From: Deltaproteobacteria bacterium
GTDB taxonomy: Bacteria; Desulfobacterota; Syntrophobacteria; BM002
Direction of reading: 5' to 3'
Length of the DNA stretch: 60,134 nucleotides
Assembly: GCA_020353155.1 (NCBI GenBank)
Contig: CP070689.1
Location: 965,282 to 1,025,415 of the forward strand
A program made the translations under genes and the position numbers. The notes beneath the pieces were generated by a model, which was not told the DNA's origin, searched no databases, and saw only the letters and a program-made list of their open reading frames with translations. Positions 1 to 60,134 of this stretch are shown here, piece after piece (position 1 is the stretch's first letter; the number at the start of each line of letters is the position of its first letter).

Positions 1-401
1 TCCTCGAGCAAGTCACCCATTTCTGCTTCAATCTGTTCTGGATCTTCACCAGCCTCCATTCTGCGCAAGGCCTCCTCCATACCAGCGCCGAGTTCCAGGC
101 CGGTCATATGAGTCAGTTTTCGCATCAATTGGGCCGCCTGTTTTGGATCGTCCTCATTGATACGCTCAGCTTCACCAGCGAGAGCGGTCATGGCCTTCTC
201 CAGTTTAGACTCATCAATGTCAGGGAGGCCATCGTCCTGATCCTCCTTGGCACCGCGAAGCACAGCAAAGGAGGACATCTGTCGATCGAGCTTGGCACGA
301 TTGCACTTGGGACAGGGCGGTATCTTTTCAGTATTGATTGTACGGGAGAAAAAGTTGAAAATCATGTGGCAATCGGAGCAGTAGAATTCATAAATCGGCA
401 T
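1..401 (-). CDS. FmdB-type zinc ribbon protein (C-terminus cut by window edge)
   Basis: The reading frame starts at the ATG at 401 (reverse strand) after a strong GGAGGTGATT ribosome binding site and runs off the left edge, so about 133 residues are visible and the end is missing. The first residues (MPIYEFYCSDC) followed by a second CPKC pair near residue 30 form the two-knuckle zinc ribbon of the FmdB putative regulatory family. The rest is acidic and helical, rich in Glu, Asp and Met, as in long deltaproteobacterial FmdB proteins. The family is named after a gene next to formamidase and its molecular role is not established. It is divergent from rdgB and probably has its own promoter in the shared gap. 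Confidence 0.8.
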   Translation of the reverse strand, partial: MPIYEFYCSDCHMIFNFFSRTINTEKIPPCPKCNRAKLDRQMSSFAVLRGAKEDQDDGLPDIDESKLEKAMTALAGEAERINEDDPKQAAQLMRKLTHMTGLELGAGMEEALRRMEAGEDPEQIEAEMGDLLE

Positions 402-533
402 GAGTAATCACCTCCGGTTCACTAACCCAAGGTCCCGAAAGTTATAGATCGTAGTTATCTGCAATTGTTAAAGAATTTCGACCCAAAAGTCAACGGTAAG
501 CATAACAACTTGGGGCGATAGAAGGATGCTACA

Positions 534-562
534 TTGACTCAATGGCCCATGTGACTTAGGAT
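534..562 (+). promoter_or_regulatory. Candidate sigma-70 promoter for rdgB
   Basis: TTGACT (534-539) and TAGGAT (557-562) are separated by 17 bp, close to housekeeping consensus. Transcription would begin near 569, leaving a short leader before the rdgB ATG at 601. Confidence 0.5.
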
Positions 563-600
563 AGCTACCTTGTGAAAAAATCAAGTCGCGCGAGGTTCAT

Positions 601-1245
601 ATGACCCGAATACCATTGGTTCTGGCAACGAGGAACGAGGGCAAAACCGAGGAGATCAGAGCACTACTTGCAGACTACCCGGTGGAAATCAAGAATCTTA
701 CTGACTTTGGGCCCACACCGACAATCGAAGAAGATGGTGAGACCTTTGAAGACAACGCGGTAAAAAAAGCCCGTTTCATCGCGAAGATATTGGGCTTACC
801 TGCGCTGGCCGACGATTCTGGCCTCATGGTGGAGGCCTTAGGAAACGGACCAGGAGTGCGATCTGCCCGCTATGCAGGAGAAGGGGCCACGGATGCGGAG
901 AATAACGCCAAGCTGCTTGGGGAACTCGAAGATGTTGAAAATCGTAATGCTGCCTTCGCTTGTGTTATCGCCATTGCCGTACCTTGGGGGCCAGCTCTAA
1001 TCTACGAGGGGCGCTGTGAGGGCGCAATTACAAAAGAACCTGCAGGGTCCGAGGGCTTTGGCTACGACCCGGTCTTTTACTATCCGCCTTTGCAAAAAAC
1101 CTTCGCCCAACTCAGCACCAGGGAGAAAAATCAGGTAAGTCACCGGGGACAGGCCTTGCGGCAGTTACGCGATGAATTTGATAAAGTGCTCGTTTGGTTG
1201 CGGCAGAGACTGGTGGAGTCGGGTTGGCAGTGGCTAGAGGAATAA
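601..1245 (+). CDS. rdgB: XTP/dITP pyrophosphatase (RdgB/HAM1 family)
   Basis: This 214-residue protein belongs to the RdgB/HAM1 family, which hydrolyses non-canonical purine nucleoside triphosphates (XTP, dITP, ITP) to the monophosphate and pyrophosphate, keeping them out of DNA and RNA in the cytoplasm. The N-terminal LVLATRNEGKTEEI segment carries the family SxNxGK-type nucleotide-binding motif in the form TRNEGK. The acidic metal-binding block ADDSGLMVEALGNGPGVRSA is near residues 68-88, and GSEGFGYDPVFYYPP and SHRGQALRQL are further family signatures. Length is typical, with a short C-terminal extension. It appears monocistronic, from a promoter just upstream to a bidirectional terminator just downstream. 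Confidence 0.95.
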   Translation: MTRIPLVLATRNEGKTEEIRALLADYPVEIKNLTDFGPTPTIEEDGETFEDNAVKKARFIAKILGLPALADDSGLMVEALGNGPGVRSARYAGEGATDAENNAKLLGELEDVENRNAAFACVIAIAVPWGPALIYEGRCEGAITKEPAGSEGFGYDPVFYYPPLQKTFAQLSTREKNQVSHRGQALRQLRDEFDKVLVWLRQRLVESGWQWLEE

Positions 1246-1248
1246 AAA

Positions 1249-1274
1249 ACCGACCCTTTTGTAAAAGGGTCGGT
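1249..1274. terminator. Bidirectional intrinsic terminator
   Basis: ACCGACCCTTTT / AAAAGGGTCGGT forms a perfect 12 bp stem with a 2 nt centre. On the minus strand the hairpin is followed by a T6 tract (TTTTTTATT), and on the plus strand by TATATTATT. It sits between the converging ends of rdgB and the HesB-like gene and can serve both. Confidence 0.85.
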
Positions 1275-1295
1275 ATATTATTGGACTGAGAATTA

Positions 1296-1607
1296 CTAAC
1301 AACTACAAGAGCCGCAATTATCTGGTCTTGTCAACATTGAAGTGATGGAAAAACCAGAGCAATGTGCGTCTTCTACGAAATCTACCTTGATGGGGCGAGC
1401 TTGATTAAAAAGGGCGGAATCGACAAGGTAGGTTACACCGTCAAATTCGAATACCTGATCCTGATCATTTGGCTCATCCAGAGCCATTCCCAGAGAGGGT
1501 CCCCCTCAGCCAATTTGGGAAACAAAGATTCTAATAGCTGATTCGAGTTCGCGTTCTTCAAGGTACTCTTTCAGTTTCTCAGTAGCCTTCTCTGTAACTT
1601 CAAGCAT
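1296..1607 (-). CDS. HesB-like selenoprotein (IscA fold) with in-frame UGA
   Basis: Read from the ATG at 1607 (good GAGAGG Shine-Dalgarno) to the TAG at 1296, the frame gives 103 residues with one internal TGA at 1506-1508 (codon 34). The sequence around it, FVSQIG-U-GGPSLGMALDEP, matches the HesB/IscA core where a Cys is normally followed by GGPSLGMALDE. HesB-like proteins with selenocysteine at this site are a known selenoprotein family in Deltaproteobacteria. The protein ends in NCGSCSC, a second Cys-rich motif like the C-terminal CGCG of A-type Fe-S carriers. A hairpin suited to a SECIS lies 20 nt after the TGA. A naive gene call would start at residue 41 (Met) and miss the N-terminal third. 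A role in iron-sulfur or selenol redox chemistry is inferred. Confidence 0.88.
1471..1485 (-). promoter_or_regulatory. Candidate bacterial SECIS hairpin for UGA at 1506-1508
   Basis: Read on the minus strand, GGCTC-TGGAT-GAGCC is a perfect 5 bp stem with a 5 nt loop whose second base is G. The loop starts 26 nt after the UGA, inside the window used by SelB-dependent bacterial SECIS elements. Confidence 0.6.
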
Positions 1608-1992
1608 ACTAATTACCTCTCTTTATTCATTTATACCTTCTGACTCTAAAATTGCAGCGCAATCAACAGACGACCTATACTAAGGACAGTCTTGGACGGT
1701 GTCAAGGACGATTTTTCCCAGGAGTTTTCACAAGAGAGTGGCAAAATGGTTAGACATAGTAGAGGTCCAGAGGAAATCCTTCAATGTGAGATCAAGGGAA
1801 CTTTGGTAGCCCAAAAATGCATGGCAGATGATTTAGGGGCAGAACGATGGAATTGCATTTTTGGGATATCCAGGTTTCTGTGGGTACAAAAGTTGCATTT
1901 TTTCACCCAGAGTTCGCACATTAACAGATTTCTAATCCGACAAAAAGGAGGCAATCAAATACTCCTACATTTTGAGACAACAAAGGCGGCAT
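1608..1992. other. Intergenic stretch with no supported gene
   Basis: This gap separates the HesB-like gene from the alpha/beta hydrolase. An open frame of about 105 codons runs through it on the plus strand, but it has no recognisable motif, no good ribosome binding site and a composition unlike its neighbours, so no gene is called. Confidence 0.5.
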
Positions 1993-2022
1993 TTGACTCG
2001 ACAGTTTAGCTCAGGAAATAAT
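1993..2022 (+). promoter_or_regulatory. Candidate sigma-70 promoter for the alpha/beta hydrolase
   Basis: TTGACT (1993-1998) and AATAAT (2017-2022) are separated by 18 bp, giving a short leader of about 15 nt before the ATG at 2043. Confidence 0.4.
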
Positions 2023-2042
2023 AAGCAGGGCAGTCTATCCAC

Positions 2043-3041
2043 ATGAAAAAATTGCAAATTACTATTGTTTGCGCAATATTATTTTTCCTAGTCGTTCTGG
2101 TTACAGTTGCTTTGATCTTGGGGCAAATTGCAGTTTTCACCTTATTGGTTGTTGCCGGAATTGCCTTGGCGAGTTTTCCTCAAATTTTGGAGTCCGAAAA
2201 GACCATTCTCTCTCCCGAGGTTAGATCTCACGCGTCTGGAAAGTTTGTCCATTTACCAGAAGGGTTTGTGCATTATGAGATAGGTGGTCCAGAAAACGCT
2301 AAGGTTGTTGTTCTAATTCACGGTTTCTCTATTCCCTACTATGTATGGGATCCAGCTTTCGAGGCTTTGAAAACAAGCGGTTTTCGCGTTTTGCGCTACG
2401 ATTTGTTTGGTAGGGGATATTCAGACCGGCCCAAGGCCAAATATGAGCGGAGATTTTTGGTGCAGCAACTGGACAACCTTTTAAAAGCTCTAGAAATAAT
2501 GAAGCCGGTAAATCTAGTTGGATTATCCATCGGGGCTGCCATTGCTTCAGACTTCGCCACTAGGTGTCCAACCCAGGTGAAGAAACTGGTGTTCATTGCT
2601 CCGCATCACGCTCCGATTAATATCTCCCTGCTCAATATTCCAATTTTGGGTGAATATCTAGCTGCGGTTCTTTTTGCCCCTTCCCTTCCAAAGAAACAGA
2701 GGGACTACTTCTACCTACCGGAAAGATTTCCAGAATGGACAGTACGTTTTCGCGAGCAGATGCAATATAAAGGCTTTCGCCGTGCTCTGCTCTGTACCCT
2801 ACGTAATTTTGCTAACCAAGATCAACTGGCGATTTACAAGGAGATTAGCAAACTAAATAAGCCGGTTTTTCTTATCTGGGGAAAGGAAGATAAAATAGTT
2901 CCCTTCTCAGGTAGTGAAAGGCTACTAAGTGTTCTTCAGGCGGAATTTCTTGCGGTAGACAAGGCTGGTCATCTTGCATATTATGAAAGGCCGGAGGCTG
3001 TCTGTCCCAGGTTAGTTGATTTTTTGGATCAAGACAGCTAA
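2043..3041 (+). CDS. Membrane-anchored alpha/beta-fold hydrolase
   Basis: The 332-residue protein begins with about 50 hydrophobic residues likely to form one or two membrane segments, followed by an alpha/beta hydrolase domain. The oxyanion region VVLIHGFSIPYYVW is near residues 88-102, the nucleophile elbow GLSIGA near 160, the acid in WGKEDKIVP near 281, and the catalytic His in AGHLAYYERP near 314. The full Ser-Asp-His triad is therefore present. The substrate cannot be told from sequence; esterase, lipase or C-C hydrolase activity are all possible. No close functional neighbour helps. Confidence 0.8.
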   Translation: MKKLQITIVCAILFFLVVLVTVALILGQIAVFTLLVVAGIALASFPQILESEKTILSPEVRSHASGKFVHLPEGFVHYEIGGPENAKVVVLIHGFSIPYYVWDPAFEALKTSGFRVLRYDLFGRGYSDRPKAKYERRFLVQQLDNLLKALEIMKPVNLVGLSIGAAIASDFATRCPTQVKKLVFIAPHHAPINISLLNIPILGEYLAAVLFAPSLPKKQRDYFYLPERFPEWTVRFREQMQYKGFRRALLCTLRNFANQDQLAIYKEISKLNKPVFLIWGKEDKIVPFSGSERLLSVLQAEFLAVDKAGHLAYYERPEAVCPRLVDFLDQDS

Positions 3042-3347
3042 TGAGGCCAGTTTCTAAATAATAATAAATAGACCAGGGGCGAAGCCTCCCTTTCCAAAGT
3101 CAGCTATTAAATTAGAGAAGTGACTTTTTTGAACCCTCCACCCAGCCATTTGGCGAAGTATTGTGTCGCAGAGCTAACTGTCCCCATTTTAGATTTGATA
3201 CCTAGCCGGTTCAGTAAACACAAAGTAAACATTAAATTGGGACCTGGTATTATCCTTCTTTTTGTATTTCACTAAAAATTGAAATCTGATCTTAGATTTA
3301 CATCTAACTAGTTCTGAGAAAAGGTTACTGTAAGTGAGAGTGTAGCC
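3042..3347. other. AT-rich intergenic region, nothing recognised
   Basis: The gap of about 300 bp between the hydrolase and the flavoprotein gene holds no open frame with a start and ribosome binding site, and no clear terminator hairpin. It presumably contains the promoter of the flavoprotein/ferredoxin pair. Confidence 0.4.
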
Positions 3348-5174
3348 ATGGCAGCAATAGCGAGTATGGTGGATCGTGTAATCGAAACCGATGTGTTGGT
3401 AGTGGGAGGCGGTGGAGGGGGGGCAAGTGCGGCAGTTGCTGCACGACGTGCCAATACCGAGGTGACCTTGGTTACTAAAGGACAGTTGGGCAAAAGCGGC
3501 AACACTATCATGGCAAGTGCTGCGATAGGCATGGATGGTGAAAGTGCCTACCGCCTAGGTGAAAAGAAGGCTGACCGTTCATTTAATAAAGACGTTTTAT
3601 TTGAGAGGATAGTGAAGAGCGGTTTCTACTTAAGCGAGCAGGATCTGGTAAAGCAGTATGTTGAGGAAGCCGAACCTTGTGTTTGGGATTTTATTAACCT
3701 CGGTAGGCGAGCTAAGCAGCGTTTTATGTTTTTGCCTCCTGGATCCTGGTTCACTTCAGGCAGGGCCATAGGTTTGACCTGCCGCCAGGCCGTGCACGAG
3801 ACCCAAGGGATTCAGGTCATGGAAGATGTGATGATCTGTGATTTGTTGACATCCGGCGAAAGGGTAGTCGGTTCCTTAGGCGTAGATGTCTACACGGGCG
3901 AGCTTATAGCTTTTAGTGCCAAATCCGTAGTGCTCTGCACTGGGGGCTATCAACCATTCTCTTTCAAATGCACACACAGCGGCACAACTGGGGACGGAAT
4001 GGCTGTGGCTTATCGGGTAGGGGCTAAACTGGCAGATATGGAGTTTCTCTTATTCCTGCCAGGAGTGCTTCTATCACCGCAATTCCACCGTGGTTCCATA
4101 TTCCCCTTTATATGGTATGTGGCAGGATTGGCTCGGCCGGACGTACTCAATGGCAATGGCGAAAAAATTACTGATCATCTGTCGCCCGAGCTCCTCGAAA
4201 TGGCTGAAGGCAGCGAGTGGCTTAAATTAATCTTTACCTATTATTGGGGCAAGGAGATAATTGCTGGCAGAGGCACAAAAAACGGCGGTGTCTACTTTGA
4301 TTTTTCAAACCTTCCGAGGTGGAGATACATCAGAGGTGCATTGAAAGCACTCGTGATGCTCAAACAATGGTATCGCAAAAATTGGTGGTACCAGGGCGAA
4401 GACATGGCTGACTTAAACAGAATGGCTTTAAGGAGGATTCCATGGGAAGTCGGTCTTTCAAGCGAATATAGTATGGGGGGTATCATTGTTGATACTGAAA
4501 TGTGGACCGGCGTGCCGGGACTATTCGCTGCTGGTGAGGTGACAAGCGGTGTGTTCGGTGCTGGCCGTGCGGCGAGGGCACTCACAGAGATGCTAGTTCA
4601 GGGTCACCGGGCCGGCCTATCAGCGGCCTCATACGCTCGACAAGTTGACACCTGCGCAATTGAAGCCGATCAACTAGCACAGATAAAAGAACGTATCTTG
4701 CGTCCCTTCAGCCAAAATGGCGGCCCCAGTCCATCCAAGGTACATAAGGTTATTGAAGAGGTTGCCGATGCTGGTCTTGGCTTTGTGCGCGAAGAATCCA
4801 GCTTGAATTCGTCTCTAAAGAATTTTGAACCCATCCGCCACGAGGATATACCAGCAATGAGTCTCTTGAGCCATTCAAGGGCTTACAATTTAGAATGGAT
4901 TCAAGCGATACAGGCAGAAAATCTGGCTACCTGCGTTGAGATTGGCCTCCGAGCGGCTTTGATGCGTAAAGAAAGTCGGGGTTACCACATCCGTACTGAC
5001 TACCCCGAGGTCGACCATGACACTTGGCTGGAACGTATTGTTGCAAAGAACGATGGGGGAAGGATGATTCTCACCAAGCGCAAGCCCCTCTCTACTTCTC
5101 TCCCGTTCCCCGACGGGAAACGAGAAAACATTATTACTTACGCGATTGAGTGCGAAAGGGAGATGAAAAAATAA
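3348..5174 (+). CDS. FAD-dependent oxidoreductase of the fumarate reductase/succinate dehydrogenase flavoprotein superfamily
   Basis: The 608-residue protein opens with the dinucleotide-binding motif DVLVVGGGGGGASAAVAARR (residues about 15-35) and carries the second FAD signature of the SdhA/FrdA/NadB superfamily, GVPGLFAAGEVTSGVFGAGR (about 390-410). The C-terminal helical domain (ENLATCVEIGLRAALMRKESRG, DYPEVDHDTW) matches the SdhA/FrdA capping end. The usual HPTGL substrate motif is not seen; that region reads FLLFLPGVLLSPQFHRG, so the substrate may not be fumarate or succinate. The next gene, 47 bp away, encodes a matching [2Fe-2S] protein, suggesting a two-subunit enzyme. An in-frame ATG at 3366 is an alternative start. 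Confidence 0.8.
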   Translation: MAAIASMVDRVIETDVLVVGGGGGGASAAVAARRANTEVTLVTKGQLGKSGNTIMASAAIGMDGESAYRLGEKKADRSFNKDVLFERIVKSGFYLSEQDLVKQYVEEAEPCVWDFINLGRRAKQRFMFLPPGSWFTSGRAIGLTCRQAVHETQGIQVMEDVMICDLLTSGERVVGSLGVDVYTGELIAFSAKSVVLCTGGYQPFSFKCTHSGTTGDGMAVAYRVGAKLADMEFLLFLPGVLLSPQFHRGSIFPFIWYVAGLARPDVLNGNGEKITDHLSPELLEMAEGSEWLKLIFTYYWGKEIIAGRGTKNGGVYFDFSNLPRWRYIRGALKALVMLKQWYRKNWWYQGEDMADLNRMALRRIPWEVGLSSEYSMGGIIVDTEMWTGVPGLFAAGEVTSGVFGAGRAARALTEMLVQGHRAGLSAASYARQVDTCAIEADQLAQIKERILRPFSQNGGPSPSKVHKVIEEVADAGLGFVREESSLNSSLKNFEPIRHEDIPAMSLLSHSRAYNLEWIQAIQAENLATCVEIGLRAALMRKESRGYHIRTDYPEVDHDTWLERIVAKNDGGRMILTKRKPLSTSLPFPDGKRENIITYAIECEREMKK

Positions 5175-5221
5175 CGACTCCAGCAGTCTTTCAAGTGCAC
5201 AAAAAAATCTAGGTATCACCG

Positions 5222-5539
5222 ATGACTCTCAAAGTTAGAGTGCATAGATTCGATCCGTCTGTGGAACAAACTGCTCATTTTGAGACTTTCCATATCCCTA
5301 TACCTTTCGGGGAGAAATGGAGTGTCCTTGATGCTCTTGACTACATACACTTTCATTTGGACAGTTCGCTGAGTTATTATCGGCATAGCGCCTGCACCCG
5401 CGGAGTCTGCGCAAGGTGTGTTGCACAAGTTAATGGTAAAGCTGCCATTCTCTGTGAGTACTTGGTCCCTGAGCACGGGGAAATCCTACTGGAACCACCA
5501 CCCGGGAAGAAGGTTGTCAAGGACCTAGTTGGGAAGTAA
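5222..5539 (+). CDS. [2Fe-2S] ferredoxin-like protein similar to the SdhB/FrdB N-terminal domain
   Basis: At 105 residues this is only the first half of a normal succinate dehydrogenase/fumarate reductase iron-sulfur subunit. The start (LKVRVHRFDPS), the segment VLDALDYIHFHLDSSLSYYRHSAC and the cluster motif C-x4-C-x2-C (ACTRGVCARC) with a later Cys in ILCEY are the plant-type [2Fe-2S] signature of that family. The C-terminal domain with [4Fe-4S] and [3Fe-4S] clusters is absent. It most likely transfers electrons to or from the flavoprotein encoded immediately upstream. Confidence 0.82.
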   Translation: MTLKVRVHRFDPSVEQTAHFETFHIPIPFGEKWSVLDALDYIHFHLDSSLSYYRHSACTRGVCARCVAQVNGKAAILCEYLVPEHGEILLEPPPGKKVVKDLVGK

Positions 5540-5714
5540 AGAAAAACAGAGGATTCCCTCTTTACCTCCAGCCAATAAAAGCAACAAAATCCTCGCTTTC
5601 CAAAATCCTTCAACTAGAAAGAAAAACGAAAAACCCTCCATTGAGACCCTTTTCCATGATAATTTAGCGCTTTCCTCGTAGAAACACCAAAAGAACCATG
5701 TTAAAAAACCAAAT

Positions 5715-6866
5715 ATGAGCCTTTTTCTTCTAACTTTCCTTTCCGTTTATGGCGCTCTCCACCTCTACCTGTTTGTCAAGGCACGTTCTGCCTTTGCTGC
5801 AGGTGTCGGGACTAGTGTGGCAATAGCCTTATTCCTGACGGCCATGGTCGTAGGACCAATAGCGGTGCGTCTACTGGATCGACATGGGATGCATTTGGCC
5901 GGTCGATATCTTGCTTACCTTACTTATACCTGGATGGGGCTGCTGTTCTTTTTCTTTTGGTTGAGTCTCTGCCTGGATGTATACAATTTGTCTATGAAGG
6001 TTTTGGCTCTGCTGCCGGGATTTTCTACTGACAGTTTGGTATGGAAAGGCAGGGATAGCTTCACTTTTATAATCCTGGGAGTTGTTTTTCTTGGGGGTTT
6101 CTCAGGTTACAGTGCATGGCAAATACGGCTGGAACGGGTGGTATTGCAAACCATGAAGTTACCGGCTCAAATGGAAAAATTAACCATAGCTCAGATATCT
6201 GATGTACACCTCGGGCCCATGGTAGGTGAAAGGAGGCTGGCCCGCATTATTAGGTTGTTGGAGCGAGCTAAGCCCGACCTAGTGGTTGCGACTGGAGACC
6301 TAGTGGATGCGCAGATGGACCGTTTGAATAACCTGGCGGCCATGTTGGCCACTCTAGATCCCCCACTGGGCAAGTTTGCCGTCGCCGGGAATCACGAGTT
6401 CTATGCGGGTATTCGTCAGAGTGGACGCTTCCTAAGAACAGCGGGTTTTAATTTCTTGCGCAATGAAGGTTTTAGCCTTAACGGTTTAATTAGCATCGTG
6501 GGAGTGGACGATCCGGCTGGCAAAAGAAGGTATCCGGAGAACAGTGTGGTGGGAAAAGAGGAAAAAATTTTACTTGCGGATTCAGACCCGGAGAAATTCA
6601 CCCTGCTTCTCAAACACCGACCCAGGGTAGAGGAGGAATCCATAGGCCGATTCGATCTCCAGTTGAGCGGCCATACTCACGGTGGCCAGGTCTTTCCTTT
6701 CAATCTGATCACACGTCTCTTTTATTCCAGGCAAAGAGGGCTGCACCGTTTAGATAGAGGAAGTGTGCTATATGCAAGCCGTGGCACCGGTACCTGGGGT
6801 CCCCCTATGAGATTTCTCTCACCTCCAGAGGTGACGCTAATTGAACTTAAGAGAGTGGGAAATTGA
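5715..6866 (+). CDS. Membrane-bound metallophosphoesterase (YaeI-like)
   Basis: The 383-residue protein has an N-terminal region of about four hydrophobic segments (residues 1-140) followed by a calcineurin-like phosphoesterase domain. The metal-ligand motifs occur in order: ISDVHLG (D-x-H, about 160), GDLVDAQ (about 193), GNHEFY (about 221) and SGHTHGGQ (about 318). This layout is typical of YaeI/YkuE-type enzymes that act on membrane lipids or lipid-linked phosphates, but the substrate is not defined here. It converges with the next minus-strand gene. Confidence 0.88.
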   Translation: MSLFLLTFLSVYGALHLYLFVKARSAFAAGVGTSVAIALFLTAMVVGPIAVRLLDRHGMHLAGRYLAYLTYTWMGLLFFFFWLSLCLDVYNLSMKVLALLPGFSTDSLVWKGRDSFTFIILGVVFLGGFSGYSAWQIRLERVVLQTMKLPAQMEKLTIAQISDVHLGPMVGERRLARIIRLLERAKPDLVVATGDLVDAQMDRLNNLAAMLATLDPPLGKFAVAGNHEFYAGIRQSGRFLRTAGFNFLRNEGFSLNGLISIVGVDDPAGKRRYPENSVVGKEEKILLADSDPEKFTLLLKHRPRVEEESIGRFDLQLSGHTHGGQVFPFNLITRLFYSRQRGLHRLDRGSVLYASRGTGTWGPPMRFLSPPEVTLIELKRVGN

Positions 6867-6881
6867 TCGCAAGGGGAGTGA

Positions 6882-7922
6882 CTAACGGATGATTTCTACG
6901 ATATCTTTTCTGGCTACCTTAAAGCTGTACCTTCCACCGAAACGAAAACTCTCGAGAGTAATAGTGTTGTCGTCTTCAGCAATTACCACACCTTTGTGGA
7001 CGGCGCCGTTTTTCATTTTTAGGTACACCGTGCTGCCCACCAAATAGTCTGTTTTCTTTTCGATGCTCTTCTCGAGTTGCTGTTCTAGTTTCTCGATGGA
7101 AACCACCGAGGTTGTTGCTGTAGTGGAATCGCCATAGCTGTCAACAATTGCGCTATAAAATGGTTGAAGTTTGCTAAGCTCTTGTCTTGAAGCAATTAGT
7201 CTGACGATAAAATATCTGTCGGACAGGGGCTCAAAAATGCTCACAACCATATGTTTGTCAGCAAGAGCCCCACTTATCTGAGTGACATCTTGCTGGTTTA
7301 CCTTCTTCGTCTCTTTTTTGATACTGGTGTAACCTCCTCTTTTCATGGTCTCTTTCAGAGAATCGGCATAATTGTCCCCGAGTTTTCTGCTGCGACTGTA
7401 GCATTTCAAGCTTGCCTCACTATCGGGGGCTTGTAAACGTATCCCATAAAGAATGCTGTTCTCTGAGTCAACTGCGCTCCTGCTCCAATCGGGGGGATAA
7501 GAAATACGGGAGCCGTCTGCGAATTCGACGCTCTTCCATTGACTCATGTCAAGCTTCTGTGCAGCGGCAGGCTTAACCTTTTCCGCAACTTGTTCTTTTT
7601 CCGCTTCTTTTTGGACCGGTTCTTCCGGAGCAGGAGTATCTTGCTGCTGCGGAGGAGAAACTTTTTTTTCCTTTGTGGGAACTTGTTTCTTTGCCGCTGG
7701 AGGTCTCTTCACCTGAGCCACTTGAGGCCTGGCAGTAACTTTTTCCTTACCAGTAGCGGTGATATCCTTATACATCACCGCTGCAAAATAGACACCGTAG
7801 CCCAGGACCATCAATCCTATGACCAGATAAAGCCCGAGAATGGGGTTTTTACGGATATCGTGGGTGATGAATTTCTTCAGTCTCTGTGGGATCTCATTGA
7901 GCTTGCCTGTCAGAGCTCCCAT
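6882..7922 (-). CDS. Membrane-anchored protein of unknown function with Lys/Pro-rich linker
   Basis: The start at 7922 follows an AGGAAGG site. Of 346 residues, a single membrane helix lies near residues 28-52 (NPILGLYLVIGLMVLGYGVY). A long low-complexity linker rich in Lys, Pro, Glu and Gln (about 60-120) suggests a stalk. The next part (SWRISYPPDW-like segment near 135, residues 125-265) resembles PsbP/DUF1795-type folds that begin with a strand followed by YPxxW. The last 60 residues (GSTVYLKMKNGAVHKGVVIAEDDNTI split over 290-345) look like a small beta-barrel (SH3/LSM-like). No function is known to me. Confidence 0.6.
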   Translation of the reverse strand: MGALTGKLNEIPQRLKKFITHDIRKNPILGLYLVIGLMVLGYGVYFAAVMYKDITATGKEKVTARPQVAQVKRPPAAKKQVPTKEKKVSPPQQQDTPAPEEPVQKEAEKEQVAEKVKPAAAQKLDMSQWKSVEFADGSRISYPPDWSRSAVDSENSILYGIRLQAPDSEASLKCYSRSRKLGDNYADSLKETMKRGGYTSIKKETKKVNQQDVTQISGALADKHMVVSIFEPLSDRYFIVRLIASRQELSKLQPFYSAIVDSYGDSTTATTSVVSIEKLEQQLEKSIEKKTDYLVGSTVYLKMKNGAVHKGVVIAEDDNTITLESFRFGGRYSFKVARKDIVEIIR

Positions 7923-8093
7923 GGTCTCTGCCTTCCTGTTTGGACTTTAAAAGTATTGCCTTGAACGGTGATGGTCAGTATAAATTATTAGCTTGCGCAA
8001 TTTGACTCACTTCGTGTCGATCCAGGCAATGATAGAAACAAGCAAGGAACATGCCAGCCATAGGGCGAAATCTTGTGCCTGTTAAAGCCCAGA

Positions 8094-10361
8094 TCAAGAG
8101 TTTGGTGGCATCCCCCTACCGGTAGTGTAAATCCAATGCCGGAATACTCCTACGCACTTCTCCACCTCTGGGTCTTGCCACAGTTCCTCCAAGGAGTAGC
8201 TCATCTTGGTTGACCAGTTGGGATACTCTGATACTATTCCAGGTACATTCTGTTGCCTTGCATCCCTGAAAAGATCTTCCTGACTCAATAGGACCAGTTT
8301 AGCTGAAGTTGATAAGATAAAGCCAATGATCGCATTATGGAGATCCCCGGTCAATTCAGTGTAGATTTCAGGGTTATTTGCCAAATGCTCCGATAGAAAA
8401 CCCGAAATTACCAGTCGCGCCAAAATGTTGTCCTTTTCTTGTTTCCTATTTTGCCAAGCAGCTTGAAACTGGCTTTCACTAGGGAATAGACTCAAGCTCT
8501 TACGTAAGTAAAGATCCTCTCCAGTCCAAAATCCTGCCAGAGTGGGAAGGTCATGGGTGCCGACCGAGGCCAGGGCCAATTCTGGATATGATTCCCCATC
8601 CCTGAAGCCGCCCTGTTCGTCTCTTTCAAAGTAGAAAAGTCGATAAGAGAAAATGCGAAGATGAGCAAGGGCCTCTCTTACCTGAGGCGGAACCGTGCCT
8701 AGATCTTCTCCAATAATGAGGGTCTTGGCGCGCTCACTTTCCAGGGCCAGAATCTTCAGGAGATCGTGGTAATTGTACTCCACGTAAGTTGCGTTTTTGG
8801 CAGGCTGTCCTGCAATGATCCAGAAGAGTCGAAAAAACCGCATGACGTGATCGATTCTCAGGGCCCCGCCCGCCTGACAATTTCTGCTGATCTCTTTGCT
8901 AAAGAGACTATAGCCGTCATTACGGTAATTTTCCCCATGGGGGGGATGAAAGCCCCAGTTTTGTCCCTCTAAAGCAAAGTCATCGGGTGGTGCTCCTACG
9001 GTAACGCCTTCGACAAAAAAATCCTGGTAGGCCCAATAGTCAGCACCCCCGGGGTCAATGCCCAAGGCCAAATCGTGATAAAGGCCAATGGAGGCTCCCA
9101 AAGACTTGGCGAGGTCCTGCGCCTCTTGTAACTGTTCCTCCAGTTGCCATTGTAAGTACTTGTAGAAAAGTATACTTTCCTGGTGGTTTTGGCGAAATTC
9201 TCGCACTTCCTGAGAATGGGGATTCTGGTAAGCCTTTGGCCACTGTCGCCAGGTCCACGACCCATGATGTTGCTCATGAAAAAAAGCTTCCAGGGCGCAA
9301 AAAGTGGCAAAATTATCCAGGAGAAATCCTTCCCTGTTAACATAGGCCTTGAGCTCCTTGCCCCGTTCGCTCAGTCCTTCTTCTCTCCAATGGTTTTTAA
9401 GAAAACTTTGGAAGACCATCTTGAGAACTTTAAGCTTCAAAGTGGAGACCTGTTCGTATTGCACCAACTGAGAGTGGCGAAGTTCAGCCAAGAGATTTTG
9501 AGTTGTCTCTTCTCGGACGAATTCCTTTGCGGCAATAGAAGAGTCATAGTCTTCCATCTTTTCAATATCTAGGTAGATGAAGTTGCGGTAGTATCTGCTC
9601 GAAGGAAAATATGGGCTGATATTGTAAGGTTCTCGGTTGGAGATGGCGTGCAAAGGATTTAGACCAACCACGTCCAGATGGAGATTTCCCACTGCCCAGC
9701 GAATAAATTCCTGGAGGTCACCCAGGTCTCCAATACCCCAATTAGCCTCTGATCTGAGTCCGTAAAGAGAAATAGCTATGCCGGCTGTCTTGCCATCCCC
9801 CTGCAAAGCCGGGGGCAGATAGGCCTTCTCCGGGCAGAGAATGACCAGGATTTTTTGCTCGAGCTTTTCTTGACCGTGTTCTACACAGAGCTTGAATTGG
9901 TAGTATCCCATGGGAAGACCAATTGGAAAAGGAAAGGACCAGCGCTCGTAGTAAGATCCATTGAGCTCCCTTGCCTCGACGAAAGTTAACTGTTGAAAAT
10001 GGAAGGAGTGATTAACAGGGGGAGCGTTTTCTCCGGAAATTTCCAGGCGGACTTGGAGCACCCGGTGAGAATTTTCTTCTGGAGAGGGGGAGGCACTTAT
10101 TTGAAAGGGGAACTCGGCAGGCAATCCCTCAGTGGATGCGACCAAGACCGGCTGAGCCAGTTGAGTCCAAGAAAGATTTTCATAGCGCTGCAAAGCTTCT
10201 TGCGGGCTAGCAACATCCACTCCGGCTGCAGCAAGCAAGGTTTCCAGGGTCTCGGTGGGGATTTCATGGGATTGTCCCCAGATGTCATAGTAAGAGGTAA
10301 GGACGCCATAGGCTGCTGACAATTGCGCTAAGGTTTCTCTTCTCTGGTCTTCCGGTGCCAT
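8094..10361 (-). CDS. malQ: 4-alpha-glucanotransferase (GH77, amylomaltase)
   Basis: The 755-residue protein moves alpha-1,4-glucan segments between acceptors during glycogen or maltodextrin metabolism. The GH77 catalytic residues are visible: the Asp nucleophile in LRIDHVMRFFRLFWI, the acid/base Glu in IIGEDLGTVPPQVR, and the transition-state Asp in SVGTHDLPTLAGFW. The front portion (ISLYGLRSEANWGIGDLGDL, LNPLHA) is the start of the TIM barrel and is preceded by about 180 residues of N-terminal beta domain, as in longer proteobacterial MalQ enzymes. It starts 12 bp after nadE ends, so the two are probably cotranscribed although their roles seem unrelated. Confidence 0.93.
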   Translation of the reverse strand: MAPEDQRRETLAQLSAAYGVLTSYYDIWGQSHEIPTETLETLLAAAGVDVASPQEALQRYENLSWTQLAQPVLVASTEGLPAEFPFQISASPSPEENSHRVLQVRLEISGENAPPVNHSFHFQQLTFVEARELNGSYYERWSFPFPIGLPMGYYQFKLCVEHGQEKLEQKILVILCPEKAYLPPALQGDGKTAGIAISLYGLRSEANWGIGDLGDLQEFIRWAVGNLHLDVVGLNPLHAISNREPYNISPYFPSSRYYRNFIYLDIEKMEDYDSSIAAKEFVREETTQNLLAELRHSQLVQYEQVSTLKLKVLKMVFQSFLKNHWREEGLSERGKELKAYVNREGFLLDNFATFCALEAFFHEQHHGSWTWRQWPKAYQNPHSQEVREFRQNHQESILFYKYLQWQLEEQLQEAQDLAKSLGASIGLYHDLALGIDPGGADYWAYQDFFVEGVTVGAPPDDFALEGQNWGFHPPHGENYRNDGYSLFSKEISRNCQAGGALRIDHVMRFFRLFWIIAGQPAKNATYVEYNYHDLLKILALESERAKTLIIGEDLGTVPPQVREALAHLRIFSYRLFYFERDEQGGFRDGESYPELALASVGTHDLPTLAGFWTGEDLYLRKSLSLFPSESQFQAAWQNRKQEKDNILARLVISGFLSEHLANNPEIYTELTGDLHNAIIGFILSTSAKLVLLSQEDLFRDARQQNVPGIVSEYPNWSTKMSYSLEELWQDPEVEKCVGVFRHWIYTTGRGMPPNS

Positions 10362-10373
10362 GGAATTGCCTAG

Positions 10374-12020
10374 TTAGCTTTCAAATTTTGCCGCAATTGG
10401 CATTCTCCTGCCAGTGCCAAAAGCCCTGGAAGTAACCTTTAATCCAGGCGGTCCTTGTCGCCGTTTATACTCGTTTCGATCAACTGCCCGAATCACCCAG
10501 CTTACGGCATCGGGGTCGAAGCCAAGACGAAGAATATCTTCCATGGAGTACTGCTCGTCCAAGTAGTAATGGAGAACTTGATCAAGCATCTCGTAGGGGG
10601 GCAGAGTGTCTTGATCGGTCTGGTTCTCTTTCAATTCCGCTGTTGGGGCTTTGTTAATAATCTCTTGAGGTATGATAGGGGATTGCCGGTTAATGTATGC
10701 CGCCAGTTCATAAACCATGGTCTTAGGTACATCGGATATTACACTGAGACCGCCGCTCATATCGCCATAAAGTGTGCAATAACCCACTGCAAGTTCACTC
10801 TTGTTACCAGTGGAAAGCACCAGATGACCGAACTTGTTTGAAAGTGCCATGAGAATGTTGCCCCGAATCCTGGCCTGGATATTTTCCTCTGTGATATCAA
10901 CCTCTCTTCCTTTTAGCTGAGGCCGGAGAGATTTGATGTAGGCTTCGTAGACTGGAGAAATCGGCACTGTCTCGAATTTGATCCCAAGGTTTACCGCCAG
11001 TTTCTTGGAATCTTCAACGCTGCCAGGTGAAGAATAAGGTCCTGGCATGGTGACGGCAACAACGTTTTCACTACCCAGCGCCTCTGCAGCAATACAACAA
11101 GTGACTGCAGAATCAATGCCACCTGAAAGACCCAGAATAGCCGTTTTGAAACTGCACTTGCCCATATAATCTTTTACGCCCAGAACCAAAGCCTGGTAAA
11201 CAGATTCTATTTCCTCCTGCGGTTCATAAGAAGTAGGTACTTCAGCTTTATCGAGAGAAATAGTCTGTATGTGCTCCTGAAAGGGGGGGAAAACCGCGAT
11301 GGGATCGCCTGATCCGTCTACGCATATTGACCGACCATCAAATATTAGCTCGTCATTGGCTCCCACTTGATTAACGAAAACAAAGGGGATTCGGTGCTTG
11401 CGGGCGTGACTTCGGACGATATCGTACCTTAGCCTTTCTTTACCGCGATGAAAGGGGGATGCAGCAATGTTAATTATCAGCTTGGCGCCCCTCTTTGCCA
11501 TAGCTTCGATGGGATCGTGATGATAAGTCCGCCTAGGCCACAAGGCCGGATCGTTCCAGGCGTCCTCACAAACGGATATGCCAAGAATGCTATCTTTGAA
11601 TTTCACCACGGAATCCTCGATTCCCGGTTCGAAGTACCTCGGTTCATCGAAGACATCGTAGGTAGGCAACAAAGATTTGTGGTGGGTAAAAAGTAGTCCT
11701 CCCTGAGAAATCAGTAGGGCAGAGTTATGGAGCCCCTTTCCTGTGGGCTGTTGGCTGGGCTGAGGAGCACCAACAATGATTCCCCTTTGGCCAAAATTTT
11801 GGGAGATCTTTAATAACTCTTCAATTGCCGCCTCAGTCCTAGTGATAAATGAGGGTCTCTCCAGGAGATCCCTAGGTGGATAACCAACGAGAAAAAGCTC
11901 TGGGAAAATAACCAGATCAGGCGAATCTTTGCTGCACTCGGAAAGAGTCTTCTCAATCTTGGCCAGATTCCCCTGAATGTCACCAACGGTTGGATTCAGT
12001 TGTGCCAGGGTAACCTTCAT
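10374..12020 (-). CDS. nadE: Glutamine-dependent NAD+ synthetase
   Basis: The 548-residue protein has an N-terminal nitrilase-type glutaminase domain and a C-terminal NAD synthetase domain. The glutaminase Glu-Lys-Cys triad is in FPELFLVGYPPRDL, HHKSLLPTYDVFDE and GISVCEDAW. The synthetase has the PP-loop LGLSGGIDSAV (about residue 295) and the later STGNKSELAVGYCTLYGD motif. It converts nicotinate adenine dinucleotide to NAD+ using ammonia from glutamine. It is the first gene of a likely nadE-malQ unit. Confidence 0.95.
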   Translation of the reverse strand: MKVTLAQLNPTVGDIQGNLAKIEKTLSECSKDSPDLVIFPELFLVGYPPRDLLERPSFITRTEAAIEELLKISQNFGQRGIIVGAPQPSQQPTGKGLHNSALLISQGGLLFTHHKSLLPTYDVFDEPRYFEPGIEDSVVKFKDSILGISVCEDAWNDPALWPRRTYHHDPIEAMAKRGAKLIINIAASPFHRGKERLRYDIVRSHARKHRIPFVFVNQVGANDELIFDGRSICVDGSGDPIAVFPPFQEHIQTISLDKAEVPTSYEPQEEIESVYQALVLGVKDYMGKCSFKTAILGLSGGIDSAVTCCIAAEALGSENVVAVTMPGPYSSPGSVEDSKKLAVNLGIKFETVPISPVYEAYIKSLRPQLKGREVDITEENIQARIRGNILMALSNKFGHLVLSTGNKSELAVGYCTLYGDMSGGLSVISDVPKTMVYELAAYINRQSPIIPQEIINKAPTAELKENQTDQDTLPPYEMLDQVLHYYLDEQYSMEDILRLGFDPDAVSWVIRAVDRNEYKRRQGPPGLKVTSRAFGTGRRMPIAAKFES

Positions 12021-12076
12021 TTTACTTTTCCACCCATAGTTTCTTTATTGCCAGATTCCAATGTAGCCTGGACATT

Positions 12077-12538
12077 TCACGAATAACCTGATTCTTTGCC
12101 GGTCATACTTTCTATTGCAACCTTTATAATACAGGTGCTTTCAATTGCTGGCTCCACAGATTCGAATGATCTGCCTGAATAGTGCTTCATTATCGCATCG
12201 AGCCCTTTTCTCTTTTCTTCTAAATCATCAACGAATGAGGCCTTACCAAATCCTATGACGCTCCGATATTGCATGCCCCACTTGCACGGTTTGTCGCCCT
12301 GGATGACCTCCTGGTCTATGTCGAATTCGACACAGACGTTGGGATTTTGTTGGAGAATCTCCAATTTCAGACCTTCGCCTGCGGAGTGAAAATAGAGCGT
12401 GTTATCGCTGTAAGCAAAACAGAGAGGAACAACATAGGGTTTATCATCTCTAGACATACCCAGACGACAAACCAACGAGTTGCGGATAATGTCTTCAATC
12501 AAGTCAATGTCGATAATTTCTCTATCTTTTCTACGCAT
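12077..12538 (-). CDS. Pyridoxamine 5'-phosphate oxidase-fold flavoprotein (NimA-like)
   Basis: The 153-residue protein matches the split-barrel flavoprotein family that includes NimA-type nitroimidazole reductases. Typical features are the start VCRLGMSRDDKPYVVPLCFAY, LYFHSAGEGLKLEILQQNPNVC and the strand pair WGMQYRSVIGFGKA. FMN or haem binding is known for relatives; the physiological substrate is usually unknown. It begins 6 bp after the AcuI-like gene ends, with an AGGAG ribosome binding site, so the two form an operon. Confidence 0.82.
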   Translation of the reverse strand: MRRKDREIIDIDLIEDIIRNSLVCRLGMSRDDKPYVVPLCFAYSDNTLYFHSAGEGLKLEILQQNPNVCVEFDIDQEVIQGDKPCKWGMQYRSVIGFGKASFVDDLEEKRKGLDAIMKHYSGRSFESVEPAIESTCIIKVAIESMTGKESGYS

Positions 12539-12544
12539 CTACTC

Positions 12545-13546
12545 CTACCTCTCTAAATCCACAATCACCCTGCCTTTCTGTTTGCCAGCTAAGATGCGGT
12601 CTATTTCATCATCCAACTCCTCCAGGGAGCACTGGGAAGTCTGCCGATCCAGATCAGGCAGTTTCCATTCATTGGCGATCTTTTCCCATGTCCGGCGACG
12701 AAAGGTCATGGGACAACTCTGGGAATCAATCCCCACAAGGGAGATGCCCCTCAAGATGAAAGGATAGACATTAACGTGCAAATCAGGCGATGCCACATTG
12801 CCACAGCAAGTAACTGCTCCGTGCAGCTTGGTGGATCTGATGGCTGTTGACAGGATCTCACCCCCTACAGAGTCTACCACTCCAGCCCAGCGACCTTTCA
12901 AAAGAGGTTTTCCCGTGGTGTCAGTCGCCTCACTCCTGGAGATGACCTCTTTGGCGCCAAGATCGATTAGGAACTGCTTCTCATCCATCTTCCCTGTCGC
13001 CGCAACCACTTGGTAGCCGATTTGGGCGAGCATTGCCACGGCAAAACTGCCAACGCCACCAGTGGCACCGGTAACCAATATTTCTCCTCGATTGGGGGTG
13101 ACGTCATGCTCCTGGAGTTTGAGGATGCAAAAGCCTGCAGTAAGACCGGCCGAACCATAGGCCATGCTTTCTTTTAATGAAAGGTTGTCAGGAAGGGGAA
13201 CCACCCAGTCAGCTGGGACTCTGATGTACTGGCCGAAACCGCCGGGGGTGTTCATGCCAAGATCGTAGCTGGTGACAATAACTCGGTCCCCAGGGGAAAA
13301 TGCATCACTAAGGCTCTCTTCTACCACACCAGAGGCATCTACTCCCGGGGTGTGAGGATAATTCTTGGTCACTCCCCTGTGACCGGTGGCGGAAAGTCCA
13401 TCCTTGTAATTTAAGGAAGAATAGCGGACTTTGACCAGGACCTCACCTTCGGGCAAATCATCCAGAGATCTATGGGTGATTTGCCTGATAAACTTTCCTC
13501 CCTCTGCTTGTTCCACCAACATTGCTCTAAAGGTCTTTGCAGTCAT
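12545..13546 (-). CDS. YhdH/AcuI-type zinc-free quinone oxidoreductase (acrylyl-CoA reductase family)
   Basis: The 333-residue protein is a medium-chain dehydrogenase/reductase of the YhdH/YhfP group. Characteristic segments are SLNYKDGLSATG, TPGVDASGVV, TSYDLGMNTPGGFGQY and the nucleotide-binding stretch VTGATGGVGSFAVAML (about residues 155-170), followed by VAATGKMDE. Zinc-ligand cysteines of classical alcohol dehydrogenases are lacking, as expected. Family members reduce acryloyl-CoA to propionyl-CoA with NADPH. It leads a two-gene unit with the PPOX-fold protein and has a good promoter upstream. Confidence 0.88.
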   Translation of the reverse strand: MTAKTFRAMLVEQAEGGKFIRQITHRSLDDLPEGEVLVKVRYSSLNYKDGLSATGHRGVTKNYPHTPGVDASGVVEESLSDAFSPGDRVIVTSYDLGMNTPGGFGQYIRVPADWVVPLPDNLSLKESMAYGSAGLTAGFCILKLQEHDVTPNRGEILVTGATGGVGSFAVAMLAQIGYQVVAATGKMDEKQFLIDLGAKEVISRSEATDTTGKPLLKGRWAGVVDSVGGEILSTAIRSTKLHGAVTCCGNVASPDLHVNVYPFILRGISLVGIDSQSCPMTFRRRTWEKIANEWKLPDLDRQTSQCSLEELDDEIDRILAGKQKGRVIVDLER

Positions 13547-13647
13547 AGTTTCTACCTATCTCAGAAAATAATAAACAGATAGTTTGTCTGGACATACCTT
13601 TGTTTCCAGATTAGTAGTCTTTCGTTAAGGTTGATTTTCATGGCTGG

Positions 13648-13676
13648 AGCTTATTCTTGCTAAACCGTACAGTCAA
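13648..13676 (-). promoter_or_regulatory. Candidate sigma-70 promoter for the AcuI-like operon
   Basis: On the minus strand TTGACT (13676-13671) is followed after 17 bp by TAAGCT (13653-13648). Transcription would start near 13641, about 95 nt ahead of the start codon at 13546. Confidence 0.45.
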
Positions 13677-13861
13677 GAAATAGTTTACTAGGCTTTACCT
13701 TCAGAGGAGAAAGGAGTTTCCCCGTGGCCGATATCACGATAATACTCTTGGGGAACCTCCTGCAGAGCAGATTCTTGCAACCAGGGGATAAAACTGGCAT
13801 CATAACAAATAGTCGTAAGTCACAAGGGAAGATAGCTCATCCTCCAGCCAGCAAGGCGATC

Positions 13862-14764
13862 ATGGATAATACTCTAAAGGAAGTAATATTTGGTCCCATG
13901 CGATTGCCATTTCTTGTCTTGACTCCCGCCTGCGTTATGTTGGGTGCGGCCACGGCTTACTGGTCTGGAACCCCCTTGAACTTCTGCTACCTGTCTTTGG
14001 CATTCATTGGTGCTCTGGCAGCTCACATAAGCGTGAACGCCCTCAATGAATATCAAGATTTCGAAAGCGGTCTCGATTTCAACACTGAACCAACTCCCTT
14101 CAGTGGTGGCAGCGGTACCCTTCCTAAAAATCCTGACAAGTCTCATGTGGCACTAATTACTGGAATCATCAGTGTTACGGTAACTGCTCTAATAGGCGTA
14201 TATTTTCTCCATGTTAGAGGATTTTGGCTTCTGCCTTTAGGTTTACTCGGCCTTATGACCATTGTCGCCTATACAAAGTGGCTTACAAAAAATCCCTTTC
14301 TCTGCTTGGTTGCGCCCGGACTAGGATTTGGTCCCTTAATGGTTATGGGCACTGACTTTGTTCTCACCGGCACCTATTCCTGGACATCTCTTGTGGCTTC
14401 CCTGGTTCCGTTCTTTCTAGTCAGCGACCTATTGCTCCTCAACCAGTTTCCAGATGTGGAAGCCGACAAAAACGTGGGCAGACACCATTTTCCTATTGCC
14501 ATAGGCAGAAAGGCCAGTGTGACCCTTTACGTAACATTCCTGGGAGGTGCTTATGCCACAGTAATCATAGGCTATATCGCCGGAAAGTTGCCCCTGGAGG
14601 GTTTCTTGGCCCTCGGCTCAATTATCTTCGCTATTCCCACAGTAAGAGGCGTTGCGAGGTTCGCAGATGATGTACCTAAATTGATCCCCTATATGGGCCG
14701 GAATGTAGTAGTAATAATTTTGACCCCGGTGTTGTTGGCCATTGGTCTATTTATTGGGCAATAA
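13862..14764 (+). CDS. UbiA-family prenyltransferase (MenA-like)
   Basis: From the ATG at 13862 the protein has 300 residues and about eight membrane helices. The first Asp-rich motif is present as ALNEYQDFESGLDFNT (N-x-x-x-D-x-x-x-x-D type), and the second as NQFPDVEADKNVGRHH. These bind the Mg2+-prenyl diphosphate, so it attaches a polyprenyl chain to an aromatic acceptor, in an anaerobe most likely in menaquinone synthesis. A GTG at 13724 with a GGAG site 7 nt upstream would add 46 residues lacking family similarity and is a possible alternative start. The UbiE-like methyltransferase at 32709 could act in the same pathway. Confidence 0.85.
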   Translation: MDNTLKEVIFGPMRLPFLVLTPACVMLGAATAYWSGTPLNFCYLSLAFIGALAAHISVNALNEYQDFESGLDFNTEPTPFSGGSGTLPKNPDKSHVALITGIISVTVTALIGVYFLHVRGFWLLPLGLLGLMTIVAYTKWLTKNPFLCLVAPGLGFGPLMVMGTDFVLTGTYSWTSLVASLVPFFLVSDLLLLNQFPDVEADKNVGRHHFPIAIGRKASVTLYVTFLGGAYATVIIGYIAGKLPLEGFLALGSIIFAIPTVRGVARFADDVPKLIPYMGRNVVVIILTPVLLAIGLFIGQ

Positions 14765-14769
14765 ACATA

Positions 14770-15630
14770 TCATTTTTCTCTCAGGATAAGCTTAATTTCA
14801 AATAATCTGGGCCACAGTTTTCCAGTTACGAAAAAACGATCATTCCTCTGGTCATAGGCGATTCCATTGAGCACATCTACACGCTGAACACGGTCCTCCG
14901 GCGCCAAGAGACCTCTGAGGTCTATCCAGCCCACAATATCCCCCGTGTCAGGGGAAATCTGGACAATCATGTCTGTTTTCCAAATATTCGCCAAGATCAG
15001 TCCTTGAACATATTCTAATTCGTTGAGGTTAGACACTGGGCCCCCTGGGCCACGGACTTTAATCCGACGTTTTACCTTGTAGGTATCGGGATCCAAAAAG
15101 TACAAAATTGATGTGCCATCACTCATGATTAGATGCTCGCCGTCATGGGTAATTCCCCAACCCTCTGTGGGATAGTGAAATGTTCCGAGTAACTGGAAAG
15201 TATCTTTGTCGTAGACGAATCCTTGATGGGCGCGCCAGGTCAATTGAATCACCTTGTTGTGATAAACAGTAACGCCCTCCCCGAAAAAATGTGCTGGCAA
15301 GTTCCTATACTGTAGGATTTTGCCGGTGATCACATCAACTTTACGCAAGCTGGACCGGCCCCGCAGACCTGTTCCTTCAAATAAGAAGCCGTCCACAAAA
15401 ACCAGTCCCTGGGTGAAGCCGTTCGGGTCGTGTGGGTAACGGTTAACCACTCTGTAGCCATAAATAGGAGCCCGATGGACAATTTTTGGCTCCAAGGAAA
15501 TCTGTGAAGTTGAATCTTTCTGGGTACTTCTCTCTTTGAATTCCGCTAAAGCTGAGGAGGAGAGCGGCATAGATTTTACTAAAAGGAGAAGAACAAAAAG
15601 AGCAAAAATAGGGATTAGAAAACGACTCAT
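14770..15630 (-). CDS. Glutaminyl-peptide cyclotransferase, secreted
   Basis: The 286-residue protein has an N-terminal signal/anchor (LIPIFALFVLLLLVKSMPL) and the five-bladed propeller of bacterial and plant-type glutamine cyclotransferases. Diagnostic segments are YPHDPNGFTQGLVF, GLRGRSSLRKVD, EGWGITHDGEHLIMSDGT and LNELEYVQGLILANIW. The family converts N-terminal glutamine of peptides to pyroglutamate, here presumably outside the cytoplasmic membrane. It starts 39 bp after the methyltransferase gene and is likely the last gene of a radical SAM - methyltransferase - cyclase unit. Confidence 0.88.
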   Translation of the reverse strand: MSRFLIPIFALFVLLLLVKSMPLSSSALAEFKERSTQKDSTSQISLEPKIVHRAPIYGYRVVNRYPHDPNGFTQGLVFVDGFLFEGTGLRGRSSLRKVDVITGKILQYRNLPAHFFGEGVTVYHNKVIQLTWRAHQGFVYDKDTFQLLGTFHYPTEGWGITHDGEHLIMSDGTSILYFLDPDTYKVKRRIKVRGPGGPVSNLNELEYVQGLILANIWKTDMIVQISPDTGDIVGWIDLRGLLAPEDRVQRVDVLNGIAYDQRNDRFFVTGKLWPRLFEIKLILREK

Positions 15631-15669
15631 CTCATTACCTGCAAGGTGATAAGTGTGTCTAACAAATTG

Positions 15670-16218
15670 TTAAAAACGATAAACATAAATGGGATCGTTG
15701 TGAAGGGAGTTTCCCGGACGTAAAGTTCGCTCAGGCATGAAACCAGGTAAATCAAAGTTGCATGAGACCACCACTGCTCCAGGTTTGAGGTCTGCTTTAA
15801 GTTTCGCTGCCAGGTCCTTCATTACATCCGGAAAAAGGTAACAAAAGATGACATCGGCCTCTGATAGATCTGCAGTCCAGAAGTTGCGCAACTTGATCTG
15901 GATGTTTTTGCGGCCGAAGCACAGGACTTTGGCCTTAATATAGGCCAGTAAATTTAATTCGTATCCCACTGTTCTGACCCCGTACTTTCTGCCAACCTGT
16001 CGAAGCACTCGCCCATCGCCACAGCCAATGTCGACCAGCAGTTGCCCTGACTCCATGGGCACGGCCTCCAAAAAGGCTAAGATTCTTACTCGGGAGGTCG
16101 AGACGTAGAGTGCCCCTTTAGTGGCGGGGAGAACCACGGCAGTGCATATAACATAGGCCAGTTTGAGGCCGAAAAAGACAGCAGCTATGCCTAGAATAGC
16201 GAAAACCAGGGTATGCAT
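15670..16218 (-). CDS. Class I SAM-dependent methyltransferase with N-terminal membrane helix
   Basis: The 182-residue protein starts with a hydrophobic segment (VFAILGIAAVFFGLKLAYVICTA, split here by length) followed by a compact Rossmann methyltransferase domain. Motif I is LVDIGCGDGRVL (about residue 63), the acidic loop is VGYELN and motif IV lies in EADVIFCYLFPD. Membrane-anchored enzymes of this small type are common in bacteria but the substrate is unknown. It sits 43 bp after the radical SAM gene. Confidence 0.75.
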   Translation of the reverse strand: MHTLVFAILGIAAVFFGLKLAYVICTAVVLPATKGALYVSTSRVRILAFLEAVPMESGQLLVDIGCGDGRVLRQVGRKYGVRTVGYELNLLAYIKAKVLCFGRKNIQIKLRNFWTADLSEADVIFCYLFPDVMKDLAAKLKADLKPGAVVVSCNFDLPGFMPERTLRPGNSLHNDPIYVYRF

Positions 16219-16261
16219 TTTTTCGGTCTTTTACTCCAATGCTATTTGATAGCCGTAGTTG

Positions 16262-17332
16262 TCAAGGTATGCGACTCTTCCAATTCTCCTTGCGAGCGTA
16301 GAATTGGTAAAGTGCAACAGACCTGGGATCCAGGTTGGTCAAACCCTCAATTACTGCCCAATCCATTGCTTCCAGGTATTCTTGCGCGGTAATGGCGCGC
16401 CAGATCTCTGGATGCTCATAGGCTTTATATTCCACCCTGTACTGATGCATTATGTTGACATAGGTGGATTTTGGCAATGCCTCTGCTACCCATTTAGCAA
16501 ACTTATCTGTTCCTGCCACCCGGCTGGGCATTACTAAGTGACGTATCATGAGTCCGCGAAGGGCGATCCCTCTCTTGTCGACCAAGTGCTGTCCAACCTG
16601 ACGGTTCATCTCGATAATAGCTTCCTTTGCTACTGCCGGGTAATCAGATGCCCCGGCTGAATATTTTGCCGCTTTTTCCCCGTCCATATATTTCAGGTCC
16701 GGTAAATAGATGTCTACAATACCGTCAAGGATTTTCAGGATCTCCACCCGTTCGTAGCCGCTTGTGTTGTAAACCAGAGGAATGCGGAGGCCGTTTTTGC
16801 AGGCAATTCTCGTGGCATTGATGATGTTGGGCATTACGTGGGTGGGGGTGACCAAGTTAATGTTATGGCAGCCGAGCTTCTGCAGATAGAGCATCATCTT
16901 CGCCAGGTCTTCGTCTTCGAATTCGCTGCCCTGTCCCTCGTGGGCTATGGGCCAGTTCTGACAGAACACACAGCGGAGGTTGCAATTGGAGAAAAAGATA
17001 GTGCCGGAACCGTGTTGGCCCACCAGTGAGATCTCTTCGCCGAAATGAGGCTGGGCAATATAAACTACAACTTTGCCAGGAGCCCGACAGAAGCCGTGCT
17101 CGCCTTCCAACCTATTTGCCCCACACTGACGGGGGCAGAGCTCGCACTCACTTAAAAGTGAATAGGCCTGCTCGATCTTCGGAGCCAATTGGCCCGCTTT
17201 CTCTAATTTGACGTAGGATGGATGCCAGCCTTCTTTTGCTCCGGACGGGCCAGCGAGAATGGTTCGAGGTAGGACAAGAGAGCTGCCGAGCACTAAAGAG
17301 GTTTTGATGAAATGCCGGCGCGTGATCTTCAT
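16262..17332 (-). CDS. Radical SAM protein of the PflA-like/AmmeMemoRadiSam group, Tat-type leader
   Basis: The 356-residue protein begins with a twin-arginine-like leader (MKITRRHFIKTSLVLGSSLV). The radical SAM cluster motif is C-x3-C-x2-C in FSNCNLRCVFCQNWPIAHE (about residues 112-130). A second Cys group, CELCPRQCGANR (about 63-74), precedes it as in PflA-like proteins of this subgroup. The tail segments VYNTSGYERVEIL and YLPDLKYMD are typical. These enzymes generate a 5'-deoxyadenosyl radical; the substrate here is unknown. A Tat-like leader on a radical SAM enzyme is recurrent in the family although oxygen-free cytoplasm is the usual place for this chemistry. Confidence 0.85.
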   Translation of the reverse strand: MKITRRHFIKTSLVLGSSLVLPRTILAGPSGAKEGWHPSYVKLEKAGQLAPKIEQAYSLLSECELCPRQCGANRLEGEHGFCRAPGKVVVYIAQPHFGEEISLVGQHGSGTIFFSNCNLRCVFCQNWPIAHEGQGSEFEDEDLAKMMLYLQKLGCHNINLVTPTHVMPNIINATRIACKNGLRIPLVYNTSGYERVEILKILDGIVDIYLPDLKYMDGEKAAKYSAGASDYPAVAKEAIIEMNRQVGQHLVDKRGIALRGLMIRHLVMPSRVAGTDKFAKWVAEALPKSTYVNIMHQYRVEYKAYEHPEIWRAITAQEYLEAMDWAVIEGLTNLDPRSVALYQFYARKENWKSRIP

Positions 17333-17389
17333 AAACCAAACTCTACCATCTTAGAAGCATAATCGGAAGAGTTTTGCCCCTGATGTTTG

Positions 17390-17565
17390 ATGAATTGTCC
17401 TGGCGGAGTTGTAAGTGAACAAAGTGAGCTGTTTTGGGGCAGTGAAGCACTGTCAAATGTCAAATTCGAAGCAGCAAGTCTCAGGTGTCCCGCCGGAGGT
17501 GGATCAGGTTTCAGGGAAGAGAAACACAAAAGCTGAAACCTGAAACCTGAACACTGAAACCTTAG
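17390..17565. repeat. Intergenic word-like repeat
   Basis: This gap ends in near-tandem units of the type TGAAACCTGAAACCTGAAC. It belongs to a set of degenerate short-word repeats seen in many gaps of this window. No gene is supported. Confidence 0.5.
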
Positions 17566-17574
17566 CCTCTGCTA

Positions 17575-17799
17575 TTAACTCTGATTCTGTTTTGAGATCT
17601 TTCGAGCTTTGTCGACCTCAGCGGCAAGGTCAATTTTTCCGCAGTCAAGACACATGGTTGAGAGGATCGGCACGTAGCCTGTATGTACGGTCAAAAACCG
17701 CGGATTTTCAAAGTGGAAGTGTATCCTACCGGTAGATTGAACCCTCCCAGACTCTAACTTGGAACCTCCACAGCGGGAACAGGTATTTTCATGAGCCAT
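17575..17799 (-). CDS. Small zinc-ribbon protein
   Basis: The ATG at 17799 has a strong AGGGGG site six bases upstream and gives a 74-residue protein. Two CxxC pairs, CSRCGG near residue 7 and CLDCGK near residue 52, should bind zinc. Similar short proteins with the pattern SGRV...TVHTGYVPI...C.DCG are widespread and of unknown function. The frame is open further upstream, but that part overlaps the AlgH-like gene in another frame and is not conserved-looking. Confidence 0.65.
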   Translation of the reverse strand: MAHENTCSRCGGSKLESGRVQSTGRIHFHFENPRFLTVHTGYVPILSTMCLDCGKIDLAAEVDKARKISKQNQS

Positions 17800-17920
17800 A
17801 GTCAACCCCCTTTCTGCTATTAACTGCTGCTCAAAATCTTCGCCAGTGAGATCAATGCAAAATTCATCCCAAAGCGAGACCGGGGGTTGATAGATTTTTT
17901 CGCTTAGGTTGAGATCATTG

Positions 17921-18637
17921 TTACCACAACCGGACCCATTGAGCGGAGCTCCTGTGAATGAGATCGGGCCATATTTCCTCAGGGGATTTATCGAAGACAG
18001 TTTCTGCATCCGCACCCAGGACATGCCAGCCGCCGGTGGCAATTTCTTTGTCTAATTGTCCGGGGGCCCAACCAGCATAACCGGCATAAACCCGAAATCT
18101 CTCTTCTCCTTCAGCATTCTTGATCATCCGCTGAATCACCTCCTGAGAAGAGCTGAGATGTATGTCTTTAAATACTTGACGAGACCCTTCAGGAGGACTG
18201 GTGGTTCTTATAAGAAGGAGTAACTGATTCTTGGCTACTGGCCCCCCGTGGTAGATTGTATCTGGTCGCTGCCGCAGTGCCTCTATTTCCGGCAATACTA
18301 ACGAGAGCTTCATTTCAGAAGGACGATTGATGATTAGCCCCATAGCACCTTGTCTATTGTATTCAAGGAGAAGAACAACAGTTTCAGCGAAATTTGGATC
18401 CAGGAGCTGTCTACTGGCTATAAGAAATCTCCCCTTTGAAGGTTTGACCATAGAGAGGGAATGATTGGGAAAAGTTAAGATACCGGGGACCCGGAATGGG
18501 AGATGCCGCGATCCAGCTTGGCCCAAACTAGGCAAGCCCACCACGGAAACAGTCAACAGGAAAACCGTGGCGAATACAAGGCAAGGCAGTGGTACTAGTA
18601 TTTTACCAATCTTATAAAAGGTGGGGTTTCTTCTCAT
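17921..18637 (-). CDS. AlgH/UPF0301 (YqgE) family protein with extra N-terminal hydrophobic segment
   Basis: The C-terminal about 185 residues match the AlgH/YqgE family: GRFLIASRQLLDPNFAETVV, NRQGAMGLIINRPSEM, YHGGPVAKN and YAGYAGWAPGQLDKEI. The family fold is known but its function is not. Unlike standard members, this one is preceded by about 50 residues including a hydrophobic stretch (ILVPLPCLVFATVFLLTVSV), which looks like a signal peptide or membrane anchor. The start at 18637 has an AAGGGA site; an ATG at 18721 in the same frame is less likely. AlgH proteins are normally cytoplasmic, so an exported version would be unusual. Confidence 0.8.
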   Translation of the reverse strand: MRRNPTFYKIGKILVPLPCLVFATVFLLTVSVVGLPSLGQAGSRHLPFRVPGILTFPNHSLSMVKPSKGRFLIASRQLLDPNFAETVVLLLEYNRQGAMGLIINRPSEMKLSLVLPEIEALRQRPDTIYHGGPVAKNQLLLLIRTTSPPEGSRQVFKDIHLSSSQEVIQRMIKNAEGEERFRVYAGYAGWAPGQLDKEIATGGWHVLGADAETVFDKSPEEIWPDLIHRSSAQWVRLW

Positions 18638-18818
18638 AAGTTCCCTTAGGCGGTTCAACCAACCATAGAAGGATGAAAAAAAGTATAACCTATTTAAATA
18701 TTTTTTGCCGGTGCAGGACATTATCTGTGGTCGCAGTCACGCCAAGGCGTGAATTCATAAAATATCCGGGCTAAATTACTGTGCGGATTCTTGGGAAGGC
18801 GGCCACTTGCAGTTCCGT

Positions 18819-19175
18819 CTAATTATCAGGTGCTGAGGGTGGAGTACTGCCTGATTCACCAAGGTCACTGTCAGTCCTGAAGGGACCTTTCATGTCAAAT
18901 GCTTTTGCGTAGGCCTTGATGACATCAAATACTCGAATGGGGCCATAGAGATTGAAGAGAGAGTATATTATTGCAGGAAGAATGGTCTCTTCGCTGGCAC
19001 TGAAAACCGAACTGAAAAGCTCTATCATTTCTTGTCCAGTAAAAGGACGCTCATTGGTAACAACCCCGGCACGGTCCTTTTCCATATAGAAGCACATGAA
19101 AATTACTTCTTCACCGAGATTCTTTCTAAAGGATCTCATAATATCCTGACTAATTTTTGTTCTTATATTTTCCAC
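18819..19175 (-). CDS. Hypothetical protein, 118 residues
   Basis: The GTG at 19175 follows an excellent GGGGAGGTAATT site. The protein contains an N-terminal basic helix, a central segment FTGQEMIELFSSVFSASEE and a hydrophobic helix LPAIIYSLFNLYGPIRVFDV, then a polar tail. No family is recognised. It is probably soluble or peripheral, and is alone between gaps of 140-180 bp. Confidence 0.6.
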   Translation of the reverse strand: MENIRTKISQDIMRSFRKNLGEEVIFMCFYMEKDRAGVVTNERPFTGQEMIELFSSVFSASEETILPAIIYSLFNLYGPIRVFDVIKAYAKAFDMKGPFRTDSDLGESGSTPPSAPDN

Positions 19176-19323
19176 AATTACCTCCCCAAAATTCGCTTTG
19201 ACAGCCTGCTGCTGTTTAATAATTTTAACACAGCAGTCTCATCGGCTGACACCCCCACGGGTTCACAGAGCTTATTTTGTCAACTAATCCTCCCGACGGA
19301 TCTTTTGCCCGCGGGCAATTTCA

Positions 19324-19848
19324 TTAAGTGTCTTGTCCGTCAGTCTGTGACTTTCCCCAAGTTCGCAGTCGCGGGATCCAGCGGGGAACACGGGATTTAT
19401 ATTTGAGGTACTCGTCTCCGAACCTTTTTTCCAGGCCTTTTTCCTCAACCAGGGGAAAATAAATTGCATTGCCAACAAAAAAAAGAATCAACCATGCGGC
19501 TATTGGCCAGGAATGAAAAAATAATGCCTCAGCTAGGAGCAGAAGCAGTGCACCAGTGATCATTGGATTTCTGCTGTAACCATATGGTCCACTAATAACC
19601 AGCTTTCTTGGGGGGTCCCAGGGGGCGGGAGTTCCTTCACCGTACTTTATGAAGCACTTTACCGTCAAGACACACAGGGTAAAACCTACACTGGCTGCCA
19701 ATAGAGCCAACCAAAACCAAATTTGACTAGGAGTTGTTAGTCTGGGAGAAAACCTCGAGTCTTTGCTTAAGAGGAGGATGATGGCGGGGATAAAGACGAG
19801 CACTGTGCCAGGCAGCGCGATAATAGTTCTTGCCAGTCCCCAGTGCAT
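19324..19848 (-). CDS. Isoprenylcysteine methyltransferase/PEMT-family membrane protein
   Basis: The 174-residue protein has four to five membrane helices and the C-terminal catalytic signature of the ICMT/phospholipid methyltransferase superfamily: GPYGYSRNPMITG followed by EEKGLEKRFGDEYLKYKSRVPRWIP. Start at 19848 with a GGAG site. Bacterial members methylate unknown small molecules or lipids. Confidence 0.85.
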   Translation of the reverse strand: MHWGLARTIIALPGTVLVFIPAIILLLSKDSRFSPRLTTPSQIWFWLALLAASVGFTLCVLTVKCFIKYGEGTPAPWDPPRKLVISGPYGYSRNPMITGALLLLLAEALFFHSWPIAAWLILFFVGNAIYFPLVEEKGLEKRFGDEYLKYKSRVPRWIPRLRTWGKSQTDGQDT

Positions 19849-19911
19849 ATTTGGACTCCTTCTCTAGATCGAGCCCTGAGAAGATGGGCCTGCCTCAGTA
19901 GTGTAAATTCA

Positions 19912-20439
19912 CAGGAGTTTCCCCAAAAATCTTTTCCTCGTGGCTATTGATTCAGCCTGTTACAGAGTTGTGGGTTATTTGGAAATGCAACCGGCTTCCT
20001 GGTGTTCCTTCTGTCGTTCCGAGTCTCACGGCCTGGTCACTTTGAACGCCGCTGCGGGCGGGTGAGGCCGCCCCCTCCCTGTTCCCACCTCGGCTACGCT
20101 TCGGTGGGCCAGGGGGTCCCCCACCCGCAGCCGCGAAAGTGGCTCAGGCCTTCCGCCAGTCACTCAGAAGAAACACCAGGAAACATCGCCAAAGAGCAAG
20201 CAGTCACAAAGAAGGACAGGTTGAGCTACGAGGTAAACAGCATCGGAGCAACCGGTGCGAAGCCTCGGCTGGCTGGAAAGACCACCATCTGCATCGGCGC
20301 GAGGATAGTCTAATCCGCACAAATCTATATTATGAATGGCAGCGACTATGCCGGATTACTGAGTAGCTTACCCTGTCCTTCTAAGATAGTCACCATATTG
20401 GATGGACAAATCCAAAGGGAGAAATTGGGGAACCTCCTG
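19912..20439 (+). mobile_element. TIR-bounded non-coding element, copy 1
   Basis: CAGGAGTTTCCCCAA (19912-19926) is matched at the other end by TTGGGGAACCTCCTG (20425-20439), 14 of 15 bases complementary. The 528 bp between hold no credible protein but a conserved structured RNA core shared with a second element at 28261-28793, which has the same end sequences, length and orientation. No clear target duplication remains at this copy. It could be a MITE-like non-autonomous transposon; alternatively the end pairing could be the closing stem of one long RNA. Confidence 0.7.
20011..20375 (+). ncRNA. Structured RNA core, HEARO/OMEGA-like (copy 1)
   Basis: From CTGTCGTTCCGAG to GAGTAGCTTACCCTG the sequence is about 75-80% identical by eye to 28371-28730. 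The hairpin CCCACC (20084-20089) / GGTGGG (20103-20108) is CCCGCC/GGCGGG in the other copy, a compensatory A-U to G-C change. Invariant single-stranded-looking blocks include GGTAAACAGCATCGGAGCAA and GTGGCTCAG. From memory these resemble HEARO (OMEGA-RNA) scaffolds associated with IscB nucleases, but no IscB gene follows. Identity needs a covariance-model search. Confidence 0.55.
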
Positions 20440-20510
20440 AAATTATACCCATTGATATTTCCGAGCATAGATATCGGTGGTGCTTTTTTGTCGAACACCA
20501 TACTGATCAG

Positions 20511-20885
20511 CTATTTTTTATCCTTGAGCAAGGAGGCGAGATCAGCGAAGGGTTTGTACTTGGAGGGTGTTTCTTCCTCACCCCCTGGGGTCTCATCCTC
20601 ATACCATTCCTGATCCAAATGGCGGGAGTGTTCATTATCGTGACAGTAGAGGCACATTAGCTCCCAGTTGCTGCCATCAGGTGGGTTGTTATCGTGGTTG
20701 TGATCCTTGTGATGGACGGTGAGTTCGCGAAGTTTTTTGCCAGAGAATTCTCGCCCACATCGTGCACAGACCCACGGGAAAATCTTGAGCGCTTGTTCCC
20801 GATAACCCTGCTCCCGCTTGCGCCGGGCCTCGGCGATGATTCGATCCAGCCTGTCTTTTTCCGATTGTTTTTTCTTGGATTCCAT
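20511..20885 (-). CDS. YajD-like HNH nuclease
   Basis: The 124-residue protein contains a Lys/Arg-rich N-terminal helix, a zinc knuckle WVCARCGREF (about residue 39) with a second pair MCLYCHDNEH (about 77), and the HNH core LTVHHKDHNHDNNPPDG (about 54-70). This is the architecture of the small stand-alone HNH proteins typified by YajD. A start at 20885 with AGGTGAG is well placed. It converges on the RNA element ending at 20439; whether this is more than chance is discussed under findings. Confidence 0.85.
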   Translation of the reverse strand: MESKKKQSEKDRLDRIIAEARRKREQGYREQALKIFPWVCARCGREFSGKKLRELTVHHKDHNHDNNPPDGSNWELMCLYCHDNEHSRHLDQEWYEDETPGGEEETPSKYKPFADLASLLKDKK

Positions 20886-20977
20886 TTGCTCACCTTGAAC
20901 TTAGATTAAAGGCGTCAGCCGAGATTAATAAGAGCTAGTCTTTATGGCCTGAGGCTCTTCCGCTTTAAACACATGAT

Positions 20978-21379
20978 TCACCTGGATGTAAGCTGGAGCA
21001 AACCTCGCCGATCAACCCACCAACCCGTTAGTGGAAAGATCAGCCAGGGGAGAATGTAGTAAACTGTCAAGTACCAGTATTCCCATAGAAAACTGATGCC
21101 GTAGCCAAGGTGAATACCACAGTAAATCAAATCGTATATGAAGAGAGGGACAGTAATGTAAAAAGACAACCACAGAGTGACCGCGAGACCTCTGCCTTTC
21201 CTCGCTCTTTTTGCACTCAAATAAACCACAAGCCACAAAGGTGGAAGGATAGCCGCGTCGAAGATGGCCATGAACCTGGGAGAATACTGTCTATAGTAAT
21301 GGGGGAGTCCTACTAGCCAAAAAATCAACCAGGCTAGGGTGACAATAAACAAAATACGCAAGTGTTTGCGAAGGGGCAT
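20978..21379 (-). CDS. Small integral membrane protein of unknown function
   Basis: The 133-residue protein has about four hydrophobic helices, starting with LRILFIVTLAWLIFWLVGLP, separated by short basic loops (SAKRARKGRG). The start has an AGGAAAACC ribosome binding site. No family is recognised. Confidence 0.6.
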   Translation of the reverse strand: MPLRKHLRILFIVTLAWLIFWLVGLPHYYRQYSPRFMAIFDAAILPPLWLVVYLSAKRARKGRGLAVTLWLSFYITVPLFIYDLIYCGIHLGYGISFLWEYWYLTVYYILPWLIFPLTGWWVDRRGLLQLTSR

Positions 21380-21781
21380 AAAGGTTTTCCTCAGCCTCGA
21401 TGCAATTGTCTTCCAAATATTAAGCAGTTGCCCCGCGCTCCTTGGGTGATTTGCTTGGGCAATAGGTCAAATCGTGGTCTGGGAGGGCAGCATCAGGTAA
21501 ACTCCCTTTGATGACAACCTTCTTGATGAATTTGTTATTCTAACACACCATGTTTGAAAGCAACACCAGCTTCGCCTGAGGTGGCCTGGTGCCTCAGTGG
21601 AGCAGTGCCGAACTGGTTGAAGTGACTCAGTTCGTGCTTAAGATGTTATCTAGTATTTACCTTAACAGTCTAGTAAGGCAAAGGCTGAGAGGATATAGTA
21701 CAGTTTGTTTGGCTCAAAAAGTAAACAAGCAAGCTTGCAAGGCTTTGCAATTCACTCTCAGCCTGGTGATGAGATCAAGGA
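21380..21781. other. Intergenic region without supported gene
   Basis: About 400 bp lie between the divergent membrane protein and rhodanese selenoprotein genes. Short open frames exist but none has a ribosome binding site and recognisable content. It should hold promoters for both neighbours; no convincing -35/-10 pair was found. Confidence 0.4.
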
Positions 21782-22198
21782 ATGAAAAGAACCATCTCAA
21801 CGCTGCTTAAACTATCAGTTGCAGTGACGTTGCTGGCGGCTTTTTCCTTCAACGGAGTGGCCGGTAGCGCGCCCAGAATTACCAAGGAAGAACTCAAATC
21901 GATGCTGGGTAATGCAAAACTGGTTATTGTTGATGTTCGAAGGAGTAAGGACTGGAACGCCAGTGAGTATAAAATAAAAGATGCCGTCCGGGTTGATCCT
22001 GATCCAAGAAAGGTTGACTCCTGGGCTAGTAGCTATGGTAAAGACAGGACCATCGTTGTCTACTGCGCCTGACCCAACGAACACACCAGTGCCCGTGCGG
22101 TACTGAATCTGATAGATGAGGGATACACCAATGCCTATGCCTTGAAAGGCGGTTGGTACGAATGGTTTCGGGCCAAGTATCCAGTTGAAAAGAAGTAA
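21782..22198 (+). CDS. Exported rhodanese-like selenoprotein with in-frame UGA
   Basis: Reading through the TGA at 22070-22072 (codon 97) gives a continuous 138-residue rhodanese domain behind a signal peptide (LSVAVTLLAAFSFNGVAGSA). The active-site context is IVVYCA-U-PNEHTSARAV, where the UGA lies directly after the usual catalytic-loop Cys. Downstream, VLNLIDEGYTNAYALKGGWYEWF is the normal end of a rhodanese fold, so this is not a truncated gene. Rhodanese-related selenoproteins with this CAU motif are known from Deltaproteobacteria. A strong hairpin follows the UGA. A role in periplasmic sulfur or selenol transfer is inferred. Confidence 0.88.
22087..22105 (+). promoter_or_regulatory. Candidate bacterial SECIS hairpin for UGA at 22070-22072
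   Basis: CAGTGCC-CGTGC-GGTACTG forms a 7 bp stem including one G-U pair, with a 5 nt loop having G at position 2. The loop begins 22 nt after the UGA. Confidence 0.65.
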
Positions 22199-22315
22199 CC
22201 TTTTCATCCCACAAAGTATTAGTAGACAACATCTTCTCAGCGGGCAGCAGCCAGCACGCAGCTGGCAGTATGCTCAACTGATAAGCGAAAAAGGCTTGCA
22301 GCTGCACACTGCCTG

Positions 22316-22702
22316 CTAGGAAAAACTGTATCCTGCCTCTTTCAGTTTCAATACAGCCCTCTTCAGATTGTCTACCTTAAGCAATAGATAGTCGGTATCA
22401 AAGGTAGATATTGCATAAATACTAACACCCACCTCAGCCAGAGAAGCGGTCAAAGGGGCCAGGATTCCAGTCAAGGAAAGGTCCAAAGGACCTCCTACCA
22501 TGATGCAGCACCAGCCTTTCTCACACAGAACGCCATGGGGCACAAGTTCCTGGGAGCATACAAGGGAGAGTTCGTCTTTTGTCCGGGTAATGGAGAAAAA
22601 GTCCCCTGCCAGCGCCCAAGGGGGAATATCTGCCTCAGGTCCAAGACGACAGATGGAATAGTGCTCCGGAAGCAATGAGAGGGTCAGGTTGGTATGGTTC
22701 AT
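22316..22702 (-). CDS. ACT-domain protein
   Basis: The ATG at 22702 is preceded by GGAGAAAGGC and gives 128 residues. The segments LPEHYSICRLGPEADIPPWA, FFSITRTKDELSLVC and GVSIYAISTFDTDYLLLKV are typical of small tandem ACT proteins (CASTOR/YprA-like) that bind amino acids. Partner and ligand are unknown. Confidence 0.8.
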   Translation of the reverse strand: MNHTNLTLSLLPEHYSICRLGPEADIPPWALAGDFFSITRTKDELSLVCSQELVPHGVLCEKGWCCIMVGGPLDLSLTGILAPLTASLAEVGVSIYAISTFDTDYLLLKVDNLKRAVLKLKEAGYSFS

Positions 22703-23010
22703 GCCTTTCTCCAAAACTTTCTAGAACGGGCCTTGTAATGGGCCTTAATCTTTCTACGATTACTATCTGGTGATGGCAATAATGTTATGGGTGAATGTCA
22801 GGGGATCTACATTTACCTCCCCTAGATTACTGTTTACCATTTACGGTTGAATGGACAAAACATTAATTTGATCATTAAAACATACCCTGGTAAGATCCAG
22901 GCTGAATTTGTTGCCGAACAAGGCGAGCCGTGCCCACAATTATTGTGCTGGAGAAGGGCTTTTCCACATTAAGATTGGCGGTTGCTTCGAATACTAAATG
23001 AGGAATAGTT
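22703..23010. other. Intergenic region, nothing recognised
   Basis: About 300 bp separate the divergent ACT gene and cNMP-binding gene. A short word-like motif (TGTTTACCATTTACGG, near 22830) of the dispersed intergenic type occurs here. No gene or clear promoter is called. Confidence 0.4.
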
Positions 23011-23457
23011 GTGATAACCATAGAGGAACTGAAAAGGTACGAAATTTTCGCCGAAATGGACCTCACGGAACTCAAACTCCTGTCCGCCATGGCTGAGGAA
23101 AGGAAGGCACGGGAGGGTGACGAGCTAATAAGAATAGGATCTCCCGCCCGGACCCTATATATTCTCCAAGAAGGTGGTCTGATGGTTGTCTTTCCTGACG
23201 GCCGAGCCATCACTTTGCACAAGCCGGGGAGAGTGGTGGGTTGGTCAGCCTTGGTAAGTCCCACTCACTATACGGCATCGGTCACATGCCTTACGGATTC
23301 TATCCTGATAGCTTTTCCCGGAAGCGAACTATTGCGGTTGGTCCAGAGGAACGTTGCATTTGGAACAAAGATTATGAGGAAAATTTCCGAAGTTCTCAGC
23401 AGGCGACTTCCCTTTTTGCAGGAAAAGGACAAGCGGATACTGAAACAAAGGAGTTAA
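23011..23457 (+). CDS. Cyclic nucleotide-binding domain protein
   Basis: From a GTG with an AGGA site, 148 residues form one Crp-type cNMP-binding beta-roll: LKRYEIFAEMDLTELKLLSAM, EGDELIRIGSPARTLYILQEG, and the later GRVVGWSALVSP with VTCLTDSILIAFPG. There is no C-terminal helix-turn-helix, so it is not a complete Crp/Fnr regulator. The phosphate-binding RA pair of true cAMP binders is not evident. It ends 4 bp before the OadG-like gene and probably is cotranscribed with the pump genes, where it might act as a regulatory subunit. Confidence 0.82.
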   Translation: MITIEELKRYEIFAEMDLTELKLLSAMAEERKAREGDELIRIGSPARTLYILQEGGLMVVFPDGRAITLHKPGRVVGWSALVSPTHYTASVTCLTDSILIAFPGSELLRLVQRNVAFGTKIMRKISEVLSRRLPFLQEKDKRILKQRS

Positions 23458-23461
23458 ACCC

Positions 23462-23944
23462 ATGGACGGGTTTTCTGCAATAAGCGCTGGAAATGGCTGG
23501 CTAATTTCTGCACTGGGAATTTCGGTGGTTTTTTTCGGTTTGGCCTCTTTGGCATTTATCATCTCCTTTTTCCCCCGGGCAATCAGCTGGTGGAATGATC
23601 ACGCTCAAACCCCCAGGTATGTTTTCCCTCTGCTCAGGAGTCTTCTGGTAAAGCGCAGGAGAAAGGTGCCAGCACTTTTGGGTTCCGGGGAAAGCCATGA
23701 GCCTGGAGAGATTGATGACGCAGAAGAAGACCTGAGGTTGCTCACTGCTCATATGGGTGAACCATTTAAACTGCCCCGCCTTATCGAGATGGCAGAACAG
23801 AGAGGCTTGACAAGGGTTCACTCAACGATCAATCGTTTGATTGTTAGAGGCACCATGGTTGGCGGTGATGATGGCCTGTTCCGCTGGACTAAAGGAACTG
23901 ACAAAAAGAGTCCAGTTGAAAAAAAGTTTGAAGAGATCGAATGA
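23462..23944 (+). CDS. OadG-like pump subunit with extra C-terminal domain
   Basis: The 160-residue protein has one N-terminal membrane helix (ALGISVVFFGLASLAFIISF) followed by basic residues, the layout of the small gamma subunit of Na+-translocating decarboxylases, and lies just upstream of an OadB homologue. Unlike normal OadG, residues about 95-145 (LLTAHMGEPFKLPRLIEMAE, STINRLIVRGTMVG) read like a winged-helix or similar small alpha/beta fold. Assignment as a gamma subunit is by position and topology rather than strong similarity. Confidence 0.55.
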   Translation: MDGFSAISAGNGWLISALGISVVFFGLASLAFIISFFPRAISWWNDHAQTPRYVFPLLRSLLVKRRRKVPALLGSGESHEPGEIDDAEEDLRLLTAHMGEPFKLPRLIEMAEQRGLTRVHSTINRLIVRGTMVGGDDGLFRWTKGTDKKSPVEKKFEEIE

Positions 23945-24026
23945 GGCCTTGTCTATTAACCAAGCAACTACAAAACCGCACTACTTTACTTGATTGGTGC
24001 TAGGGAGAACATACGAGGAAATTTCT

Positions 24027-25151
24027 ATGGAACTCCTAATTGAGTTCTTGCAAAATACCGGTTTTGGCATGGCCGACTTTCGTCACTTAGTTATGATAGC
24101 TGTTGGGTTAATCTTCATTTATCTGGGCATTGCCCGACACTACGAACCTTTACTTCTCGTTCCCATCGGCTTTGGCATCCTGGTTGGCAACATCCCGGTA
24201 TTCAAGGGATTAGGCCTGGGCATTTACGAAAAAGGCTCGGTTCTCAACTATCTCTACTTTGGCGTGAGGCAGGGCATTTACCCCCCATTGATCTTTTTAG
24301 GCATTGGCGCCATGACAGACTTCTCAACCCTCCTGGCCAGGCCCAAGCTCATATTGCTGGGTGCCGCCGCACAGTTGGGTGTGTTTATGACCTTTCTCGG
24401 GGCGCTGTTTCTGGGCTTCCTTCCGAAGGAGGCGGGCTCCATCGGCATAATCGGCGGAGCTGACGGCCCCACCGCCATCTTTCTGTCGGCCAAGTTGGCC
24501 CCGCACCTGGTAGGACCCATAGCCATTGCTGCTTATTCGTATATGGCACTAGTGCCGGTCATCCAGCCGCCGATCATGAGGCTGCTCACGAGCCGGCAAG
24601 AACGTCTAATCAGAATGAGTGATCCCAGGGAAGTGAGCTCCCAGGAGAAGATTGTATTCCCCATTGTTGGTTTTCTACTGTGCTGCTTCTTGGCACCGGC
24701 GGCCCTACCATTGCTGGCCATGCTTTTTTTCGGTAATCTGTTGAAGGAATGTCTGGTCACTGACCGTCTGGCTAAAACTGCTCGTACCGCCGTGGTTGAT
24801 ACAGTAACCATTGTCCTTGGTCTAACCGTGGGCGCCAGTACTCAGGCTGACGTATTTCTCACTGGTAAATCCATTGGAATCTTCATTCTAGGTGCTTGCT
24901 CCTTCATGGTGGCTACAGCAGGCGGTGTACTTTTTGCCAAAGTGATGAACCTCTTTAGCCATGATAAGATTAACCCCCTCCTCGGTGCTGCTGGCGTGTC
25001 GGCGGTGCCGGATTCTGCCCGGGTGGTGCAAATGGTAGGCAATAGGGAAGATCCGAGTAACTACTTACTAATGCACGCCATGGCACCGAATGTGGCCGGG
25101 GTGATCGGTTCGGCCATTGCGGCTGGAGTGCTCTGGAGCTTCCTTGGCTGA
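24027..25151 (+). CDS. oadB: Na+-translocating decarboxylase beta subunit (OadB/GcdB family)
   Basis: The ATG at 24027 with GAGGAA gives 374 residues with about ten membrane segments. The family signatures are LLVPIGFGILVGNIP, LIFLGIGAMTDFSTLL, IGIIGGADGPTAIF (Na+-binding Asp region) and the end block GAAGVSAVPDSARVVQ followed by LMHAMAPNVAGVIGSAIAAG. Beta subunits couple decarboxylation of oxaloacetate, methylmalonyl-CoA or glutaconyl-CoA to outward Na+ transport. The carboxyltransferase alpha and biotin subunits are not in this window, so the substrate cannot be set. Confidence 0.92.
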   Translation: MELLIEFLQNTGFGMADFRHLVMIAVGLIFIYLGIARHYEPLLLVPIGFGILVGNIPVFKGLGLGIYEKGSVLNYLYFGVRQGIYPPLIFLGIGAMTDFSTLLARPKLILLGAAAQLGVFMTFLGALFLGFLPKEAGSIGIIGGADGPTAIFLSAKLAPHLVGPIAIAAYSYMALVPVIQPPIMRLLTSRQERLIRMSDPREVSSQEKIVFPIVGFLLCCFLAPAALPLLAMLFFGNLLKECLVTDRLAKTARTAVVDTVTIVLGLTVGASTQADVFLTGKSIGIFILGACSFMVATAGGVLFAKVMNLFSHDKINPLLGAAGVSAVPDSARVVQMVGNREDPSNYLLMHAMAPNVAGVIGSAIAAGVLWSFLG

Positions 25152-25635
25152 TAGATTAAGAAGACATCCTTGGAAAGTTACCTCAGTTGGAGACGAGGCC
25201 GATTCTATTTGCCCCCGCTGCAAAGAGGAGACTATCCATCGCGTGGTGGCCATGGTGGAGAGTAAGATCCACCTGGTGATTTGTACCCGTTGCAACAGTC
25301 AACATCGATACCGCCCCTCGTTGGCCGCCATGAGAAAAAAGACTCCACTGCCTTCCGAACGCCAGGCAAGGGTTTTGAAAAAACTGGAAGAAAGCAAAAC
25401 TCCTCCGCCGAAAGAACCCCTGAGAGTTTGGGAGAATTTCAGAGAAATTTTGGCTGAGGTGAAACCGTTACCCTACGATCCAAGTGAGGAATATAAGGAA
25501 CATCAGGCCGTTGACCATCCTACCTTTGGACTTGGCTTTGTTCGCAGGGTGATAGATGCTTCCAAAGTCGAGATTGTCTTTGAGCGCGAGGTAAAGGTCC
25601 TCGTGATGAACCGCCCCAGGTCAGGGCAAGAGTGA
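25144..25635 (+). CDS. Zinc-ribbon protein of unknown function
   Basis: The likely start is a TTG at 25144 with a GGAG site that overlaps the oadB stop, giving 163 residues. An N-terminal zinc ribbon CPRCKEE ... CTRCNSQH (residues about 18-50) is followed by a charged linker and a C-terminal beta domain with VDHPTFGLGFVRRVI and VEIVFEREVKVLVM. The HPxFGxGxV motif recurs in small bacterial proteins of unknown function. Overlap with oadB suggests translational coupling. Confidence 0.65.
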   Translation: MADRLRRHPWKVTSVGDEADSICPRCKEETIHRVVAMVESKIHLVICTRCNSQHRYRPSLAAMRKKTPLPSERQARVLKKLEESKTPPPKEPLRVWENFREILAEVKPLPYDPSEEYKEHQAVDHPTFGLGFVRRVIDASKVEIVFEREVKVLVMNRPRSGQE

Positions 25636-25639
25636 ATTG

Positions 25640-25780
25640 TGCAATTCACTCTTGCCATTTCACATTATTCATTTAGCATTTCGCATTGCACATTAAGAAA
25701 AACTTTTGAGACCAACTGTCAGTCACTGCACAATGCAAAATGACAAATGATAAATGTGAATTGAAAAATGACTGGGTGCC
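25640..25780. repeat. Imperfect inverted repeat between convergent genes
   Basis: CATTTCACATTATTCATTT...GCATTGCACATT on the left is mirrored by GCACAATGCAAAATGACAAA...AAATGTGAATTG on the right. The arms could pair over about 40 bases and serve as a bidirectional terminator. The words belong to the dispersed intergenic repeat family. Confidence 0.55.
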
Positions 25781-25786
25781 TAGTGC

Positions 25787-28081
25787 TCAGTCCCTAGTAG
25801 TGGTCTGGGCTGGCCAAGAGATGATGAGGGGCAGGATGGCGGTGAAGTTTAACAGGGCGAGAATCAATAGAGTCTGAAGAATCCCCACCGAAGGAATGAA
25901 AACCAGACCTACCATGATACACCCCAGAAAAGATCCCAAGAGGTCTACACCATAGATTAAACCTGCAACCGGCCCAACTGGGGTTTGTCCTCTCAAGAAC
26001 AGGCGGTTGGCAAGGGGAAAATGGGTCCCTCCGATAAAGCCGGCAAGGAGACTCAAAAAAGAAAAAGTTTCTCTGTAGAAAAAATTGTCATAGCCCGAGG
26101 TCGGTCGATTGTGAAAGTGAATGACGACAAGGGCCAAGGCCAGGCAAAAGCAGGCCAGGATGATTTGAAAAGTAATGAAGGTTTTAAGTCTCTTCGCCCT
26201 GTTCTTTGGGTAATAAGAAAAAATCAAACTTCCCCCAGCGAGCCCTACCATGAAAAGCGCCAAAAGCAGACCTATCTTGTAGTAGAGATAGCCGAAGAAT
26301 ACCTGAAAGGCAAAGACGATTAGAATTTCAAGGGAGATTCCAGTGAGGCCGAAGGTGGCAACACCGTAGAGCACCCTAATTGTAGGAGACTGCGGGACTT
26401 GGGAATTGAGCCGCTGCCTGAAGCTCAACAGAACAACAATGGCGAGGAGAATCAAAATCGTGATCCAAATGGTGCCCTTACTTAGATAGGCGAAGATTGT
26501 GCCTATGGCCTGATAATACTGAGAGCTCAACATGAGCAGGTTATATGAATAGGCTTTGAGATTCAGGTCGCCGTTGACCCCTGCCTCAGCCGCCTGATCA
26601 ATCATGGCCATAAATGTTTTTTGCCGAAGGGGCGAAAGATCCCAGAGCATGAAGTGATCCTGTACATAAAGGAGCTGCAAATGCCGCTGCTGAATCCTTT
26701 CCACCAGGGTTTCAGGTCTGGTAGTGAGAGTTCCGCGGGAGTTTGAACAAAAATAGCGGGCAGTCTGCCCCGGAAAAATAACCACTTCTGCGAAGACACT
26801 TAGGGCGGTTCGGTGGAGCAGCTTCAAATATTTTGCTCGGGTAGGGCCAAGGGCAGTTTCGGAAGCGGTAGCAGAAAAGAAAAATACTCCGCCGGCGCCC
26901 ATCCTGCGGGCAGCCAGGCGGAAGAATTCTTCGGTGTAAAAACGGTTTATCTGTGCAGTATATGGTTCAGGAAGGTTGAGCAAAATGACGTCGTAAAGCT
27001 TGGATGTTTTGGCAAGGTACCTTCGCCCATCTTGGTTGTGGACTACTACCCGGGGGCTCTCTAAAGCGGCAGTGACCTGCATCGGAAGATGAGACTTTCC
27101 CAGTTCAATTAGCCTTGGGTCCAATTCTACATAATCTACTTGGAGGACACTTGGGTGCTGGAGTAATTGGCCCAAAGATTCGGACACTCCCCCTCCTATG
27201 AGGAGAATCGCCTTGGGCGCAGGATGCTGAAGAACAGCATAATGCACCGCCTCTTCGGCGCTCAGCTGATCGGGTACTGCAAAGTTCCACAGACCAGTTT
27301 CAAAAAAGGAGAGCTGGTTGTCTTTTTCCACCACGGCTATGTGGCCAAAAATAGTCTCCTCTGAGGTAATGAGGTGGAAACCAGACCACTGCCACTGACG
27401 GCTAATTCTATTCAACCTTGTGTTTTGCTGTTGAACAACGAGAAAAGTTAGGAAAAAGATGACAAAGACAGGAGCGTGAAGCCAAGGGCGACGGCTACCC
27501 TGCAGGGTTAGAACCAAGCCTGAAATACAAAGGAGGAGAGAAATTGCAGCGGTGATCTGTATGGCATTGAAATGATGAATGAGTAAGAGGGTGAAAAGCA
27601 AACCACCAATGCCTGCCCCAAGACCTTCAAGAAAATAAACCAGACCGGGAGATCTTGTCCAATGAGGAATCAAAGCGGCCAAAAGGGAGCAGGCAAGGCT
27701 GAATAAAGAGCCAGAGAGCAGACAAAAAGGAGCGAGAGTGAGAAAGGAAATAGCGAGCATCTGCCCTAGGGTGACCAACTCGCCGGCGCCGACGTGGAAC
27801 AAGAGACGGGCGATCCGGATGAAGAAAATAGTTGCGGTGAGTATGAGACCGCCAAAACTCTGAAGATAGCCAAAGAGGGATTGGTTGGCGAATCTATATT
27901 GGGATATTTTTCCGCCAAGCAAACCACCAAGGGCTGTCCAAAAAAGCCAGGCGGCAAGAATAACAGCCACTGCCAGCTCACTGCCGGAGAATACGGTTAA
28001 CAATTCCCGCAGGACGAGAATCTGGCCAACTGTGGCGGCAAAACCTATGAGAACGAAAGCTAGTACCAGAGTAGGCTTCAT
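25787..28081 (-). CDS. Polytopic membrane protein with spermidine synthase-like domain
   Basis: The 764-residue protein has about six N-terminal membrane helices (starting LVLAFVLIGFAATVGQILVL), a cytoplasmic spermidine synthase/methyltransferase-like domain around residues 230-430 (ILLIGGGVSESLGQLLQHPSV, YVELDPRLIELG, DVILLNLPEPYTAQINRFYT) and a second block of about seven helices. The polyamine-synthase gate Asp and Gx-GGG motif are partly kept, but fused transporter-like proteins of this kind are widespread with unclear activity. Polyamine synthesis should not be assumed. Confidence 0.78.
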   Translation of the reverse strand: MKPTLVLAFVLIGFAATVGQILVLRELLTVFSGSELAVAVILAAWLFWTALGGLLGGKISQYRFANQSLFGYLQSFGGLILTATIFFIRIARLLFHVGAGELVTLGQMLAISFLTLAPFCLLSGSLFSLACSLLAALIPHWTRSPGLVYFLEGLGAGIGGLLFTLLLIHHFNAIQITAAISLLLCISGLVLTLQGSRRPWLHAPVFVIFFLTFLVVQQQNTRLNRISRQWQWSGFHLITSEETIFGHIAVVEKDNQLSFFETGLWNFAVPDQLSAEEAVHYAVLQHPAPKAILLIGGGVSESLGQLLQHPSVLQVDYVELDPRLIELGKSHLPMQVTAALESPRVVVHNQDGRRYLAKTSKLYDVILLNLPEPYTAQINRFYTEEFFRLAARRMGAGGVFFFSATASETALGPTRAKYLKLLHRTALSVFAEVVIFPGQTARYFCSNSRGTLTTRPETLVERIQQRHLQLLYVQDHFMLWDLSPLRQKTFMAMIDQAAEAGVNGDLNLKAYSYNLLMLSSQYYQAIGTIFAYLSKGTIWITILILLAIVVLLSFRQRLNSQVPQSPTIRVLYGVATFGLTGISLEILIVFAFQVFFGYLYYKIGLLLALFMVGLAGGSLIFSYYPKNRAKRLKTFITFQIILACFCLALALVVIHFHNRPTSGYDNFFYRETFSFLSLLAGFIGGTHFPLANRLFLRGQTPVGPVAGLIYGVDLLGSFLGCIMVGLVFIPSVGILQTLLILALLNFTAILPLIISWPAQTTTRD

Positions 28082-28260
28082 GGTCTCATGAATACACTAT
28101 TTCAGGGAAGCATTCCAAGGATTTTAGATTTGAGATTTTAGATTTAAGATTGACGAAATTCTGCAATCTGCAATCAAGAATCTAAAATTTGCCACTGCTA
28201 GAGCTCTTTCAGATTGAAATCAAGACCAAAGAGCTGAAGGAGTCAGACGGAGTGACCTTC

Positions 28261-28793
28261 CAGGAGTTTCCCCAAAAATGAGTGGATGATGCTTCTAACC
28301 TGTGTTCAAGGGCGAGTTTACATTGATTTGCAAATGAAAGTGGTCTTGCTGATGTCTCTTCTGTCGTTCCGGGGCTCACGGTCTGGTCACTTCTAGCCCG
28401 GCTGTGACCGGGGGAAGGCGCCCCCTCCCTGTTCCCGCCTTCGCAACGCTTCGGCGGGCCAGGGGCTCCCGCAGTCAGCGCCGGGGAAGTGGCTCAGACC
28501 TTCCGCAGTCACTCAGAAGAGACATCAACAAAGGCCAAAATTGTCACAGAGCAACCAGGCGGAAGGAACGACAGGGTGAGCTGCGAGGTAAACAGCATCG
28601 GAGCAACCGGGGCGAAGCCTCCGCTGCTCGGAAGGACCACCGTCTGCATCGGCGCGAGGATAGTCCAAGCCGCTCAAAGGAAGTTCCTTAATGGCAGCGA
28701 CTATGCTGTTTTACCGAGTAGCTTACCCTGGCCATACCAGATATTCTTCACAGCAGATTGAAAATCTAAAAGAAGAAAATGGGAAAACTTCTG
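28261..28793 (+). mobile_element. TIR-bounded non-coding element, copy 2, with target duplication
   Basis: The left end CAGGAGTTTCCCCAAAAAT (28261-28279) is identical over 19 bases to that of copy 1, and the right end ATGGGAAAACTTCTG (28779-28793) pairs with it at 12 of 15 positions. AGTGACCTTC (28251-28260) and AGTGACTTTC (28794-28803) directly abut the two ends and look like a 10 bp target duplication with one change. No transposase is encoded. It lies immediately upstream of the promoter of the iron operon. Confidence 0.75.
28371..28730 (+). ncRNA. Structured RNA core, HEARO/OMEGA-like (copy 2)
   Basis: This is the counterpart of 20011-20375. The hairpin CCCGCC (28434-28439) / GGCGGG (28453-28458) compensates for CCCACC/GGTGGG in copy 1; the enclosing CCCTG...CAGGG stem is invariant. 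Blocks such as GGTAAACAGCATCGGAGCAA, TCTGCATCGGCGCGAGGATA and GAGTAGCTTACCCTG are unchanged, while loops and the segment before GTAAAC vary. Open frames across it are Arg/His/Ser-rich translations of RNA and not credible proteins. Confidence 0.55.
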
Positions 28794-28806
28794 AGTGACT
28801 TTCCCC

Positions 28807-28835
28807 TTGACAAAATTGCTGGCCCTGAGTATTAT
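28807..28835 (+). promoter_or_regulatory. Sigma-70 promoter of the fur-feo operon
   Basis: TTGACA (28807-28812) and TATTAT (28830-28835) are separated by 17 bp, a near-consensus promoter 13 bp outside the right end of element 2. No classical Fur box was recognised around it. Confidence 0.65.
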
Positions 28836-28862
28836 CGCAATTTGTTCTCAATAAGGATAACT

Positions 28863-29297
28863 ATGAAAAGTGAGATCGACGTATTTAGAGAATTCATTCG
28901 CAACAAGGGCCTGAGAAATACGATTGAGCGGGAACAGGTAGTCAAGGCTGTCTTTTCAATCCATGATCACTTTGACGTAGAAGAGCTTTACTCATTGCTT
29001 CGAAGGCAGAATGAGAAAATCTCTAAGGCCACGGTTTACCGCACTATACCTCTATTACTTGAGAGTGGTCTTATCCAAGAAGCTTACTTTCAAGACGGTC
29101 ATCTCCATTATGAACATATTTATGGACATGAGCACCACTGCCACCTTCGCTGTATGGATTGCGGTAAGGTGGTAGAGTTTACCGAGGAAGCTGTAAGTGA
29201 GGTTGAACAGAAGGTTGGCGAGCTTTACGAGTTTATAGTAACTGGGCACAAACTGGAAGTGTACGGTTACTGTGCCAAATGTAAGGTTCATCAGTGA
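28863..29297 (+). CDS. Fur-family metalloregulator
   Basis: The ATG at 28863 with an AAGGA site gives 144 residues. The N-terminal winged helix includes GLRNTIEREQVVKAVF and KISKATVYRTIPLLLESGLI (recognition helix), and the C-terminal dimerisation domain has HYEHIYGHEHHCHLRCMDCG and YGYCAKC, i.e. the His-rich metal site and two CxxC zinc pairs. It is the first gene of a Fur, Fur-FeoA, FeoA, FeoB operon, so iron is the likely metal, although Zur/PerR-type sensing cannot be excluded by sequence alone. Confidence 0.9.
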   Translation: MKSEIDVFREFIRNKGLRNTIEREQVVKAVFSIHDHFDVEELYSLLRRQNEKISKATVYRTIPLLLESGLIQEAYFQDGHLHYEHIYGHEHHCHLRCMDCGKVVEFTEEAVSEVEQKVGELYEFIVTGHKLEVYGYCAKCKVHQ

Positions 29298-29325
29298 TCT
29301 AACTCTGAGAAAGGCACGAAAGCCT

Positions 29326-30024
29326 ATGGAAAGGCTGCATCAATACGAAAAAGAAGAATTCATCAATATCTGTAAAGAGCACGGACTAAACTACAGTGAT
29401 AAGCGGTTGTTGGTGCTCGAGGAATTTTTAGGGACAGTTGAGCATCTCACAATTAGGTCCCTGCAAGAGAAACTTGAAACTAAAGGCCATCGATTGGACA
29501 CTGATTTCATTGGTGAAACTCTAGATCTCCTTTACAGGTATGGTTATGCTTACAAGAAGGAATTCGAAGGTCAGGATGTCCAATACGAGCACAGACACGT
29601 AGGTTGGCATCATGACCATCTAATTTGTGCCGAATGCGGCAAAATTCAAGAATTTCACGATTCCGAAATTGAAGCATTGCAAAGGCAGATCGCGGTGAAC
29701 AGGAATTTCACCCTTCTCCACCACAAAATGGAACTTTACGGCATCTGCGGAGATTGCCGAAAACAAAGACGACCCGCTATGCCATTGACCCTTGTACTTC
29801 CGGGCGAAAAAGTTGTCATAGATAGACTATTGGGCGGCAGCAAGATGCAGCAAAGGCTGGCTGACATGGGACTTACGCCCGGGACAGCTATAGAGGTTAT
29901 AAAGTCAAGCGGCCCCGGCCCTTTAATTGTCGCCTTCCGGGGCAGCAGAATCGCTCTGGGGCGCGGCCTTAGCAATAAAGTGCTAGTCTCGGAGAATAGC
30001 GGTCCTACCAGTGAAACTGACTGA
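29326..30024 (+). CDS. Fusion of a Fur-like domain and a FeoA domain
   Basis: From the ATG at 29326 the 232-residue protein has a Fur-type domain (residues 1-145: LNYSDKRLLVLEEFLG, EHRHVGWHHDHLICAECG, YGICGDC) joined to a FeoA/SH3-like domain (about 150-225: LPGEKVVIDRLLGGSKMQQRL, MGLTPGTAIEV, GPLIVAFRGSRIALGRG). Its winged helix lacks the usual ATVYR recognition sequence, having DTDFIGETLDLLYRYG instead, so DNA specificity may be altered. A GTG at 29272, overlapping the upstream fur end, is an alternative start. A fused sensor that directly contacts FeoB is an attractive inference. Confidence 0.85.
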   Translation: MERLHQYEKEEFINICKEHGLNYSDKRLLVLEEFLGTVEHLTIRSLQEKLETKGHRLDTDFIGETLDLLYRYGYAYKKEFEGQDVQYEHRHVGWHHDHLICAECGKIQEFHDSEIEALQRQIAVNRNFTLLHHKMELYGICGDCRKQRRPAMPLTLVLPGEKVVIDRLLGGSKMQQRLADMGLTPGTAIEVIKSSGPGPLIVAFRGSRIALGRGLSNKVLVSENSGPTSETD

Positions 30025-30120
30025 GAAATTCCACTCAGACCGGTTCCCAGTTGGAATTTTTCTATTTTGCCTAAAATGACGAGAGTTCAACAGAGGAGCT
30101 TACTCGTCGGCTCCGGAGAA

Positions 30121-30363
30121 ATGTCGATGATTCCCTTGAGTGAGTTCAAAGAGGGCGAACGAGGCCTGATTGCCAGGGTGAACGGCAGAGGTAGGTTCCG
30201 CAAGCGACTTCAGGAGATGGGTTTTATTAAAGGGGCGGAGGTGTTCGTAGAGAAATACGCCCCCTTGCGAGATCCCATGGAACTGGTATTAAAGGGTTAC
30301 CACGTTTCCTTACGGGTCGAGGAAGCGGCCCAGATAATGATGGAAAAACTGGAGAATAGTTGA
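30121..30363 (+). CDS. feoA: Ferrous iron transport protein A
   Basis: The 80-residue protein starts at 30121 (or 30127, where the CGGAG spacing is better). The SH3-like FeoA signature is complete: MIPLSEFKEGERGLIARV, RKRLQEMGFIKGAEVFV, ELVLKGYHVSLRVEEA. FeoA is a cytoplasmic partner of FeoB. Its stop overlaps the feoB start. Confidence 0.9.
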   Translation: MSMIPLSEFKEGERGLIARVNGRGRFRKRLQEMGFIKGAEVFVEKYAPLRDPMELVLKGYHVSLRVEEAAQIMMEKLENS

Positions 30364-32546
30364 AGCAAGATAATATTACCATTGCCCTGACCGGGAATCC
30401 GAACTCCGGAAAGACCACCATATTCAATAATCTCACCGGTACACGTCAGCATGTTGGAAATTGGCCCGGGGTTACTGTGGAGAAAAAGGTAGGGACCGTA
30501 GTTCATAACGGCTATCGGTTGCGAGTGGTTGACCTCCCGGGTACTTACAGTCTAACCGCCTATTCCATCGAAGAAATAGTTGCCCGCCGCTTTCTGGTGG
30601 ATGAAAAGCCAGATGTGGTGGTTGATATTGTCGATGCGTCCAACTTAGAGCGAAACCTCTATCTTGCCACCCAGCTAATAGAACTGGGGGTAAAACTAAT
30701 CTTGGTACTCAATATGGCCGACATGGCGCAGTCCCGAGGGCACCAGATCGACGCTGGCAGCCTGGGCAAATTATTAGGCGTGCCAGTGGTTTTCACTGTT
30801 GGTACCAAAAATGAGGGGACAAAGGACTTATTGGACAGAGTTGTAGAGGTGGTTGAGGATCGGGATACGGTGAGTCGACACATCCATATCTCCTATGGCC
30901 ATGAAATGGAAAAGGAGATCAAGAATATCCAGGACGTTATCTGGCAGGATCCCTCAATAGGGGAGCGTTTTTCAACCCGCTGGCTGGCGGTGAAGTTGTT
31001 GGAAAATGACACGGCTGTGCAAGACAGGGTCAATTCCTTTGGTGAAATCGGCAAGCAGATCTTGGCCCAAGCGGAGGCGAGCCGTGAACGGCTAACAGAG
31101 TTCTATCAAGACGATGCCGAGATGATACTTACGGATCAGCGCTATGGATTTATCAATGGTGCTCTCAAGGAAGTTCTCAAGGTCACAACAAAAACTAAGA
31201 TTGATCTATCCAGACAAGTTGATCTGATACTGACAAACAGAGTTCTGGGCTTTCCCATATTCATCTTTTTTATCTGGGCAATGTTTCAGGTGACCTTCAC
31301 CCTAGGCGCTTATCCCATGGATTGGATTGATGCTGGGGTGAGCTGGCTGGGTGCTGTAATGGCCGGCCTGATGCCAGCGGGATTGGTACGAGACCTCTTG
31401 ATTGATGGGGTAATCGCCGGGGTGGGGAGTGTTGTCATCTTCTTGCCCAACATTATGCTGCTCTTTTTCTGTATCGCCTTGTTCGAAGACACAGGCTATT
31501 TAGCCCGGGCAGCTTTTATTATGGACAGGGTAATGCACATGATCGGCCTGCATGGCAAATCTTTCATCCCTTTACTTATGGGTTTTGGTTGCAATGCTCC
31601 GGCAATTATGGCTGCGCGCACTCTGGAGAGCGAGCGTGACCGCATTCTCACCATTTTGATCAACCCACTGATGAGCTGCTCCGCCCGTTTGCCCGTATAT
31701 GTGCTTCTCGCTGGAACATTTTTTGGCGCCAGTGCAGGCAATGTCATTTTTAGTATTTATGCACTTGGCATTGCCTTGGCCATCACAATGGGCAAATTGT
31801 TTCGAGTGACCCTCTTTAGGGGGGAAACTGCTCCTTTCGTCATGGAGCTTCCTCCATACCGGCTACCAACACTGAAAAGCCTTTTAATCCACATGTGGGA
31901 CCGGAGCAAGATTTTTCTGAGGAAAATGGGCGGGGTAATTTTGGTGGGTTCCATTCTCATCTGGTTTCTAGGAGCTTTTCCCAGACACCCCGAACTTACT
32001 CATAATTATGGGGTAGATAAAGAGCCCATCAGCAACATCCAGGCCAAAGAGGTGGCCTCAGAAAGTTCAGAGCAGATGCCTGGCTCGCCAGAGCTAAAGG
32101 CAGAACAGAAAGGCGAGGTTCAAGCGGAGGCTTTGGCCAGACTAAGCCAAAGCTACCTTGGCCGCCTAGGTCAGGTAATTCAACCGGTATTTGGCCCCCT
32201 TGGTTTTGACTGGCGCACCAGTGTGGCAGTGGTAACGGGTTTTGTGGCAAAAGAGATTGTGGTGAGCACCCTTGGGGTATTGTACGTTGCCGGAGCGGAC
32301 GTCAATGAAGAGAGCGAAGCCTTACGTCGTTCCTTGCGTGGTTCAGGCATGACCCCCTTAGGCGCATACACCTTAATGGCTTTTGTCCTCATCTACGTTC
32401 CCTGTTTGGCTACAGTGGCAGTTATCTCCAGGGAGACGAATTCCCGGAAGTGGGCTGCCTTTAGCATCGTATACTCACTGGCCTTGGCATGGGTGGTGTC
32501 CTTCTTGATCTATCAGGGGGGCAGACTGCTTGGACTTGGAGTATAA
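30360..32546 (+). CDS. feoB: Ferrous iron transporter FeoB
   Basis: The TTG at 30360 overlaps the feoA stop and has a GGAG site. The 728-residue protein has an N-terminal GTPase domain with G1 GNPNSGKT (residues 12-19), G3 DLPGTYSL (about 59) and G4 LNMAD (about 119), then a helical GDI-like domain and the membrane core. Core motifs include LPNIMLLFFCIALFEDTGYL, MGFGCNAPAIMAARTL (Gate with the conserved Cys) and LMSCSARLPVYVLL. It takes up Fe2+ across the inner membrane, consistent with an anaerobic habitat. Confidence 0.96.
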   Translation: MKQDNITIALTGNPNSGKTTIFNNLTGTRQHVGNWPGVTVEKKVGTVVHNGYRLRVVDLPGTYSLTAYSIEEIVARRFLVDEKPDVVVDIVDASNLERNLYLATQLIELGVKLILVLNMADMAQSRGHQIDAGSLGKLLGVPVVFTVGTKNEGTKDLLDRVVEVVEDRDTVSRHIHISYGHEMEKEIKNIQDVIWQDPSIGERFSTRWLAVKLLENDTAVQDRVNSFGEIGKQILAQAEASRERLTEFYQDDAEMILTDQRYGFINGALKEVLKVTTKTKIDLSRQVDLILTNRVLGFPIFIFFIWAMFQVTFTLGAYPMDWIDAGVSWLGAVMAGLMPAGLVRDLLIDGVIAGVGSVVIFLPNIMLLFFCIALFEDTGYLARAAFIMDRVMHMIGLHGKSFIPLLMGFGCNAPAIMAARTLESERDRILTILINPLMSCSARLPVYVLLAGTFFGASAGNVIFSIYALGIALAITMGKLFRVTLFRGETAPFVMELPPYRLPTLKSLLIHMWDRSKIFLRKMGGVILVGSILIWFLGAFPRHPELTHNYGVDKEPISNIQAKEVASESSEQMPGSPELKAEQKGEVQAEALARLSQSYLGRLGQVIQPVFGPLGFDWRTSVAVVTGFVAKEIVVSTLGVLYVAGADVNEESEALRRSLRGSGMTPLGAYTLMAFVLIYVPCLATVAVISRETNSRKWAAFSIVYSLALAWVVSFLIYQGGRLLGLGV

Positions 32547-32564
32547 CAAGCATGGAGGATGGAG

Positions 32565-32700
32565 CACGCTATTGCGGATTTGGGATTGCGGATTGCGGAT
32601 TTCAAAATGCGAAATTCGCAACTGAAACTCGCATTAGTATCAAGAATTAGAAATCACTCATTGGCTACTGGATTCTGACTCCTAGATTCTAGCTCCTATA
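32565..32700. repeat. Intergenic word-like repeat
   Basis: Near-tandem copies of GATTGCGGATT and CGGATTTCAAAATGCG are followed by TGGCTACTGGATTCTGACTC and TAGATTCTAGCTCC. These are the dispersed degenerate words seen elsewhere in the window. Confidence 0.55.
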
Positions 32701-32708
32701 TTGTTGTT

Positions 32709-33413
32709 ATGGCCATGAAAGACTATCAAGTCAAAAGAATGTTCGAGAGCATTGCCTTCTCCTATGACTTCCAGAACAGCTTTCTATCGTTGAGGAGAGA
32801 TTCATACTGGCGGCGGGTAATGGCTCAGTGTCTTCGCTTGCCGGGAAAAGCTCTTGTACTCGATATGGCCACGGGTACAGGTGAAGTGGCAGTAGAGATT
32901 TGCAGGCACCACCCGAAGACCGAGGTTATTGGGGTGGATTTTTCTCCCAAGATGCTTACTGTTGGCCGGAGAAAGGGAAAATTCAAGAAGTTCGCCAGTC
33001 GTATCCACTTGAGTTTGGGAGATGGCCGTCGGCTGCCGTTAAAGAGCAATTCCTTCGAGGCAGCCACAATAGCATTCGGAATCAGGAACATTCAGGAGCG
33101 AGACCAGGCGCTGAAAGAGTTCTACCGCGTGCTCAAGCCAGGAGGGCAACTCCTTATCATGGAGTTCGACATCCCTGACGATCCTTTGCTGGGCAATTTG
33201 TACCGGCTTTACTTCGACTACTTATTGCCTCCTTTGGGCAACTGGCTCTCCCGGACAAATTATGCTTACAGCTATCTAGCTAGTTCGGTACACGATTTTC
33301 CCAATGAACAGGGGTTTTTGCAGGAGATGGGCAGAGCAGGATTCACTTCCCTGGGGGTAAAGAAACTCACTTACGGGGTCGCCAAGATTTTTCGGGGGAT
33401 CAAGAGCGCATAG
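32709..33413 (+). CDS. UbiE/MenG-type (demethyl)menaquinone methyltransferase
   Basis: The 234-residue protein has the UbiE/MenG features: MFESIAFSYDFQNSFLSLRRD start, motif I VLDMATGTGEVAVEI, VIGVDFSPKMLTVG, then AATIAFGIRNIQERDQALKE and FYRVLKPGGQLLIMEF. Members C-methylate the quinone ring in menaquinone or ubiquinone synthesis; in an anaerobe menaquinone is expected. Length matches the family. Confidence 0.88.
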   Translation: MAMKDYQVKRMFESIAFSYDFQNSFLSLRRDSYWRRVMAQCLRLPGKALVLDMATGTGEVAVEICRHHPKTEVIGVDFSPKMLTVGRRKGKFKKFASRIHLSLGDGRRLPLKSNSFEAATIAFGIRNIQERDQALKEFYRVLKPGGQLLIMEFDIPDDPLLGNLYRLYFDYLLPPLGNWLSRTNYAYSYLASSVHDFPNEQGFLQEMGRAGFTSLGVKKLTYGVAKIFRGIKSA

Positions 33414-33414
33414 C

Positions 33415-33500
33415 GTTTGGTAAACAGTAATCGGTGAACGGTAAACCGATTATTTGCTTGCTCCGCCCTGTTCACCGTTTACCATTTACCGTTTACTCTT
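33415..33500. repeat. Inverted repeat made of GTAAAC/GTTTAC words
   Basis: GGTAAACAGTAATCGGTGAA and GGTAAACC on the left face TGTTCACCGTTTACC and ATTTACCGTTTAC on the right. A long imperfect hairpin could form between the two methyltransferase genes, possibly a terminator. Confidence 0.55.
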
Positions 33501-33560
33501 TTTTTTCGCTATCTTCTATGCGCTATGCAGTTCTTGACCACGGACACGACAAGGTGATCG

Positions 33561-34154
33561 ATGAAAGTTAACTGGGCCGAAAGACTTTGGGTAAATAGCC
33601 CGTTAAGGTTTTTGATACAAGAGCGGGAAACCCGGTTTTTTAAGAGGTTGAGGAATCTAGAGCCGGGGACAAGATGTCTGGAGATTGGTTGTGGCCATGG
33701 TGCGGGTGCCCGAATTATTCTCAATACTTTTGAACCGGCCCGCCTTGATGGGCTGGACATTGACCCGTTTATGATCGGACTGGCATTACGACGGCAGAGG
33801 AAACGGACAACGGATCGGCTTAATTTTCTGGTAGGCGACGCCCAGAATCTTCCCTATGTTGACGGCAGCATGGATGCTGTGTTCAATTTCGGCATCATTC
33901 ACCACCTGGAAAATTGGCGACAGGGCATAAGTGAGATTGCGCGAGTGCTTAAAAGCGGGGGCGGTTTCTATTTCGAGGAGATCTACCCTCCCCTTTACGC
34001 CAATCCAATCACCCGCATATTACTTGAGCACCCCACTGAGAACCGTTTCCATGGCCCAGAGTACCGGACTGCATTGCAAAGGGAGGGGTTGAGATTGCTG
34101 CCGGGCTACAAGGAGTCTCGCTTCGCCATTCTGGGAGTTGCAGTCAAAGAATAA
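33561..34154 (+). CDS. Class I SAM-dependent methyltransferase
   Basis: The 197-residue protein carries motif I CLEIGCGHGAGARIIL (about 42-57), the acidic loop LDGLDIDPFMI, NFLVGDAQNLPYVDGSMDAVF and FGIIHHLENW, then ARVLKSGGGFYFEEIYP. This is the UbiE/Coq5-like methyltransferase superfamily without enough detail to name a substrate. AAGGTGATCG precedes the ATG. Confidence 0.82.
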   Translation: MKVNWAERLWVNSPLRFLIQERETRFFKRLRNLEPGTRCLEIGCGHGAGARIILNTFEPARLDGLDIDPFMIGLALRRQRKRTTDRLNFLVGDAQNLPYVDGSMDAVFNFGIIHHLENWRQGISEIARVLKSGGGFYFEEIYPPLYANPITRILLEHPTENRFHGPEYRTALQREGLRLLPGYKESRFAILGVAVKE

Positions 34155-34159
34155 GCTGG

Positions 34160-34400
34160 CAGCGAGTAGCAGGCAGGGATTACTAGGCACTAGGAACTAT
34201 GCACCAGGCACTTTTCGATTGTGGATTTCGGATTTCGGAATGCGTATTTAAAAGAAAGGATTCAGGAGAAAAGCAATCAGGCTATAGTTTCTCTCAACTA
34301 CTGGCTACTTGCTACTGACTACTGACTCCTAGGCTTTTCCCTTAAGCCTTCTGCCTTGCGCCCTGCGCCTTGAGCCCAAATCGCCGTTAGTTCTTGAAGG
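34160..34400. repeat. Intergenic word-like repeat
   Basis: Runs such as GATTTCGGATTTCGGAATGCG, CTACTTGCTACTGACTACTG (each cut to 20 bases or so) and GCCTTGCGCCCTGCGCCTTG are degenerate tandem words. No gene is seen. Confidence 0.55.
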
Positions 34401-34409
34401 AGGTTTGAA

Positions 34410-34742
34410 TTGAGTGCTGGTAAGCTAAAAGACCTGATGCCAAGACGGCCTCGCTACTATGATGATCTGCCAGGAAACCTCAGAGACAAACTGGCCAAGG
34501 TATACCAGACATTGCAGGATGTGCCCTATATAAACAAACAGCCTTTCGACAAGTGGCAGGAGCGTTTCTGCTATTCCCCAGAACCTGAGCGTGAGATCGC
34601 CATATGGGAGTGGTTAGCCAAAGAGTACGAAGAACAAACTGCCGAGGTAAAAAACCAGCGAGAAAAGAATCGTATCTTCAAGAGACTATTATCGAAATCA
34701 GTTGATTACGAACCTCTGGGTGTGAGGAAGTTACCGGAATAA
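34410..34742 (+). CDS. Hypothetical protein, 110 residues
   Basis: A TTG at 34410 follows a very strong GAAGGAGGTTT site. The protein is polar and mostly helical, with RRPRYYDDLPGNLRDKLAKV, VPYINKQPFDKWQERFCY and EREIAIWEWLAKEYEEQTAE. No known family is recognised, but composition and ribosome binding site support a real gene. Confidence 0.65.
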   Translation: MSAGKLKDLMPRRPRYYDDLPGNLRDKLAKVYQTLQDVPYINKQPFDKWQERFCYSPEPEREIAIWEWLAKEYEEQTAEVKNQREKNRIFKRLLSKSVDYEPLGVRKLPE

Positions 34743-34908
34743 ATTAAGGGCACAGGGCACTTTGACAATTTCGGAATGCGGATTGCGGATTTCGGATTTG
34801 AAAAGGCATAGGGCATGGAGCATGGGGCATAGGGTTGAAATTTCGAAATTAGAATTTTGAAATTTGAAATCAATAATCCCCTGTCGTCTGACCTCTGATC
34901 TCTGACCT
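34743..34908. repeat. Intergenic word-like repeat
   Basis: Units such as GGAATGCGGATTGCGGATTT, GGGCATGGAGCATGGGGCAT and TGACCTCTGATCTCTGACCT follow each other. The block runs into the 3' end of the small gene at 34909-35121. Confidence 0.55.
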
Positions 34909-35121
34909 CTAATCTTCGTCTCTCCCCGTCTCCGTGTCTCCGTCTCGCCGTTTCTGTTCTTGGCATTCTGCCGCAAGTCGCTGCTGCGCCTTCCAGGCAG
35001 GACAGTATTGGCCATGCCACGACATAACCTTGCCAAAAGGGGTTTCTGGATTCTTTCTAGCATAATTACATAAGGGGCAGTTGTCACAAATCTTGCCCAT
35101 TGTGCGCTGAAAACGATTCAT
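34909..35121 (-). CDS. Small Cys-rich protein, 70 residues
   Basis: The ATG at 35121 has a TTGAGG site. Residues 8-45 hold the pattern KICDNCPLCNYARKNPETPF and VMSWHGQYCPAWKAQ, with four Cys and one His that could bind a metal; I believe short deltaproteobacterial proteins share this CPxCxxAR...WHGxxCPxWKA pattern, but give no function. The last 15 residues (KRRDGDTETGRDED) are encoded by GAGACGGAGACACGG-type repeat words, so the C-terminus has been extended by repeat sequence. Confidence 0.6.
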   Translation of the reverse strand: MNRFQRTMGKICDNCPLCNYARKNPETPFGKVMSWHGQYCPAWKAQQRLAAECQEQKRRDGDTETGRDED

Positions 35122-35149
35122 TGTTTATACCTCAAGGAGTCAAAATATA

Positions 35150-35436
35150 GGAGCCAGGAGTCAGATTATTTTGCATTGCGGATTTCGGATTTCGGATTTT
35201 AAATTCCGAAATTAAAAATGCGAATTTTACTCCATGCCCCATGCACAAATTTACTGGCAACTGACTATTGTCTGCTAGGCTTTTGCCTTTAGCCTTGTGC
35301 CCTGCACCTTTCGGCTCTCTTCAATCTGAAATCTACAATCTAAAATCCTAAATCTCTTGTGCCCCTTTCTGATTTAATTTAAATGTTCCTATCCTACTAA
35401 CTCCTAGCTCCTGTCTCCTGACTTCTTAATTTTTTT
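35150..35436. repeat. Intergenic word-like repeat block
   Basis: Contains GCGGATTTCGGATTTCGGAT, CTCCATGCCCCATGCAC, CCTTTAGCCTTGTGCCCTG, CAATCTGAAATCTACAATC and CTAACTCCTAGCTCCTG, each echoing blocks at other loci. No gene is seen. Together with the small RNA that follows, it fills the 750 bp gap before dnaE. Confidence 0.55.
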
Positions 35437-35437
35437 C

Positions 35438-35466
35438 TTGACAGTGTAAAAACCTTATCATAGTAT
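35438..35466 (+). promoter_or_regulatory. Near-consensus sigma-70 promoter for a small RNA
   Basis: TTGACA (35438-35443) and TAGTAT (35461-35466) are separated by 17 bp. No open frame follows; the predicted transcript runs to a hairpin and T6 tract at 35634-35656. Confidence 0.65.
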
Positions 35467-35472
35467 CCATCC

Positions 35473-35656
35473 AATTCCCGCCTAAAAGGGGGATCTTTCC
35501 AAGCGCGACTGCTCCAATCTGGCGGTTGTCATTTCCCAGTTAGTGCTGCAAGTTCGAGTTAATGCGAGTGTGCGATGGTAATTTTGGGCTGAACCCTGTG
35601 CTGTGGTTGCTGTAGCTGATTCTAAAGTTAAAAGCTTAGGAAGATCCCCCTTTTTT
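35473..35656 (+). ncRNA. Predicted ~184 nt small RNA, possibly 6S-like
   Basis: A strong promoter lies just upstream. The 5' portion AAGGGGGATCTTTCCAAGC (35486-35504) pairs with GCTTAGGAAGATCCCCCTT (35634-35652) at 18 of 19 positions counting one G-U, and a T6 tract follows. So the transcript ends would be closed by a long stem that doubles as terminator. A small hairpin GGG-CTGAA-CCC (35586-35596) lies on the 3' side. Size, terminal stem and side hairpin recall 6S RNA, but no sequence signature was confirmed; another regulatory RNA is equally possible. Confidence 0.5.
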
Positions 35657-35867
35657 CTAATACATCATCTCTCCAAACAACCTCGCCTAAAGTGCTTCAA
35701 TCTTTAGACTTCTGTTCGCCTCACAAATTGTCCGTGGTCCGTAGAAGGTTGTCAAAGCCATTTTCGTTTCGCCAGGTTGCCGGTTTGGCCTGCTTAGCCT
35801 GTTGGACCTACTGCACCGGCTTAACTGACTAAAGCGGCATAACTGGCCTAACCGGAAAACGGACTGT

Positions 35868-38800
35868 TTAATGGCGGGTACGGCGATTATTTCGATTATT
35901 GAACCGGGAGCTTTGCACGGGGCCGGGTCCGTTGGTGAGGATAGCGGAAACGACATCAGCGCCAAAGTAGCGATTGACCTCTTCGATCATATTGCGATGA
36001 GGTTTCACTCTCAACCTGTCACCCAACCTTATGACGGTCTCGCACTGTTCATCACTACAGAGATGGATGTAGGCTTTGCAGTCGCCTTTGTGCCTCTCGA
36101 GAATAGCCTTGAGGTCCTCTAGATTTTCCTTGCTGACTTGATCAACCGGCAATTTTACTTGGATGGCTTGGGTGAAATGCTCCTTGGCTTCAAGGAGAGT
36201 AACAATCTTTTGTGCTATTACCTTCGCTCCCTTTTCTTCTTGCTGTAGACTGCCCACAATCAGCAAAGGTTCATCCATCTCCAGAAGATTTAGGCTATCT
36301 TTGTAGATGTCAGCAAAGACCACGACTTCTACCGTACCTTGCCGGTCCTCTAGTGTTAAAAACGCCATGCGATCTCCCTTTTTAGTGGTTATTTCCTTAA
36401 GATCAGCGTTGAGACCGCAGAGCATGACCTGGATTCCATCGGATTTTTCTGTAAGACTAACCGTGTCCACAATGGCAAAGGATTTTATCTCTTTTTCATA
36501 GCTGTCCAGTGGGTGGCCGCTAAAATAGAAGCCTAGGGCCTCCTTTTCTATGGCAAGTTTTTGCCGGTGGTTCCACTCAGGAATATTGGGCAGGGGAGGC
36601 TCAGAGCCACGCTGCTGTCCGGCAAAGGTTCCGAACATGCTAATTTGCCCGCTGAGCCGATCTTTTTGAATGGTTTGGGCCATCTCCATAGAATCTTCAA
36701 GGGCGGCCATGGCCTGGCTCCTTACGGAGTGAAGAGAATCAAAAGCGCCGCATTTGATAAGGCTTTCCACTACCCGCCGGTTGACCCTTTGTAGATCGAC
36801 CCTCTCGCAGAATTCGTACAATGAAGAAAAGTTACCACCATCTAAGCGAGCTTCGATAATAGAGTCAACTGCAGCGGCGCCGACGTTCTTAACTGCACCA
36901 AGGCCAAAACGGATGGTCTTGCCCACCACGGTGAATTCCCAGTGGCTGAGATTCACATCTGGAGGAAGGATCTCTAGTCCCTTCTCCCGACATTCATTGA
37001 CAAGCTTTACCAAGCTGTCTGAATTGCTAAGAAAACTGTTAAGCAGTGATGCCATGTATTCCAGAGGATAGTGAGCTTTGAGGTAAGCGGTCTGGTAGGC
37101 GATGAGCGCATAAGCGGCACTGTGAGATTTGTTGAAGCCGTAGCCGGCGAACTTCTCCATAAGATCAAATATGTGAGCCGCCTTTTTGAGATCAATACCG
37201 TTAGTCTTTGCTCCTGTTAAAAATCGATCGCGCTGGGCTGCCATGACCTCCGGAATCTTCTTGCCCATAGCTCGCCGAAGAATATCGGCTTCACCGAGAC
37301 TGTAGTTTGCCAAGACGCTGGCAATCTCCATTACTTGTTCTTGATAGAGGATTACCCCGTAAGTTTCTTGAAGAATTTCACGGAGCTCCTCCAGTTCATA
37401 AGTAATCTGGATCTTACCGTGTTTTCCGCTAATAAAATCGTCCACCATGCCGCTTTCCAAAGGACCAGGCCGATATAGGGCTACCAGTGCTGTGATATCA
37501 TTGAAATTTTCGGGCTTCAATCGGACTACGAGATCACGCATACCCGAACTTTCCAGTTGGAAGACCCCAGTAGTATCCCCCCTGCAGAGGAGTTCGTAGG
37601 TTTTGGGGTCGTCAAGCGGCAGATCACGCATCTTCAGTTCAATACCGTGGTTCTCGTTTATTAGCTTTACTGCCTTGTCTATTACCGTCAGATTGCGCAG
37701 TCCCAGAAAGTCGAACTTGATTAGTCCCGCCTTTTCCACGTATTTCATGGGAAACTGGGTCACAACTTCGCCCTTGGAACCTTTATAGAGAGGCATGTAT
37801 GCCACAATGGGTTGATCGGAGATTACTACGCCGGCGGCATGGGTAGAGGCATGTCGGGTCAACCCCTCCAGGGCGAAGGCGACTTCAAAAAGCTCCTGAA
37901 GGGCAGGATCATTTCGAAGCTCTTGGAGACGGGGTTCGCTTTTGAATGCCCTCTTAAGGGTCATATTGACAGCGGACGGGACAAGCTTGGCTATTTTGTC
38001 CACATCACCGTAGGCCATGCCGAGGGCGCGGCCAACATCACGAATGACTGCCCGTGCCTGCATGGTCCCGAAAGTAGTAATCTGAGCCACCCGGTCCTTG
38101 CCATAGCGCTCTGAAACATAGTGAAGAACCTGGTCTCGACCGTTCATGCAGAAATCAACATCAATATCCGGCAGACTTAGCCGTTCGACGTTGAGAAAGC
38201 GTTCGAAAATCAGCCCATGTTCGATAGGATCGATATCGGTAATGCCGAGGCTGTAAGCAACAAGGCTGCCGGCCGCAGATCCTCTGCCTGGGCCGACAGG
38301 AATAGATTTTTCCTTGGCAAAATTGACAAAGTCAGCAACGATTAGAAAATAAGTGCTGAATCCCATCTTCTGAATTACCGAGATCTCATGTGCCAGACGG
38401 CGACGATAGTTTTCCACCAGCTCCGGACCAAAGTCTGGACGCTTTTTCCTTAGCTCTTCGAGCCTATTCTCAAAGCGCTTGGTTGTCTCACTTTCAAAAC
38501 GGGACTCTTCCGACTCACCTGGATCAAGGGGAAACTGAGGAAAATGTGGTTCATCCAGTTTTAGAGTGACCTGGCAGCGCTCAGCTATTTCCATAGTATT
38601 CCGCAAGGCATTTGGTACAGCATTGAAACTCGCCCACATCTGTTCCGGCGATTTAAAAAAGAGTTCGCTAGTGGAAAACCTCATTCTTTTTTCCTCAAGA
38701 ACAGTCTTTCCCGTTTGGATGCATAGGAGGACATCGTGTGCCTTGGCATCCTCAGCCCTTAAATAATGACAATCATTAGTAGCAACCAGGGGGATGCCGG

Positions 38801-39395
38801 TTTTTTCGCTTAGGTGAATGAGGTCGCGATTAACGATCTCCTGTTCGTCTGTTCCCGTGGCCTGTAGTTCTAAATAAAAATTATTCTTACCGAAGATGTC
38901 TCGATACTCGAGGGCGGCCTTTTCAGCCCGACTATAACTGGCAGACAAAAGATGGGATGCTACCTCCCCGTGAAGGCAGGAAGAGAGGGCGATGAGTCCC
39001 TCGTGGTGCAGGGCAAGGAGCTCCTTATCCACCCTGGGCTTATAGTAAAATCCTTCGAAGTTGGCGAGGGTCAAAAGTTGAAGTAAGTTTCGATAACCGG
39101 TATTGTTCTCTGCCAGGAGAACAATGTGATAGGTTCGCCCTCCAGTCTCACTCTCTCCTCGGTCTCGGCGGCTTTTTGGCGCTACATATACCTCGCATCC
39201 AAGAATTGGCTTTATTCCAAGCTTGTTTGCCTTCACATAAAATTCAAGAGCTCCATGCATGTTGCCGTGATCGGTAATGGCCACAGCAGGCATGCTGAAT
39301 TTTTTAGCCGTCTCTAGCATGTCTTTTATGCGTATGGCACCGTCAAGAAGAGAGTATTCGCTGTGAACGTGGAGATGGACGAAGTCTTTAACCAT
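35868..39395 (-). CDS. dnaE: DNA polymerase III alpha subunit
   Basis: The 1175-residue protein is a full-length DnaE1-type replicative polymerase. It starts with the PHP domain (FVHLHVHSEYSLLDGAIRI, AVAITDHGNMHGALEFY), has the palm aspartates in SLPDIDVDFCMNGRDQVL (about residue 400), the GPGRGSAAGSLVAYSLGITD motif, the helix-hairpin-helix fingers KSHSAAYALIAYQTAYLKAH, and a C-terminal OB domain (VMLCGLNADLKEITTKKGD, FLTLEDRQGTVEVVVF). It carries out chromosomal replication. The last residues (SSRFNNRNNRRTRH) are a low-complexity tail next to repeat sequence. Confidence 0.97.
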   Translation of the reverse strand: MVKDFVHLHVHSEYSLLDGAIRIKDMLETAKKFSMPAVAITDHGNMHGALEFYVKANKLGIKPILGCEVYVAPKSRRDRGESETGGRTYHIVLLAENNTGYRNLLQLLTLANFEGFYYKPRVDKELLALHHEGLIALSSCLHGEVASHLLSASYSRAEKAALEYRDIFGKNNFYLELQATGTDEQEIVNRDLIHLSEKTGIPLVATNDCHYLRAEDAKAHDVLLCIQTGKTVLEEKRMRFSTSELFFKSPEQMWASFNAVPNALRNTMEIAERCQVTLKLDEPHFPQFPLDPGESEESRFESETTKRFENRLEELRKKRPDFGPELVENYRRRLAHEISVIQKMGFSTYFLIVADFVNFAKEKSIPVGPGRGSAAGSLVAYSLGITDIDPIEHGLIFERFLNVERLSLPDIDVDFCMNGRDQVLHYVSERYGKDRVAQITTFGTMQARAVIRDVGRALGMAYGDVDKIAKLVPSAVNMTLKRAFKSEPRLQELRNDPALQELFEVAFALEGLTRHASTHAAGVVISDQPIVAYMPLYKGSKGEVVTQFPMKYVEKAGLIKFDFLGLRNLTVIDKAVKLINENHGIELKMRDLPLDDPKTYELLCRGDTTGVFQLESSGMRDLVVRLKPENFNDITALVALYRPGPLESGMVDDFISGKHGKIQITYELEELREILQETYGVILYQEQVMEIASVLANYSLGEADILRRAMGKKIPEVMAAQRDRFLTGAKTNGIDLKKAAHIFDLMEKFAGYGFNKSHSAAYALIAYQTAYLKAHYPLEYMASLLNSFLSNSDSLVKLVNECREKGLEILPPDVNLSHWEFTVVGKTIRFGLGAVKNVGAAAVDSIIEARLDGGNFSSLYEFCERVDLQRVNRRVVESLIKCGAFDSLHSVRSQAMAALEDSMEMAQTIQKDRLSGQISMFGTFAGQQRGSEPPLPNIPEWNHRQKLAIEKEALGFYFSGHPLDSYEKEIKSFAIVDTVSLTEKSDGIQVMLCGLNADLKEITTKKGDRMAFLTLEDRQGTVEVVVFADIYKDSLNLLEMDEPLLIVGSLQQEEKGAKVIAQKIVTLLEAKEHFTQAIQVKLPVDQVSKENLEDLKAILERHKGDCKAYIHLCSDEQCETVIRLGDRLRVKPHRNMIEEVNRYFGADVVSAILTNGPGPVQSSRFNNRNNRRTRH

Positions 39396-39439
39396 AGGAG
39401 TGGATCCTTAGCTTCGAGCACAAAATAGATAAGACAGCC

Positions 39440-39510
39440 TGATCTGCCATGTGGGATGAAGGAGCAAACAATCTTTTATCTCACATCCCAGATCTCATAT
39501 CTCACATCTA
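39440..39510. repeat. Intergenic word-like repeat
   Basis: TCTCACATCCCAGATCTCAT and ATCTCACATCTAGCTTAC are near-tandem ATCTCACATC words between dnaE and aroB. Confidence 0.45.
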
Positions 39511-39521
39511 GCTTACTAGCT

Positions 39522-40616
39522 TCAGTTGGTCCCAAATTTGTCAAGACTCCCCTTGAGGTCTTGCACAGAAATCGGATGAATTACGGCCTGGCCAATTTTG
39601 GAGATGAGGACAAAGTGGCAAATATTTGCTTGAATCTTCTTATCCTTTTCCAGAGCGGACAACAATGATTCCGAATTTATATCTCCAGGTACGCCAGTGG
39701 GCAACCCTAGTCTTTGGATTAATGCCAAAGCGCGGTCCACTTCATCCTGGCCGAGTCCGGCCCATTGCTGTGAGAACCTGATTGCCACGACCATGCCGGC
39801 GGCCACCGCCTGACCGTGGGTTAAGCTGTAATGGGAAGCAGCCTCCAGAGCATGACCCAGAGTGTGACCGAAGTTGAGAATGCGGCGCAAACCGCTCTCC
39901 TGCTCATCCTGGCTCACCACCCGGCATTTCACTTGAGCTGCCTTGGCGATGATGGTTTCCAACACCTCATTATCACTCTCGAGCAACTGAGTCCCTTCAT
40001 TCTCCAGTAGAGAAAAGAGTTCGGGATCTGCAATAAGAGCTGCTTTAATGATCTCGGCAAATCCCTCGCGTCTGGCCTCCACCGGAAGAGTGAGCAACAC
40101 GTCCGGATCAGACACCACCAGCAAAGGTTGATGAAAGGCGCCTAAAAGATTCTTGCCCGAGGGGAGATCAACGCCAGTTTTCCCGCCGATGGCGCTGTCC
40201 ACCTGAGCGAGCAGGGTTGTGGGAACTTGAATGTAAGGGATGCCTCGCATAAAGATGGCAGCGGTAAAGCCTGCAACATCGCCTACCACCCCGCCGCCAA
40301 CTCCTATAAGGAGACTCTTACGGTCAAATCCCCTGGCGATTAGCTGCTGGCACAAGTGGAGAACAATCTCCATATTTTTTGAGCTTTCGCCAGGTGGAAA
40401 GGAAAGCAACTCGGAGTTTATGTTGTGTAAGCGGAGATTGGCTTGAAGTCGTTCGGCCACCAATGGTCTTACAAAGTCATCAGTTACCAGGCCATAAGAG
40501 GAAAAGCTACCGATCTTTTTGATCTCTCTGTGGAGGTCATTTAAAATGCCTCGCCCTACAAGGACGTCATATGAGCGATCGGTTTCTGCTTTAAGCTCTA
40601 TACGAAGACGTTGCAT
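39522..40616 (-). CDS. aroB: 3-dehydroquinate synthase
   Basis: From the ATG at 40616 the protein has 364 residues, the usual AroB length. It converts DAHP to 3-dehydroquinate in the shikimate pathway using NAD+ and a metal. Signatures are GVGGGVVGDVAGFTAAIFMRG (split near 100-120), VPTTLLAQVDSAIGGKTGVD, KNLLGAFHQP, LRRILNFGHTLGHALE and the metal His in LTHGQAVAAGM. An in-frame ATG at 40655 would add 13 residues coded by a GCGAGCGAAGTGAGC-type repeat and is less likely. It follows aroF by 57 bp from this start. Confidence 0.93.
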   Translation of the reverse strand: MQRLRIELKAETDRSYDVLVGRGILNDLHREIKKIGSFSSYGLVTDDFVRPLVAERLQANLRLHNINSELLSFPPGESSKNMEIVLHLCQQLIARGFDRKSLLIGVGGGVVGDVAGFTAAIFMRGIPYIQVPTTLLAQVDSAIGGKTGVDLPSGKNLLGAFHQPLLVVSDPDVLLTLPVEARREGFAEIIKAALIADPELFSLLENEGTQLLESDNEVLETIIAKAAQVKCRVVSQDEQESGLRRILNFGHTLGHALEAASHYSLTHGQAVAAGMVVAIRFSQQWAGLGQDEVDRALALIQRLGLPTGVPGDINSESLLSALEKDKKIQANICHFVLISKIGQAVIHPISVQDLKGSLDKFGTN

Positions 40617-40673
40617 CGCTTGCTCACTTCGCTCGCCGCAAAGCGCTAAGCTCATAGCGTCTCATTTCTTATT

Positions 40674-41717
40674 TCAAGCTGCCTGCTGATCGCGGCTTTC
40701 GAGTAATCTTGCCCTCTGCTTCTCGGTCAAAATAGGAAGAATAGACTCTACCATCTCGGTGAATTGCGAGGGCAATAAGGCTTGCTGGCCGTCACTTAAA
40801 GCCATTTCAGGTTCATGGTGTACTTCAACCATCAACCCGTGGGCACCGGCAGCCACAGAAGCCCGACTCATGGGAATAACCTGGTCGCGACGGCCGCAGG
40901 CGTGGCTCGGGTCGACTAGGACCGGCAGATGGGTCTCTTTCTTTACTACCGGTATGGCACTGAGATCCAAAGTGTTGCGAGAGTGGTCAGCAAATGTCCT
41001 GACACCACGCTCGCACAAAATTACATTGGGATTTCCTTTGGCCATAATGTATTCAGCAGCCATAAGCCATTCTTGTATTGTGGCCGCCATGCCGCGCTTG
41101 AGAAGAACGGGCTTCTTGGCCTCGCCGGCCCGGTTAAGCAAGGAGAAGTTCTGCATGTTGCGAGCACCAATCTGAATGATATCAGCGTATTTCTCCACAA
41201 GGTCGCAGCGCTCGTGATCCAGTGCTTCGGTAACGATGTACAAACCAGTTTCTTCCCGGACTTTCGCCAAGATCTTCAGGCCTTCCTCTCCGAGACCCTG
41301 AAAACTATAGGGAGAAGTCCGCGGCTTATAAGCACCTCCACGAAAAATGCTAGCACCTTGACTCTTGACCGCTTCAGCAATGGTGAGAGCTTGCGACTCA
41401 CTCTCCACAGCGCAAGGGCCGGCAACCAGGACGAAGTTGTCGCCGCCAATTGCCACTTCTCCGAGCTGAATGATGGTGTCAGCTATTTCGAACTCTCTAC
41501 TTACAAGCTTGTAGGGCTTTGAAACAGGGATGCACTCTTTCACCCCAGGCAGAAGGAGGAAGGGGGCAGGATCGACTGGCCCGCGGTTCTGAAGGATGCC
41601 TATAGCGGTGCGCTCTCCACCCTTAATTTCTCGGGCTGTGTAGCCTTGTCGTTCGATGGCTGTTAAAACCTGGTTTACTTCTTCTTCGGTGGCATAACTG
41701 CTCATAACCACCAACAT
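40674..41717 (-). CDS. aroF: 3-deoxy-7-phosphoheptulonate (DAHP) synthase with N-terminal regulatory domain
   Basis: The 347-residue protein catalyses the first shikimate pathway step. It is of the Thermotoga/Bacillus (type I beta) kind: an N-terminal ferredoxin/ACT-like domain (MLVVMSSYATEEEVNQVLTA, residues 1-70) precedes the barrel with FVLVAGPCAVESESQ, FRGGAYKPRTSPYSFQG, VLLKRGMAATIQEW and LPVLVDPSHACGRRDQV. The N-terminal domain mediates feedback inhibition by aromatic amino acids in relatives. It forms an operon with aroB. Confidence 0.94.
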   Translation of the reverse strand: MLVVMSSYATEEEVNQVLTAIERQGYTAREIKGGERTAIGILQNRGPVDPAPFLLLPGVKECIPVSKPYKLVSREFEIADTIIQLGEVAIGGDNFVLVAGPCAVESESQALTIAEAVKSQGASIFRGGAYKPRTSPYSFQGLGEEGLKILAKVREETGLYIVTEALDHERCDLVEKYADIIQIGARNMQNFSLLNRAGEAKKPVLLKRGMAATIQEWLMAAEYIMAKGNPNVILCERGVRTFADHSRNTLDLSAIPVVKKETHLPVLVDPSHACGRRDQVIPMSRASVAAGAHGLMVEVHHEPEMALSDGQQALLPSQFTEMVESILPILTEKQRARLLESRDQQAA

Positions 41718-41819
41718 ATGAATCTCCTTTCCTAGGCTTTAAAATGGAGCTAAGAGAAGGGTCACAATCAAAAGCGGTTCCGAGATTTCCATGCCCTTGG
41801 TCTTACCAGGTGGCAACTC

Positions 41820-41848
41820 CTACTAGCATAGACCTCGGGTGCTGTCAA
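41820..41848 (-). promoter_or_regulatory. Candidate sigma-70 promoter for aroF-aroB
   Basis: On the minus strand TTGACA (41848-41843) is followed after 17 bp by TAGTAG (41825-41820). The start would be near 41813, giving a leader of about 95 nt. Confidence 0.5.
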
Positions 41849-41913
41849 TTTGTTTCCCATTCGGCTCACTGCGTTCGCAGTTGGAGGTTTGAGGCTCGCT
41901 TCGCTTAAGGTCT

Positions 41914-41936
41914 GAGGCCAAAAACCTTTTTGCCTC
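41914..41936. terminator. Hairpin GAGGC-AAAAA / TTTTT-GCCTC
   Basis: GAGGCCAAAAA and TTTTTGCCTC pair across CC with one bulged base. It lies downstream of gdhA on the minus strand and may contribute to termination. Confidence 0.35.
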
Positions 41937-41974
41937 CAACCTCAAGGCGCCTGGCGCCGATCCTGATTCCTCGA

Positions 41975-41994
41975 GTCCCGAATACTTTCGGGAC
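41975..41994 (-). terminator. Candidate terminator hairpin after gdhA
   Basis: GTCCCGAA-TACT-TTCGGGAC is a perfect 8 bp stem with a 4 nt loop, 11 bp beyond the gdhA stop on the minus strand. No T tract follows directly. Confidence 0.45.
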
Positions 41995-42005
41995 GGTCGG
42001 TCTTC

Positions 42006-43256
42006 CTACGGATGTAGTCCCCTGAGTAACATGGCCTCGGTTACACGCCTGACCGCCATAATGTAAGAGGCCATACGCATGTTAACTTTTTCCTTCTGTG
42101 CCAGCTCCCAAACGTCGTCAAAAGCGCGATCCATGATGCCCTTTAGTTTGGAGTTAACCTCTTCTTCTGTCCAGAAATACCGTTCAAGGCCCTGAACCCA
42201 CTCAAAGTAGGATACGGTAACGCCTCCTGCATTAGCAAGAATATCGGGCAGATGGTATTTGCCCCGCTCAAAAAGAATTGCATCAGCGGCCGGAGTTGTT
42301 GGGCCGTTTGCCCCTTCTGCAATAATGTCTGCTTTGATCCGATCTGCGTTTTTTTGGGTAATCTGATTTTCCAGAGCTGCGGGGATCAGGACGGAGCAGT
42401 CCAACTCGAGTAATTCCTCATTGGTGATGTTGTCGGCACCTGGATAATTCAGAACAGAGCCGCTCTCTTCTTTGTGTTTTGCAAGAGCCCGAGGGTCTAA
42501 GCCTTTAGAATTAAACACCCCACCCTTACTGTCGGTGGCTGCAATGATCTTGGCTCCATCGTCGTGGATGATCTGGGCAGCGTGATAGCCTACATTACCG
42601 TATCCTTGAACCGCGACGGTTTGGTCTTCCACCTTGCGGTTCAGTCTCTGTAAAAGGGAATAGATTGTAAATACACAGCCGCGGCTGGTGGCCTCATTCC
42701 GGCCTAGAGAGCCGCCAACTGCTATGGGCTTGCCGGTTACTACTCCGGGTTCGGCATAGCCCACGGATACGCTGTAAGTGTCCATGATCCAAGACATGAT
42801 CTGAGGATTGGTATAGACATCCGGGGCCGGTATGTCTGTCCTAGGCCCGAAAACATTAATTAATTCAGAAGTATACCTTCGGGTTAAACGTTGAAGCTCT
42901 CCTCTAGACAGTAGTTTAGGATTGCAGGCAACTCCACCCTTTGCTCCACCGTATGGAATGTTGACTACTGCACATTTCCAAGTCATCCACATGGATAGGG
43001 CAGTGGTCTCTGCCAAGGTAACATCAGGGTGGTAGCGAATGCCACCTTTGGCAGGGCCACGAGAGGTGTTGTGATGGACGCGATAGCCTTCAAAGACCTC
43101 GACCTCCCCATTATCCAGCCGGATAGGCACCGAGACGATATAACTTCTTGCCGGTCTCCGGAGTCTTCTGTGAATGGAAGGATCCAACTTGATGCGTTCA
43201 GCGACCTGATCAAGCTGTTGCACAGCAACGTCCAGGGAATTCTCATTGCCGCTCAT
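42006..43256 (-). CDS. gdhA: Glu/Leu/Phe/Val dehydrogenase, probably glutamate dehydrogenase
   Basis: The ATG at 43256 has an AAAGGAGAG site and gives 416 residues, the standard hexameric GDH length. Motifs are [21 protein letters not shown] (split), the catalytic Lys in [37 protein letters not shown], the Rossmann motif [14 protein letters not shown] and [15 protein letters not shown]. It interconverts glutamate and 2-oxoglutarate plus ammonia. Frames extending to 43304 reach into AGCGC-rich repeat sequence and are not used. Confidence 0.92.
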
Positions 43257-43346
43257 TATTTCTCTCCTTTCCTTAATTCGCACAGCGCTGAGCGCATGGC
43301 GCACAGCGTTTGATGTTCACAAGGTTAATTCGCTGAATTGTCGGAC

Positions 43347-44048
43347 CTATCTGCCAAGGAGCCGATGGAGATTCTTTTCCTTCCAGACATGCAAGCGGCG
43401 GTAATGTCTAAATAGTTTTTCAAACTGGCGGAACCTTTTGGTGTGTGCCATTTTCCGGCCATTGCGAGATTCCACCCCAAGATGGTGATGAAGCATTTCA
43501 TGATAAATGATGCCGCTAACGACATATTTCGGCACATAGCTCCTGTCTAACACAGGATTGATCCGGATAATCTTGGTCCTGTCGGAATAGCTTGCCAGCT
43601 TGATGGAATTTTGTCGCCGCACGAGCCTTCTGGCTCCCCAAGTTATGTGGCAATCTATTTTGTTGGCAAAATACTCTTGATTAACTTGATCAAAAATTTC
43701 CTTGAGATTGAAGTGATGTCCATTGTGACGAAGAATAGTTCTCCGCGCTTTGGCCGGGGTTTTTCTGATCTTGTTGTGGTTAGAGGCAACAAAATCTCGA
43801 AGCAGGGGAGGTGCTTTCCTGTTACGGCCATTAATAAAACGGGCCAGAGACCTCAAAACCTCTGTGTCTGCCTCGAGGAACATGTGATGCAACCGGACTC
43901 TGTAGCCACGATTAGAGGGACTAATGTGGATCATCGAATGGATGTTATCGGTAATGGTAAGGTGGATGGGTCTTTTCACCAACCGGAGGATGGACTTTTC
44001 AAGGTCTGATAACGCTTTCAAATCTAGATCGCTAACGATGGAGCCCAA
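43347..44048 (-). CDS. SprT-like zinc metallopeptidase
   Basis: The 233-residue frame starts at a TTG (44048), which is uncertain because the nearest strong GGGAGG site is 13 nt away. The C-terminal half has the metallopeptidase core GIIYHEMLHHHLGVE (HExxH) followed by HTKRFRQFEKLFRHYRRL, and a zinc-less start block FDQVNQEYFANKIDCHITWG, the pattern of SprT/WSS1-related YgjP or SprT-like proteins. The N-terminal 120 residues (LHHMFLEADTEVLRSLARFI) belong to the same subgroup. Substrate unknown. Confidence 0.78.
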   Translation of the reverse strand: MGSIVSDLDLKALSDLEKSILRLVKRPIHLTITDNIHSMIHISPSNRGYRVRLHHMFLEADTEVLRSLARFINGRNRKAPPLLRDFVASNHNKIRKTPAKARRTILRHNGHHFNLKEIFDQVNQEYFANKIDCHITWGARRLVRRQNSIKLASYSDRTKIIRINPVLDRSYVPKYVVSGIIYHEMLHHHLGVESRNGRKMAHTKRFRQFEKLFRHYRRLHVWKEKNLHRLLGR

Positions 44049-44220
44049 GATCGTTGTCCTACCTCCCTTGAAAGTATTGGATGAACTTCTAGCAGAAAAG
44101 AGCTTTCAAATGCCAGCATTAATTTCTATTTTAGCACCACGGGTAGGATTCTTGTTGACAGGACCGATTGGGTAGATAAGCTAGGATGTCCCGAGAAATG
44201 AACTCTTGAGAGGTGGAAAG

Positions 44221-44643
44221 ATGGACCCAAAAGTCAAAGAGGCACTGCGAAAGCAGGTTAGAAAGGAACCTTTCGCCAAGAAGCTAGGACTGAGTTTGAT
44301 CGAGGTTGACGAAGGCTATGCAGTGGTTGAGATGGTTTGCACCGAGGAAATGGAAAACATTTTCCAGATGACTCATGGAGGTGCCATATTCACCTTGATC
44401 GATGAAGCATTCGAAATTTCCTGCAACTCCCACGGAACAGTGGCTGTGGCCCTAAATGTAAACATTACCTACCACCAGGCTCCTTCACCAAACAGCACCC
44501 TCAGGGCAGAAGCCAGGGAAGTCTCAAAGACTCGGAAGACAGGCAACTACTATATTACCGTGCAAGACGATAAGGATAATCTCATTGCTAGCTGCCAGGC
44601 CCTTGCCTACCGAAAAGGGGAGAAACTACCTTTCTTGGAGTAG
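44221..44643 (+). CDS. PaaI-type hotdog-fold thioesterase
   Basis: The ATG at 44221 with GAGAGGTGG gives 140 residues. The hotdog signature is FAKKLGLSLIEVDEGYAVVEM, NIFQMTHGGAIFTLIDEAFE (catalytic HGG...D region) and LNVNITYHQAPSPNSTLRAE. PaaI-like enzymes hydrolyse aryl- or acyl-CoA thioesters; specificity is not defined. Confidence 0.9.
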   Translation: MDPKVKEALRKQVRKEPFAKKLGLSLIEVDEGYAVVEMVCTEEMENIFQMTHGGAIFTLIDEAFEISCNSHGTVAVALNVNITYHQAPSPNSTLRAEAREVSKTRKTGNYYITVQDDKDNLIASCQALAYRKGEKLPFLE

Positions 44644-44788
44644 CGGACGTCCCCAAGCGCCCGAGGTGATTTTCATCTATTCTAATTGGTCTCTAACCAG
44701 AGCTATTTTAATAACTAATTGAAATAGTAAATTAAATTATCTTTGTCTGGGCTAAGTCCAGCTTCAACAATATTGGTATTTTTGATAT
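44644..44788. other. AT-rich intergenic region
   Basis: The first part of a ~345 bp gap ahead of the selenoprotein cluster is AT-rich with no gene. The promoter at 44789-44816 follows; the rest (44817-44988) is the leader of the fusion gene. Confidence 0.4.
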
Positions 44789-44816
44789 TTGGATGGTTTG
44801 ATATTGAAATTATAAT
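44789..44816 (+). promoter_or_regulatory. Candidate sigma-70 promoter for the selenoprotein redox cluster
   Basis: TTGGAT (44789-44794) and a consensus TATAAT (44811-44816) are 16 bp apart. The leader to the start codon at 44989 would be about 165 nt. Confidence 0.5.
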
Positions 44817-44988
44817 AGACTAGCAACGAGATGGGGATTGGGATTTTTCTATTCACTGCTCTGTTTGACAAGGTCTGACTTAGAACGGATGCCCTGTCAC
44901 CGTCATCAAGAGGCGACGGCTTCTTTTTGTGCATGCTACTGGAAAAACTTCGATTTTAGTAGATATGAACAGTCCTTGAGGTATGCCC

Positions 44989-46758
44989 ATGGGGAGAAGA
45001 GTTTGCTGCCTACAGGTGCTAAAGACAGCAATGATGGTCTCTCTGTCAGTAACCATTTTAGCTCTGTCAAGACCTGCATACCCTGGTGCCGAGCTTCGCA
45101 CCCAACAGCTAGCCCAGGTTCAAGAGGATGCCAGGAGGGGAAATTACAAGCTCATCACGCCAGAGTCCATGAGAGAAGGATATCTCAAGAATTTCTCCTC
45201 CTTCCTTCTAGTAGATACCCGCCAGGACTGGGAGTACCAGCAAGAGCACATTCAAGGGGCGGTGAATCTTCCGATTAGGCCCACCTGGTGGAGCCAGTAT
45301 TCTCCCTGGGTCCGCTCGGCGATGAGAAAGCTGCTCGGACCTGACAAGAAGCAGAGCGTGGTATTTTACTGAGACGGCCTCACCTGAGTCCGCAGTGACT
45401 CGGCGGCTAGGTTGGCCGTTAAACTCGGTTACCAAAAGGTCTATCGCTATGCTGAGGGCCTTCCCCAGTGGAAAGATATGGGGCTGCCCACAGTAAAAGG
45501 ACAAATCTCCCTGACGCAGTCATCAGGAATCGGTTCGCCAGGTTCGGCACTTTTTCAGTCAGGCCTACTTCTTACTATTGTGGGAGTCTTTTTTGGCGGC
45601 CTTGCTCTCAACCTTACTCCCTGTGTCTATCCGTTAATTCCCATTACCGTTTCCTATTTCGGTGGAAGGGGCGCGAACAAAGCCGGCCTTCTAGCTGTTC
45701 ATAGCCTGCTCTATCTTCTCGGCCTCGCCATCACCAACTCAAGCCTAGGGGTGGTAGCTGCATTTACCGGTGGACTACTAGGTGCGGTACTTCAGCACCC
45801 GGCAGTGCTCATAGGTATTAGTGTCATTTTGCTAGGTCTTGCCCTGAGCTTTTTCGGCCTTTGGGAGCTCAAGCTACCAGGTTTTCTGACCCAGGCCGCA
45901 TCGAGGTCCTATGGTGGTTATGGTGGTAGCCTTTTTATGGGGTTTACCCTGGGAGTGGTAGCTGCACCCTGTATAGGCCCGTTTCTCCTCGGGCTGCTGA
46001 CTTACGTGGCCAGCACCGGTAATCCTTATCTGGGATTCATCCTCTTCTTTACCTTGAGCCTGGGCCTGGGCATTCCTCTCTCTACTTTGGCCCTTTTTTC
46101 CGGCAGATTGGATAGGCTGCCCCGCTCGGGGGAATGGATGATATGGGTGCGAAAACTCTTTGGCTGGGTACTTGTGGCCATGGCCGCTCACTTCATCAAA
46201 CCGCTGTTTCATGGACACTCGGCAGGAATGATCGTATTCGGTGTGGTCATTATGGCGGCAGGAGTTCACCTTGGCTTCCTAGATCGGACAACGGGCACTT
46301 TCCGCGGTTTTGGCTGGCTGAAAAAGGGGATCGGTACAGCTTTCATCTTGCTGGCGGCCTATCAGATCGTCTCTGCGGTCACCATGGGCCCGGGCATTGT
46401 CTGGCGGCCCTACTCTGAGCAACTCCTAAAGAAAGCAATCAGCATGAAAAAGCCGGTTATAATGGACTTCTATGCAGACTGGTGCGCTCCGTGCCAAGAA
46501 CTGGAGCAAATAACTTTTCACCATCCTGAAATTATGAAGCTGGCAGAGAATGACTTTGTCATGATCAAAGTCGACCTAACCCGTAAGGGCAATCCGATTA
46601 ATGAGAATCTCCTGCGACAATATAATGTCAGAGGGGTTCCTACGGTGGTGTTTTTAGACGGACAAGGCAGGGAGCGGAAGGACTTACGGGTGGTAAATTT
46701 CTTGCCCCCCGACCAGTTTATAAAGCACATGACAATTCTCAATAAAGGCAATTCCTAG
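44989..46758 (+). CDS. Rhodanese-DsbD-thioredoxin fusion selenoprotein with two in-frame UGA codons
   Basis: The ATG at 44989 has GAGG seven bases upstream. Reading through TGA at 45370-45372 (codon 128) and 45385-45387 (codon 133) gives 589 residues. Order: signal peptide; periplasmic rhodanese domain (LITPESMREGYLKNFSSFLL, VDTRQDWEYQQEHIQGAVN) with active site VVFY-U-DGLT-U-VRSDSAARLAV; DsbD/CcdA membrane domain with Cys in LNLTPCVYPLIPI and VVAAPCIGPFLLG; C-terminal thioredoxin domain with FYADWCAPCQELE. DsbD moves electrons from cytoplasmic thioredoxin to the periplasm, so this protein probably delivers them to its own rhodanese selenols. Gene callers will report two broken ORFs. Both UGAs have plausible SECIS hairpins, and the frame between and after them stays rhodanese-like. 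Confidence 0.88.
45386..45401 (+). promoter_or_regulatory. Candidate SECIS hairpin for the first UGA (45370-45372)
   Basis: GAGTC-CGCAGT-GACTC is a perfect 5 bp stem, extendable by a U-G and a C-G pair, with a 6 nt loop having G at position 2. The loop begins 19 nt after the first UGA. The second UGA lies in its 5' arm. Confidence 0.6.
45401..45418 (+). promoter_or_regulatory. Candidate SECIS hairpin for the second UGA (45385-45387)
   Basis: CGGC-GGCTAGGTTG-GCCG has a 4 bp GC stem and a 10 nt loop starting with GG, 18 nt after the second UGA. Weaker than the first hairpin and partly exclusive with it at base 45401. Confidence 0.4.
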
Positions 46759-46771
46759 AATGGAGAAGAGC

Positions 46772-47086
46772 ATGCTGAGAGTAAGATTTTTTATGAACGA
46801 GCCCAATGGTAAGCCGTGAAAACATTTCAAGGAGATGATGCCCAGGTTGGGCCAGAAGTACGAAATTGAAATTGAAACCATATCCAAGCCCAAAGCAGAA
46901 TACCAAACAGATGAGTATTTTGAGTTGGATCTGCCGGTGGCGCCGGCTGTGATGGTGGGCGAGGAAATAGTAGTTGAAGGAACTGACGTCTCCGAGGACA
47001 AACTTGAAACTGCCATTTGCCAACACCTGGGAATTCCCACCCCAGAGCCGCGAAAGAAAAAAATACGCGAGCGGCTATTCAAATAG
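46772..47086 (+). CDS. Small thioredoxin-like selenoprotein with in-frame UGA
   Basis: The ATG at 46772 follows GGAGAAGAGC, 13 bp after the fusion gene ends. Reading through TGA at 46817-46819 (codon 16) gives 104 residues: LRVRFFMNEPNGKP-U-KHFKEMM, then YEIEIETISKP, LDLPVAPAVMVGEEIVVEGT and VSEDKLETAICQHLGI. The beta-alpha-beta start with a reactive residue after the first strand, a cis-Pro-like VAPAVMV and a C-terminal helix are thioredoxin/glutaredoxin-like. Only one selenocysteine and no resolving Cys next to it. I recall no characterised family; it likely works with the fusion protein. Confidence 0.82.
46840..46852 (+). promoter_or_regulatory. Candidate SECIS hairpin for UGA at 46817-46819
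   Basis: GCCCA-GGT-TGGGC is a perfect 5 bp stem with a GG-containing loop that begins 26 nt after the UGA. Confidence 0.6.
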
Positions 47087-47214
47087 ATCTTCACCCTCAA
47101 AGAAATTTTTGCTTATCCCGCAAAATAACCTTCAATGATCGTATAGACTTCAGCTAAGCCCTTTTAAATAGGTGTATTCGATATTATCTATCGGAAAACA
47201 TCAAAATTATCTAT

Positions 47215-47243
47215 TTGACTTTCCCTTGAATTGGCCCTGTAAT
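47215..47243 (+). promoter_or_regulatory. Candidate sigma-70 promoter for the DUF1573-rhodanese operon
   Basis: TTGACT (47215-47220) and TGTAAT (47238-47243) are 17 bp apart, about 88 nt ahead of the start codon at 47338. Confidence 0.5.
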
Positions 47244-47337
47244 AGTGTAAATGTTCACATTCCTTTGAAGCCATGGATCTCTGGCCAAATGAGATGGGCA
47301 ACCATGCCTGATGAATCATTTAGAGGGGTTAAGATTC

Positions 47338-48039
47338 ATGCGAGTCTTCCTGATTGCCACAGCTCTAGCTTGCATTTTTCTTAATTTATTTCCCCCCGCT
47401 GATCTCTTTGGGGCCTCACCTGAAATCCGTTTTGAGGAGGATGTCTTCACCTTTAAGCCCCTTTTGGAGGGCGAATCCGTTGATATTAACTTTGAATTTA
47501 GCAATGAAGGTGGGGGAACCCTGGTGATCCATGACGCGGTGACCTCCTGTGGTTGCATTACTGCAGACTACCCAAACCATCCCTTAAAGCCGGGAGAGAG
47601 AGGCACGATCAAGACCACATTTCACTCCAAGGGGCACGGCGGGGACAATGACATCAGTTTGCTGGTCAAGAGCAACGACCCCCTTGTGCCAGTGAAACCA
47701 CTGCGGATACGAGGTAAGGTGATCCGACAATGGCAGGTTCATCCTGGTCGATTCATTTTGACCAACCTGAAGCTAAATCGTAGGTACACTCGAAGGCTGC
47801 AGATAACCAACTTCATGGAAAAATCACTAGAGATAAAAGAGTTGGTCGCTGGGAACCCGCACATCTACCTTCTCTCTGAACCAAAGCGAGTGGCTCCCAA
47901 AGGGGATGATGTAATTGATTTTGAAGTGTGCGTTAAGGATCTCAAGGTTGGAGGAATTGCCCAGTCATCCATTCGAATCGAGGTTGCCAATGCCGAGATG
48001 CAATCGGTCGAGATTCCAATACTAATGAAACTCAAATGA
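47338..48039 (+). CDS. Exported DUF1573 protein
   Basis: From the ATG at 47338 (GAGGGG site) the 233-residue protein has a signal peptide (VFLIATALACIFLNLFPPAD) and an Ig-like DUF1573 domain: VDINFEFSNEGGGTLVI, the family motif TSCGCITADYP and LKPGERGTIKTTFHSKG, with a second beta domain at the C-terminus. DUF1573 proteins are periplasmic and often occur with thiol redox proteins; function unknown. It heads an operon with the rhodanese lipoprotein 21 bp downstream. Confidence 0.85.
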   Translation: MRVFLIATALACIFLNLFPPADLFGASPEIRFEEDVFTFKPLLEGESVDINFEFSNEGGGTLVIHDAVTSCGCITADYPNHPLKPGERGTIKTTFHSKGHGGDNDISLLVKSNDPLVPVKPLRIRGKVIRQWQVHPGRFILTNLKLNRRYTRRLQITNFMEKSLEIKELVAGNPHIYLLSEPKRVAPKGDDVIDFEVCVKDLKVGGIAQSSIRIEVANAEMQSVEIPILMKLK

Positions 48040-48060
48040 ATGGGGGAAAGGTAGGAAATA

Positions 48061-48582
48061 ATGCGAAATATTGCAGTGTTTTTCTGGTTGGTTGTTGTAG
48101 CTTTGTGGTTGTCTCTACTTTCCGCGTGCGATAATGCGCAGAAGGTGGGCGTGAGCCAGGCCAACGTTCAAAGTGAATTTCTAGCGATGAAAGTAGCTAG
48201 CGAAAAAGAACGGGGCGATTACGAGTTGATTAGTCTAGGGGATTTGAAGGAAAAATTGGACGCCAAGGAGGATATTCTTGTTATAGACACCATGCCCTAT
48301 GAGGCCAGCTACAAAAAGCAGCACATTCCAACGGCGGTGCAGTTCGAGTTCCCAGTTGCCGAGATGACAACAATTGATCCTGAAATGAAAAGGCAATACC
48401 AGGAATTACTAGGGCCGAACAAAGATAAAATGATTGTAGTTTACTGCGGTTATGTCAAGTGTGGGCGGAGCCACAACGGTGCCATGTGGGCTGTAAAGCT
48501 TGGTTACACAAATGTCTACCGCTGTCTCGGGGGTATATTCGGTTGGAAGGAGGCCGGGTATCCAGTGGAGGCCGCTACATAA
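48061..48582 (+). CDS. Rhodanese-like lipoprotein with CxxxxC active site
   Basis: The 173-residue protein has a lipoprotein signal (LWLSLLSAC, lipid-modified Cys near residue 23) and a rhodanese domain: DYELISLGDLKEKLDAKEDI, VIDTMPYEASYKKQHIPTAV and active site IVVYCGYVKCGRSHNGAMWAVKLGY. The two Cys (C-x4-C) align exactly with the two selenocysteines of the fusion protein at 44989-46758, and the flanking AVKLGYxxVYR is shared. It is therefore the Cys paralogue, probably membrane-tethered in the periplasm and an electron or sulfur partner of that system. Confidence 0.88.
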   Translation: MRNIAVFFWLVVVALWLSLLSACDNAQKVGVSQANVQSEFLAMKVASEKERGDYELISLGDLKEKLDAKEDILVIDTMPYEASYKKQHIPTAVQFEFPVAEMTTIDPEMKRQYQELLGPNKDKMIVVYCGYVKCGRSHNGAMWAVKLGYTNVYRCLGGIFGWKEAGYPVEAAT

Positions 48583-48730
48583 CGCCTATACTTCAACTAC
48601 TCAACTCCCCAGAAAATCCTCCCACTTGAGGGGGAGGATCAAGGTGGGGGTGATATCCCTCCCCCTGCCCGCCAAGGGACGGGAGGGAATTTAGACGTAA
48701 ACTCAACTAACAATTTATCAAGACCATTGA

Positions 48731-48760
48731 AGCCCGGAATACATGCCGGGCTTTTTTTTG
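48731..48760 (+). terminator. Intrinsic terminator
   Basis: AGCCCGG (48731-48737) and CCGGGCT (48746-48752) form a 7 bp GC stem with an 8 nt loop, followed by a run of T. It closes the DUF1573-rhodanese operon. Confidence 0.85.
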
Positions 48761-48868
48761 GGATTCCTTTTGGAGCGGAAAGAATATAAGCTTTAATAAA
48801 AACCAAAATAATGATTAAAGGAGAAGGCAACTTTTTCATTTGATCGGAGAGGTCGCGGAGGTGAAGCC

Positions 48869-49495
48869 ATGAAGAGAAGATGTAAGCTCTACAGTTTTAA
48901 GAAGAGCATATCATTAGTGGCCATGATTTTTTTGCTGATTTCTTGCGCGGGACCATCGGTAAAGCGCACAGAGGTAGATGAAACTATAGATCTGAGTGGT
49001 CGCTGGAACGACACCGATTCTAGGTTGGTCTCGGAGGAAATGATTGAAGACTGCCTAAATCGTCCGTGGCTCCAGAGTTATCAGGTGAAAAATCAGGGCA
49101 AAATGCCAACGGTGATTGTGGGTACCGTTAAGAATCAAAGCTACGAACACATCAACACCCAGGTTTTCACAAAAGATCTGGAGCGAGCCTTGATAAACTC
49201 AGGGAGGGTACAATTCGTGGCCTCCAAAGATGAACGGGTAGAATTAAGGCAAGAGAAGGCCGATCAACAACAAGGTTTCACTGACCCTGAAACCCAGAAA
49301 TCAATGTACAAAGAAGTGGGGGCAGACTTTATGCTCCAGGGATCGATCAATGCCATAAAAGATGAAATAAAAGGTAAATATGTGATGCTCTACCAGGTGA
49401 ACCTTGAACTAGTTCAATTGGAAACGAATGTAAAAGCGTGGATAGGGCAGAAGGAAATTAAAAAGGTGGTCAAGCGGAGTCGACTTACTTGGTGA
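48869..49495 (+). CDS. LpoB-like lipoprotein (penicillin-binding protein activator family)
   Basis: The 208-residue protein has a lipoprotein signal (ISLVAMIFLLISCAGP). The body matches the LpoB/YcfM family: IDLSGRWNDTDSRLVSEEM, LNRPWLQSY, MPTVIVGTVKNQSYEHI and ADFMLQGSINAIKDE. LpoB proteins sit in the outer membrane and stimulate PBP1B in enterobacteria; in other bacteria the partner is often unknown. Together with the next gene it may form a COG3417/COG3014 lipoprotein pair. Confidence 0.85.
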   Translation: MKRRCKLYSFKKSISLVAMIFLLISCAGPSVKRTEVDETIDLSGRWNDTDSRLVSEEMIEDCLNRPWLQSYQVKNQGKMPTVIVGTVKNQSYEHINTQVFTKDLERALINSGRVQFVASKDERVELRQEKADQQQGFTDPETQKSMYKEVGADFMLQGSINAIKDEIKGKYVMLYQVNLELVQLETNVKAWIGQKEIKKVVKRSRLTW

Positions 49496-49499
49496 ACAC

Positions 49500-49760
49500 A
49501 GAGTCCGTCGTTCCGCCTAAGGCGGATTCGAGGTCCGTTGCAAAACAAGAATCATGGGGCATAAGGTAAAGAGTAAAAAGACAGAGATCAGAGGTCAGAA
49601 GTCAGAGGACAGATGGCAGACGGCAGAGGACGGAAGGCAAAGCATTTCGAAATTTGAGATTCGAAGATTTATGGCCCTCTACCTTTTACGGCAAGTGACA
49701 GCGTAGCGTAGTGACCTAATGACGGCGAAGCCTTATGACTCAAGTCTCTATAAAAAACGC
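49500..49760. repeat. Intergenic word-like repeat
   Basis: Blocks like CAGAGATCAGAGGTCAGAAG, AGACGGCAGAGGACGGAAGG and GACAGCGTAGCGTAGTGACC lie here between the two lipoprotein genes, in a gap of about 340 bp. No gene is seen. Confidence 0.5.
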
Positions 49761-49836
49761 TCTGCGCTCAGCTCTATGCGCTTTCACGGACAGTGGCCAA
49801 AAGGTCCCCGAGTACTTGACTGAATGATCTGAAACT

Positions 49837-51267
49837 ATGACCATGCTGGGCGGTAATTCTATCAAACCTCTTCTGCAACCTTACAAATCTGGAAACCTTA
49901 GTTTACCTCTCTTTCTAGTACTTACATGGACAGTTATTTTTCTGGTCTATCTCACGGGTTGCGGCGTGCCGCGCCACCTCACCGCCACGGTTGATGAGAT
50001 GAGCGCCAGGGGGGAGTTTTCCCAGGCTCTCAGCTATGTGGAGGAACACGAGGAGGACTATCAAAAGCGCAATCGATTGCTGTTTCATTTGGATGAGGGG
50101 ATGCTTGCCTTTTCAATCGGAGACTATGAAAAAGCTATTCAGGCTTTCACTGCGGCAGAACAGCTAATGGAAGAATTGTACACCATCTCCGTCACTGGGG
50201 AGGCCACAACCTTCCTTATAAGTGACAACACGGCTCCATACCGGGGTGAGGATTTTGAGTCAGTCATGGTAAATCTCTTTCTGGCCCTTTCGTATGCTAA
50301 CCTTTCAAAGATTGAAGACGCCCTGGTGGAAGCACGAAAGATTGACAGCAAGCTGGCAGCAATCAACCTGCAATACGACGAAGAACACCAGAATGCTTAC
50401 CGCGAAGACCCCTTTGCTCGAATGCTGATTGGAATTTTTTATGAGATGGGACAGACTGGAGCCGATCTCAATGATGCCTATATATCTTACTCCCTTGCCA
50501 TTAATGGATACGAGTCGGAATACCAACGCTTCGGGTTACGTGTTCCTGAAATCCTTGCGGAAAACGCCCTGTCAACTGCAGAGTTCATGGGGGAAAACCA
50601 ACAAGATCAATTGCGGGAGCGCTTTCCTTCGCAGCAATTTCCAAGTTTGGTTGAACGCAAGGAGAGAGCGGAAGTATATGGGCTGCATCTTAATGGTAGA
50701 GCTCCGGTTAAGGAACCGGCTACCATCGTTTTCCCAATGCCTGACGGATTTTTGCTGAAGCTGGCTTTTCCAACCTACAGGAAGGTGGATAAACGTATCG
50801 TCGGCGGTCGACTCTACGCTAAACCACCGGAGGAAGATAGGGCCTTTCAAGGAACTTTCACCGTTGCTGAGCCCATCGGCAAGATCGCAAAGGAGAACCT
50901 GGAAGACCGGAAGGGTCGTATTGTAGTGAAAACCATTGCGAGAGTTACTGCCAAATATCTGGCTGTAAAGGCAGCACAGAAGGCAGCAGAAGAAGCGGGT
51001 GGACGGGACTATGGGGCGTTGGCTGGTTTTCTCACGGGGATTACTGGTAACATACTTGCCTTTGCCAGCGAGGAAGCGGACTTGCGTTCTTGGAGAACCT
51101 TGCCAGCGGAGATCCTGATCGGCAAGCTGACCTTGGAGCCGGGAACCTATCAGTTTTGGGCTGAGTGTTATGACGCCTCAGGAATAATCATCCGAAAGGT
51201 AGAACTGGGAGAGAGAGACTTGAGGCCAGGGGAGAAGATAATATTACAGTTCCGCACCACCGAATGA
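49837..51267 (+). CDS. TPR-like lipoprotein (COG3014-type)
   Basis: The 476-residue protein has a signal peptide ending in the lipobox LVYLTGC (Cys near residue 42). The N-terminal half contains TPR-like helices (EFSQALSYVEEHEEDYQKRN, IGDYEKAIQAFTAAEQLMEE, VMVNLFLALSYANLSKIEDA), the rest is a beta-rich domain (PATIVFPMPDGFLLKLAFPTY, ITGNILAFASEEADLRSWRT). This matches large periplasmic lipoproteins frequently encoded next to LpoB-like genes. A role in envelope assembly is inferred. Confidence 0.72.
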   Translation: MTMLGGNSIKPLLQPYKSGNLSLPLFLVLTWTVIFLVYLTGCGVPRHLTATVDEMSARGEFSQALSYVEEHEEDYQKRNRLLFHLDEGMLAFSIGDYEKAIQAFTAAEQLMEELYTISVTGEATTFLISDNTAPYRGEDFESVMVNLFLALSYANLSKIEDALVEARKIDSKLAAINLQYDEEHQNAYREDPFARMLIGIFYEMGQTGADLNDAYISYSLAINGYESEYQRFGLRVPEILAENALSTAEFMGENQQDQLRERFPSQQFPSLVERKERAEVYGLHLNGRAPVKEPATIVFPMPDGFLLKLAFPTYRKVDKRIVGGRLYAKPPEEDRAFQGTFTVAEPIGKIAKENLEDRKGRIVVKTIARVTAKYLAVKAAQKAAEEAGGRDYGALAGFLTGITGNILAFASEEADLRSWRTLPAEILIGKLTLEPGTYQFWAECYDASGIIIRKVELGERDLRPGEKIILQFRTTE

Positions 51268-51381
51268 AGGAAACAGTGTAAAGTGCTGTTTCCCAGCTAG
51301 CAGCGAGCAGCATGCAGCAAAAAACAGGGATCAATTTTCGGCCAAAAGAAGGTTTTCTGCAAGCTGTGAGCTAATTCTTCC

Positions 51382-52491
51382 TCACTGACTCTTACCGCGG
51401 GCTGCTATGTAAAATTCCTCTACCACCTCGCCGTTGCTGATGCCGTATGCCCGATCGAAGAGATTGACTACTGCACATGCATGGTTGGGAATTATTCTAA
51501 CCCGGTCGCCGATCTCAATATCTTCATCTGGGTCAAGGATCATAATGCCGTGCTCTTCGGAAAGTCTTGCCAGTGTGGCTTTCTTGCCCAAAACTATACC
51601 AAAACCGGCTGCCATTTCTTTACCGTGCGCCCCCCTGTCCGAACTAAAAGCCTTGCTTCCTCCATCTATGACAGCCCTTTCTCTCGCAGGTCTGCTAATC
51701 ACCGTAGCCACTATGGACAAAGCGCACTCTTCCACGGTTGCCACTCCGAGGGATATCTGTATGGCATCATGAAAAATGTAGTTACCAGGCCGGATCTCAT
51801 TGACCCTTTCGTACCCCTGCCAGACCTTCATGGTTGGCGTAGACCCTACAGAGACAATTTCAGCAAAAGTTCCGGCCTGGTCAAGTGCTCGTGCGGTCTC
51901 GACCATTATTTTGCTTTCGTGGCGACTCACCTCCATGACTTCGGCTAGGGAACCTGCGCCATATACTTGTCCGGCATGGGTGAAAATTCCCTTTAGCCTG
52001 AGAGAGGGGAGAACATTTATTGCCTGGTAGAGCTCGACCGCATCCCTGCCAGGCAAAACTCCGCATCGATTGAGACCGCTGTTTATTTCTATGAGATATT
52101 CAATGGTGAGTCCAGAAGCAGCGAATATAGCTGAGAGCTTTTCCGCTGCCGTGATGCTGTCCAATCCTACTGATATGTTTACTTTTTTTGAAAGAGCCGC
52201 GAGTCTATCAAGTTTTTGTTCGCTCACAACTTGGTTGGCGATAAAAATGTCCTTGATCCCCGCCTCAGCCATAACTTCTGCTTCGGAAACCTTGGCGACG
52301 GTAACGCCAGTTGCCCCTAGGCGCATTTGAAGATGAGCAAGTTCGGGTATCTTGTGAGTCTTAATATGAGGGCGGAGAGCCACCCCGTATTTGTCGGCAC
52401 TTTTTTGCATCCCTTCTAGGTTGCGCCGGACAATATCGAGGTCAATTAATAAAGCGGGCGTGTCTAGGGTGTCTAGGTTAACGGCTGTCAT
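51382..52491 (-). CDS. PLP-dependent D-threonine aldolase/D-serine dehydratase-like enzyme (alanine racemase fold)
   Basis: The 369-residue protein has an alanine-racemase-like N-terminal barrel with the PLP Lys in ALRPHIKTHKIPELAHLQ (about residue 45) and FVANQ-like FIANQVVSEQ, GVLPGRDAVELYQAI and IFTHAGQVYGAG. The C-terminal beta domain has DGGSKAFSSDRGAHG and IIPNHACAVVNLFDRAY, where the HxC pair binds a divalent metal in DSD1/D-threonine aldolases. Substrate cannot be decided between D-threonine-like 3-hydroxy amino acids and D-serine. Confidence 0.88.
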   Translation of the reverse strand: MTAVNLDTLDTPALLIDLDIVRRNLEGMQKSADKYGVALRPHIKTHKIPELAHLQMRLGATGVTVAKVSEAEVMAEAGIKDIFIANQVVSEQKLDRLAALSKKVNISVGLDSITAAEKLSAIFAASGLTIEYLIEINSGLNRCGVLPGRDAVELYQAINVLPSLRLKGIFTHAGQVYGAGSLAEVMEVSRHESKIMVETARALDQAGTFAEIVSVGSTPTMKVWQGYERVNEIRPGNYIFHDAIQISLGVATVEECALSIVATVISRPARERAVIDGGSKAFSSDRGAHGKEMAAGFGIVLGKKATLARLSEEHGIMILDPDEDIEIGDRVRIIPNHACAVVNLFDRAYGISNGEVVEEFYIAARGKSQ

Positions 52492-52539
52492 AGGTCATTG
52501 TCTGTGGCTATATACTAGGATAGTGCAAGTGCAATTCGG

Positions 52540-52620
52540 CAAAAGGCTTAAGGCGCAAGGAGGCAGTATAGAAGAAAATTTGCCGTGTGCCTTATGCCTT
52601 ACGCCTTGGACCTGCCACCT
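52540..52620. repeat. Intergenic word-like repeat
   Basis: CGGCAAAAGGCTTAAGGCGC and GTGCCTTATGCCTTACGCCT lie between the two minus-strand genes, typical of the dispersed words. Confidence 0.45.
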
Positions 52621-52627
52621 TAGTGGC

Positions 52628-53542
52628 TTAGGCCGCTAAGGTGGCAGTGGATCCGACACAGCTAACTGCAAAGGTGCTACCCAATTCCTGGCTCAAACGA
52701 GTGTTGGGCCGGAAGCCGGTGCAATGGCCGGTGAGTGCCAGTTGAGCCCCAGAATCCTTGATACCGTTAATGGTCTGGCTCACGACCTCGTCACTCACCT
52801 GGGCAAGGTGGAGGCCACCGATGACCGCAAAAACGCGGGGGTTTCCGGTAATCTCCTGGGCATATTGGATGGTGTTTACTATGCCCGGATGGGAACAACC
52901 TGAAATCACTACCAGCCCCTTGTCTCCCAGGTTTACCACCAGAGCCTGCTCATCCACCAGCGGATCGTCCATGTCCTCACCATCCTTAATAATTTTGGCG
53001 CCAGGCATGGGGCCCTCAAAGCTCGTACGTCGAGGAATCTCGCCGGTGAGAAAAACACCTTCTCGCAGCTCCTTGACCTCTGTGGCACAGGTCAACTGAG
53101 CGCCGGTTGCCTCAATTTTCTCGCGTTCCAGTTTCCACGGACCCACCTTGCCGCGAGGCGTCATAAGGTACTTAGGCCAGAATACATCTGGGTGGCAGTA
53201 GATGTGGAGGGGCGCTCCGCGCCACTCCAGAAAACCAAGAAGCCCGCCATAATGGTCCGGGTGGCCGTGACTCAGAAAAAGGGCATCCACCTCGGCAGGG
53301 GTTCTCCCCAGGGCCTCCATGTTATTTTTGAGCGGTGCAAAGGCGTTGCCGGTATCCATGAGCAGGGAGAACTTGCTTTCTCCCTGGTCGATATCAACCA
53401 GGAACGCAAGGCCATGCCCTGCCAAGAGAAAGCCTTTAAGTTTTCCAGGCACAGCACGTTCAACTAAGGGGGTGGAGGGTTCAAAAACGTCGAGATAGTT
53501 GTCGATAACCGCGGTGACACTAACCTTTTCTGGTAGCGACAT
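52628..53542 (-). CDS. MBL-fold metallo-hydrolase
   Basis: The 304-residue protein has the metallo-beta-lactamase zinc motif ALFLSHGHPDHYGGLLGF (HxHxDH, about 90-105), VVISGCSHPGIVNTIQYAQE (third His) and GGLHLAQ and TGHCTGF near the end. The pattern of GCSHxGI and GGLHL fits the family related to the archaeal dihydropterin-ribofuranosylaminobenzene phosphate synthase. Substrate unknown. Start GTG/ATG region at 53542 with an AAAGGAGG site. Confidence 0.88.
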   Translation of the reverse strand: MSLPEKVSVTAVIDNYLDVFEPSTPLVERAVPGKLKGFLLAGHGLAFLVDIDQGESKFSLLMDTGNAFAPLKNNMEALGRTPAEVDALFLSHGHPDHYGGLLGFLEWRGAPLHIYCHPDVFWPKYLMTPRGKVGPWKLEREKIEATGAQLTCATEVKELREGVFLTGEIPRRTSFEGPMPGAKIIKDGEDMDDPLVDEQALVVNLGDKGLVVISGCSHPGIVNTIQYAQEITGNPRVFAVIGGLHLAQVSDEVVSQTINGIKDSGAQLALTGHCTGFRPNTRLSQELGSTFAVSCVGSTATLAA

Positions 53543-53779
53543 AGTGATCCTCCTTTAACGGTTTCAAGTATTTAAACAAGCAGTGACAACATTTCTCATT
53601 TACCGTGAAAGTTACTGCGAAAACATCATTTGGCACATCGAGATAAAGTTAGAGTGGAAGTGGTCACTTCCAAGTGAACTACCTGCAGTCTATATCATCA
53701 TGGTCCAAAGTGCAAAGTTTTTCAGCCAGGCAAAGTACCGACGCGCCATTGTGGCTTGAAGGCGCTTCCAAAAAATGAG

Positions 53780-54000
53780 GCGCAGGGCTTAAGGTAAGTA
53801 GTCAGTAGTACCAAGCATGGAGCATAGAGCATGGAGCATAGAGTTCATATTTCGAAATTCGAATTTCGAAATCCGCAATTCCAAATTTGAATTGCGCCTT
53901 ATCTAAATCCGCAATCCGAAATCCGCAATAGTGCCCTATGCCCTTTGCCCTATGCTCTTTGCCTTCTGGATTCTGACTCCTGTATTCTGGCTCCTAAGCT
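53780..54000. repeat. Intergenic word-like repeat
   Basis: Contains GCATGGAGCATAGAGCATGG, TTTCGAAATTCGAATTTCGA, GCAATCCGAAATCCGCAATA, CCCTATGCCCTTTGCCCTAT and GATTCTGACTCCTGTATTCT in sequence. This fills much of the 600 bp gap upstream of the sigma-54 regulator; no gene is seen. Confidence 0.6.
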
Positions 54001-54046
54001 TGGATAACATCTTTTTTTCGGTTTCGAACTCTAGTGTGGTATTATT

Positions 54047-54066
54047 TGTTGCAAGAGGTTGCAACA
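54047..54066. promoter_or_regulatory. Perfect palindrome, candidate operator/enhancer of the sigma-54 regulator
   Basis: TGTTGCAAGAGGTTGCAACA has two perfect 8 bp arms and a 4 bp centre, 80 bp upstream of the regulator ATG. Related TTGCAAC palindromes lie after the gene, so this is likely the regulator's own binding site. A TATAAT at about 54091-54096 lies between site and gene. Confidence 0.6.
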
Positions 54067-54146
54067 TTCATCCTGTAGTCCAGAGATATTTTTATAATAC
54101 TCTCTAGTCCTATGGCTAGGGAGCAACTGCAAAGGGTTTCAGGGCC

Positions 54147-55892
54147 ATGACTGAAAGAGCTCTACCGTCCGAGACCAGTATTTTGCACGGACAATTTAGC
54201 CAGCTTTTGGAAAACCTCGGGATTGGTGTGTTCACCGTTGATATAGAGCGGAGGATTACCTCGTTCAATGAAGCAGTGCAACGCCTCACCGGTCTCAAGG
54301 AAGATGAGGTCATAGGCAAGAAGTGTTACGAGGTTTTTTTTAGCGACCTTTGTCATGGCCAGTGTATGTACAGCGAGGCGGTAAAGGCTAGTGGCAAGCC
54401 CCTGGCCTTTGATATGGAGATCCACGATGAAAGTGGCAATAAACGCCACATTACCAAGCTGGTTTCTCCCCTGTTCAGCGGTGACGGCAAGGTCACAGGT
54501 TGCATCGAGATATTTCAGGACCTCTCCGTTTACAGTGAACTATTAGACCGTATTCGCTATGATGAGCATAGGCTTAAACTAATCCTGGACAATTTGGACA
54601 TTGGGATCTTTACAGTAAACCGGGGTGGTCACATAACTTCGTTCAATTCAATGGCCGAGACTATTACAGGTTACCAGCGTCAAGAGATTCTGGGTCAGCA
54701 TCACGCCAAGCTGACGGGCTGCAATCTCCCTGGAGAGGTCTGCAGCCTGGCGGAATCAATCCAGACTGGTAAAATCCTGGCAAACCTCCACCGGAAATTA
54801 TTTACCAAGGACGGCCGCAAACTGCCGATCCGGGCTAACTTCATGGCCCTCCGGAATGAAGGGGGAGAGATTATAGGCGGGCTGGAGACTTTCCAGGATC
54901 TCTCCTTAATCCAGCAGCTCAACCGCGCCATAAGTAATAAATACACTTTCGCTGATATGATCGGCAAAGATGGAGTGATGCAGCAGATCTTTGAGATTCT
55001 CCCCGTGGTTGCAGAAAGCGAAGCCAACGTTCTAGTCGAAGGGCCAACTGGTACGGGCAAGGATCTATTGGCCAAGATCATCCATAATGCTTCGCGGCGA
55101 AAAGACAAACCTTTTGTCAAGGTGAACTGTGCAGCCTTGCCAGACAACTTGCTGGAATCAGAGATGTTTGGCTATGTCAAGGGAGCTTTCACTGGGGCGG
55201 ACCGGGACAAACCGGGCCGTTTTCAGGAAGCTGACGGGGGTAGCATCTTTCTTGACGAGATAGGTGACCTGCCCCTATCCCTTCAGGCCAAACTCTTGCG
55301 CGTGCTGGAAGACAAAGAATTTTATCCCTTGGGTGGGAGAAAGCTCTGTCGAGTGGACGTGCGGATCATGGCTGCCACTAACCAGATACTTGAAGATCTG
55401 GTTAGGCAGAAAAGTTTCCGTGAAGATCTTTTCTACCGTCTCAATGTAATGCGGCTGGAACTGCCTCCTCTGAAAGAGCGGCGGGCAGATATACCTCTGC
55501 TGATCAACAATTTTGTTAAGCAGTACAACGTCACCAAAGGAGCTTCGGTAACCAGGATCGCCGAAGACGCCATGGACATTCTGCTCAACTATGACTACCC
55601 AGGCAACATACGTGAGCTAGAAAATATCATTGAGCACGCCTGTGTGCTCTGTCAGGGTGAGGTAATCGAGCGCAGACACCTGCCCATGTATCTTCAGACG
55701 CCCATTAGCCATCTGGGGGAAGGACTCATTTCCAGGACTGATGTTGCTACAGCACAGCATCAGTGGGAAAGGGAAAGAATAATAGAAGTATTGAAGGAAC
55801 ACCGCTGGCATCGACAAAAGGCTGCCCAGGCCCTAGGCATGGAGCGTACCACCTTATGGCGCAAAATGAAAAAGTATAACATCTCTCCTTGA
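54147..55892 (+). CDS. Sigma-54-dependent transcriptional activator with two PAS domains
   Basis: The 581-residue protein has PAS domains at about 12-125 and 135-255 (LENLGIGVFTVDIERRITSF and LDNLDIGIFTVNRGGHITSF), an AAA+ sigma-54 interaction domain with Walker A GPTGTGKD (299-306), GAFTGA (346-351), FLDEIGDLPL and ENIIEHACVLC, and a Fis-type HTH end (WHRQKAAQALGMERTTLWRK). The first PAS has CYEVFFSDLCHGQCMYSEAV, Cys residues that could bind a cofactor. It needs no partner response regulator in principle. Palindromes before and after the gene and a sigma-54 promoter before the next gene suggest control of itself and the downstream kinase operon. Confidence 0.94.
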   Translation: MTERALPSETSILHGQFSQLLENLGIGVFTVDIERRITSFNEAVQRLTGLKEDEVIGKKCYEVFFSDLCHGQCMYSEAVKASGKPLAFDMEIHDESGNKRHITKLVSPLFSGDGKVTGCIEIFQDLSVYSELLDRIRYDEHRLKLILDNLDIGIFTVNRGGHITSFNSMAETITGYQRQEILGQHHAKLTGCNLPGEVCSLAESIQTGKILANLHRKLFTKDGRKLPIRANFMALRNEGGEIIGGLETFQDLSLIQQLNRAISNKYTFADMIGKDGVMQQIFEILPVVAESEANVLVEGPTGTGKDLLAKIIHNASRRKDKPFVKVNCAALPDNLLESEMFGYVKGAFTGADRDKPGRFQEADGGSIFLDEIGDLPLSLQAKLLRVLEDKEFYPLGGRKLCRVDVRIMAATNQILEDLVRQKSFREDLFYRLNVMRLELPPLKERRADIPLLINNFVKQYNVTKGASVTRIAEDAMDILLNYDYPGNIRELENIIEHACVLCQGEVIERRHLPMYLQTPISHLGEGLISRTDVATAQHQWERERIIEVLKEHRWHRQKAAQALGMERTTLWRKMKKYNISP

Positions 55893-55908
55893 ATTTTTGT
55901 TTCATTAT

Positions 55909-55926
55909 ATGCAACAAGAGTTGCAT
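55909..55926. promoter_or_regulatory. Palindrome array, candidate upstream activating sequence
   Basis: ATGCAAC-AAGA-GTTGCAT is a perfect 7 bp-arm palindrome, immediately followed by another half site TATGTTGCAA (55927-55936); a GTTGC...GCAAC pair sits at 56001-56018. They lie about 100-200 bp upstream of the -24/-12 promoter, a normal enhancer distance. Confidence 0.6.
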
Positions 55927-56105
55927 TATGTTGCAAAATTAATTTTATAATAAAAAGTATATAATTATCACATGTTTAATGAATAAAATCTAAAGCTAGT
56001 GTTGCACAACTGCAGCAACAACACGCCTCGAATCCTGACAACATTTCCGCACTAATCTCAACCAAATAATTGTAATTACTAATATTTATTTATTGCGCTT
56101 CGTGA

Positions 56106-56121
56106 TGGCACAACCCTGGCA
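56106..56121 (+). promoter_or_regulatory. Sigma-54 (-24/-12) promoter
   Basis: TGGCACAACCCTGGCA matches the consensus TGGCAYRNNNNTTGCW at all fixed positions but one (G for T in the -12 element). It is 39 bp ahead of the kinase start at 56160. Confidence 0.65.
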
Positions 56122-56159
56122 TTGTCATCTCTACGGCTATGACCTGAGGAGTATTTGCT

Positions 56160-58493
56160 ATGACCGCATCAGAAAGTGTTGATACTGGCCTGAAATTTTT
56201 GAGGGCCGTTAGGCAAAGCCTTAGTTTTAAATTGGGCCTTGCTGTGGGTCTCATTTTCTTGGTAGCGGTACTCGCCCTTACGTTTTATTTAGTCTCCAGC
56301 CAGGAGCAGCAGGCCTTTGATCGCATGGTGGAGAATGTCAACCAATTTAGCGACACAGTAAAACGTGGCACTCATTACAGCATGCTTAAGAATCAGCGCG
56401 AGAGCCTGCACAAAATAATTGAGGCCATTGGTGCTCAGCAGGGAGTTGAAAATATAAAGATCTTTAACAAAACCGGCGCCATCATGTTCTCGAGTCAAAA
56501 GGATGTGATCGGTGAGCATGTGGACCTTCAAGCGGAGGCTTGCTACGGTTGCCACCGGCGAGATCAACCCCTGGAACGATTAAGCATGACCGACCGCAGC
56601 CGAACCTATCTGAGTCCGGCAGGCTATCGAGTACTGGGCATGATCAACCCGATTTATAATGAGCCCAGTTGTTGGCAGGCTGCGTGCCACTACCATCCAG
56701 AGAAGCAGACCGTACTGGGGGTTTTGGATATAGGTCTTTCCCTGGAGGCCTTAGATAAAGAAATTCTTGCCACCAAGAAAAAGGTCATCCTCTTCGCTTC
56801 CCTGATATTCCTCGTCGTTACCGCCATTGTGGCCGGCTGCATTCTATATTTTGTGAACCGGCCAATTAGGCGGTTGGTTTCGGCCACTAAACAGATTGCA
56901 GGCGGATATTACGATCAGAAAATAGCTCCTATTACCCAAGATGAGATCGGCGCCCTAGCCCGATCTTTTGACGAGATGCGACTCAACATCAAAGATAAGG
57001 CAGTTGCCTACCAGAAGAGCAAGGAAGAATATCAGACCCTTTTCGAAGAGGTGCCCTGCCAGATCAGCGTTCAGGATCGAGACTTTCGCATCATCCAAGT
57101 AAATAGAGTCTTTCAAGAGCGTTTTGGCGATCGCCTCGGGGAATACTGCTATCGAGCCTATAAGGATAGAGACGAAATATGTGCCATATGTCCGGTAGAC
57201 AATACTTTCAAGACCGGTCAGCCCCAGTTCAGCGAGGAAGTTGTGCTGGGCAAGGAAGGTAATCCCGTTTACATACTGGTTTCAACTTCTCCCATTTTCA
57301 ATGAAGAGGGTGAAGTAATGGCCGCCATAGAAATGTCAACGGATATCACTCAAGTACGGCTTCTGGAGCAAGAGTTGAAAAGATCAGAGGAGAAGTACCG
57401 GACCCTATTCAATAGCGATCCGAATCCAATTTTTGTTCTGGATCTCAATACCTTGGAAATCCAAGACGCCAACGACCGGGCTTTAAATTCCTACGGCTAT
57501 GAAAAAGAAGAGCTCTTAGGAAAAAGCTTTCTGGACTTGGCTGAACCCCTGGAGTGGGATCGGCTGAGGAAGGTCTCCTGGGACAAGGAAGGCGCGGTCT
57601 TCAAGGTTAGACACCTCACAAAAAATGATGAGTCTATATTTGTGAACATAAGATTCTCCAGCCTCAAAGATCTAGGACAGGATACGGTAATAGTTACCAC
57701 CTCCGATGTGACCGAGCGAGTAAAGAGCGAAGAGCAGTTGATCCAAGCAGGCAAGATGGCAACTCTGGGGGAAATGTCAGCTGGTGTTGCCCATGAGTTG
57801 AATCAGCCCCTCTCGGTGATCAAGACGTCTGCCAGTTTTTTGAAAAAAAAGATAGACAGGCAAGAGGCAGTGAATACTGAGATTCTTAGAGCTCTGTCAG
57901 AAGAGATGGACGAGCAGGTGGATCGAGCCTCCCTAATCATCAACCATCTCCGCCAATTTGGCCGCAAGACTGATATTCGCAAAATAAACGTCCAGCTCAA
58001 TGACTGTATCCGTGGGACCTTCACCGTCTTGGGCCGCCAGTTGGAAGTTCATGGAATATGGGTTGAGCTCGAACTGGAGGAAACACTGCCACCCATCAAA
58101 GGAGACCGCAATCGGTTGGAGCAAGTCTTTCTTAATCTAATTATGAATGCCCGCGACGCCCTGGATGACAAGGAGGAACTGGAAGGTCAAGAGGTTAAAA
58201 AATCATTGAGAATATCCTCCAAGAGAGAAGACGATGAGGTAGTGGTGAAGATATTCGATAACGGGTTGGGCATGAGCGAAGCGGTGAAGGATAGGATTTT
58301 CGAGCCTTTCTTCACCACAAAACCCGTGGGTAAGGGAACCGGCCTTGGACTCTCCATCAGCTTTGGCATTGTGCGCGACTATGACGGGACCATTGAGGTG
58401 GAAAGCGAAGAGGGGCGCGGGACCACATTCACCGTCAGATTCCCTGCCTCAGAGGAAGAGATCTCTGAACAAATGGAGGTGATCGGTGGCTGA
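56160..58493 (+). CDS. Membrane histidine kinase with periplasmic c-type haem motifs
   Basis: The 777-residue protein has a first membrane helix at about 22-46, a periplasmic domain with CYGCH (128-132) and CWQAACH (171-177, C-x4-CH), a second helix at about 203-227, a HAMP segment, two PAS domains (about 290-410 and 415-520), HisKA with the phospho-acceptor His in GVAHELNQPLSVIK and an HATPase domain (NLIMNARDALDD, DNGLGMS, GTGLGLSISFG). CxxCH in an exported domain implies covalent haem, so it may sense redox state, NO, CO or oxygen. ATG with GAGGAG. It overlaps the next gene by 8 bp. Confidence 0.92.
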   Translation: MTASESVDTGLKFLRAVRQSLSFKLGLAVGLIFLVAVLALTFYLVSSQEQQAFDRMVENVNQFSDTVKRGTHYSMLKNQRESLHKIIEAIGAQQGVENIKIFNKTGAIMFSSQKDVIGEHVDLQAEACYGCHRRDQPLERLSMTDRSRTYLSPAGYRVLGMINPIYNEPSCWQAACHYHPEKQTVLGVLDIGLSLEALDKEILATKKKVILFASLIFLVVTAIVAGCILYFVNRPIRRLVSATKQIAGGYYDQKIAPITQDEIGALARSFDEMRLNIKDKAVAYQKSKEEYQTLFEEVPCQISVQDRDFRIIQVNRVFQERFGDRLGEYCYRAYKDRDEICAICPVDNTFKTGQPQFSEEVVLGKEGNPVYILVSTSPIFNEEGEVMAAIEMSTDITQVRLLEQELKRSEEKYRTLFNSDPNPIFVLDLNTLEIQDANDRALNSYGYEKEELLGKSFLDLAEPLEWDRLRKVSWDKEGAVFKVRHLTKNDESIFVNIRFSSLKDLGQDTVIVTTSDVTERVKSEEQLIQAGKMATLGEMSAGVAHELNQPLSVIKTSASFLKKKIDRQEAVNTEILRALSEEMDEQVDRASLIINHLRQFGRKTDIRKINVQLNDCIRGTFTVLGRQLEVHGIWVELELEETLPPIKGDRNRLEQVFLNLIMNARDALDDKEELEGQEVKKSLRISSKREDDEVVVKIFDNGLGMSEAVKDRIFEPFFTTKPVGKGTGLGLSISFGIVRDYDGTIEVESEEGRGTTFTVRFPASEEEISEQMEVIGG

Positions 58494-60039
58494 AGCCAAC
58501 TTGCGCCACGTCCTCCTGATTGACGATGAAGAGGGTATCCGCAAGGTGATGTCAATTGCCCTTAGGGATGCTGGCTATGTGGTTTGGACCGCCGAAAGCG
58601 GCGAGCAGGGGTTGGAAATATTCGAAAGAGAGACGCCGGCGTTAGTACTTACTGATATCAAGATGCCGGGGATGGACGGCATTGGAGTGCTTCGGCGCAT
58701 AAAAGAAATGGAAACCGATTCGGAAGTGATAATCATAACTGGCCACGGAGAGATGGAACTGGCCATCAGCGCCCTACAATTGGAGGCTTCCGATTTTATT
58801 ACCAAGCCAATCCACGACGAGGCTTTGTTTTTAGCACTGAAAAGGGCTGAGGAAAAGATCTCTCTGAAGAGGCAGTTACGGGACTATACAGAGAATTTAG
58901 AACGGAAAGTTAGGGAGGCCACTGCCGAAATCCTGCGCATCAGCGACTTCCAGGCCAACCTCATCGACAACTCCTTGGACGGAATTGTTGCCGGAGATGA
59001 AGAGAGAAAGGTTGTCATTTTCAACGACAGCGCCCAGCGACTGACCGGGTATAGGGAAGAAGAGGTGGTGGGGCGAATAACTCTAGAAGACCTCTATGAG
59101 AAAGAAATAGTCGATCGTTGGCTCGCTCGCCAGAGAAAAGAGGGAGATCACTCAGGGGATGACTTCGGCACCCATTTGGACACAACCATTCGCTCTCGGG
59201 CAGGTGAGCGAATTCCAATTCGCTTAACTCACACAATCCTACGACAAAAAGGCGAAAAGGTGGGCTGTGTCACCTTCTTTCAAGACTTGCGGGGAATTCG
59301 TCGTTTAGAAAGACAGCTGGTCCAGTCGGAGCGTTTGGCAGCAACCGGGCAAACAGCTGCGAGTATAGCTCATGCCATCAAGAACATCGTAGGAGGACTT
59401 AAGGGAGGGATGTTCGTAGTCAATAAGGGCTTCGAGCTATCAAACCAGGACTATTTGCAGGATGGTTGGGACATGGTACAGCGCAACATTAGCAAGATCT
59501 CCAGCCTGGCCATGGATCTGCTCACCTTTTCCAAAGAGAGGAAACCGGAGTACCGCCTGGCAGAGGCCAATGAAGTAGCTGCCGAGGTGGTGGAGCTTCT
59601 GAAGAAACGGGCAGAGGAGTTCGGAATCAATTTGAGTCTTGAAACTGTAAACGGGCTGGAGCCCTTGGCAATGGACGTCAGTGGCATTCATCAGTGTTTG
59701 GTCAACTTGGTCAGCAATGCCATAGACGCCTGTCGCCCGGAAATCTGCGGACATGAAGAGGGAAAGGTCACGCTGCAGATTTGCCGCCATCCAGGCTGGG
59801 CGGTCTGTTTCGAAGTCAAAGATAACGGCTGCGGTATTTCCGCTGAAGACAAAGAGAAGATCTTCACCACATTCTTCAGCACCAAAGGAGCAGATGGCAC
59901 CGGATTGGGGTTGCTAAATGTCCAGAAAATTGCCCAAGAACATGGAGGTTGTATTGAGGTTGAATCAGAGCCGGCCAAAGGTTCCGCATTCCGGCTATTG
60001 CTGCCTTCCGGACCCAACAGAGAGGGGGAACAGCCTTAA
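58486..60039 (+). CDS. Response regulator-PAS-histidine kinase protein
   Basis: The GTG at 58486 has a GGAGG site and lies inside the kinase gene end. The 517-residue protein has a receiver domain (HVLLIDDEEGIRKVM, phospho-acceptor in LVLTDIKMPGMDG, Lys in ITKPIHDEAL), a coiled-coil, a PAS domain (about 160-285), an H-box IAHAIKNIVGGLKGG and an HATPase domain (LVNLVSNAIDACRPE, DNGCGISAEDKE, GTGLGLLNVQKIAQEHGG). The receiver probably takes phosphate from the upstream haem kinase, and the kinase part signals onward, so it links two phosphorelay steps. Confidence 0.92.
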   Translation: MAEANLRHVLLIDDEEGIRKVMSIALRDAGYVVWTAESGEQGLEIFERETPALVLTDIKMPGMDGIGVLRRIKEMETDSEVIIITGHGEMELAISALQLEASDFITKPIHDEALFLALKRAEEKISLKRQLRDYTENLERKVREATAEILRISDFQANLIDNSLDGIVAGDEERKVVIFNDSAQRLTGYREEEVVGRITLEDLYEKEIVDRWLARQRKEGDHSGDDFGTHLDTTIRSRAGERIPIRLTHTILRQKGEKVGCVTFFQDLRGIRRLERQLVQSERLAATGQTAASIAHAIKNIVGGLKGGMFVVNKGFELSNQDYLQDGWDMVQRNISKISSLAMDLLTFSKERKPEYRLAEANEVAAEVVELLKKRAEEFGINLSLETVNGLEPLAMDVSGIHQCLVNLVSNAIDACRPEICGHEEGKVTLQICRHPGWAVCFEVKDNGCGISAEDKEKIFTTFFSTKGADGTGLGLLNVQKIAQEHGGCIEVESEPAKGSAFRLLLPSGPNREGEQP

Positions 60040-60111
60040 GAATTTGACGGAAATGAGAACGAGAACCCCGAATCCCACTCGGTCGGGGCCTAGAGTAAAG
60101 AGGAGGAAGTC

Positions 60112-60134
60112 ATGATTGAGTATAAAAGCATTCT
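60112..60134 (+). CDS. Start of a further gene, truncated by the window edge
   Basis: A strong AGGAGGAAGTC site precedes the ATG at 60112 and the first codons read MIEYKSI. It continues the signalling operon 72 bp after the previous stop; too little is visible to assign a family. Confidence 0.5.

Follow-up and report, generated by a model that had tools for sequence, protein, structure and literature searches.

A tsoB-family rhodanese-DsbD-thioredoxin gene with two closely spaced UGA codons and a covarying SECIS-like hairpin in a member of the Syntrophobacteria

In a Deltaproteobacteria bacterium assigned to the Syntrophobacteria (BM002; GCA_020353155.1, contig CP070689.1), a reading frame that crosses two TGA codons and joins a rhodanese domain to a DsbD membrane domain and a thioredoxin domain raises the questions of how these codons are decoded and what the product does. 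The stretch of DNA analysed, hereafter the window, comprises 60,134 nucleotides. The frame from 44989 to 46758 contains exactly two internal stop codons, both TGA (45370-45372, residue 128, and 45385-45387, residue 133), and neither TAA nor TAG before its end; an ATG at 44983, six bases upstream, is as possible a start as 44989. Both the coordinates and the domain order given in the initial annotation (rhodanese, DsbD, CxxC thioredoxin) were confirmed by frame reading and Pfam, including a Thioredoxin_2 match at residues 486-580 (2.3e-14). The features of the locus are as follows.

44206..44643, + strand: PaaI-like hotdog thioesterase upstream of tsoB, in the same place in two congeners (three genomes in all)
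44989..46758, + strand: predicted tsoB coding sequence with two UGA codons read through (ORF reading; NF045694, 872 bits)
45202..45477, + strand: rhodanese domain, residues 72-163, spanning both TGA sites (PF00581, 1.7e-15)
45370..45372, + strand: UGA 1, predicted Sec128, at the catalytic-cysteine position of the rhodanese (PspE-type alignment; TGA in 85/85 homologues)
45385..45387, + strand: UGA 2, predicted Sec133, completing the U-x4-U pair (TGA in 85/85 homologues)
45385..45402, + strand: hairpin 1, TGAGUC-CGNAGY-GACUCG (92% of cells paired, almost no covariation)
45403..45419, + strand: hairpin 2, SECIS-like, GCGGCY-(C/A)G(G/U)NU-GGCCGU (98.6% of cells paired; inside the most constrained synonymous window)
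45571..46206, + strand: DsbD/CcdA membrane domain (DsbD_TM), residues 195-406 (PF02683, 2.9e-45), with the Cys pair C212 (NLTPC) and C328 (AAPC), both invariant (n=73 sequences)
46402..46728, + strand: C-terminal thioredoxin domain with WCAPC (C499, C502; PF13098/PF13899)
46760..47086, + strand: tsoC, NEPxGxxU selenoprotein and next gene after tsoB, UGA at 46817-46819 (U20; NF045708, 160 bits, cut-off 45)
47311..48039, + strand: DUF1573 protein, all-Cys, OS_HP2-like (PF07610; NF041425, 62.7 bits, below the cut-off of 100)
48061..48582, + strand: stand-alone, lipoprotein-like rhodanese whose corresponding loop has C-x4-C (TsoB model, 93.5 bits)

Judged by its match to the NCBIfam model NF045694 (seleno_TsoB; cut-off 805; residues 14-582 against model positions 7-569 of 572), the gene is almost certainly tsoB and its product a member of the TsoB family; the DsbD model PRK00293 gave 253.9 bits, below its cut-off of 330. 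A 2026 review (PMC13188914) includes TsoB, a rhodanese/DsbD fusion-like selenoprotein, gives its motif as UxxxxU with two Sec residues, and credits the definition of the family to Haft & Tolstoy 2025. The view that this double-Sec fusion was uncharacterised therefore stands in one respect, as no experiment on TsoB was found in the literature covered; it falls in another, since the family has already been defined and named in NF045694 and the review, so that the suspected novelty was in the literature before. A search for literature on a Cys-type rhodanese-DsbD persulfide reductase returned nothing relevant. As far as we can tell, the points apparently new here are the compensatory changes that support the RNA element, the absence of tsoA from the locus, and a C-x4-U rhodanese for which no NCBIfam model scores above cut-off.

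The decoding of the two TGA codons was approached through homologues. When 60 related genomes, among them the genome under study, were searched with read-through allowed, the rhodanese-DsbD fusion was recovered in 12 of them (again including its own), each time with exactly two TGA codons inside. These loci were pooled with 80 loci returned by a scan of GTDB species genomes, a few of the pooled loci possibly representing one genome counted twice via two collections. All 85 sequences that contain the rhodanese part carry TGA at both aligned sites, and Cys, TAA or TAG was found at neither site in any of these 85; as the scan patterns had Cys at the UGA sites (or used the DsbD motif), the search was not biased toward TGA. 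The initial annotation had named other stop codons at these sites, or the lack of aligned Cys or Sec, as signs against its reading, and the homologues speak for it on both counts: Cys and Sec occur at the aligned positions in stand-alone rhodanese relatives with the same loop, most of which have C-x4-C and three of which, in congeners, have C-x4-U, and no Cys version was found among the full-length fusions. The presence of CC and CU at the positions of U128 and U133 indicates that what is conserved in the pair is its redox character. Purifying selection, measured against congeners, acts before, between and after the TGA codons (dN/dS about 0.09-0.21). The genome also possesses all four components of the selenocysteine machinery whose presence was to be confirmed, i.e. 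selA (617 bits), selB (390 bits), tRNA-Sec (selC; 75.2 bits, gathering score 47) and selD (375 bits). Taken together, the sequence data indicate that U128 and U133 are very probably both decoded as Sec with the aid of SelB and tRNA-Sec.

At the protein level, alignment places U128 where PspE-type rhodaneses have their catalytic Cys; the active-site loop is two residues longer in TsoB, and U133 falls within this extension. Along with C212, C328, C499 and C502, U128 and U133 are invariant in 73 sequences. An AlphaFold2 model built from these 73 sequences places a strand (123-127) before the loop with U128 and U133 and a helix (135-145) behind it; its confidence is moderate (pLDDT 76.6, pTM 0.54), so the geometry between domains carries no evidential weight. 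With Foldseek, the C-terminal domain matched DsbD gamma (1uc7, the best PDB match), and the matches of the rhodanese domain include PspE and the Wolinella polysulfide-sulfur transferase Sud.

The most constrained synonymous stretch of tsoB begins immediately ahead of UGA 1 and ends 16 codons past it, and none of 20000 random samples was as low (0/20000) in a test restricted to aligned codons with a conserved amino acid; within it, V134 is most often encoded by GTC (72 sequences) and D137 by GAC (75 versus 2 with GAT). Hairpin 2, which lies within this stretch, shows 36 two-sided compensatory cells over its whole length. Two of its pairs, Ala139/Ala143 and Ala140/Val142, join third codon positions that are synonymous; they change jointly from GC to AT or CG and from CG to TA, with 9 and 6 double changes, about 15 independent events when counted on the protein tree. 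The loop (C/A)G(G/U)NU is kept in nearly all sequences, with G at its second position in 84/85. Bacterial SECIS elements have been described as having a loop of 3-9 nt, a stem of at least 4 bp, a G at loop position 1 or 2 and a distance of 16-37 nt from UGA to loop (PMC13188914). With a 5-nt loop, 6 bp, and UGA-to-loop distances of 21 nt for UGA 2 and 36 nt for UGA 1, hairpin 2 falls within these rules for both codons, so that the search for a SECIS proposed in the initial annotation yielded an element backed by both these rules and compensatory changes. The loop of hairpin 1 is located 18 nt behind UGA 1, and UGA 2 forms part of its 5' arm; G[G/U] is not kept in this loop, and the hairpin varies too little to show covariation. 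Hairpin 1, which is conserved, may be regarded as a candidate for a separate SECIS serving UGA 1.

In most tso loci the order of genes is tsoA, tsoB and tsoC, sometimes with a second tsoC, and the ArsR/SmtB-type regulator TsoR (NF045707) is often encoded upstream. At the locus studied here, tsoC directly follows tsoB; TsoA gave no match in the genome or in nine congeners, tsoR is not adjacent to tsoB in the window, and the TsoX model gave no match in the genome, nor in any control. The rhodanese encoded at 48061..48582 is the all-Cys counterpart of the TsoB N-terminal domain. Two variants were observed elsewhere. In congener G005 (L143, 7799-8666), tsoB is cut to about its last 180 residues and tsoC is intact with its UGA; either the rhodanese-DsbD part was lost recently or the assembly is damaged here. 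At L098:2458-2883, TsoA has Arg (LRL) instead of Sec, next to an otherwise normal tsoB and tsoC.

Further selenoprotein genes were noticed in the same genome and its relatives. The selD gene (G000:C1:192680-193603) itself carries one in-frame TGA, so SelD is likely a selenoprotein too, and a Cys rhodanese (YCDGANC) is encoded just downstream of it. The window contains a gene for an IscA/HesB family protein (1299-1607, - strand; TGA at 1506-1508, QIGUGG; NF038090 IscA_HesB_Se, 121 bits, cut-off 85) and a second rhodanese selenoprotein gene (21782-22198, + strand; TGA at 22070, YCAU, signal-like N-terminus; NF041203, 174.9 bits, cut-off 115). The C-x4-U rhodaneses of the three congeners (YCRSFRULRS; L165:2368, L166:2961 and L167:2395) differ in their surroundings: the one at L167 is fused to an AhpC/TSA-type domain, and L165 looks alike, and those at L166 and L167 lie near genes for molybdopterin-oxidoreductase, ferredoxin-type and membrane-subunit-like proteins; the reading of these ORFs suggests subunits of a molybdopterin reductase of the polysulfide/thiosulfate type. 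No NCBIfam model scores above cut-off for the C-x4-U rhodanese part, and the motif is absent from the rhodanese forms seen in the review (PMC13188914); it is possibly an unlisted selenoprotein family.

In DsbD, electrons pass from cytoplasmic thioredoxin via a membrane Cys pair to an outward-facing thioredoxin domain. For TsoB, a path from the DsbD domain through the thioredoxin domain to the rhodanese is likely. Cytoplasmic thioredoxin would reduce the membrane pair C212/C328, which would then reduce the outward thioredoxin domain (C499/C502), and this domain would reduce the U128-U133 diselenide, or an Se-S intermediate, in the fused rhodanese, the latter standing in for DsbD alpha as terminal carrier and enzyme at once. 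U128 would accept sulfane sulfur from periplasmic polysulfide, persulfide or thiosulfate; U133 would attack the sulfur bound to U128, upon which sulfide would be released, the diselenide closed and the cycle restarted. Such an accept-resolve-reduce cycle fits with two U residues sharing one loop of the rhodanese, and TsoB as a periplasmic sulfane-sulfur reductase is plausible. The domain type makes sulfane sulfur itself a serious candidate for the substrate, if not quite a probable one: the fold, the resemblance to Sud and PspE and the C-x4-U relative near genes resembling those of polysulfide/thiosulfate-type reductases are consistent with it, and the ArsR/SmtB type of TsoR, to which a metal or metalloid role would also fit, counts against it. 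As the best explanation overall we favour, with reasonable though not high confidence, a selenoprotein of the tso system in which both UGA codons are read as Sec and a diselenol rhodanese reduces sulfane sulfur via DsbD. If this mechanism is right, TsoB would feed reducing power from the cytoplasm to a diselenol sulfurtransferase located outside it. Only tentatively do we extend it to a scheme in which one compact RNA region decodes UGA codons 15 nt apart, either with hairpin 2 serving both or with tandem hairpins in which UGA 2 sits in the first stem and UGA 1 is decoded before UGA 2 unfolds, the product being a DsbD-driven, diselenide-cycling sulfane-sulfur reductase. Two closely spaced UGA codons followed by one covarying hairpin offer a clean test of the way in which adjacent Sec codons are served by a bacterial SECIS, and since predicted Sec occupies both sites in all homologues found and Cys is present in stand-alone relatives, the system tests directly what is gained by selenium.

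Other substrates have to be weighed against sulfane sulfur. TsoB could instead reduce other thiols or selenols outside the cytoplasm, or peroxides, as a hub like DsbD/ScsB in which the rhodanese has become a mere disulfide/diselenide carrier in place of DsbD alpha; the DsbD order of domains is kept with only the N-terminal carrier domain swapped, and the DsbD-type and CxxC cysteines are all retained. Against such a role, the rhodanese fold, along with the strand and loop of its active site and numerous rhodanese positions, is conserved seemingly beyond the needs of a carrier, and no peroxidase domain is fused; the peroxide function suggested in the initial annotation found no specific support here. 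We consider this alternative conceivable but rather improbable. Less likely still is the reduction of a metal or metalloid species (arsenate, selenite, tellurite, mercury) by the diselenol rhodanese, which would make tso a metal(loid) response system. The ArsR/SmtB-type TsoR encoded upstream of tsoA in many operons, a VTT/TVP38 membrane protein recurring beside tso at 20 loci and weak matches to CDC25-like rhodanese-fold enzymes agree with this idea, but no Cys column is common to half of 34 TsoR sequences, which makes a thiol metal site unlikely, and neither a metal transporter nor an arsenic gene is prominent among the recurrent neighbours. That the TGA codons are ordinary stops of a decayed or split gene, or code for a different amino acid (Trp, for example), is extremely improbable and was rejected: a standard gene caller would end there and G005 has a truncated tsoB, but the unanimous TGA at both sites, the purifying selection that acts on either side of them, the Cys residues that stand-alone homologues have at these positions, the presence of selA-D and the covariation of the hairpin contradict it.

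Compared with known systems, the protein agrees with TsoB as modelled in NF045694 in the order of domains, the two Sec residues in UxxxxU, a score above the cut-off and the adjoining TsoC. The locus differs from the usual ones in that tsoR and tsoA are missing, tsoA even from the genus, and in that a PaaI-like gene is found upstream and genes for a DUF1573 protein and a rhodanese lipoprotein downstream. The LYCAU rhodanese (NF041203, form 3, CxU) likewise has Sec in the active-site loop of a rhodanese domain, but its motif is C-x-U rather than U-x4-U, it is not fused to DsbD, and TsoB reaches only 26.9 bits with its model (cut-off 115). The periplasmic rhodaneses PspE and Wolinella Sud share the fold and the position of the catalytic residue with TsoB, whereas they have Cys for Sec and no membrane domain, the loop of PspE also being shorter and without a second redox residue. 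Relatives of the DsbD-thioredoxin half that have neither rhodanese nor TGA were observed at L013-L018, L130-L132, L136 and L138, and neither tsoA nor tsoC was found next to L130-L132, L136 or L138; these relatives possibly represent an ancestor or a separate lineage. DsbD and ScsB have the membrane domain and the C-terminal thioredoxin in common with TsoB, in which their N-terminal, immunoglobulin-like DsbD alpha domain is replaced by the rhodanese with its predicted Sec residues.
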